Shown piece after piece: positions 1 through 33,060 of a stretch of DNA of 33,060 bases. Position 1 is the first letter of the stretch, and each line of letters starts with the position of its first letter. Position numbers and translations under genes: made by a program. Source of the stretch: Desulfatibacillum sp. (lineage in GTDB: Bacteria; Desulfobacterota; Desulfobacteria; Desulfobacterales; Desulfatibacillaceae); assembly GCA_016342355.1 (NCBI GenBank), contig JAEINP010000051.1, positions 1-33,060 on the forward strand, written 5' to 3'. The notes beneath the pieces are model-generated. The model saw nothing but the letters and a program-made list of their open reading frames with translations, made no database searches and had not been told where the DNA came from.

Positions 1-852
1 CATTGATATAATGGAGGTATCGTTTTGGTGCTCATGGATCACCTCGTGAAGGTCTTGATTTTTCATGATCTTTTTTTTGATTGCGTCACAAATTCTCTTC
101 TCATCCTTCGTTTGTATTGTATCGCACAAATACCCACTACCTACAAGATAGTAATCAGTCAAGGAGCTTTCAAGGTCTGACTTTGCCCTTACAATATACT
201 TCCTTAGCTCCGAATCAATTGGGACGCTTTTTGATATCCCCTTAAAACTTTTATTGATTTTCTCTCGTTTTTTTGGCTTGACTTCTATCTCTATACCGTC
301 AATTTCACTTTCTTCTAAGGTTAAGAATCCCATGATGGTTTTTCCAAGTGTGTGTTTAGGGCTAACTTCCAATTTTGTTTTTCCAATAAAAGGCATTTTC
401 AGCACTTGGCGAGTGGTTGCTTCCGTGGCGATTGCAACAGAAACAAACTCCCATCCATTAAATTTCCACCTGTTCAGTATTCCGTTTAAGAACGTTACAA
501 ACGCATCATTTTTAGGACCATGTAAGGTAGATCCAATGCCATAAAAATACTCAGAAAAATTGATATAGGCTGCAAAGCCAAGCCTTTCGTCTGTATTTAG
601 TTTTTTATATATATCATCCTGAGATAAACCGCCTTTATGTATAGCCTTAATGATCTCACTGGATTTTGTCACTACAAACATATAAACAGGAGGTACAACA
701 TGAAATAAGAAAAGATTTTCGTCCTTGAATTGGAATGAACTATATAGGGTTTCATCTTTGGCTTTTAAAAAACATTTCAAAACCGGCGTCATATCGACAT
801 GATATTTTTTGCTCTCGTTGGTAAGATAATATTTATAGTAATTAATCTTCAT
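1..852 (-). CDS. RexA-like phage exclusion protein (3' end off window)
   Basis: An open frame starts with ATG at 852 and runs uninterrupted to the window edge (284 codons, no stop seen). A GGGAG lies just upstream of the ATG. By memory comparison it resembles phage lambda RexA (279 aa) along most of its length. Shared blocks in order are DERLGF at residues 88-93 (lambda DESLGF), GI..T..GP followed by FLNG at 105-124 (lambda GF..T.FGP, then FLIG), PFIGKTKLEV at 154-163 (lambda HFIGRTTVKV), EIEVKPK at 188-194 (lambda DIVIKPK), and RAK with LTDYYL..G.L at 222-242 (lambda RAK, LTEHYL..G.L). Lambda RexA is a cytoplasmic DNA-binding protein that works with the membrane protein RexB to exclude superinfecting phages. 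Lysine-rich and AT-rich, it differs in composition from the core genes. Any RexB partner would lie left of the window. The resemblance is seen in the sequence; the exclusion role is inferred. Confidence 0.72.
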   Translation of the reverse strand, partial: MKINYYKYYLTNESKKYHVDMTPVLKCFLKAKDETLYSSFQFKDENLFLFHVVPPVYMFVVTKSSEIIKAIHKGGLSQDDIYKKLNTDERLGFAAYINFSEYFYGIGSTLHGPKNDAFVTFLNGILNRWKFNGWEFVSVAIATEATTRQVLKMPFIGKTKLEVSPKHTLGKTIMGFLTLEESEIDGIEIEVKPKKREKINKSFKGISKSVPIDSELRKYIVRAKSDLESSLTDYYLVGSGYLCDTIQTKDEKRICDAIKKKIMKNQDLHEVIHEHQNDTSIISM

Positions 853-947
853 AGTTCGCTCCCATTTTGATATTAGGACGGTACAATCCGTATTTATCGT
901 TTTACTTCTGCCATGTGGTCATGGAATTGAGAAAAAATCATATTACA

Positions 948-1583
948 CTAAATACCATCCCATATAGCATAAATATTTTCACAAGCCGCTTCAATTTCCC
1001 TTAACATACGCGCTCCCGCGCGGGCGCCTCGGTGCTCTTGTCCCCTTGAGACATCAAAATAGAGTACCGAAGTACTGGTTAGGCCCATACCCGCCTCCAA
1101 TTGGGCCTGAAACATTGCTTGACTGATAATCTTGACCGTCTGCTCTTCTGGTTCATCTTTGCTAAAATCTAACAAAATGACTTTTTCTCTTTTTCGTTCC
1201 ATCACATGCAAATCTGGACTGACAGTAATAAAAACACCTGCATAAGCCACTCGAAGAGAGATTCTGTCTAATATGGAAAAATCCCTGCCTGAAAAAAAGC
1301 GAGCATATTTTTTTATAGCACGAGCGTTGTGTTTCAGGCGGACCGCCCTTTGCTGAACTGCCCCCTGAGACAAGCCCTGCAATTGGCTGGCCTTCTTGGT
1401 CAACCACTCCACATCTCGACCATCCTTATGGAACTCAGTAATGTATTTTTTCGCGTCCCTGTAATAGGCGGCTTGAGCTTGACCTTCAGGATTAGGATAT
1501 TTGTAATCCTTCAAAATTTTCCTCTGTTTCACCGCGCCAGAAGTCATGTACTTGGCCAAACCTTTAAGACTGATTTTGGGCAT
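948..1583 (-). CDS. Hypothetical 211-aa protein, partner of the RexA-like gene; possible PD-(D/E)XK-type fold
   Basis: ATG at 1583 is preceded by a strong AGGAGG. It lies 95 nt upstream of the RexA-like gene on the same strand, so the two probably share a transcript. I do not recognise the family. The N-terminal half (1-105) is basic and helical. The C-terminal half alternates predicted strands and helices: a strand ending in SPD (122-124), a strand ending DFSK (139-142), a long helix (147-163), then the strand VLYFDVSRG (173-181). A PD pair, then an acidic-x-x-Lys strand, then a helix and strand is compatible with a PD-(D/E)XK nuclease-like fold, although the spacing inside DFSK is not canonical. 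There are no membrane segments, so it is not RexB. It may be an effector, regulator or antitoxin of a Rex-like module; which of these is unknown. Confidence 0.6.
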   Translation of the reverse strand: MPKISLKGLAKYMTSGAVKQRKILKDYKYPNPEGQAQAAYYRDAKKYITEFHKDGRDVEWLTKKASQLQGLSQGAVQQRAVRLKHNARAIKKYARFFSGRDFSILDRISLRVAYAGVFITVSPDLHVMERKREKVILLDFSKDEPEEQTVKIISQAMFQAQLEAGMGLTSTSVLYFDVSRGQEHRGARAGARMLREIEAACENIYAIWDGI

Positions 1584-1706
1584 ACTATGCCTCCTTTTCA
1601 GAAGTTAATTTGGCACTATAAAGCCTGGGTTCCCGGGTTTTCATAACGATGAAAAAGCAACGTACTGATATAATGGCATTTTTAAAAAACAAGAAGAGAA
1701 AAGTCA

Positions 1707-1731
1707 TCGTTACAATTATAATATGTAACGA
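1707..1731. promoter_or_regulatory. 25-bp inverted repeat overlapping a minus-strand -10 box
   Basis: TCGTTACA at 1707-1714 is matched by its exact reverse complement TGTAACGA at 1724-1731 across a 9-bp AT spacer. On the minus strand the centre contains a perfect TATAAT (1715-1720). That is about 130 nt upstream of the 211-aa gene and oriented toward it. No good -35 hexamer is visible at 16-18 bp. A palindrome centred on the -10 is what a repressor-controlled promoter would look like, but this is inference. Confidence 0.45.
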
Positions 1732-1792
1732 GGCTTGATTTTTCATCTTTTCATTTTATATTAGTTCGTTACAGACAACCTCGTTACATATT
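1720..1792. repeat. 14-bp inverted repeat with internal TCGTTACA copy
   Basis: A 14-bp segment at 1720-1733 (AATATGTAACGAGG) recurs as an exact inverted copy at 1779-1792, with 45 bp between. A further TCGTTACA sits inside at 1766-1773, and a related CGTTACA at 1992-1998. Together with the palindrome at 1707-1731 this makes four exact copies of the 8-mer in 85 bp. This could be a multi-site operator or a recombination site; the sequence alone does not decide. Confidence 0.5.
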
Positions 1793-1896
1793 TCCGGGAG
1801 TCCAGGATAAAGATGTGAACCCTTTTCAAAACAGATATTGTCAATGACGCTCTGAAACGATTTGGACAGCCCCTTGATCCCGTCGTTGAATTCCAT
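1756..1896 (-). CDS. Possible 46-aa small ORF or gene remnant
   Basis: An ATG at 1896 with a GGGGGAG ribosome binding site about 3 nt upstream opens a 46-codon frame. The frame can be extended upstream without a convincing start. The product begins MEFNDGIKGLSKSFQ and then INDICFEKG-like helical sequence. Its first residues faintly recall the N-termini of some type I restriction R-subunit-like proteins (MEF.D.I..L), so it could be a decayed fragment. Its last codons contain two TGTAACGA repeats, each encoding Cys-Asn-Glu. It precedes the 211-aa gene on the same strand. Existence as a real gene is uncertain. Confidence 0.28.
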   Translation of the reverse strand: MEFNDGIKGLSKSFQSVIDNICFEKGSHLYPGLPEICNEVVCNELI

Positions 1897-2031
1897 GGCT
1901 CCCCCTAAAAAACGAGCAAAAAAGCATGAGTTCCGGTGAATATCACAGACAGTGTAAAAACATTGACTTTGAATTTGTCGACTTTTATATACGTTACACC
2001 TAATTGTCAAGAAAATAAAATGTTTAGGCAC

Positions 2032-2403
2032 TATTTTGATATAAGAAATTGGGGCATGAAAGCGTAATCACATTGGAGTATACCACAAAGTGGCAGTTGC
2101 ATAGCAGTTATGAAGCACCGAATAAGGTGCAGTTCTGGCGGGCTGATGAGGGCATGAAAAGACGTTTAATCGACTGACAGGGGCTTGATAAGAGGTTTCC
2201 ATCTTAAGCAGGGAGAACCATATGCACTCACAAACAAAACCAATGGATCTGCAAGGGTTATCTCAGCCAAGTGACCCCGGCGAGTGCCTCTAAACAATGG
2301 AAGATTTTTCATCGCCTCATCAGTATGCGATCTGAGGCGATGAGACAGCTTTTGAAAATGAACTCCAGACCGCAACCCGCCCCAGATGGCGCCATTCTTA
2401 TGG
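2032..2403. other. Intergenic stretch without a supported gene
   Basis: About 370 nt between the left minus-strand group and the toxin-antitoxin promoter. Short frames occur on both strands: a minus-strand frame at 2166-2375, and a 23-codon plus-strand frame from the ATG at 2222 after GGGAGA. None has recognisable similarity. The only clear structure is the inverted repeat at 2309-2343. It may be decayed accessory DNA. Confidence 0.4.
2309..2343. repeat. 11-bp perfect inverted repeat (hairpin)
   Basis: TCATCGCCTCA at 2309-2319 pairs exactly with TGAGGCGATGA at 2333-2343, with a 13-nt loop between. No T-run follows on either strand, so a simple intrinsic terminator is not supported. It lies 60 bp upstream of the toxin-antitoxin promoter and could be a regulator site or a mobile-element scar. 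Confidence 0.4.
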
Positions 2404-2431
2404 TTGACAAGGTATCAATTGATACTATAAT
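2404..2431 (+). promoter_or_regulatory. Sigma70-type promoter with embedded palindromic operator
   Basis: The -35 is TTGACA (2404-2409) and the -10 is TATAAT (2426-2431), both perfect consensus with a 16-bp spacer. The spacer contains the perfect 14-bp palindrome GTATCAATTGATAC (2412-2425). A strong promoter blocked by a dimeric repressor is typical of type II toxin-antitoxin operons, and the antitoxin encoded downstream has a helix-turn-helix. The toxin's nominal ATG (2432) directly abuts the -10, so the transcript would start inside the annotated frame. Confidence 0.7.
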
Positions 2432-2800
2432 ATGATTAACAGACCTTCAAACAAAGAACTCCAAAAAAGATTGACGGAGGCTAAAGCGGCCATTTCGCAG
2501 GGCCGAAAAGCAGTTGAAAACCTCTTTTCCTTGATTGAGGATCTTAATGACTTTGGCTATTTGATGAAAGATTTCACTCAACTGCTCCCCGATATTTTGG
2601 AGGAAGTGAAACCTCGGCACTATGCTGGACAACGGCCTCCGGCAAGCGCATATGCAAGTCAAATCAGGGGAAAAGAACTGTGGGCGTTTTCATGGAAATC
2701 CAAGATCGTAGGATGCGAGGTTTATTTCAAATTCGCCTTTAAAGACGATATGTTGTGGATCGTGTCTTTCCATAAAAGCCGACCCCGCTCAGGAGAATGA
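2432..2800 (+). CDS. MqsR-like mRNA interferase toxin
   Basis: 122 codons from the ATG at 2432. The C-terminal third carries the MqsR/RelE-fold signature: GCEVYFKFAF (94-103), then WIVSFHKSR (109-117), which parallels E. coli MqsR VTGQVYLKI then LIVSFKEK, including the conserved Tyr (98) and C-terminal Lys (115). The N-terminal segment with DLNDFGYLMKDF (37-48) also matches the MqsR layout. MqsR family toxins cleave mRNA, and the family norm is about 100 residues. The annotated ATG lies immediately after the -10 box, so the true start is probably downstream, for example TTG at 2471 (109 residues), although no strong Shine-Dalgarno is seen there. Its stop overlaps the end of the antitoxin leader. 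Catalytic activity is inferred. Confidence 0.66.
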   Translation: MINRPSNKELQKRLTEAKAAISQGRKAVENLFSLIEDLNDFGYLMKDFTQLLPDILEEVKPRHYAGQRPPASAYASQIRGKELWAFSWKSKIVGCEVYFKFAFKDDMLWIVSFHKSRPRSGE

Positions 2801-2802
2801 CA

Positions 2803-3615
2803 ATGAAGCATCTTGAATGCCCAAATGGGCATGGCATCATGTCCGTTATGGATATTGAACGCACAATGAGTTTTCGGGGAGAGGATATCACTGTATCCGT
2901 GCCCGTAAGCAAATGCTCCGTATGTGGCATAGAGGCTGGCACTGTAGAGCAAGTGGCACACGCTCAAAGAGTTGTCCATGACGCCTACCGTAAAAAGAAA
3001 GAGCTTCTCACAAGTGAAGATATTCAACGAAAAAGAAAGAGACTTGGTTGGACACAGAATACCCTTGCCCACAAGGCAAAAGTAGGAGTAGCCAGCGTCA
3101 AACGCTGGGAATTGGGGCAGATTCAATCAGAGTCAATGGACGCCCTTTTACGCGGCGTTTTCAATGAAACTGATGATGCTGAATCTTTTGAAGGAAACCG
3201 TCCGTTTTCATTGGCGCGTACAAAATTGGTATTCAGGACGTTTGAGTCGGTCCTAAAACGAAAACTGCTCTTTTCTGGAGACAAAGGGCTGAAAACCACA
3301 AAATACATCTGGTACGCAGACATGAAGGCATATCAGGAGTTGGGGCAGGGCATGACAGGGGCGGTTTACGCCCATTTACCTTGGGGGCCTCAATTCGACA
3401 ATTACCCTCAATTATTTGAAATGATCCACAAAGCGGATGAAACCCTCGCGCCTCCGCTTTCTCCAGAAGAAAAACGGATTATCAACCAAATCGCAAACAA
3501 ATTTCGCACAAATAAAAGCGTGTTCGACGCAGCTCATAGAGAGCCTGCTTGGAAGAACAGAAAAGATGGGGAGAAGATTCCATATTCCACTTATGAAAGG
3601 TTGACGCAGATCTGA
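2803..3615 (+). CDS. MqsA-like antitoxin: zinc finger, Xre HTH and Panacea (DUF4065) domain
   Basis: Start ATG at 2803 is chosen because AGGAG (2791-2795) is 7 nt upstream; the ATG at 2797 is too close to it. The product is 270 aa. Residues 1-45 form a YgiT/MqsA-type zinc site with C6, H10, C38 and C41. E. coli MqsA uses four Cys, so the first pair here is a C-x3-H variant. Residues 72-117 are an Xre helix-turn-helix (LGWTQNTLAHKAKV, SVKRWELG). Residues about 139-270 match the Panacea/SocA-like domain (DUF4065): KLLFSGD, YADMKAYQELG, MTGAVYAHLPWGPQFDNYP and LSPEEKRII. Panacea is known as a promiscuous antitoxin domain that neutralises diverse toxins. The protein probably binds the palindrome at 2412-2425 and represses its own operon. 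Confidence 0.8.
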   Translation: MKHLECPNGHGIMSVMDIERTMSFRGEDITVSVPVSKCSVCGIEAGTVEQVAHAQRVVHDAYRKKKELLTSEDIQRKRKRLGWTQNTLAHKAKVGVASVKRWELGQIQSESMDALLRGVFNETDDAESFEGNRPFSLARTKLVFRTFESVLKRKLLFSGDKGLKTTKYIWYADMKAYQELGQGMTGAVYAHLPWGPQFDNYPQLFEMIHKADETLAPPLSPEEKRIINQIANKFRTNKSVFDAAHREPAWKNRKDGEKIPYSTYERLTQI

Positions 3616-3805
3616 TTTCCACCCACTCTTTTTAAAAAATGACTGCTTTCGGCAAGAAGAACTTGCGCGCAATGTGCGCACTGACGCATCGAAATCCTTC
3701 ACGCCTCTAAAAGTATCCCCCCATCACCACATACCAGGCTTCTATACGAGTCAATGCCCTTGGCTTGGCCGAATAACTGCCCGGTTTGACGGCGTTTCAT
3801 TTAGG

Positions 3806-3855
3806 CAGGCTCCTGCCGCCAACAACTTCCTGAGTGTTAAGGCAGCAGGAGCCTG
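3806..3855 (-). terminator. Candidate stem-loop downstream of the ABC_sub_bind gene
   Basis: CAGGCTCCTGC (3806-3816) is the exact inverse of GCAGGAGCCTG (3845-3855), with a 28-nt loop. It lies just beyond the stop of the minus-strand gene ending at 3872. No U-tract follows, so it is either a weak or Rho-assisted terminator or an unrelated repeat. The rest of 3616-3871 holds no supported gene. Confidence 0.4.
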
Positions 3856-3871
3856 GTTTGTTCAGGCCTGT

Positions 3872-4840
3872 CTATTCAATGATCTTTGAGGCGGCGTCAA
3901 TGAGCCCATAGGGTATTTCCACTCCCAAACCCCTGGCGATGCGGGCGTTCAAGATGAGCTCGCCTTCCTGGTTTTGGTCCAGGGGAATGGCGCCGGGGGC
4001 CGTACCGCCAAGGATTTTAAGGGCCGTGCTTGCGGCCCATGCGCCCTGCTCTCCCGCCACCTTGGCAAAGGTGACGAGGGCGTAAGGCGCCATGAAATCG
4101 TAGCTGGTGCCCGTGGGGATTTTTGTGTTGGCTTCCACATAGGCGATCAGATCTTTGGCCTGATCCGCATACAGTCCGCCGTCGCTGTCGATCAGCAGCA
4201 TGTCCACCTTGCCCTGCAATTCCGCAAAACCTTTTTTCCAGTCCCGGGCGTCGGTGGCGAAATACTCGACAAGCTGCATTTTGAAGGTCAGGCTGATATT
4301 CTCCGATTCCTTTCTGGAAGTGAGTGTTTCAGGACCAATGAACCCTATCCTGCCTCCCTTGGCAAAAGGTTTTAATTGGTCCAGAAGCTGAAAAACAGGG
4401 GTCACCTCCAGCATACCAGTAACGTTTTTGCAGGGGAATCCGTACACGGAGGCGTCCCAGTTTATCCCGCAGAAGACAAAGGGGATTGCGGAGTTTTTGA
4501 AATAAGGTACGATCAGGTACTTGGAGGCGTTATCATCCGAGGCAATGACCACATCGGGCTTGAAGGATTCGATGATGGCCTTGGCTTCCAGGGCGGCCTT
4601 TTTCTTGAACGCCTCATCGCTATGCCGTTTGGTGTCCATACGGAAAATTTTCAATTCCACGCCCGTACCGTCCAGGATATCCTTAACCGCCTGGGTGATC
4701 TCATCGCTCCAGGGGTATCCCTCGTGGTAGGAATCGACAAAAAGGATTTTTTTCCCGGGATAATCCGCAGCCAGGCTGTTTCCGCCCAAAACAAAAAACA
4801 TGGCCAAAACGGCAACCAAACAAACCTTTAAACTTTTCAT
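3872..4840 (-). CDS. ABC_sub_bind-family periplasmic solute-binding protein
   Basis: 322 aa from the ATG at 4840, which has GAGAGGA upstream; the longer frame lacks a good start. An N-terminal signal peptide (1-24, ending SLAA) indicates export. The mature part has the type I periplasmic-binding fold of the ABC_sub_bind family (PF04392): KILFVDSYHEGYPW near residue 30, a KPDVVIASDDNA strand, and the late YGLIDAASKII end. Such proteins bind small organic ligands and pair with ABC permeases or with sensor kinases. No permease, ATPase or kinase is adjacent, so it is an orphan here and its ligand is unknown. Confidence 0.75.
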   Translation of the reverse strand: MKSLKVCLVAVLAMFFVLGGNSLAADYPGKKILFVDSYHEGYPWSDEITQAVKDILDGTGVELKIFRMDTKRHSDEAFKKKAALEAKAIIESFKPDVVIASDDNASKYLIVPYFKNSAIPFVFCGINWDASVYGFPCKNVTGMLEVTPVFQLLDQLKPFAKGGRIGFIGPETLTSRKESENISLTFKMQLVEYFATDARDWKKGFAELQGKVDMLLIDSDGGLYADQAKDLIAYVEANTKIPTGTSYDFMAPYALVTFAKVAGEQGAWAASTALKILGGTAPGAIPLDQNQEGELILNARIARGLGVEIPYGLIDAASKIIE

Positions 4841-5105
4841 GTGCGTCCTCTCAAAAATGTCATTAATTGTAAAGAGTGGGATTAAAGCGCCCACACCCTG
4901 TTTTCGGCTATGGCCTTGCGGCTTCGGGGTTTTAAACCCGGCTCTTGCCCGCAAGAATCAAAGCATTGTATGGGTTTGGATTTGTAGAATATTTTTCCTA
5001 TGTTCAGCATTATCATTCTTTGGGGCGTTTTTACAATTTCAAACCACCAGGATTTACTCCCGGATCAGATTTTCTTACCGGGCGTTCTGTTTGCCCAGGT
5101 GTGAG
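4841..5105. other. Intergenic region between two minus-strand genes
   Basis: About 265 nt upstream of the solute-binding gene and downstream of the FG-GAP gene. A short palindrome of the form GGGTTTTAAACCC lies near 4928-4940. No convincing promoter or gene was found. Long plus-strand frames crossing here are antisense shadows. Confidence 0.4.
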
Positions 5106-7871
5106 TTACCTTTGCCTGAGGGAATTGATAAAGCAATCGTCCTCGTCCGGGGGGGCCTGACCTTCCACAATGACAAAGGACGTGAATCCCTGTACCCCCC
5201 TGACTGTGAGAAGGTTTTTTTCCGTATCCACCGCAGTGTCCATGGGCGTGTAGTCCCCGCCCTGTTCCGGGGCGGAATAAACCGTGAGCTTGGATTCGTC
5301 CAGGCCCTGGATTTCCTTGTCCAGGTAGTTAAAAATCAGGGTTGCAGCAAAATTTGTCCGATCCGTGGTGATCAGCCATTGGACGTTGGCCACTTTGGCC
5401 GTATCCTCCATATCCACGTTGTTTTTGTTGCGAACGAGCACCACCCGGGTGAGGCTGTTTGCATCGCCTGTTTCAAAATCGACATAGGCCCTGGCCGTAC
5501 CGTAATCCTCGGCCAGGGGGTTTCCCCGATGGTCTGTCCCAAACACAGTGGCGGAAATGGGCGGACGGGCGCCGGAAACGCCAAAGGCCTCGCCCGCGCA
5601 GGTGCGGGTGTTCAGGGGGCCGTCAGCGCGGTAAGCGCCGAGTATGGCTTCCGGGACGCCGTTGGCGTTGATGTCGCCCATGGCAAGGGCGCCGCCGTCG
5701 GCCAGGCGGTCGTCATATCCCGGGCCGTAGATGATTACATCCTGGCCACCGGTGAAGATATCCACAGTGGACGGAAGGTTCGGGCCTCCGTGGATCACGT
5801 AGGCTTCGCCGCAATTGCGTCTGCCTTCCCCGGGGCCGTCAGCCAGAGCGGACGCCGCCACAAGGTCGTTTATACCGTCGCCGTTCATATCGCCCAGGAC
5901 CATTGTCGCGCTGTAACCCAGTTTGTCGCCGTAGGTGGCCCCGTAGATAATGAGGTCCTGCTGATTATCATCCAGGTCCACTATGGAAGGAGGATCGGAC
6001 GAGCCGAAAACCACGGCGACCTCCCCGCAAGACCTGCGGGAGTTATTGGGGCCGCTGGCATAGGACGAGGCCATGGCGATGTCGTCTGTTCCGTCTCCGG
6101 TAAGGTCTCCCAACGCAAGACCCTGGTATTTGGAGAGGTAGTCGCCGTTGTCAGCGCCGTAAATGACCATGTCCGATTGATCCTCGTCCAGGTCCCGGAC
6201 GCCGGAAAGATTTTCCGCCCCGAAAATCACATGGACCTCGCCGCAGTTGGAACGGCTGTTTGACGGGCCGCTGGCGTAAGGAGCGCCCAGGGCCAGGTCG
6301 TCCATGCCGTCGCCGTTCACATCCCCCACGGCCATGGCTTTGTACCGGGTGAGGGAATCGCCGGAATCCGCGCCGTAAACCCGGAGGGTTGGGGGCGTGA
6401 ATGCCAGATCCCGGGAGGGGAAAGCGTTGTCGGCCCCGGCTAACAGATAGGCCTCGCCGCAGGCGTTGCGGGAGTCACCCGGTCCGTCTCCATAGGGTGC
6501 GCCCACGATGACGTCCAGGATGCCGTCCGCGTTCAGGTCGCCGGTCAGGAGGCAGCCGTCGCCGCCCAATTGGTCGTAGGATGTGGCGCCGTACACAATG
6601 CCGTTCCATTGGCCCTGCGCCAGGTCCAGGGTTCCGGATAGGGTGGTTGATCCTTTGATGAAGTAGACTTCGCCGCAGTCGTCCCGGGCGTTTGACGGGC
6701 CGTCCGCGCCCGGAGCCGCCAGGATGAGGTCGGGGATTTGGTCGTTGTCCAGGTCTCCAAGGGTCATGGCGCCGTCGCGGCCCAGGTTGTCGCCGCAGTT
6801 GGCGCCGTAGATGATAAGGTCTGCGCCGCCATTGTTCAGGTCCACGGTTCCGGAAAGGCTGCGGGAACCGAACAGGACATAGACTTCTCCGGCGTCGCAA
6901 CGGTTTTCCTGGGGTCCGTCGGCTTGATACGCGCCCATTATCAGGTCCTGGATGCGGTCTCCGTTAAGATCGCCCACCACCACGGACCGGCCCTTGCCCA
7001 GGGCGTCGTCCCGGGTGGCGCCGTAGACGGTCAGGTCCGGGGTGTGGCCTTCAATGCCGGCCACGTCCCGGATGCCTTCCAGGCCAGTATGACCGAAGTA
7101 CACATATATCTCCCCTGCTTCGTCCCGTTGGCTCTGGGGGCCGTCCGCGTTGCAGGCCGTGAGGATGAGATCCGGGATATGGTCTCCGTTGACGTCTCCG
7201 GCCAGGATGCCTTGTTCGGCAGTCATTTTATCCTGGGGATCCCGGCCAAAAACATGGAGGTTTCCGCCGTCCTGTAGGTCCTTGAGGGCGTCTCCCACTG
7301 GGTCCAGGGGAGTGGTTCCCAGGCGGACGGCTCCGTATTCCTGGACATCCGGGCTCCAGTTCCAGTCTTTTTGGGCTCGGGTGGCAACTGTACCGGTGAT
7401 AACGTCGGCGGTTTCCAACCAGTTGAACCGGCTTTCGGGGGCCACGTAGGAAAGATGAACCCAGTAAGTTTGACTTTCCTCCAGGACAGTGTTTCCGGAA
7501 AACTGAATAGTGTACACTTGGGCCTCGGGGCCAGCCAGGACATATTGGGATTCCAGAAGATCGCCGGGCAGGCCGTTGTCGTCCTCCCGGATGTTGATTT
7601 CCATGTCTCCGGGTTCCCTGTAATTGACCAGGGGCAGGGCTGCGTAGTCCAGGTAATGGTCGGTGCCTGTGGCAGTCACGGTGATGGGTATAGACCGTTC
7701 CAGTTTCAGGATGCAGCCAAAGGGACCCAAGACGCAGCCCACTCCCAGGCCTGAGTTCGGCACATAGGAGTCGCCTTCGCCAAAGTTATCGTAGATGATT
7801 TCCCCGCTGGCGGTGGAAGCCAGGCAGACGCAAAACAGGACAGCCAAAACAGCTTTCTTGATACGTTTCAT
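5106..7871 (-). CDS. Secreted FG-GAP (integrin-alpha-like) repeat protein
   Basis: 921 aa from the ATG at 7871, preceded by GGAGGGGG; the longer frame's extra 30 residues look like leader sequence. Residues 1-23 are a signal peptide. Residues about 25-190 resemble an extracellular beta-sandwich of the choice-of-anchor R type (IREDDNGLPGDLL, QTYWVHLSY). From about 224 to 740, eight FG-GAP blades recur about every 72 residues, each with a Ca2+-binding loop such as GDVNGDHIPDL, GDLNGDRIQDL and GDMNGDGINDL, followed by a GPxxxRxxxGE segment. A C-terminal beta domain follows, and the last residues are DEDDCFINSLRQR. The likely role is an extracellular adhesin-like or scaffold beta-propeller; the ligand is unknown. 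The tail looks like a shortened CFI-box. Confidence 0.82.
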   Translation of the reverse strand: MKRIKKAVLAVLFCVCLASTASGEIIYDNFGEGDSYVPNSGLGVGCVLGPFGCILKLERSIPITVTATGTDHYLDYAALPLVNYREPGDMEINIREDDNGLPGDLLESQYVLAGPEAQVYTIQFSGNTVLEESQTYWVHLSYVAPESRFNWLETADVITGTVATRAQKDWNWSPDVQEYGAVRLGTTPLDPVGDALKDLQDGGNLHVFGRDPQDKMTAEQGILAGDVNGDHIPDLILTACNADGPQSQRDEAGEIYVYFGHTGLEGIRDVAGIEGHTPDLTVYGATRDDALGKGRSVVVGDLNGDRIQDLIMGAYQADGPQENRCDAGEVYVLFGSRSLSGTVDLNNGGADLIIYGANCGDNLGRDGAMTLGDLDNDQIPDLILAAPGADGPSNARDDCGEVYFIKGSTTLSGTLDLAQGQWNGIVYGATSYDQLGGDGCLLTGDLNADGILDVIVGAPYGDGPGDSRNACGEAYLLAGADNAFPSRDLAFTPPTLRVYGADSGDSLTRYKAMAVGDVNGDGMDDLALGAPYASGPSNSRSNCGEVHVIFGAENLSGVRDLDEDQSDMVIYGADNGDYLSKYQGLALGDLTGDGTDDIAMASSYASGPNNSRRSCGEVAVVFGSSDPPSIVDLDDNQQDLIIYGATYGDKLGYSATMVLGDMNGDGINDLVAASALADGPGEGRRNCGEAYVIHGGPNLPSTVDIFTGGQDVIIYGPGYDDRLADGGALAMGDINANGVPEAILGAYRADGPLNTRTCAGEAFGVSGARPPISATVFGTDHRGNPLAEDYGTARAYVDFETGDANSLTRVVLVRNKNNVDMEDTAKVANVQWLITTDRTNFAATLIFNYLDKEIQGLDESKLTVYSAPEQGGDYTPMDTAVDTEKNLLTVRGVQGFTSFVIVEGQAPPDEDDCFINSLRQR

Positions 7872-7995
7872 AAGTGGTCCCCCTCCCGGCGCAAAACAAG
7901 GCATTATGATGGGAAAAACAGGAAGTACAAGATAAAGCGTCCAAGGTCGGATAATATACAACCACTTTATCTTACAGCTATTTTATACCATAGGG

Positions 7996-8016
7996 GCGGC
8001 CTGTTCGCAAGGCCGC
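7996..8016. repeat. GC-rich hairpin in divergent intergenic region
   Basis: GCGGCCT (7996-8002) pairs with AGGCCGC (8010-8016) across the loop GTTCGCA. A T6 run starts 6 nt after it on the plus strand, but no plus-strand gene precedes it, so its role is unclear. It sits between the divergent FG-GAP and phosphoesterase genes. Confidence 0.35.
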
Positions 8017-8115
8017 AGTGGGTTTTTTACGGATTGGCCGGTGGGATTGCCTGTTTGGGAATGGGGGATGGGTTGGCGGCCTGAAGATTTCCACGTTTTA
8101 AATCACATAATTATT

Positions 8116-8145
8116 TTGACAAAATGATTTTCCTATGAATATATT
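8116..8145 (+). promoter_or_regulatory. Candidate promoter for the metallophosphoesterase gene
   Basis: TTGACA (8116-8121) is followed after 18 bp by TATATT (8140-8145). It would give a leader of about 130 nt before the ATG at 8281. The -35 is perfect consensus and the spacer is one base longer than ideal. Confidence 0.5.
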
Positions 8146-8280
8146 TTGGCATACACGGGTTAAAAAATTTGATGATGCGGCCAGGAATCTGCTGTCCTCT
8201 TGTATCCCGATTATTGCAGACCGCCCTTCTCCTGGTTTTGCCGCATGTGTGGTCATCCTTTAGAAATTGGAGGTGTATTC

Positions 8281-9513
8281 ATGCAAATCAGCATTGTGTC
8301 CGACCTGCACCTGGGCGACCCCATGTGCGCCCTGTACCCCGAAACACCGAAAAAATTCGCACCCAAACTCAAGGCCTTTGAAAAGGCCGTGGGAACAGGG
8401 AACGACTACCTGATCCTGCTGGGAGACATCTTTGACTTTTCCATACGCAGCTATGCAGAGGTGTATGCGGAAGGCAAAAAGTTTTTCAGCCATGTGCAGG
8501 AAAAGCAACTGGCCAAGGAGATTTTATATGTGCCGGGAAATCATGATTTTTCGTTCTGGCACTGGCTGGAGCATGATCTCAACATAGTCAAGCCCATCCA
8601 GAACGGGGAGGATCCCAGGCCTTTCAGGCGGTCTGTACCCGGATTCTTCGATCTGAGAAAAGCCCCCAAATATAGTGAACTGGAGTTGGTTGGTCCAGAC
8701 AAGCCGTATGGGGACATCTTTTTGAAGCATCTTGCCCCCCAGGATTTGAAAATATGCGTGGCCTATCCCAACGTATATCTGTACACAGGACAGGAAACCC
8801 TGCTGCTAACCCACGGTCATTACCTGGAGGCGTTTTGGGGAGTGGTGAGCGAATACGGCCCCAAGATTTTTGGCGGGGACATGGCCGGTGATGAACTGAA
8901 TTTAAAGGAACTGGTGGGGGTGAATTTTCCCAACAACCAGTTGGCCTCGTCCGGGGTTGGGCAGGCCGAGCCTCTGACCGCGCTTATCAGGACGCTTCAG
9001 CGCAATATCAAGGACGGGGACCTGAATGCTCTGGAAAGGTATGTGAACAATCTGGCGGATAAGGTGGTTGACCCCCTCATCACCGGAAATGTTTTAAAGG
9101 AATGGATTACGGACAAGATCATTAATATTTTGAAGGACAAATTGTTGAACTTTATCAGGGAACAGAAAACAGCCCGGGTTAAAAACGAAACAGAATGCGG
9201 CGATTCGCCCTTTATGTCCGAGCAGGGAACCAAGGACCGTCTGGAAACCTATTACAAGGCCAGCCAGTGGGAAATAGAGGACGTGGGAGAGCAGTTGGGG
9301 ATCAAACTTTCCCCCCCCAGGCGTTGCATCATCGGCCACACCCATGATCCTATCCCGTGGGGGGCCATGGACCAAAAAAACAAGTACAGGCTGGCGGGAA
9401 ATCCGGTGGTTCTGTTTAATACCGGCGGCTGGCTATACAGGAAAGACGGCAGTTTTTGCGGCGCCCAGGTTTTTAAATGGGACGGAACACAAATGTCGTC
9501 CGTGGGGGTGTGA
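8281..9513 (+). CDS. Calcineurin-like metallophosphoesterase
   Basis: 410 aa from the ATG at 8281, with GGAGGTG 7-8 nt upstream. All motifs of the dinuclear metallophosphoesterase family are present: SDLHLGD (D8, H10), GDIFDF near 48, GNHDFSF near 86, THGHY near 177 and GHTHDP near 351. Bacterial members hydrolyse phosphoesters, including UDP-diacylglucosamine in lipid A synthesis (LpxH), but this protein is much longer than LpxH. It carries a large helical insert (about 200-330) between the fourth and fifth motifs. The substrate is unknown. It appears cytoplasmic: there is no signal peptide or membrane segment. Confidence 0.82.
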   Translation: MQISIVSDLHLGDPMCALYPETPKKFAPKLKAFEKAVGTGNDYLILLGDIFDFSIRSYAEVYAEGKKFFSHVQEKQLAKEILYVPGNHDFSFWHWLEHDLNIVKPIQNGEDPRPFRRSVPGFFDLRKAPKYSELELVGPDKPYGDIFLKHLAPQDLKICVAYPNVYLYTGQETLLLTHGHYLEAFWGVVSEYGPKIFGGDMAGDELNLKELVGVNFPNNQLASSGVGQAEPLTALIRTLQRNIKDGDLNALERYVNNLADKVVDPLITGNVLKEWITDKIINILKDKLLNFIREQKTARVKNETECGDSPFMSEQGTKDRLETYYKASQWEIEDVGEQLGIKLSPPRRCIIGHTHDPIPWGAMDQKNKYRLAGNPVVLFNTGGWLYRKDGSFCGAQVFKWDGTQMSSVGV

Positions 9514-9544
9514 GCAGGAAAAATTCCCGATACATAAAACCTGA

Positions 9545-9715
9545 TTAGCTGCTCCGTTCCATTTCGATGTACGCCTTGATTTCGTTGAGGACGAAATATT
9601 TTTTCAAGGCCCGGGCAAGTTCTTCCTGGCTGGCGGCCTTGCCTGTGACTTCCTCCATGTAATGCATGGCGTAATCCAGGGCTTCGTTGAGTTCATTTTC
9701 CAATTTATCCGGCAT
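9545..9715 (-). CDS. Small helical protein of unknown function
   Basis: 56 aa from the ATG at 9715, with GGGAG about 10 nt upstream. The protein is highly charged and predicted all-helical (LENELNEALDYAMHYMEEV, then EELARALKKYF). I do not recognise the family. It follows the GT39-like gene by 40 nt on the same strand, so it is probably the last gene of that transcript. Confidence 0.5.
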   Translation of the reverse strand: MPDKLENELNEALDYAMHYMEEVTGKAASQEELARALKKYFVLNEIKAYIEMERSS

Positions 9716-9755
9716 TATGTTGTGTCTCCCATGGTTGCAAGTGTGTGGCCTGGAG

Positions 9756-11408
9756 TTACTCCTCCGGGCCATTCATTTTTTCCAACAGCATTTCCAGGCG
9801 AATGCGGTGTCTGGCAGCCCGGGGGTTCAGGCGCACTGCCTGGCGATAATGAATCAGGGCTTCGCGATTCCGGCCAAGATTTTCCAGACTCAGGCCCAGG
9901 TTGTAATGAGCGAATGCGAATTCCGGGTCCAGGCGGATGGCCTCTTGAAAATAGGGAATGGATACCTTGTCATCGCCCTGATTGTAAAGGGCTGTTCCCA
10001 CATTATAGAAGGCCCTGGATGTCATTTGATTTTTAAAAGGCAGGGGCTGGTTTACCAGGAGGGCCGCCAAAATAGCTGCCAGGAGGCATATAATCAGAGG
10101 TTTGAACTGAAAGCCCGTTTCCCAGCGCACTGCCTGGGTCACACCTGCCCCGGCGAACAGCATAAGGATGGGCACGATGGGAAACCGGTATCGGGCGAAT
10201 ACATAAAAAAGAATGGTGGAGACAAAAAGGCCCGCGCCCAGGAGGTACAGAATGGTAAGGCGCTTGCGCTCCCTGATAGTTGCGCACAAGCCAAAAACAG
10301 CCAGGGGTAAAAGCAGGCCAAAATGAAAGCACCTGCCCAAAGCGCCCAGAATGCGGGAATGCTGTTCGTAGGCGTATTGGCATTCGGTGTCGGGTAATTC
10401 CATGGCGTTCCAGTACAGCCAGTTTTTTTGAAGCATGAGTCCTGCCCAATGGAGGGGCCTGGATCGAATGAAATCCAGGGCTCTGCCGGTCCAGTACCGG
10501 GACACCCCGGAGGGGGTGAGCTTGCGGCCCATGGCTTCCTCAGCCAAGCGGGTGGCGTCTTCCTGTTCGAACTCGGTCATGCCCCGGCCTTCTACTAAAG
10601 GCATGTACATGCCGTTGGCTTCCGGGTTGTTTCCTATGTAAAAATTAGGGCCGAACTGGGAGGTGGTGAGAAAAAACTGGCCGCCGACAATCTGATTTCG
10701 GGCGGCCACGGGCAGGAGCGCTGTTGCCACGCCCAGGCCAAAAGCAAGAATCCAGGCAAGGCGGGTCTTTTTGGATTGGAGGGAGAAATGGAAGAAAATC
10801 CACAAGCCCGCCAGAACGGCAAGGAGCAGGGCGTTTTCCCGCAGCAGGCACAACAGGCCCAGAGCCAGGCCTGCCCCTAACCACAATGGCCGAGAGGGTT
10901 TTTCCAGGGATTTGCCCAAAAGGAGCAGGAGCACGGCCATAAAAAAAAGGGCGAGCACCGCTTTTTGAATCAGGACATCAAAATAAATGGCCGGGGCGTA
11001 AAAGGCCATGAAAAAGCCCGCAGCCATCCCGGCGTTTTTGGAGAAAAATTGTTTACCGGCCAGGGCCGCCAGGACGCAGGACAGGCTGCCCAGGGAAATC
11101 TGGACCAGCCGGACCACAAACAGGTCGGGGCCGAAAACCTTGTAAAGCAGGCCCAAAAAATAGGGGTACAGGGGCGCCTGATAAAAAACTTTGTCTCCCA
11201 GCCAGTTTCCCCCGGCGATTTCCCTGGCCCAATGGTCATAGGCGCCGGCGTCGTTCAGAAGCAGGGAGAACAAGGGGGTTTGGGAGATTTCCAGCAGGGT
11301 GAAAAACCGGACCAGGAAGGCGCACAGGAAAATTGTTCTGAGAAGGACAAGGTCCTTCCGTGGCATGTGGTTTCCAATACGTTTTTCCCGGTTGTTTTGG
11401 GTATCCAA
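9756..11408 (-). CDS. GT39-like membrane glycosyltransferase with C-terminal TPR repeats
   Basis: 550 aa from a TTG at 11408, 3 nt after the preceding stop; the ATG at 11366 is an alternative start, and neither has a strong ribosome binding site. The first ~450 residues hold about ten hydrophobic segments. An early loop NDAGAYDHWAREIAGG (52-67) fits the acidic catalytic loop of GT-C/PMT-type (GT39, ArnT-like) enzymes that take sugars from polyprenyl-phosphate donors. A second periplasmic loop follows the second helix (FYQAPLYPYFLG). Residues about 465-545 contain two TPR units (FYNVGTALYNQGD, AHYNLGLSLENLGR). Inner-membrane location is likely; acceptor and sugar are unknown. Confidence 0.72.
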   Translation of the reverse strand: MDTQNNREKRIGNHMPRKDLVLLRTIFLCAFLVRFFTLLEISQTPLFSLLLNDAGAYDHWAREIAGGNWLGDKVFYQAPLYPYFLGLLYKVFGPDLFVVRLVQISLGSLSCVLAALAGKQFFSKNAGMAAGFFMAFYAPAIYFDVLIQKAVLALFFMAVLLLLLGKSLEKPSRPLWLGAGLALGLLCLLRENALLLAVLAGLWIFFHFSLQSKKTRLAWILAFGLGVATALLPVAARNQIVGGQFFLTTSQFGPNFYIGNNPEANGMYMPLVEGRGMTEFEQEDATRLAEEAMGRKLTPSGVSRYWTGRALDFIRSRPLHWAGLMLQKNWLYWNAMELPDTECQYAYEQHSRILGALGRCFHFGLLLPLAVFGLCATIRERKRLTILYLLGAGLFVSTILFYVFARYRFPIVPILMLFAGAGVTQAVRWETGFQFKPLIICLLAAILAALLVNQPLPFKNQMTSRAFYNVGTALYNQGDDKVSIPYFQEAIRLDPEFAFAHYNLGLSLENLGRNREALIHYRQAVRLNPRAARHRIRLEMLLEKMNGPEE

Positions 11409-11411
11409 GGC

Positions 11412-11828
11412 CTATTCCCCGATGATTTTCACCAGCACCCTCTTTTTACGGCGTCCGTCAAACTCGCCGTAAAAAATCTGCTCCCACGTTCCCAAATCAA
11501 GCTGGCCCTCGGTGATGGCCACCACCACTTCCCGGCCCATGATTTGGCGCTTCATGTGGGCGTCGGCGTTGTCTTCGCCCACATTGTGGCGGTATTGGCT
11601 CACGGGCTCGTGGGGGGCCAGTTTTTCCAGCCATCGCTCATAGTCGTGGTGGAGGCCGGACTCATCGTCGTTGATAAAGACCGAAGCGGTAATGTGCATG
11701 GCGTTGCACAAAACCAGGCCTTCCCGGACTCCGCTGTCCTCCAGGCATTCACGAACCCGGGGGGTGATATTGATAAAACCCCGGCGGGCGGGCACCTCGA
11801 ACCACAATTCCTTACGATACGATTTCAT
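11412..11828 (-). CDS. YjbQ family protein (UPF0047)
   Basis: 138 aa from the ATG at 11828, with GGGGAGGA upstream; a longer frame to 11873 lacks a ribosome binding site. It matches the small beta-fold UPF0047/YjbQ family over its full length: [15 protein letters not shown], the HHDYERWLE segment, [19 protein letters not shown], and [15 protein letters not shown]. coli YjbQ has been reported to support thiamine-phosphate synthase activity, but the physiological role is unsettled. It is sandwiched between two membrane glycosyltransferase-like genes, so co-transcription is likely, but functional linkage is not evident. Confidence 0.83.
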
Positions 11829-11888
11829 GTATTCCTCCCCATGCAAAATTTTTGAAAATTGTGTTTCAGGCATAGAGGTTTTGACTGG

Positions 11889-14084
11889 CTATTGCAACGG
11901 GTTCTTTTGCCGCAGGGCCAGATCCAGGGCCTTTTGGGCCGAAGCGAAATCGGGTTTCAGGGCCAGGGCCTTTTGAAGATGCACCCGGGCCTGATCGGGT
12001 TTGCCAGCAGCCAGGAGCATGAGGCCATAATTATAGTATTTGACAGGGCTGTCCGGGGAAGCGTCCAGCACCTGTTCCATAAGAGCCAGGGCTTCGGCCC
12101 TGAGGCCAGAGTGAAACAGGGACTGGGCCTTGCCTGCCAGAGCTTCCTGCTTGTTGGGTTCCAGGTTTAGGGCGCGGTCGAATACCTGGATGGCCGTGGT
12201 GTATCGTTCCAGGGAGTTGAAGGCAAGAGCCAGCCGCAGAAGGGCCTGAGGCTCTTCCGGAGCCATGGTGAGGGCTTTGTCAAAACAGAATCCGGCTTCC
12301 ACGGGGTTGCAGGTTTTAAGGTGAAATTCCCCATAGGCGCACAGGAGTTCCCAGTGGTTTGGGTTCAGTTTCAGGGCGTGTTTGTAAAGCTCGGCGGCAA
12401 ACTCGTAGGCCCGGACGTTTTCCAGGACCTGAGCATAGGCCAGCCAGGCGGAAATATTGTCGGGCATGGCGGCCAGGGCATTTTCAAAAAAAGGGCGAGC
12501 TTGGGCAGGCCTTCCTTCGGAAGTCAGCAGCCTTGCCAGGGTCAGGTTGGCTTGGCCCCAGTCGGGCTTGGCAGCCACAGCCAGGGCAAGATGCTTCAGG
12601 GCGCACGAGCGGTCTTTCCGGTTCAGGCAGGCCATACCTGCGTTCATATGGGCAATGGCATTTTGGGGGTCCAGGGCCAGGGCCTTTAAGGATAACTCCT
12701 TTGCCTTGGCATATTGGCCCAGGGCTCCGTATGTGCGGCCCAGGTTGTTCATGGCTTCCACGAATGGAGGATGGATTTCCAGGGCCTTTTGAAAATGAAC
12801 CATGGCTGCGTTTAGGTTTCCCCGGGTCGCCAGGATGGTTCCCAGGTCGTTGTGAGCCTGGAAGGATTGGGGATTGCCTATGAGGGTATGCTCCCAGAGA
12901 GTTCGGGAATCCTTGTAAGCATGGGATTGGTTCCAGGTGAGCCAGCCAAGGGTTCCGGCGACAAGAATGGCCAGGGTGGCTGAAAGAACCCGTTGGTTCC
13001 TGAGCAGAACCGCTCCCATAGCGGCTGCCAGGACGAACAACCCTATACAGGCCATATACTGAAAGTGGTCCGCCACATATGAATATCGAAAAGGATAAAC
13101 CCGGAAGAACCCCAGGGCCGGAAACAGGGTGATGAGAAAGAACAACACCGCAGCCAGGGGGCCGCGGGATATTTTTTTTCGGAACATCCAAAGCAGGAAT
13201 ACCAACCCGGCCAGGGCCAGAGGGTAGAGATAAAGGAAAAACCTGGCAACATCAAGATTCCACCGGGGATAGTTGAAAACCAGTTTGAAAGGCAGAATGA
13301 GCTTGGATGCGTAAAACCAGGGCGCCCGGCCTGCCAGGATGATTTTCTGCGCCGGGTTAAGGGTCCAATCCGGTCCCATGGCCCCCACATGGTGGACTTC
13401 GAGCCACGCGGTATGGAGTCCGAATACCAGGCCCACAGCAAAAAAGGGAACCAGGGCAGCCAACTCGTGGCGGGTTACACGGCCTCGGCGGAGCCACAGG
13501 ATAATGAGTATTGCCGCAGGCAGGGTGACAGCCACGGTCTTGCTCAACAGGGCGCACAGGAAGAAAACAAAGCCTGCCGTGTACCAGCGGGTTGTACGGA
13601 CCGGGGGTTTATCGGGGAAAAAGTATTTCACCAGGCACAGGGCCGAGGACAGGTAAAAGACAGCGGAGAGGATGTTTTTGCGTTCGGCGATCCAGACCAC
13701 GGTTTCCACCTGGACAGGATGGATGGCAAACAAGAGGGCTGCCAGCCATGCGCCGGGGAGGGAGAGGAGGCTCAGAAGCCGCCAGAGCAACAGGGCGGCC
13801 AGGATGTGCAGGGCAAGGTTTACGGCATGGTATCCCAGGGGATCAAAGCCCCACAGGTGGTGCTCCAGCCAATAGAGGGTATGAACCAGGGGATAATACT
13901 GGGGCGTGGACTGGGGCGAAAACCAGATGTGGGCCAGTCCGCCATCCATGGTGAGGGTTGGGTTGCCGGTCACATAATGGTCGTCATCCCAGACAAAGCC
14001 GCCTTCCAGCGCCGGAAAAAAGGCGCAGACAGCTATAAGGACCAAGGCCGCGGCTAATATGCGGCGTTGCCACGCCAGGCTCAT
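11889..14084 (-). CDS. TMTC-like polytopic membrane protein with TPR array
   Basis: 731 aa from the ATG at 14084, preceded by GGGAGGGGG. The N-terminal ~390 residues contain about ten membrane helices. The first periplasmic loop carries the acidic FVWDDDHYV motif (30-38), and further on is HPVQVETVVWIAERKN (about 122-137), both typical of TMTC-type GT-C proteins. From about 400 to the end run roughly ten TPR units (for example AHNDLGTILATRGNLNAAMV and AMNNLGRTYGALGQYAKA). In eukaryotes TMTC proteins are O-mannosyltransferases; bacterial homologues are mostly uncharacterised. It probably glycosylates exported proteins or envelope polymers, by inference. It is the first gene of the minus-strand run. 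Confidence 0.75.
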   Translation of the reverse strand: MSLAWQRRILAAALVLIAVCAFFPALEGGFVWDDDHYVTGNPTLTMDGGLAHIWFSPQSTPQYYPLVHTLYWLEHHLWGFDPLGYHAVNLALHILAALLLWRLLSLLSLPGAWLAALLFAIHPVQVETVVWIAERKNILSAVFYLSSALCLVKYFFPDKPPVRTTRWYTAGFVFFLCALLSKTVAVTLPAAILIILWLRRGRVTRHELAALVPFFAVGLVFGLHTAWLEVHHVGAMGPDWTLNPAQKIILAGRAPWFYASKLILPFKLVFNYPRWNLDVARFFLYLYPLALAGLVFLLWMFRKKISRGPLAAVLFFLITLFPALGFFRVYPFRYSYVADHFQYMACIGLFVLAAAMGAVLLRNQRVLSATLAILVAGTLGWLTWNQSHAYKDSRTLWEHTLIGNPQSFQAHNDLGTILATRGNLNAAMVHFQKALEIHPPFVEAMNNLGRTYGALGQYAKAKELSLKALALDPQNAIAHMNAGMACLNRKDRSCALKHLALAVAAKPDWGQANLTLARLLTSEGRPAQARPFFENALAAMPDNISAWLAYAQVLENVRAYEFAAELYKHALKLNPNHWELLCAYGEFHLKTCNPVEAGFCFDKALTMAPEEPQALLRLALAFNSLERYTTAIQVFDRALNLEPNKQEALAGKAQSLFHSGLRAEALALMEQVLDASPDSPVKYYNYGLMLLAAGKPDQARVHLQKALALKPDFASAQKALDLALRQKNPLQ

Positions 14085-14195
14085 TTTCCCCCTCCCGAAG
14101 ACTATTGGCTTGGAAATACGCGGACCGTTACCAGTGGAACCACTTTTTGAAATGTTTTTAGCACAGGAATTGCCGTTTATCCAGGCTGTTTTCCA

Positions 14196-14224
14196 TTGTG
14201 AAGACCGATCCCATGGAGTATGCT
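14196..14224 (+). promoter_or_regulatory. Weak candidate promoter for the 140-aa membrane protein
   Basis: TTGTGA (14196-14201), a 17-bp spacer, then TATGCT (14219-14224). Each hexamer matches consensus at four of six positions. It lies 40 nt upstream of the ATG at 14264. Confidence 0.3.
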
Positions 14225-14263
14225 ATGAGAATATTTACATAAACGCTGACAACGGACAAAAAA

Positions 14264-14686
14264 ATGGAACAAATTGTAATACCTGCGAACAAGAAATACC
14301 GAAACCGCATGTTAAGGTACCTGCTGCTGGGATTATTCGCGGGGGGTCTTGCTGCATTCCTAGGGATGCCAGCTTTGTTGGAAAATGCCGGGGCTTCCAT
14401 TGACAGAACCAGGATAATTTTCCATGTTGCATTTGCAGGACTTATGATTCTGTTTTTGACCCTTTTCCCCCTTGGACTGTATTTGCTGGCCGTAGGCAAG
14501 TTGACCATAGCGACCAGGCGATTCCCTCCGCCGGGCATCAGGGTGATCCGGGACACTGTCCTCCTTAAAGAGGAAGAGGCTGTCAGGAAGGGCCGGATCC
14601 TTTTTTTTTCTTCCTTTGTTCTCATGGGCATGGGGGTGTGGGGGATTTACCAAGTGTATCAACTTGTCCGGGTTTTTACGCTTTGA
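14264..14686 (+). CDS. Small integral membrane protein of unknown function
   Basis: 140 aa from the ATG at 14264. Three hydrophobic segments are visible: about 16-38, 52-77 and 112-134. A basic loop (80-110) lies between the second and third, and a positively charged N-terminus is present. No known motif was found. The gene is divergent from the TMTC-like gene and precedes the sulfur cluster by 161 nt, so it may be monocistronic. Confidence 0.6.
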   Translation: MEQIVIPANKKYRNRMLRYLLLGLFAGGLAAFLGMPALLENAGASIDRTRIIFHVAFAGLMILFLTLFPLGLYLLAVGKLTIATRRFPPPGIRVIRDTVLLKEEEAVRKGRILFFSSFVLMGMGVWGIYQVYQLVRVFTL

Positions 14687-14847
14687 CCGTGCCGACGTAA
14701 ATCCCGCAATTGGGATTGACATTCCTTGCCTGCCTGCCTACAATTATCAACTTAGATCCCGGCCGCCAGGAGATGTGTCCCCCCGGCCCGGGTGTATTGT
14801 TTTGCGCCGCCCAAACATTAGGATTAATAGCCCTCAGGAGGCTTTTG
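14687..14847. other. Short intergenic region before the sulfur cluster
   Basis: Contains a small inverted repeat (AATCCC at 14700-14705, GGGATT at 14712-14717) and a C/G-rich tract near 14758-14800. No gene was found. The AGGAGG at about 14838 belongs to the next gene. Confidence 0.3.
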
Positions 14848-15288
14848 ATGGTAAAAGACACCTATTCCAAGATGCTGATTCTCAGGTTCCCCAAGGACTC
14901 GGCCAACAGGCCCGTGGTCTGCAACCTTGCCAAGGAGTATGATCTCACGTTCAACATACTCAACGCCACCATTTATCCCCGCAAGGAAGGGGTGATGGTG
15001 CTTCAACTTTTCGGGACTCCCCAAAATTTTGAACGGGGCATGGCCTATTTGAAGGAAGAAGGAATCAAGGTCCAGAAGACCGCAGAGGAAATCGGGCGTA
15101 ACGAGGATGTGTGCACCCATTGCGGAACCTGCACCGCTGTTTGCCCCACGGGAGCCCTTTCCATATCCCGGCCGGACATGCATGTCGTGTTTGACCAGGA
15201 AAAGTGCAGCATATGCAAACTGTGCGTGCCTGTTTGCCCGCCCCGCGCCATGAATTTGCATCCTGCCGAAGACCTTGTACAGCCCTAA
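14848..15288 (+). CDS. NIL-domain ferredoxin (2x[4Fe-4S])
   Basis: 146 aa from the ATG at 14848, with AGGAGG 5-6 nt upstream. Residues 1-78 match the NIL domain (PF09383; SKMLILRFPKDS, with an ACT-like beta-alpha fold). Residues 89-99 (CTHCGTCTAVCP) and 120-130 (CSICKLCVPVCP) are two complete [4Fe-4S] ferredoxin motifs. In methanogens a NIL-ferredoxin acts with a COG1900 protein in homocysteine synthesis from sulfide, and related genes are frequent in sulfate reducers. Here it is only 7 nt upstream of mnmA, so it may supply electrons or sulfur for tRNA thiolation; that role is inferred from position. Confidence 0.84.
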   Translation: MVKDTYSKMLILRFPKDSANRPVVCNLAKEYDLTFNILNATIYPRKEGVMVLQLFGTPQNFERGMAYLKEEGIKVQKTAEEIGRNEDVCTHCGTCTAVCPTGALSISRPDMHVVFDQEKCSICKLCVPVCPPRAMNLHPAEDLVQP

Positions 15289-15295
15289 GGCTGAC

Positions 15296-16366
15296 ATGTC
15301 ATCCAAGATCGCCATTGCCATGAGCGGAGGGGTGGACTCTTTGGTGTCCGCCCACCTTCTTTTAGGAAAAACCCACGATCTTGTGGGGGTTCATTTCCTT
15401 ACCGGTTACGAGGCCCCTGAACAGGCCGGGGATGATCAGGGTGCGCCCGAGTCCCTGTTTCAGGCTGCCAGAGCGCTTGGCATAAGCATCCACGTAGTCC
15501 GGTTGCAAGCGGAATTCCAGTCCATGGTGGTCCAGCCTTTTGTGGAAACCTACCTGAAAGGTCAAACTCCCAATCCCTGCATGGTATGCAACCAGACCAT
15601 AAAGTTCGGGGCATTGCTGGATACTGTCCGCAGGGACCTTGGGGTCCAACGCATAGCCACCGGGCATTATGCCCGGGTTTCCGAGGATTCCCGGGGGCGT
15701 TTCAGGCTATTCAAGGGCGCTGACCCCCTGAAGGATCAGTCCTATTTTTTAAGTTTTTTAAACCAGGGTCAACTGGGTTCCGCAATTTTTCCCCTGGGGG
15801 AGTTGACCAAGGATCAGGTGTGGGAAAAAGCCCGGCAGTTGGGGTTGGATATCCATACCAAGCCGGAAAGCCAGGAGACCTGTTTTATTGCCGACGACCG
15901 GTACAGGAATTTTTTGCAAAGCCAGCCCGGATTCCGGTCCAGGCCCGGAGACATTGTGGATATCCACGGTAAGCCCATTGGAAGGCATGAAGGGGTTTTC
16001 GCCTTTACAATAGGCCAGCGCCGGGGCATCAACATTCCCGCCAGCCAAGCCTACTATGTGAAGGACATTGACCCTGCTTCCAATAGTATTATGATAGGCA
16101 TTAAAACGGATTTATTATCCGGGGGCGCTTTTGTGGAGGGGATTAACTGGATTGTCCCTCCCGGTGAGGACCGGTTTCGAGCCAGAACCCGTATACGCTA
16201 CCGTCATAAAGAGGCGGATTCGACCATCACAGTCACGGGAGAAAACACTGCCGTAGCTATCTTTGACGAGCCCCAGTCCGCCGTGACTCCCGGACAGGGG
16301 GCAGTTTTTTACCAGGGAGACGAGGTTCTGGGCGCCGGGTGGATTTCCAGTGCGTCCACAGCCTGA
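15296..16366 (+). CDS. mnmA: tRNA-specific 2-thiouridylase MnmA
   Basis: 356 aa from the ATG at 15296; an upstream in-frame TTG overlaps the ferredoxin stop and is less likely. MnmA adenylates U34 of Lys, Glu and Gln tRNAs and replaces the oxygen with sulfur. The ATP-binding SGGVDS is at 10-15. The first catalytic Cys is C95 in NPCMVCN and the second is C196 in ETCFIADD. GHYARV, KDQSYFLSFL and FTIGQRRGI are family landmarks. The length is typical. The start of mtaB follows after 14 nt, giving an apparent NIL-ferredoxin, mnmA, mtaB operon. Confidence 0.93.
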   Translation: MSSKIAIAMSGGVDSLVSAHLLLGKTHDLVGVHFLTGYEAPEQAGDDQGAPESLFQAARALGISIHVVRLQAEFQSMVVQPFVETYLKGQTPNPCMVCNQTIKFGALLDTVRRDLGVQRIATGHYARVSEDSRGRFRLFKGADPLKDQSYFLSFLNQGQLGSAIFPLGELTKDQVWEKARQLGLDIHTKPESQETCFIADDRYRNFLQSQPGFRSRPGDIVDIHGKPIGRHEGVFAFTIGQRRGINIPASQAYYVKDIDPASNSIMIGIKTDLLSGGAFVEGINWIVPPGEDRFRARTRIRYRHKEADSTITVTGENTAVAIFDEPQSAVTPGQGAVFYQGDEVLGAGWISSASTA

Positions 16367-16380
16367 AACAAGACACTATT

Positions 16381-17694
16381 ATGGCAAAGACGTTTTACAT
16401 CAACACTCTGGGATGCAAGGTGAACCAGTACGAGTCGGACAATCTGTCATGCATTCTGGAGAATGCAGGGCTCAAGCGGGTTTCCGACAAGGAAAAGGCC
16501 GACGTGGTGGTGGTGAACACTTGCACGGTCACCCACAAGGCCTCCACGCAGTCCAGACAGGCTCTCAGGCAAGCTATCAAAGCCCACCAAGGGGCCTTGG
16601 TGCTGGCCACCGGTTGTTACGCCCAAAGCGAGCCTGAGGCGCTCAAGGGAATCAAAGGGGTTTCCTTTGTGGTGGACAACACCCAAAGGCATCTTATTCC
16701 CCGGATCATTGAAAAGGAGAGTCCCCGCAAGACCGCAGAAAGTCTTACCGGGGAGATTCGTTCGTTTCAGGAGTTTTTGACGCCTGATATTCCCGTTCCA
16801 GGGGCCAGGAGCAGACCGTTTCTGAAGATCCAGGACGGTTGCAACGCATTTTGCACTTATTGCATTGTTCCGTACACAAGGGGCCCCAGCCGCAGTATGC
16901 CCTGGGCCTCGGCAATTGGCCATGTGACCAGTCTGATTAGTCAGGGTTTTGGCGAGGTGGTGCTGACTGGCATTCACTTAGGTTATTATGGTCAGGACCT
17001 GGAGCCCAAGACGGATTTGGTCAGCCTTTTGGCGGAATTGGACACCCGGTTGGACAAGGGGAGAATCCGTTTAAGCTCCATTGAACCCAAGGAGGTCAGC
17101 CAGGGCTTATTGGATTTGATGGCCCGATCCGAGCGCCTGTGCCCTCATCTGCATCTGCCTTTGCAAAGCGGAGACACGGGCATTTTGCAAAGGATGAACA
17201 GGCCGTACACGGCGGAATATTTTTCGGACCTGGTTCATGATGTGAGGCGGGCCTTGCCCGAGGCAGGCATAGGGGTGGACGTATTGGTGGGTTTTCCCGG
17301 GGAGACTGATGAAACCTTTCGCAACACCCTCACCCTGATTGAACGGCTGCCGGTTTCCTATTTGCATGTGTTTCCCTATTCCCAACGGGAGGGGACGCCT
17401 GCGGCCAAATACCCCAATCAGGTGGCGCCAGATGTTTTGGCCAAGCGGACCAAGGTATTGAGGGAACTGGGAGGTTTGAAGCGGCTGGCCTTCCATGCCG
17501 GGACCATGGGTAAAACATTGGAGGTGTGCGTGGAAGGCAGGAAAGACGAAAAGACGGGCCTACATAAAGGGGTGGCTCGGAATTATGTACCTGTGTTGTT
17601 TTCTGCACCTTTTCCGCCGGTCAGATCCAGTCTGGTAAGGGTGAAGGTGGAAAAGCTGACTCCCAAGGGCCGGGTGACAGGCAGTTTGGCATAA
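16381..17694 (+). CDS. mtaB: tRNA (N6-threonylcarbamoyladenosine 2-methylthio) transferase MtaB
   Basis: 437 aa from the ATG at 16381. The N-terminal UPF0004 domain holds C12 (NTLGCKVNQYES), C48 (NTCTV) and C79 (TGCYAQ), ligands of the auxiliary cluster. C154, C158 and C161 (CNAFCTYC) form the radical-SAM cluster motif. A C-terminal TRAM-like stretch (from about 375) ends the protein. The NTLGCKVNQ start is characteristic of MtaB rather than MiaB or RimO. The enzyme inserts a methylthio group at C2 of t6A37 in ANN-decoding tRNAs. No strong Shine-Dalgarno precedes it, so it may be translationally coupled to mnmA. It ends at the terminator at 17693-17726. Confidence 0.9.
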   Translation: MAKTFYINTLGCKVNQYESDNLSCILENAGLKRVSDKEKADVVVVNTCTVTHKASTQSRQALRQAIKAHQGALVLATGCYAQSEPEALKGIKGVSFVVDNTQRHLIPRIIEKESPRKTAESLTGEIRSFQEFLTPDIPVPGARSRPFLKIQDGCNAFCTYCIVPYTRGPSRSMPWASAIGHVTSLISQGFGEVVLTGIHLGYYGQDLEPKTDLVSLLAELDTRLDKGRIRLSSIEPKEVSQGLLDLMARSERLCPHLHLPLQSGDTGILQRMNRPYTAEYFSDLVHDVRRALPEAGIGVDVLVGFPGETDETFRNTLTLIERLPVSYLHVFPYSQREGTPAAKYPNQVAPDVLAKRTKVLRELGGLKRLAFHAGTMGKTLEVCVEGRKDEKTGLHKGVARNYVPVLFSAPFPPVRSSLVRVKVEKLTPKGRVTGSLA

Positions 17695-17726
17695 AAAAAG
17701 GCGGCTTTTTGCAAAGCCGCCTTTTT
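17693..17726. terminator. Bidirectional Rho-independent terminator
   Basis: GGCGGCTTT (17700-17708) and AAAGCCGCC (17713-17721) form a perfect 9-bp stem with a 4-nt loop, flanked by an A7 run on the left and a T5 run on the right. It can stop both mtaB from the left and the ribosomal/rpoA/rplQ transcript from the right. Confidence 0.93.
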
Positions 17727-17747
17727 CTGTATTGCGTCAAAGCCGGT

Positions 17748-18353
17748 TTATTCTTTGGCTTTTTCCTCTTCTTCGGCAGGAGCTTCCTCTGCTGGGGCTT
17801 CTTCTACAGCCGGTGCTTCTTCCTTGACAGGAGCAGCCTCGACGGTTTCGGGAGCTTTTTCAGCAACCGGAGCATCCTCGGCTACTGGCTTGGGAGCGGC
17901 TTCCTTTTTGGCGGCTTTGGCTTCTTCAGCCTTTGCTTTGCCAAAAGAGGTGAAGCGGCTGAGCCAGGAGCCACTGGGTCCCTTTTCAGGGGCGTCGTCC
18001 TGTCCCACAAAGTCCACGAGGGAGATGGGGGCGGCGTCGCCTCTACGGAATCCAATTTTGGTAATGCGGGTGTAACCGCCGTTGTATTCGCCAAAGCGTT
18101 CATTGGCGGCTTCAAACAGTCTATGCACCACATTTTTATTGCGAATGACAGCCAGGGCTTGGCGGCGTGCGTGGAGATCACCCCTTTTAGCCAGGGTGAT
18201 CATTTGATCCGCCCAGCGCCGTAGTTCTTTAGCCTTGGCATCGGTCGTCCTCACTTGCCCATATTCAAAAAGGGAGGTAACCATGTTTCGGAACATGGCC
18301 TTTCTGTGGGAAGACGTACGATTTAATTTAACTCCACTTTTTTGATGTCTCAT
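17748..18353 (-). CDS. rplQ: 50S ribosomal protein L17 with long Ala/Glu/Pro-rich tail
   Basis: 201 aa; ATG at 18353 overlaps the rpoA stop (ATGA). Residues 1-117 are a normal L17 core ([20 protein letters not shown], then [12 protein letters not shown], then [18 protein letters not shown]), the protein that lines the large-subunit exit-tunnel surface. L17 usually ends near 115-130 residues. Here about 80 further residues form a low-complexity acidic tail rich in Ala, Glu, Pro, Val and Lys (APxxEEAP-type repeats). The frame is continuous and ends 22 nt before the terminator stem, so the tail looks genuine. It is the last gene of the cluster. Confidence 0.95.
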
Positions 18354-19381
18354 GGGTTTTCGGTGTCTCCTTCTTCATCACTTTCCTCGGGAGGTTGGAA
18401 ACCGTCCAGTTTCATTCCGAAGGAAAGTCCCATTTCGGAGAGAACTTCCTTGATTTCGTTCAGGGATTTTCTTCCAAAATTTTTAGTCTTCAACATCTCA
18501 CTTTCCGTCCTTCGGACAAGCTCGAAAATTCTATGGATATTGGCGTTTTTCAGGCAGTTTGCGCTACGGACGGAAAGTTCCAGTTCATCCACGCTCCGGA
18601 AAAGGTTTTCGTTATATTCCAGGGCTTCAGATTCTTCGGTTTCAATTTCCTGTTCGGGCTCCTGATCCTCGTCAAAATTAATGAAGATGCTGACTTGTTC
18701 CTTCAGGATTTTGGCTGCGTAGGCCACGGCGTCTTCCGGGGTCACGCTTCCATCTGTCCAGACGTCCAGGGTCAGTTTGTCGTAGTCGGTGCGTTGACCG
18801 AGGCGGGCGTTGCCCACGACATAGTGAACCCGTCGAATGGGAGAGAAAACCGAATCTATGGGAATGGTCCCTACGGGATCATCTTCGTCCTTGTTGCTAT
18901 CGGCCATGGCGTAGCCCTTGCCGACCTTACAATTGAGCTCCATCCTGAAGGTGGTGTCGTCGGAAAGGGTGGCCAAGTAAAGATCCGGATTGAGCACCTG
19001 AACTCTTCCGTTCGGGCTTTTCAGATCGCCAGCCGTGACAATGCCCGGTCCCTTTTTGTCCACGGTCAAGGGGCAGGGTCCGGGTTCGGTCATGGTCAGC
19101 CGGACCTCTTTCAGGTTTAAAATAAGCTCCGACACGTCTTCCAATACGCCTGGAACAGCAGAAAACTCATGCATGACGTTGTCGAACTTGACCGAAACAA
19201 TGGCGGCTCCGTGCAACGAGGACAGAATGATCCGCCTGAGTGCGTTACCCAGGGTCAACCCGAAGCCTCTTTCCAGGGGTTCGGTGATGAATTTTCCATG
19301 CGTCGGAGAGCTTTCCACCTGAACCCGCTGGGGTTTAATCAACTCCCGCCAGTTCATGTACATCAACTCGTTTACGGTCAT
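18350..19381 (-). CDS. rpoA: DNA-directed RNA polymerase subunit alpha
   Basis: 343 aa from the ATG at 19381, with GAGAGGTG upstream; a GTG two codons earlier is also possible. The N-terminal assembly domain ([20 protein letters not shown]-like block, [17 protein letters not shown]) and the C-terminal DNA-binding domain ([21 protein letters not shown]) are both complete. The linker (about 240-255) is unusually rich in Glu and Asp, and the protein ends in an acidic tail. It lies between rpsD and rplQ, the standard alpha operon order. Confidence 0.97.
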
Positions 19382-19449
19382 TATCACCTCTCGAAGTTTG
19401 CGTACGTGGGACAGCGGCCGTTGGCTAGCCGCCCTATGTTAACCATTTA

Positions 19450-19480
19450 GGGCTGCGAGCCAGAGTGAATGGCGCAGCCC
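19450..19480 (-). promoter_or_regulatory. Hairpin in the rpsD-rpoA spacer
   Basis: GGGCTGCG (19450-19457) and CGCAGCCC (19473-19480) form a perfect 8-bp stem with a 15-nt loop, within the 126-nt spacer between rpsD and rpoA. No U-tract follows. It may be an RNA processing or regulatory element; function is not established. Confidence 0.4.
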
Positions 19481-19507
19481 AAAGATGGAAGAACCCAGCA
19501 GACCCAA

Positions 19508-20134
19508 CTACTTAGAGTAGAGTTCCACGATAAGCTGTTCCTGCATAGGCGTGGTCAGGTCTTCTCTGACCGGATACGCATTCACGACGCCTTTAAAATT
19601 TGCCTTATCCAATTCCAACCACTGGGGGAATCCCCGGCGGGCCACGGTTTCCATGGCATTGCCAATAACTGCCACGGTACGGCTTTTTTCACGGACTTCC
19701 ACCGTGTCGCCGATGTTCACCATAGCGGAAGGGATATCCACTTTATGTCCGTTAACCAGGAAATGGCCATGGCGGACAAGTTGTCTTGCCTGTATACGGC
19801 AGTCTGCAAAGCCTAACCGATAGATAACGTTATCCATTCTTCTTTCCAGGCTGACAAGCAGGTTGGTACCGGTGATACCTTTTGCGCTGTCGGCACGTTT
19901 GAAAGTCAGACGGAACTGTTTTTCGGTCAGTCCATACATTCTTTTAATTTTTTGTTTTTCACGCAACTGGATTCCGTAATCGGAGATCTTGGTGCGCCGC
20001 TGTCCGTGTTGTCCGGGGGGATAGCTCCTACGATCAAAGGCGCACTTATCCGAATAACAGCGGTCCCCTTTCAAAAACAACTTTAAGTTTTCGCGTCTGC
20101 AGAGTCTGCAGACCGAATCACGATACCTTGCCAA
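19508..20134 (-). CDS. rpsD: 30S ribosomal protein S4 (zinc-binding form)
   Basis: 208 aa from a TTG start at 20134, with AAGGAGG 5 nt upstream. S4 nucleates 16S rRNA folding. The N-terminus carries a four-Cys zinc site (CRLCRR at 9-12, then CYSDKC at 26-31), the C+ form. The S4 RNA-binding domain is visible at [14 protein letters not shown] through [13 protein letters not shown]. The length and VELYSK-type end are typical. In many bacteria S4 represses the alpha operon; no specific target was identified here. Confidence 0.96.
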
Positions 20135-20166
20135 AACGGCCTCCTTTTTCTATGACACCAAAAAGA

Positions 20167-20553
20167 TCAAACCCTGCGCCTTTTGCGGGGGCGGCATCCG
20201 TTGTGAGGGACAGGGGTAACGTCCCGAAGCATGACCACGTTCAGTCCTGCGCTTTGGAGGGCGCGGAGGGCAGATTCTCTGCCTGAACCAGGTCCTTTCA
20301 CATATACTTCCACATTGCGCATGCCGTTTTCCATAGCCTTTTTGGCTGCGTCTTCGGCGGCCATTTGGGCGGCGAAGGGGGTGCTTTTACGCGATCCCTT
20401 AAAGCCCACGACACCGGCGCTTGACCATGACACCACAGCTCCGGAAGGATCTGTGATGGTCACTATGGTGTTATTAAAGGTGGCTTGGATGTGAGCCACA
20501 CCACTGGGTATGTTTTTTTTGTCCCGCTTGCGCGCAACCTTTCGTTTAGCCAT
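20167..20553 (-). CDS. rpsK: 30S ribosomal protein S11
   Basis: 128 aa from the ATG at 20553. S11 forms the platform of the small subunit near the mRNA exit. Family landmarks are [18 protein letters not shown], the [13 protein letters not shown] stretch, [14 protein letters not shown], and a C-terminal [18 protein letters not shown]. The length is the family norm. It lies 24 nt after rpsM. Confidence 0.97.
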
Positions 20554-20577
20554 TTCACCACCAATGATTTAAGGTTA

Positions 20578-20958
20578 CTACTTCTTGGCGCCGCCCTTTT
20601 TCTTGACCGCTGCCCTGCGGGGGCCTTTGCGTGTCCGGGCATTGGTGCTCGTTCTCTGTCCGTGTACTGGCAGGCCTCTGCGATGGCGGAGTCCCCGGTA
20701 GCATCCAAGGTCCATGAGTCTTTTGATATTCATGGAGATTTGGGTACGGAGGTCACCTTCCACCCTATATTTGCTATCAATCAGCTTCCTGATATCATTG
20801 ACTTGGCCTTCAGTAAGGTCATCTGTCTTGAGATCCGGGTCTATGCCCAACTCTTCCAATATCTTAGAGGATATGGAGCGACCGATACCAAAAATGTAGG
20901 TAAGGCCAATCTCAATGCGCTTTTTCTTCGGCAAGTCTACGCCCGCGATACGTGCCAT
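20578..20958 (-). CDS. rpsM: 30S ribosomal protein S13
   Basis: 126 aa from the ATG at 20958. S13 sits in the head of the 30S subunit and contacts the P-site tRNA and the 50[23 protein letters not shown]-type start, [17 protein letters not shown] and the basic C-terminus are diagnostic. It starts 12 nt after rpmJ. Confidence 0.97.
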
Positions 20959-20970
20959 TTGGCTTTTCCC

Positions 20971-21084
20971 CTATCCCTGTCTTTGTTTATGACGCTTGTT
21001 TTCGCAGATTACCCTCACGATTCCCTTGCGTCTGACTATCTTGCATTTGCTGCAAATCCGTTTAACTGATGCCCTGACCTTCAT
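20971..21084 (-). CDS. rpmJ: 50S ribosomal protein L36 (zinc-binding form)
   Basis: A 37-aa gene read directly from the sequence: [17 protein letters not shown], ending [10 protein letters not shown] and TAG. ATG at 21084 has GGAG 6 nt upstream; an in-frame ATG at 21090 is too close to it. Cys11, Cys14, Cys27 and His32 form the C+ zinc site. It lies between infA and rpsM, as is usual. Confidence 0.95.
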
Positions 21085-21162
21085 TGTCATCTCCTGGTAA
21101 AGAAGTAGTGCCTTGTATGCCGGCGGACCGGGTTGCAGCACGACGAAACTTCCTTGCGATGG

Positions 21163-21381
21163 TTATTTGAACCTGTAAGTAATGCGCCCCCGGGTCAAAT
21201 CATAGGGGGAAAGTTCTACAGTCACCTTGTCGCCAGGTAAAATTTTGATAAAGTGCATTCTCATTTTACCTGAGATATGGGCTAAAACCTGGTGCTTGTT
21301 TTCCAATTCCACCTTGAACATGGCGTTGGGCAGTGTTTCCACCACAGTCCCTTGAACCTCGATGGCATCTTCCTTAGCCAT
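21163..21381 (-). CDS. infA: Translation initiation factor IF-1
   Basis: 72 aa, a single OB-fold protein that occupies the A site during initiation. [20 protein letters not shown], the [17 protein letters not shown] stretch and [15 protein letters not shown] are essentially canonical. ATG at 21381 overlaps the map stop by one nucleotide (TAATG), indicating translational coupling. Confidence 0.97.
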
Positions 21382-22139
21382 TATTTGCTCCCGTCTACGG
21401 CGCTCAAAATCACAGGACCGTCTTCCAAGATGGCAATGGTATGCTCAAAATGGGCTGACAAGGTTCCGTCCCTTGTCACTGCGGTCCAACCATCATCCAA
21501 AATATCCACCTCGTACTTTCCTGCGTTGACCATGGGTTCTATGGCTATGGTCATGCCGACCTTCAAACGAGGACCTCGGCCGGGGTCGCCGAAGTTAGGT
21601 ACTTGAGGTTCCTCATGCAGCTCCTTGCCTATGCCGTGCCCCACAAAATTGCGGACGACCGAAAAGCCTGCTGCCTCGACACATTTTTGTACAGCCGCTG
21701 AAATGTCCGAGACGCGGTTTCCCGGCCTGGCCTGGTCTATCCCGGCGTAGAGGGATTGTTCGGTCACATCCATGAGTTTCTGTGCGTCCCGGCTAATGGA
21801 ACCCACAGCGACAGTGATGGCCGAATCGCCAAAATAGCCCTCCTTCTTCACCCCAAAGTCAATGGAAAGGATATCCCCTTCCACCAATGGGCGATCCGAA
21901 GGAAATCCGTGAACTACCTGTTCGTTCACGGAGGCGCACAGGGCAAAGGGAAAGCCCCTATATCCCAGGAAGGCGGGCGCGGAATCATATTCCGCGCACA
22001 TTTTCCTGGCAATGGCGTCCAGGTCCAGGGTTGTAATCCCGGGTTTCACTTCAGACGCCAGTTTTTTCAATACCTTGCCAACAATCTGGTTGGCGTTCCT
22101 AATCAGTTCAATTTCCCTGCGAGATTTGAGAACTACCAT
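21381..22139 (-). CDS. map: Type I methionine aminopeptidase
   Basis: 252 aa from the ATG at 22139. It removes the initiator Met from nascent proteins. The metal ligands are recognisable in [16 protein letters not shown] (two Asp), [12 protein letters not shown] (His), IEPMVNAGK (Glu) and HFEHTIAI (Glu). The N-terminus [13 protein letters not shown] is typical of bacterial type I enzymes. It follows secY directly with a 6-nt gap; the adk gene often found between them is absent. Confidence 0.96.
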
Positions 22140-22145
22140 GGTTTG

Positions 22146-23453
22146 CTACCGACCTCGCGTTTTGCCCTTTTTGAGAAATCCCTCATAATGTCTTGTGATC
22201 ATATGGGACTCCATTTGGGCGACTGTATCCAGAGCCACACCCACCACGATAAGCAGGGCCGTGCCTCCGAAGTAAAAGGGAACGTTGAACATGACCATCA
22301 GCGCGGTAGGCAGCACGCAAACTGCCGACACGTAGATGGCGCCCCCAAGAGTAATGCGGGTGAGGACCCTGTCAATATAGTCCGCAGTTCTTTTTCCCGG
22401 ACGAATTCCCGGGATGTACCCGCCGTACTTTTTAAGGTTATCCGCCACGTCCACAGGGTTGAATGTCACCGCCGTATAGAAATAGCAGAAAAAGAAAATT
22501 AAAGCAATATATGGAACTTCCCAATACACGGTCCCGGGCCTGAGCGCATCGGAGAAAGTTTTCAAAGCTGGCACGCCTGAAAACTGGGCGATGGTAGCTG
22601 GGAACATCATGAGGGAGGAGGCGAAAATAGGCGGAATAACCCCGCTCTGGTTGATCTTCAGAGGCAAGTGTGTGCTTTGTCCGCCGTATTGCCTGCGCCC
22701 CACGACCCGTTTTGCATATTGCACGGGTATTCGTCGTTGGGCTGTTTCCACATAAATAATAAGAGCCACAACTCCGACCATGAACGCTGCTAGGGGCACT
22801 ACCTCAAAAACCGAGATTGTTCCTGCTCCTACCAGGGATATTGTCTTGGACACGGCCGCCGGGCCTCTGGCCACGATCCCTGCAAAAATGATGAGGGAGA
22901 TGCCGTTTCCAATGCCCCGTTCGGTAATGGTTTCACCCAACCACATGATAAAGGCGGTTCCTGCGGTGAGGGTGATGATGGTGATAATCCGGAAACCCCA
23001 TCCTCCCATGGGAACGATGGGCGCCCCCCCCGAGCTGGACATTTGTTCCAATCCCACTGCGATGCCAAAGCCCTGGATAATGGACAGGAGCACGGTGCCG
23101 TAGCGGGTGTATTGGGTGATCTTCTTCCGTCCTGCTTCGCCTTCTTTGGATAACCGCTCCAGGTGGGGAATAACCACCGTCAGAAGTTGAAGGATAATGG
23201 ACGCGCTAATGTAGGGCATAATGCCCAAAGCAAAGACGGATAGCCGTTCCAATGCCCCGCCGGAAAACATGTCAAAGAGTCCGAGAATGGTGTCCTGGTG
23301 CCTGGCAAAGAAGTCAGCCAGGGCATTGCCATCCACTCCGGGAGTTGGAATATGGACGCCGATCCTGTACACGGCCAGAAGCCCTGCTGTAATGAGGATA
23401 CGCCGTTTTAACTCCGGGATCTTGAATATGTTCTGAAAACCACCGCCAACCAT
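22146..23453 (-). CDS. secY: Protein translocase subunit SecY
   Basis: 435 aa with ten membrane helices, the central channel of the Sec translocon in the inner membrane. The start ([14 protein letters not shown]), [11 protein letters not shown] plug region, [12 protein letters not shown]-type loop (here [12 protein letters not shown]), [13 protein letters not shown] and [14 protein letters not shown] are family landmarks. It starts 2 nt after the rplO stop. Confidence 0.97.
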
Positions 23454-23455
23454 AT

Positions 23456-23896
23456 TTAAGCTGCCTCGATCTTCCCGCCGGCCTTTTCAATCTTTTCTTT
23501 GGCCGACACGCTCCATTGGTCTGCTATGACGGTCAATGCCTGGGTGAGATCACCATGTCCCAGGATCTTGACGCCGTCCACCTTGCCGGAAATCAGCCTT
23601 GCCTCTCTCAGCACGGCGGCATCCACGACGGAGTCGGCTTCGAAGCGGGCCAAATCGCGCACGTTGACCGCGGCAATCTTTTTGGCGAATATATTGGTAA
23701 AACCCCGTTTGGGCAAGCGGCGATGCACTGGCATCTGGCCGCCTTCAAAACCGGGTCGGGTACCACCACCGGAGCGGGCGTTTTGGCCTTTGTGTCCTTT
23801 ACCGGCGGTTTTACCCAAGCCGGATCCGGGGCCGCGGCCCTTCCGTTTTTTTGCTGTCCGTGATCCCTTAGGAGGGGAGAGTTCATTGAGTTTCAT
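23456..23896 (-). CDS. rplO: 50S ribosomal protein L15
   Basis: 146 aa from the ATG at 23896. It begins [20 protein letters not shown] and has the glycine-rich [19 protein letters not shown] segment that threads into 23S rRNA, then [18 protein letters not shown]. It lies 5 nt after rpmD. Confidence 0.97.
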
Positions 23897-23901
23897 GCCT
23901 G

Positions 23902-24081
23902 CTACTCCTTGACTGCAACCAGGTGCGAAACCTTATGGATCATGCCACGAATACACGGGGTATCTTCCAGTTCCACGGTTTTATTCATTTTGGTGAGACC
24001 CATACCGCGCAGGACTTTCCGGTGCTTTTCGGGCCTGGCTATCATACTCTTGACCAGCGTCACCTTGATTTTCTGTGTCAT
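23902..24081 (-). CDS. rpmD: 50S ribosomal protein L30
   Basis: 59 aa read from the sequence with ATG at 24081 and TAG at 23902. It starts [20 protein letters not shown] and continues [18 protein letters not shown], then [12 protein letters not shown]. This is the short bacterial L30 of normal length, between rpsE (30 nt away) and rplO. Confidence 0.95.
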
Positions 24082-24111
24082 TGTCGTTCCCTTGTCCTTA
24101 CTAAGGCAATG

Positions 24112-24615
24112 CTAGGGCATTAAATCGAGAGGACTTACTCCGCGCCTGGCTGCTACTGCCTCCCGGGTTTCCAGAGATTTAAGCCCTTCGATGGTGGCCT
24201 TGACCACGTTATGGGGGTTATGGGAGCCCATGCATTTGGTGAGGATGTTGCCGATGCCGACAGCTTCCAGCACGGCACGCACAGCGCCTCCTGCGATGAC
24301 CCCTGTACCTGGTCTGGCAGGTTTAAGCAGCACCTTGCCAGCCCCAAAGCGCCCGATAACTTCGAAGGGAATGGTCTGATTGACGACGGAAATGCGGACC
24401 ATGGAGCGTTTGGCTGCTTCCACACCTTTACGGATGGCTTCCGGGACTTCCCCGGCTTTACCCAATCCGCTGCCCACACGTCCTTCACCGTCTCCCACCA
24501 CAACCACGGCGGAGAAGGAGAAGCGCCGACCGCCTTTGACAACTTTGGCAACGCGGCTGATGTGCACTACCTTATCGATATATTCTTTTTCATCTCGTTC
24601 TAGTTTATTCTGCAA
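24112..24615 (-). CDS. rpsE: 30S ribosomal protein S5
   Basis: 167 aa from a TTG at 24615, preceded by AAGGAGG with 8-nt spacing. S5 contributes to decoding accuracy. Landmarks are [55 protein letters not shown] and the [13 protein letters not shown] stretch. The TTG start is supported by the spacing and by the absence of a better start. Confidence 0.96.
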
Positions 24616-24633
24616 GACCCAAGCCTCCTTGGC

Positions 24634-25002
24634 CTAAAATTCCAACCCGTCTTCGCGGGCGCCGGTGGACACAGCTTTCACGCGACCATGGTACTTGAAC
24701 CCGTTACGGTCAAAAACCACACTGGTCACTCCCTTTTCCTTGGCCCTTTGGGCTACGAGTTTGCCCACGAACTGGGCAGCCTCAACCTTTCCGGAAAACT
24801 CGCCGTGATCTTTGATTTCCTTATCCAGAGTAGAGGCCCCGGCGATGGTTTGGCCGGTTTCGTCCACAATCACCTGCGCGTAAATGTGCTTGGCGCTACG
24901 AAAAACGGTCAGCCTGGGCCGTTCCTGGGTTCCGAAGAGTTTTTTACGGACCCTTTTTTTACGTTTTTCGTGGGTTTTCTGTTTTAAACTTAATTTTCCC
25001 AT
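24634..25002 (-). CDS. rplR: 50S ribosomal protein L18
   Basis: 122 aa from the ATG at 25002 ([20 protein letters not shown]), the normal start; a longer frame is not supported by the family. L18 binds 5S r[24 protein letters not shown] and the end [16 protein letters not shown] are diagnostic. It lies 51 nt after rplF and 18 nt before rpsE. Confidence 0.96.
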
Positions 25003-25053
25003 GGTTATTACCCAGCATTCTGCCTTTTTAAAAGTTTGTAGCAAGATTTCCAA

Positions 25054-25593
25054 TCACGATGTGCCGGATTTACCTGCCTTGCGAATGATGTTCTCTTCAG
25101 CGAATTTGATGCCTTTACCCTTGTAAGGCTCGGGGGGCCTTAAGGCTCTGATGGAGGCTGCGGTTTGACCCAGCAGTTCCTTATCAATGCCTTCCAGGGT
25201 AATATTATTCTTTTTATCAACTTCAACGGTGATGCCCTGAGGCAAAGAGAATACAACGGGATGGGAGAAGCCCAGAGCCAGGTTAAGAACCTGTCCGTTG
25301 GCTTCGACTTTATAACCGATTCCGTTGACTTCCAGAACCCGTTTGAAGCCGGTGGTCACGCCAGTCACCATATTGGCGATCAGGGCGCGTACGAGGCCTT
25401 GAATTGCCCCTACGTTCCTGTTTTCACCAATGATAACCACGTTCACCACATCTCCGTCCACTTGTAATTCCACATCAGGGTGGAGAGAGCGTTCCAGCTT
25501 GCCCTTTGCACCCTGGACGGTCACCATGCCGTTGGACACGGTGATTGTTGTTTTTGCCGGTAATGGAATCGGCTTTTTTCCTACCCGGGACAT
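25054..25593 (-). CDS. rplF: 50S ribosomal protein L6
   Basis: 179 aa from the ATG at 25593, with AAGGAG upstream (MSRVGKKPIPLPAKT). L6 lies near the sarcin-ricin loop, where translational GTPases bind. VQGAKGKLERSLHPDV, LVRALIANMVTGVT and RPPEPYKGKGIKF are typical. The 114-nt spacer upstream of it contains overlapping hairpins. Confidence 0.97.
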   Translation of the reverse strand: MSRVGKKPIPLPAKTTITVSNGMVTVQGAKGKLERSLHPDVELQVDGDVVNVVIIGENRNVGAIQGLVRALIANMVTGVTTGFKRVLEVNGIGYKVEANGQVLNLALGFSHPVVFSLPQGITVEVDKKNNITLEGIDKELLGQTAASIRALRPPEPYKGKGIKFAEENIIRKAGKSGTS

Positions 25594-25646
25594 TGCAAAC
25601 TCCTTGCACAATTCAAACCGCAACCTGGGTTATAGTATTCACATTT

Positions 25647-25705
25647 GACGCATCGCGTCGGGCCATACTAGTATCTGGCCCCCTACTGGTCGCAAGACAA
25701 GGGGG
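25647..25705 (-). promoter_or_regulatory. Overlapping hairpins in the rpsH-rplF spacer
   Basis: Three inverted repeats lie in sequence: CCCCCT (25679-25684) with AGGGGG (25700-25705); GGGCCA (25660-25665) with TGGCCC (25676-25681); and GACGC (25647-25651) with GCGTC (25655-25659). The first two share bases 25679-25681 and so cannot form together in the transcript. This layout is compatible with a conformational switch or autoregulatory site; it is inference. Confidence 0.45.
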
Positions 25706-25707
25706 GA

Positions 25708-26106
25708 TTACCAGACTTTGCAGATCACCTCACCGCCCACGTTTTTCTGTCTAGCATCGCGGTCGGTCATAACGCCCCTGGACGTGGTGAGAATGGCACT
25801 GCCCATTCCTTGAAGGATAGGCTTGACATCCTTGGCCTTCATATACACACGGCGACCTGGGCGGCTGACCCTTTCGATCCCGTATATAACAGGGGCCTGA
25901 CTGGGTCCATACTTGAGGTATACACGCAAAATGCCCTGCTTGTCGTCCTTGATGACCTTATAATTCTTAATGAAACCTTCATCCTTAAGAACCTTGGCCA
26001 CGTCAATTTTTACATTAGAGGCAGGGATGTCCACCTGAGCAAACCGGGCTTTAACGCCATTCCGGATTCTGGTGAGCATGTCCGCCAATGGATCTGTCAT
26101 TCCCAT
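25708..26106 (-). CDS. rpsH: 30S ribosomal protein S8
   Basis: 132 aa from the ATG at 26106, with GGAGA 6-7 nt upstream; an ATG two codons later is also possible. S8 is a primary 16S rRNA binder and, in E. coli, the repressor of the spc operon. TDPLADMLTRIRNGVKA, RVYLKYGPSQAPVI and the end TTSRGVMTDRDARQKNVGG are diagnostic. Confidence 0.97.
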   Translation of the reverse strand: MGMTDPLADMLTRIRNGVKARFAQVDIPASNVKIDVAKVLKDEGFIKNYKVIKDDKQGILRVYLKYGPSQAPVIYGIERVSRPGRRVYMKAKDVKPILQGMGSAILTTSRGVMTDRDARQKNVGGEVICKVW

Positions 26107-26182
26107 CAAACTTCTCCGTTATCATTAACAACATACCCTTTTGGGGGTTACCCCGGGTATGGGCTTTTGGCACAAGTGCAGT

Positions 26183-26368
26183 TTACCAGCTCGATTTTAC
26201 CACCCCAGGAAGAAGGCCTTCGGACGCCATGCTCCGAAAGCAGATCCTGCAAATGCCAAATTTCCGGATGAAGGCTCTTGGCCTGCCGCACAAAGGGCAC
26301 CTGTTATATGCCCTGGCCTTAAACTTCGGTTTACGCTGCGCTTTAATACAAAGGGATTTCCTTGCCAA
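26183..26368 (-). CDS. rpsN: 30S ribosomal protein S14, zinc-binding type
   Basis: 61 aa from a TTG at 26368, with AAGGAGG upstream. This is the short C+ form, carrying CPLCGRP and CRICFR as two CxxC pairs that bind zinc (C24, C27, C40, C43). Family end is [10 protein letters not shown]. It lies between rplE and rpsH as usual. No C- paralogue was seen in the window. Confidence 0.96.
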
Positions 26369-26406
26369 ACCTACCTCCTTGACTGACCGCCGGCTCTTAG
26401 AGCCCG

Positions 26407-26946
26407 TTACTTTCTGAACGGCATTCCCAAGAGCGTCAGCAACCTCCGCCCTTCCTCATCGGTCTTGGCCGTTGTGACAATGGTGATGTTTAAGCCCTTG
26501 ACTTTATCAATTCTATCATAATTGATTTCAGGGAAGATAATTTGTTCCCGAATGCCAAGGGTGTAATTTCCCATGCCGTCAAAGGCTTTGGGGGAGATTC
26601 CCCGAAAGTCGCGCACACGGGGCAGGGTGACATTGACCAGTTTGTTCAGGAAGTCGTACATTCTATCCCGACGCAGGGTGACTGTCACTCCGATGGGCAT
26701 TCCGGCCCGCAGTTTGAAGGCGGCGATGGATTTTTTGGCCTTGGTGATGACGGGTTTTTGCCCGGCGATCAAGGTGAGTTCGTCCACAGCGCCTTCCAAA
26801 ATTTTGTTATTCTGGATTGCCTCCCCAAGCCCCATATTCAGGACCACTTTTGACAAGCGGGGAATTTGCATCACGTTGGAATACTTAAATTCTTCCCGAA
26901 GCTTGGGCGCCAGATTTTCTTGGTATTCAATCTTCAAGCTCGACAT
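26407..26946 (-). CDS. rplE: 50S ribosomal protein L5
   Basis: 179 aa from the ATG at 26946. L5 binds 5S rRNA in the central protuberance. [40 protein letters not shown] and the block [20 protein letters not shown] are typical. It lies 26 nt after rplX. Confidence 0.97.
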
Positions 26947-26972
26947 TCTTCAATCCTCCGCCAACCGGCGTG

Positions 26973-27296
26973 TTAGTCCAGGGATTCGTTGCATTTGGGA
27001 CAAACCCGGACCTTTTTTCCGTCTTCCAACACCCGGCTGGCCGCTCGAACAGGTGCCACGCACTTGCCGCACATAACCATTACGTTGGACCAGTGGATAG
27101 GGGCTTCCATATCGATGATGCCACCTTGTTTGGTCATACCGCCTGGTTTTTGGTGCCGTTTGACCATATTCAGATTCTCAACGATAACCTTCTCTTTTTC
27201 TGCCAGGACCCTGAGCACATTGCCGATTTTACCTTTTTCTTTACCGGCAATGACTTTGACCCTGTCGCCTTTTTTTATGGGGCAAGCCTTGTTCAT
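26973..27296 (-). CDS. rplX: 50S ribosomal protein L24
   Basis: 107 aa from the ATG at 27296. L24 initiates 50S assembly. KKGDRVKVIAGKEKGKIGNV is the KOW motif, and MVKRHQKPGG and IIDMEAPIHWSNV follow. A C-terminal CGKC with CPKC pair suggests a bound zinc, as in some bacterial L24 proteins. Confidence 0.96.
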   Translation of the reverse strand: MNKACPIKKGDRVKVIAGKEKGKIGNVLRVLAEKEKVIVENLNMVKRHQKPGGMTKQGGIIDMEAPIHWSNVMVMCGKCVAPVRAASRVLEDGKKVRVCPKCNESLD

Positions 27297-27330
27297 TTTG
27301 TTGGCCTCTCCTGCACCGCCCTTGACCGAA

Positions 27331-27699
27331 TTAAAGTACTTCCGGCGCCAGGGAAATGATTTTCATAAACTTTTTTGCCCGGAGCTCCCTGGCAACAGGT
27401 CCGAAGATACGGGTGCCAACGGGTTCCTTTTGGGCATTGATCAACACCGCAGAGTTGTCATCGAACCGGATATACGTTCCGTCGCTACGGCGTATTTCCT
27501 TTTTGGTCCGGACAATGACGGCTTTCATGACGTCGCCCTTTTTCACCTTGGAGTTGGGAATGGCTTCCTTGATGGAGACCACGATAATGTCGCCCACTGA
27601 AGCATAACGGCGTTTGGATCCTCCCAAAACCTTGATGCATCCGAGCTCCTTGGCCCCTGAGTTATCAGCAACCGTCAGCCTGGTTTCTGTTTGAATCAT
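27331..27699 (-). CDS. rplN: 50S ribosomal protein L14
   Basis: 122 aa, the near-universal length, from the ATG at 27699 preceded by GGGGTG; the longer upstream frame is not part of L14. [40 protein letters not shown] and the end [14 protein letters not shown] are essentially canonical. L14 forms an intersubunit bridge. Confidence 0.97.
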
Positions 27700-27716
27700 T
27701 TCATCACCCCTATTAC

Positions 27717-27974
27717 CTAGACCGATTTTTCCAGAATCTGGGTTACTCGCCACCTCTTGGTCTTGGAAAGAGGCCTGGATTCCGCAATCTGCACCAAGTC
27801 CCCCATACCGCAACTGTTAGTCTCGTCATGGGCCGAGTAACGGGCGCGCCTTTTAATGTACTTTTTGTAGAGGGGGTGTTTTACGGTTCTTTCGATCAGG
27901 ACTACGACCGTCTTGTCCATGCGGTCGCTAACCACCGTCCCCACCATCCGTTTCTTGTTTCCTCGTTCCTTCAT
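27717..27974 (-). CDS. rpsQ: 30S ribosomal protein S17
   Basis: 85 aa from the ATG at 27974; a TTG three codons upstream is possible, and neither has a strong ribosome binding site. S17 is an OB-fold primary 16S binder. [37 protein letters not shown] and the [13 protein letters not shown] stretch are diagnostic. It lies 17 nt before rplN and 29 nt after rpmC. Confidence 0.96.
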
Positions 27975-28003
27975 AGTCCGCAAACCCGTATGCCTGAAAA
28001 GGG

Positions 28004-28192
28004 TTATTTTTCCACTTCTTTCAAAATAGTCTTCAACCGGGCCATGTCTTTCCTGGCTTTGGTCAAACGCGCGGAATTTTCCAGCTGTCCGGTAGCGTGC
28101 CGAAACCGCAGGTTAAACATCTCCTGGTTGGTGTCGTCTATTTTGCGGCGGATTTCCTCCGCTCCCAGTTCCCTGATTTCTTTTGCCTTCAT
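28004..28192 (-). CDS. rpmC: 50S ribosomal protein L29
   Basis: 62 aa from the ATG at 28192 ([20 protein letters not shown]). It is a two-helix protein at the tunnel exit near the trigger-factor and SRP sites. [15 protein letters not shown]-type core (here [15 protein letters not shown]) is typical. It starts 2 nt after the rplP stop. Confidence 0.96.
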
Positions 28193-28194
28193 TG

Positions 28195-28602
28195 TCAGCT
28201 CCGTGCCACAATCTTTGTCTTGATAGGCAGTTTGTGCGCAGCCAGGCGCAGAGCCTCGGCAGCCATTTCGTAGGAAATACCGTCCATTTCGTACAAGATT
28301 CTGCCTGGTTTGATCACAGCCACCCAACCTTCGGGAGCGCCTTTACCTTTACCCATCCTGACTTCCGCGGGTTTTTTGGTGTAGGGTTTGTCCGGGAAGA
28401 TTCTGATCCAGATTTTCCCGCCCCTTTTTACGTGGCGTGTCATGGCAATACGGGCGGCTTCTATCTGACGGCTGCTGATGGTTCCGCATTCCGCGGCCTG
28501 AAGTCCGAACTGGCCAAATGTCAGGGTACCGCCACGGCGGGCCGCTCCCCGCATGCGCCCTTTTTGCACCTTACGGTGTTTTACTTTTTTAGGACTAAGC
28601 AT
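28195..28602 (-). CDS. rplP: 50S ribosomal protein L16
   Basis: 135 aa from the ATG at 28602. L16 contacts A-site tRNA and organises the peptidyl transferase centre. [39 protein letters not shown], and [19 protein letters not shown] are diagnostic. A short hairpin (CATGGC/GCCATG at 28622-28640) lies in the 57-nt spacer before it. Confidence 0.97.
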
Positions 28603-28659
28603 GGCCTAACTACTCCTATCACATGGCTATGAGTGCCATGGGTTAACTTGATCTCACAC

Positions 28660-29319
28660 CTAAGCTGCGGAGGCTACTGCCTCAGTGTCGCTTTTAAGGA
28701 TTTCACCCTTAAAGATAAAGACTTTCACCCCGATCACCCCGTAAGTGGTGTGGGCTTCGGTGTATCCGTAATCAATATCTGCTCTCAAAGTATGCAGGGG
28801 CATGCGGCCTTCCCGGTACCATTCCCGGCGGGCCATTTCGGCGCCGCCCAAACGGCCGGCAGCCATGATTTTCACCCCTTGTGCTCCGAAACGCATGGCT
28901 GAACTGATGCCCCGTTTCATAGCCCGGCGAAAAGCGACCCGGCGTTCCAGCTGGCTGGCAACATTCTCAGCCACCAGTTGGGCGTCCAGTTCCGGCTTTC
29001 TCACCTCCTGGATATCGATGAGGACTTCCTGCGTCACCATCTTTTCCAGTTCTTTTTTCAACTGTTCGATTTCCGCACCCTTTTTTCCGATTACTATACC
29101 GGGCCTGGCAGCAAAGACACGCAGTCGTACACGCCTGCCTGAGCGTTCGATCTCGATCTTGGATATACCGGCGTGGTGCAACTTTTTCTTAAGGAACTTG
29201 CGCAGATTAAAATCCTCGCGGATGTACTCTGCGTACTTTCCTTTTTCAGCATACCACCGAGAATCCCAAGTCTTAACGATTCCCAGTCTTAATCCAATGG
29301 GATTTACCTTCTGGCCCAC
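28660..29319 (-). CDS. rpsC: 30S ribosomal protein S3
   Basis: 219 aa from a GTG at 29319, with AAGGAGG 5 nt upstream. S3 forms the mRNA entry channel. [19 protein letters not shown] start, KH-domain [20 protein letters not shown], and [20 protein letters not shown] are diagnostic. It lies 22 nt after rplV. Confidence 0.97.
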
Positions 29320-29341
29320 GTAATCCTCCTTATGCGGCGCA

Positions 29342-29668
29342 TCATTGCTCCAAAACCACGGTTATATGGCTTGTGCGTTTTAAGATTCTGGCCCCACGGC
29401 CCTGGGCGCGGGCCCTGAATCTTTTCAGAGTAGGCCCTTGGTCGGCGGTAACGCCTTTGATAACCAGGTCGTCCACATCCACTCCGCCTACTTCAGCATT
29501 AGCCACTGCAGACCGGATAATCTTGGCAATTATGGCTGCGGATTTCTGGGGCATAAACTGTAAGGCATTGAGCCCTGCTTCCACCGGTTTCCCCTTCACT
29601 GCGTCGGCGACCTTGCGGACTTTTTGAGGAGAAACACGCATGAACTTAGCTTTTGCTTTTACTTGCAT
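29342..29668 (-). CDS. rplV: 50S ribosomal protein L22
   Basis: 108 aa from the ATG at 29668. L22 extends a beta-hairpin into the exit tunnel; the loop here is [20 protein letters not shown]. The N-terminal [20 protein letters not shown] is typical. Its length is the family norm. It lies 27 nt after rpsS. Confidence 0.97.
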
Positions 29669-29695
29669 TTTTAACCAGTCCTCTACCGGGCCTTG

Positions 29696-29974
29696 TTATT
29701 TGCCCCGGCTCTTTTTGTCTCCGGCGTGCCCGTAGAAGGTCCTTGTCGGCGAGAATTCCCCCAGTTTGTGCCCAACCATATTCTCGGTCACAAAAACCGG
29801 GAGGAACTTCCTGCCGTTATGCACAGCCAGGGTCAGGCCCACCATCTCAGGGATTATGGTTGAACGCCGGGACCAGGTGCGGATAACCCTTTTGCTACGG
29901 CTTTCCTGGGCAACCATAACCTTGTTCAGTAATTTCGGCTCGATAAACGGCCCTTTTTTTAATGACCGAGGCAT
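29696..29974 (-). CDS. rpsS: 30S ribosomal protein S19
   Basis: 92 aa from the ATG at 29974, with GGAG 5 nt upstream. S19 sits in the head of the 30S with S13. [35 protein letters not shown] and [16 protein letters not shown] are diagnostic. Confidence 0.97.
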
Positions 29975-30005
29975 AACCACTCCTAAATTGAATGCATTTT
30001 AACGC

Positions 30006-30827
30006 TTATTTGCGCTTCCGTACGATGAACTTATCGGTTGTCTTATTCTTCCGTGTTTTGTACCCCTTGCTGGGCATACCCCAGGGAGAACACGGATGAC
30101 GGCCACCGGAAGAACGCCCTTCACCACCGCCCATGGGATGGTCTACGGGGTTCATGGCTACGCCACGGACACTGGGCCGACGACCGAGCCAACGTTTACG
30201 GCCGGCTTTACCGATGGCCATGTTTTCGTGCTCCACGTTGCCGACTTGTCCGATGGTGGCCATGCATTTAAGCAGGACCAGGCGAACTTCACCGGAGGGC
30301 AGGCGAACTTGGGCGTACTTGCCTTCCTTGGCCACAAGTTGAGCAAAAGTGCCGGCGCCGCGAACGATTTGTCCGCCTTTGCCAATCTTGAGCTCGATAT
30401 TATGGATCTGAGTGCCCAGGGGAATGCTTCCGATGGGCAAGGCATTGCCGGGCTTGATATCTGCTGCCGGTCCGCTTTCCACCATATCGCCTACTCCCAG
30501 ATTAACCGGGGCGATGATGTACCTTTTTTCTCCGTCGACGTAATGGAGAAGAGCCAGGCGGGCTCCGCGGTTGGGATCGTATTCAATGGCGGCTACCTTG
30601 GCGGGTATGCCGGTTTTATTCCGTTTGAAATCCACGATCCGGTACTGCCTGCGGGTTCCTCCCCCGTGATGCCGACAGGTGATGCGTCCGTTGGCATTCC
30701 TGCCGCCGCTTTTTTTGATCACCTTCAACAGGCTTTTTTCAGGGGTCTTTTTGGTAATTTCCTCAAAGGTCCCGAATTCTTGAAACCGCCTGCCTGGCGA
30801 AGTGGGTTTTGATTTTCTGACCGCCAT
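30006..30827 (-). CDS. rplB: 50S ribosomal protein L2
   Basis: 273 aa from the ATG at 30827, with GGGAGGA upstream; the upstream extension is not family-like. L2 is needed for subunit joining and peptidyl transfer. [20 protein letters not shown], the basic central block and the C-terminal [20 protein letters not shown], which contains the conserved His, are all present. Confidence 0.97.
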
Positions 30828-30902
30828 GGGTCGTCCTCCCAATTGAATTTGCCGCGCACATTGTCCGCGGCAAGATACCTATCTTGTTAAAACACGCCTG
30901 CC

Positions 30903-31190
30903 TTAAACACCGTCGAAGAAATCAATTTTGGCGCCGGGGACCAAGGTGACCATGGCCTTTTTCCAATCACGTTTTTTACCCATGATTTTGCCGCGGCGTT
31001 TGAATTTTCCCAGGACCTTGGAGGTCCGGACATCCAACACCTTGACCTTGAAGATTTTTTCGATGGCCCGGGCAATCTCCACCTTATTGGCCTTTTTGTC
31101 AACCTCAAAGGTGAGTTGGTTGAATTCTTCTTTCTGGATGGTGCTTTTTTCAGTCACAACCGGCCGCTTGATGATGGTGTATGCGTCCAT
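30903..31190 (-). CDS. rplW: 50S ribosomal protein L23
   Basis: 95 aa from the ATG at 31190, overlapping the rplD stop by one nucleotide (TAATG). L23 is the docking site for trigger factor and SRP at the tunnel exit. IIKRPVVTEKSTIQKEEFN, FEVDKKANKVEIARAIEKIF and GKKRDWKKAMVTL are typical. Confidence 0.96.
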   Translation of the reverse strand: MDAYTIIKRPVVTEKSTIQKEEFNQLTFEVDKKANKVEIARAIEKIFKVKVLDVRTSKVLGKFKRRGKIMGKKRDWKKAMVTLVPGAKIDFFDGV

Positions 31191-31810
31191 TAGAGCAACC
31201 TCCCCTCAATGTCTTCGATAGCACCTTGTGCCAGGATCAGGTTGCCATACTTTAAAATGTCATACACGTTCAGTCCGGCGATGGGCAGGACCTTCACGCC
31301 TCTCACATTCCTGGCTGAGAGCTCCAGGTTGGTTTCCGTGCCTTTGGTGACGATAAGAACGTTTTTCACGCCCATGGCCGCCATGGCATTGGTGAAGGCT
31401 TTGGTCTTGATTTCCGGCAGTTCCATGTCATCCACGACCTTCAACTGGTTATCGGCCAGTTTGGTGGTCAAGGCCATTCTAAGGGCAGATCTTCTGACCT
31501 TTTTGGGGACCTTATACGAGTAGTCCCGCGGATGAGGACCGAAGACCACGCCACCGCCTCTCAGAAGAGGGGATTTGATGTCGCCTTTCCGAGCGCGGCC
31601 TGTACCCTTTTGGCGATAGAGCTTCCTTGTACTTCCGCGAACATCGGAGCGGTTTTTAACACAAACGGTGCCTGCCCGCCTGTTAGCCAGTTGCATGACC
31701 ACCACTTCGTGGAGCACGCTGACCTTAACTTCCACCCCAAAAATCTCGTCGGTAAGGTCTATTTCGGAAACCTTTTCACCGCTTAAATTGCAAACTTCTA
31801 CCTTTGCCAT
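31190..31810 (-). CDS. rplD: 50S ribosomal protein L4
   Basis: 206 aa from the ATG at 31810. L4 lines the tunnel constriction and in E. coli represses the S10 operon. The tunnel loop reads KGTGRARKGDIKSPLLRGGG, followed by FGPHPRDYSYKVPKKVRR. The end LNVYDILKYGNLILAQGAI is typical. Confidence 0.97.
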   Translation of the reverse strand: MAKVEVCNLSGEKVSEIDLTDEIFGVEVKVSVLHEVVVMQLANRRAGTVCVKNRSDVRGSTRKLYRQKGTGRARKGDIKSPLLRGGGVVFGPHPRDYSYKVPKKVRRSALRMALTTKLADNQLKVVDDMELPEIKTKAFTNAMAAMGVKNVLIVTKGTETNLELSARNVRGVKVLPIAGLNVYDILKYGNLILAQGAIEDIEGRLL

Positions 31811-31868
31811 AACTATGCCTCATATCGCTTTCACGCGAAGGAGCTGAACCACATTCCGCCCCGTTGGT

Positions 31869-32504
31869 TTACTTACTGCCAAACCTCAGTTTCCTGAGTT
31901 CCACGACACCTGATTTGGCTCCGGGAACCGCCCCTTTAAGAAGGATGAGGTTTTGATCCGGCCGGATATCCACGATTTCCAGGTTCCTCACCGTATGCCT
32001 GTCGTCACCATAATGTCCGGGCATTTTTTTGCCCTTGATGACCTTGGCAGGCCAAGCGCTGCAGCCGATGGAACCAGGCTTCCGTTGGCAACGGCCACCG
32101 TGGGTTTTTCTCCCGCCGTGGAAGCCATGTCTTTTCATGACTCCGGCAAAACCCCGGCCTTTTGAGAGGCCTGACACGTCCACCTTTTCGCCGATGGCGA
32201 AGAGCTCTGTGCTGATGGTCTGACCCAATTCGAATTCCTCGGGCTTATCCACGGCGAATTCTTTGAGCATACTAAAAGCCTGCCCGCCGCTTTTGGCAAA
32301 GTGCCCGGCCTCGGGTTTATTCGTATGGCTTGCCTTTTTGGATCCAAAACCTAGCTGTAGGGCATTGTATCCGTCTTTGTCCTTGGTCTTGATTTGGGTT
32401 ACCACGCAAGGCCCGGCTTCAATAACCGTAACCGGCACATGGCGCCCGTTAGACGAGAAAAGACCGGTCATCCCCAGTTTTTTTCCCAATATTCCTTTAC
32501 TCAT
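31869..32504 (-). CDS. rplC: 50S ribosomal protein L3
   Basis: 211 aa from the ATG at 32504. L3 initiates 50S assembly and extends a loop toward the peptidyl transferase centre. MSKGILGKKLGMTGLFSSNG, KGRGFAGVMKRHGFHGG, RKPGSIGCSAWPAKVIKGKK and GHYGDDRHTVRNLEIVDI are diagnostic. Confidence 0.97.
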   Translation of the reverse strand: MSKGILGKKLGMTGLFSSNGRHVPVTVIEAGPCVVTQIKTKDKDGYNALQLGFGSKKASHTNKPEAGHFAKSGGQAFSMLKEFAVDKPEEFELGQTISTELFAIGEKVDVSGLSKGRGFAGVMKRHGFHGGRKTHGGRCQRKPGSIGCSAWPAKVIKGKKMPGHYGDDRHTVRNLEIVDIRPDQNLILLKGAVPGAKSGVVELRKLRFGSK

Positions 32505-32547
32505 GGCCTGTCACTTCCTGACTTAGTGTATCCTACCCCTTGGTTCT

Positions 32548-32599
32548 GCTTTTTTCCGGTAAGGGGAAAAAGCCCGCGCCATTTTGTTGAACAAATGGC
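32548..32599 (-). promoter_or_regulatory. Two hairpins in the rpsJ-rplC spacer
   Basis: GCTTTTTTCC (32548-32557) pairs with GGGGAAAAAGC (32563-32573), allowing one G-U. GCCATTT (32578-32584) pairs with AAATGGC (32593-32599). They lie in a 143-nt gap between genes that are usually close together, so a regulatory or processing role is plausible but not shown. Confidence 0.42.
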
Positions 32600-32647
32600 T
32601 TTCATGGCCGCTGGGACAGAAAATTGCTTTTAAGGACATTCCCCGGA

Positions 32648-32959
32648 TCAAACCTTAATTTCAACATCCACGCCGGGGGAGAGGTCCAGTTTCATGAGAG
32701 CGTCCACTGTCTGTTGGGTCGGTTCCAGAATGTCCAACAGTCTTTTGTGGGTCCTTACCTCGAACTGCTCCCGCGATTTCTTATCCACATGGGGCGAACG
32801 AAGGACGCAGTATTTGTTGATCCGTGTAGGTAGCGGAATAGGTCCCACAACCTTTGCCCCTGTGCGTCTGGCGGTATCGACTATGTCGGCGGCTGACTGA
32901 TCCAAGAGTTTATGATCATAAGCCTTAAGCCGAATCCGTATTTTGTCATTCATCAACAT
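32648..32959 (-). CDS. rpsJ: 30S ribosomal protein S10
   Basis: 103 aa from the ATG at 32959; an ATG two codons later (32953) is an alternative. S10 is also the antitermination factor Nus[38 protein letters not shown] and [20 protein letters not shown] are canonical. It lies 24 nt after the tuf stop, the standard str-S10 junction. Confidence 0.97.
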
Positions 32960-32983
32960 GGTATAAACCCATTATCCTTGCTT

Positions 32984-33060
<77 letters not shown>

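Follow-up and report, generated by a model that had tools for sequence, protein, structure and literature searches.

The window analysed here, a stretch of 33,060 nucleotides that opens contig JAEINP010000051.1 of a Desulfatibacillum assembly (GCA_016342355.1), begins with a minus-strand reading frame that recalls the lambda exclusion gene rexA, which raises the question of whether a true rexA is present and with which partner it would act. The frame starts at an ATG at 852, runs uninterrupted for 284 codons and exits at base 1. Because base 1 of the window is also base 1 of the contig, rexA is cut, and the next gene lies outside the assembled sequence. The relevant features are as follows:

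1..852, minus strand: rexA homologue, 5' 284 codons, with its 3' end lost at the contig end; identified by profile, sequence and fold matches.
1..35, minus strand: predicted start of an overlapping rexB, with an ATG at 35-33, in the +1 frame of rexA and open to the contig end.
37..45, minus strand: putative ribosome-binding site GAGGTGATC, an exact match, one base before the ATG at 35-33.
853..947, no strand: gap of 95 bases between ORF211 and rexA, in which a scan reported no consensus promoter or terminator.
948..1583, minus strand: ORF211, an orphan frame of 211 aa that shares the strand of rexA and lies upstream of it; a partner role finds no support.

The frame at 1-852 encodes a true RexA homologue, an assignment that is firm, since the matches are far beyond chance. 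The Pfam RexA model (PF15969) matches the product at 8.7e-48, scoring 163 bits where the curated cut-off is 25 and covering most of the model (residues 1-229, profile positions 1-233 of 235). The RexA model of PADLOC matches at 1.6e-50, the RexA-like family of PHROG at 1.8e-24, and the solved lambda RexA (8twq) at 4.5e-15 by sequence comparison; in the search of phage records, lambda RexA is 26.8% identical over 86% of the query. Pfam returned RexA alone for this product, up to an E-value of 1, and no RdgC family match. A genome search finds the 1-852 frame to be the sole RexA match in the host. The original prediction of a RexA homologue is thus borne out, and the predicted fold described below agrees with it. 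Its remark that the length is comparable to that of lambda RexA stands as arithmetic (284 codons against 279 aa), but the window frame is cut, and ten uncut relatives are 308-319 aa long.

The AlphaFold model of the window protein (mean pLDDT 85.8) has the two-domain RexA fold, as predicted. Foldseek, which the original prediction had named as a check against lambda RexA, matches the model to 8twq at 9.4e-13, and VIA-align gives a Z of 17.5 over 265 residues at an rmsd of 15.6, a value indicating that the two domains are differently placed in the window model. RdgC (Z 6.6) and the inner-kinetochore chains score far lower than 8twq, at Z about 5 to 6.7, where by the tool's own warning values below 8 may reflect merely a common arrangement. 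The same distant fold kin, RdgC and kinetochore proteins, are reported for lambda RexA in the available text of PMC11077077. Phage ctylc9 supplies both the top RexA-like match and the runner-up RexB-like match in a viral fold library; at 12-17% identity, and with an E-value of 0.097 for the RexB-like one, they are taken as a hint only.

The surroundings of rexA are not those of a visible lambdoid prophage, as had been claimed. A Pfam scan of 25 window frames, chosen as likely genes from open reading frame lists, identified no phage-type family other than RexA; four of the 25 (948-1583, 2432-2800, 14158-14631 and 17709-18224) have no significant match. A PHROG search covered the first four window genes, and several regulator families of that collection match the regulator at 2797-3615. 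No tRNA or Rfam matches occur in the window. From 3.9 kb the Pfam matches include an ABC-type binding protein, FG-GAP and TPR proteins, a tRNA_Me_trans protein, a radical-SAM protein, RpoA, SecY and the ribosomal proteins L15, L6, L5, L14, S3, L2, L4 and L3. The GC content is 36% in rexA, 42% in positions 1-3800 and 53.5% in the remainder of the window; together with the adjoining core genes, this drop places rexA in a short foreign-looking stretch beside the core chromosome. A prophage may lie beyond the contig end. The lambdoid immunity operon, cI-rexA-rexB, does not describe the locus: the gene upstream of rexA has no repressor family match in Pfam, PADLOC or PHROG, and the protein falls off the lambdoid side of the tree described below. 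The host genome contains dsrA above the curated cut-off and is therefore probably that of a sulfate reducer, which fits the expectation of a deltaproteobacterial-type host.

Three further observations concern this region. A toxin-antitoxin-like pair occupies 2432-3615 on the plus strand: a 122-aa frame, whose MqsR match is very weak (0.13), overlaps the regulator, in which Pfam finds a SocA/Panacea domain above cut-off, an HTH domain and, below cut-off, MqsA. The first ATG of the 122-aa frame is directly preceded by a perfect sigma-70 consensus (TTGACA, 16 nt, TATAAT) whose last base is 2431, so translation may begin further in. At 5106-7961 on the minus strand lies a 951-aa FG-GAP repeat protein, which has a 67% identical relative in a same-genus genome (G001); in each genome an ABC-type binding protein adjoins it. 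G001 was also used to seek the missing left flank, but there the ABC-type binding protein is followed by a gene whose match in the present assembly falls mid-contig, within the 230-kb C104; gene order is thus not conserved, and the comparison did not recover the flank. When the 1200 bases at the contig end were used as a query, no overlapping contig was identified in the host genome at an E-value of 0.001.

The gene upstream of rexA had been put forward as an unrelated partner, and this part of the prediction finds no support. ORF211 reaches only 0.15 in Pfam, 0.021 in PADLOC and 0.046 in PHROG as its best family matches, and no relatives turned up for it in searches of plasmids, phages, viral contigs and 290 further genomes of the order, nor among 69 loci from other sources. 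As a RexA partner it was rejected for this lack of relatives in every set searched.

Relatives of rexA itself are more informative. The window protein matches 19 phage records (best 28.6% identity over 87% of the query) and 17 plasmids; the nine best of these, all from Acinetobacter and 8 to 31 kb in size, are 28-32% identical over 98%. Profile scans led by a motif recovered 20 loci from 30 candidates in species genomes, 11 of which were set aside as described below, and confirmed 30 of 32 candidates in viral contigs, the best being 37% identical; a single motif was used, so relatives without it are missed. A single-sequence scan of the viral contigs confirmed none of its 27 candidates. Closer to the host, none of eight other genomes of the family contains RexA, and two of 395 genomes in a sample of the phylum do, the host included.

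A tree was built from 21 RexA proteins, with near copies omitted and L005 not included; it is unrooted and has several long branches. It divides RexA into two sides, a lambdoid one and that of the window, split by a branch with 100/100 support. RexA is 308-319 aa long in the ten uncut members of the window's side and 276-283 aa on the lambdoid side. The 11 rows labelled as having a rexA/rexB overlap all fall on one side of this branch; the window row owes its label to its start site, and L003 to its rexB start, despite a broken rexB. The window pairs with G341, from the same phylum, at 96/89, where the output warns of a join of two long branches.

Several records were set aside. Eleven species-genome records (L019-L029; for example Streptomyces, Neobacillus and Bradyrhizobium) contain lambda DNA itself, 99.85-99.96% identical over the compared stretch, which is most likely contamination; they were left out of the counts and the tree. 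Near copies of lambda were also left out (L030, from Citrobacter youngae, at 99.9%; L018; and several of L050-L059, lambda-like in part), as were further near copies (L036, L038, L060 and more). The Xenorhabdus locus L031 was left out because its rexA is frame-broken, and L060 looks like the same contig: at 1900-3400, a frame-broken lambdoid-side rexA of Xenorhabdus budapestensis is followed by an open rexB-like frame, read in L031. Two loci on the window's side were left out of the set of complete loci, Methylovulum L017 for an assembly gap in rexA and L003 for an insertion in rexB.

On the window's side of the tree, rexB overlaps rexA. In all ten complete loci (L004, L005, L006, L012, L013, L032, L033, L034, L035 and L063), the two genes share 77-116 nt at the 3' end of rexA, where rexB is read in the +1 frame, and the first in-frame ATG of rexB falls at rexA alignment columns 289-294; earlier non-ATG starts exist in some of these relatives. 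Five of the ten come from Acinetobacter or an Acinetobacter-like phage contig, and the ten are thus not independent events. In L017, where rexA can be read in two parts, the coordinates again give the +1 relation, and L003 has the same rexB start as its kin. On the lambdoid side, the annotated rexB begins past the rexA stop in all four records read (lambda, yong1, ST101-KPC2phi6.1 and Enterobacter p16773_5). Starts of rexB on that side were set by alignment to lambda RexB; the longest frame would give a slight overlap in L016 too, so the choice of start matters there.

The overlapping partner is, by its sequence, a RexB homologue. The partners in the ten loci and L017 are 151-162 aa long and have 3-5 hydrophobic segments by a simple hydropathy count. 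In a set that includes L017 and omits L004, the PADLOC RexB model matches ten of ten, and the Pfam RexB model three of ten at an E-value of 1 (best 2.1e-7). A profile of the partners matches a lambdoid RexB profile at 97.3% (E 2.1e-11, 132 columns). AlphaFold predicts an all-helical structure for the L032 partner (pLDDT 89.2). Compared with the viral fold library, the partner has its best match at an E-value of 0.063 (probability 1.00), and none of the 50 matches listed is named RexB. Past the overlap, 119 codons compared among the plasmid copies L004, L005 and L006 give a dN of 0.011-0.094 against a dS of 0.80-0.90, from which it follows that the partner is a real gene; more distant pairs are saturated for dN/dS. 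Inside the overlap, the rexB frame of the three plasmid copies has no excess of silent changes (synonymous/nonsynonymous codons 1/2, 6/5 and 5/5). In the PLSDB gene tables, which are incomplete by their own description, rexB is absent from L004 and L006 and shortened in L005.

The window is cut just past the place where rexB begins in these relatives. The ATG at 35-33 is at rexA alignment column 289, the start column also used by L034 and L035; it is one codon past a stop and is the sole in-frame start after that stop, and the predicted rexB then continues for 11 full codons, ATG included, before the contig ends. The putative ribosome-binding site GAGGTGATC, which we take to match the anti-Shine-Dalgarno sequence, occurs twice in the window against 0.19 expected by shuffles, for a 9-mer that was picked after viewing the sequence. 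The likely partner would lie downstream of rexA, overlapping it and cut off by the contig end. A profile of the relatives' RexB proteins found nothing in the host genome, even at an E-value of 5, and the Pfam RexB model was silent there as well, as it was for its own controls. The lineage profile matches G341 at 1.5e-44, partly by construction because the G341 protein is a row of the profile. Its silence in the host genome has several possible causes: the missing part of rexB may be unassembled or absent altogether, or else too short or too divergent to be recognised.

Taken together, membership in RexA is firm and a RexAB system is likely; the reading that we consider probable is that the frame is the rexA of an abortive-infection system of the RexAB type, belonging to a second lineage in which translation of rexB is coupled to that of rexA. 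In such a system, the start of rexB would be embedded, in the +1 frame, near the end of the rexA coding sequence, and the overlap with its internal ribosome-binding-type site may couple the two translations and fix the ratio of the products; it would be a natural way to hold the RexA:RexB ratio. RexA, as a two-domain DNA-binding dimer, would sense phage-derived DNA or protein-DNA complexes and activate the small membrane protein RexB, which has about four helices. RexB, perhaps by channel action, would then damage or depolarise the membrane, and growth would halt before phage release, which would amount to phage defence.

The silence of the RexB profile may also be read to mean that RexA works here without RexB, as a non-specific DNA-binding protein like RdgC or as a regulator, with no exclusion system. 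The resemblance of the model to RdgC at Z 6.6 would be consistent with this, and RexA without RexB outside prophages is in print (PMC11077077, in the portion available). However, a start with a ribosome-binding-type site is present just before the cut, and all ten complete relatives have rexB, so this reading is unlikely. It is slightly less probable still that the locus is a decayed piece of a prophage or island whose rexB has been disrupted, for instance through an insertion element situated where the contig stops. Repeats are a common place for contigs to end, the stretch at 1-3.8 kb is AT-rich (42% GC), and L003 provides a precedent, since its rexB frame is broken by an IS256-type insertion; that A. 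pittii plasmid (L003, 6939-8647) has an apparently split rexB and a nearly whole rexA, and thus rexB can be lost while rexA persists. Against decay, the window rexA is open across all 284 codons with its conserved blocks kept, and the contig-end query matched nothing elsewhere in the genome. Reversed roles, with the RexA-like protein as effector and the membrane protein restraining it, are described for gp30/gp31 of mycobacteriophage Butters (PMC12894663, as far as its available text goes), but are very improbable here, as nothing in the sequence favours them and four of the five systems listed in that text, lambda included, are taken to have RexB as effector.

The lineage on the window's side of the tree occurs in varied settings. 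Members are found on Acinetobacter plasmids; on a 43.8-kb, probably chromosomal contig of A. tianfuensis, where rexAB lies between a TetR regulator and a peroxidase; on a 427-kb Methylovulum contig near a glycosyltransferase, a Gp49-type protein and a HipA-type protein; and on a 3.9-kb MAG contig (L012) with a Glyco_hydro_108 protein, a DNA methylase and a BsaWI-type restriction enzyme. The viral contigs contain a CI repressor and tail sheath (L032), an integrase (L033), baseplate J and an integrase (L034), or DnaB and an S24 repressor (L035), and the G341 stretch contains two integrases and an AAA_25 protein. With such varied plasmid, bacterial and viral contexts, the lineage looks mobile and not tied to the lambdoid immunity region.

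In L063, two copies of a 154-159 aa protein without a Pfam match (7941-8405, minus strand, and 17251-17730, plus strand; 86% identical) flank, in opposite orientation, a stretch with rexAB, AAA_25 and two integrases, and may mark the ends of an island. A divergent trio of genes adjoins rexA in three of four Acinetobacter plasmids (L003 3753-5757, L004 3743-5747, L006 2854-4858); in L003, Pfam matches one to PP2C (2.8e-6) and the other two weakly to AbiEii (0.09) and MarR (0.0043). In L005 an IS3-type element stands in place of the trio, which is possibly a defence cassette.

More broadly, we lean, with some reserve, towards a second RexAB lineage in which rexB lies out of frame inside the 3' end of rexA and is translationally coupled to it, which travels with plasmids, prophages and integrase-bearing islands in hosts ranging from Acinetobacter to sulfate reducers, and some of whose members may be among the reported orphan RexA proteins (published loci include those of Shewanella khirikhana and Salinisphaera sp. 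NP40), their rexB having been dropped by gene callers. In the available text of PMC9090908, RexAB is reported as mostly prophage-borne and confined to Proteobacteria. The original prediction that a Rex-like exclusion gene is wider than the lambdoid phages holds for RexA, which in this window lies outside any visible lambdoid prophage, but is not in itself new: as far as the consulted portions of PMC11077077, PMC6426606 (CarolAnn and Sbash) and PMC12894663 (P. putida) go, RexA outside prophages and beyond lambda is already published. The overlapping arrangement does appear to be new; no description of it, and no defence test of a second-lineage member, was found in the literature searched, in which subscription journals are thinly covered. 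The overlapping exclusion genes of phage Fc02 are other genes beside a repressor, and in the available text of PMC9936078 Rex appears once, in the reference list. The recovery of three of ten partners by the Pfam RexB model, and of all ten by PADLOC, suggests that RexAB is undercounted in surveys, because the DefenseFinder models for the system group that includes RexAB are taken from Pfam or COG (PMC9090908, same portion). Lambda RexAB was the first Abi system tied to anti-phage defence, and the overlapping lineage, members of which also sit on small plasmids, supplies compact pairs amenable to tests in laboratory strains with no lambda switch alongside, which would separate defence from a role in lysis-lysogeny.

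Among known systems, lambda RexA/RexB (PF15969/PF15968; 8TWQ) resembles the window locus in its near full-length RexA profile match, its predicted fold and the RexB homologue that partners RexA in the window's kin. It differs in sequence, in a RexA shorter than that of the window's kin and in a rexB that starts after rexA instead of within it as in those kin, and no CI-type repressor was recognised upstream of the window's rexA. RdgC, CENP-L/IML3 and CENP-N/CHL4 share a distant fold similarity with the window protein, but their biology is different, and the window protein has no Pfam match to RdgC.

Functional parallels are found in recently described pairs, of which a January 2026 paper counts five systems in its available text (PMC12894663). 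RexABpp of P. putida (PP_5643/PP_5644) likewise consists of a RexA-like DNA-binding protein and a four-helix membrane effector, both needed for defence, and is prophage-borne; it is likened to the window locus by description (PMC12894663). The actinophage pairs Sbash gp30/31 and CarolAnn gp44/43 also combine a RexA-like protein with a four-helix membrane protein (PMC6426606), and Toast gp42 is a further actinophage RexA-like protein; their RexA-like parts, of 337-372 aa, are in phages and are again likened by description (PMC11077077). In the P. putida, CarolAnn and Sbash systems neither gene suffices without the other, and the membrane protein acts as effector (PMC12894663); in these and in lambda RexA is taken as sensor and RexB as membrane effector (PMC12894663, PMC6426606). 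The RexA:RexB ratio matters to the lambda pair and to that of P. putida (PMC12894663, PMC6426606), and the RexA proteins of lambda and three actinophages bind DNA non-specifically and dimerise (PMC11077077); all of these statements follow the parts of the papers that were available. The overlapping pairs (Acinetobacter plasmids, A. tianfuensis, a Desulfurellales MAG, Methylovulum, IMG/VR contigs and G341) share with the window the side of the tree, for those included in it, the range of start columns and the frame; they lie on plasmids, bacterial contigs, prophages and an integrase-bearing stretch, and differ from the window in that its rexB is present as a predicted start alone.
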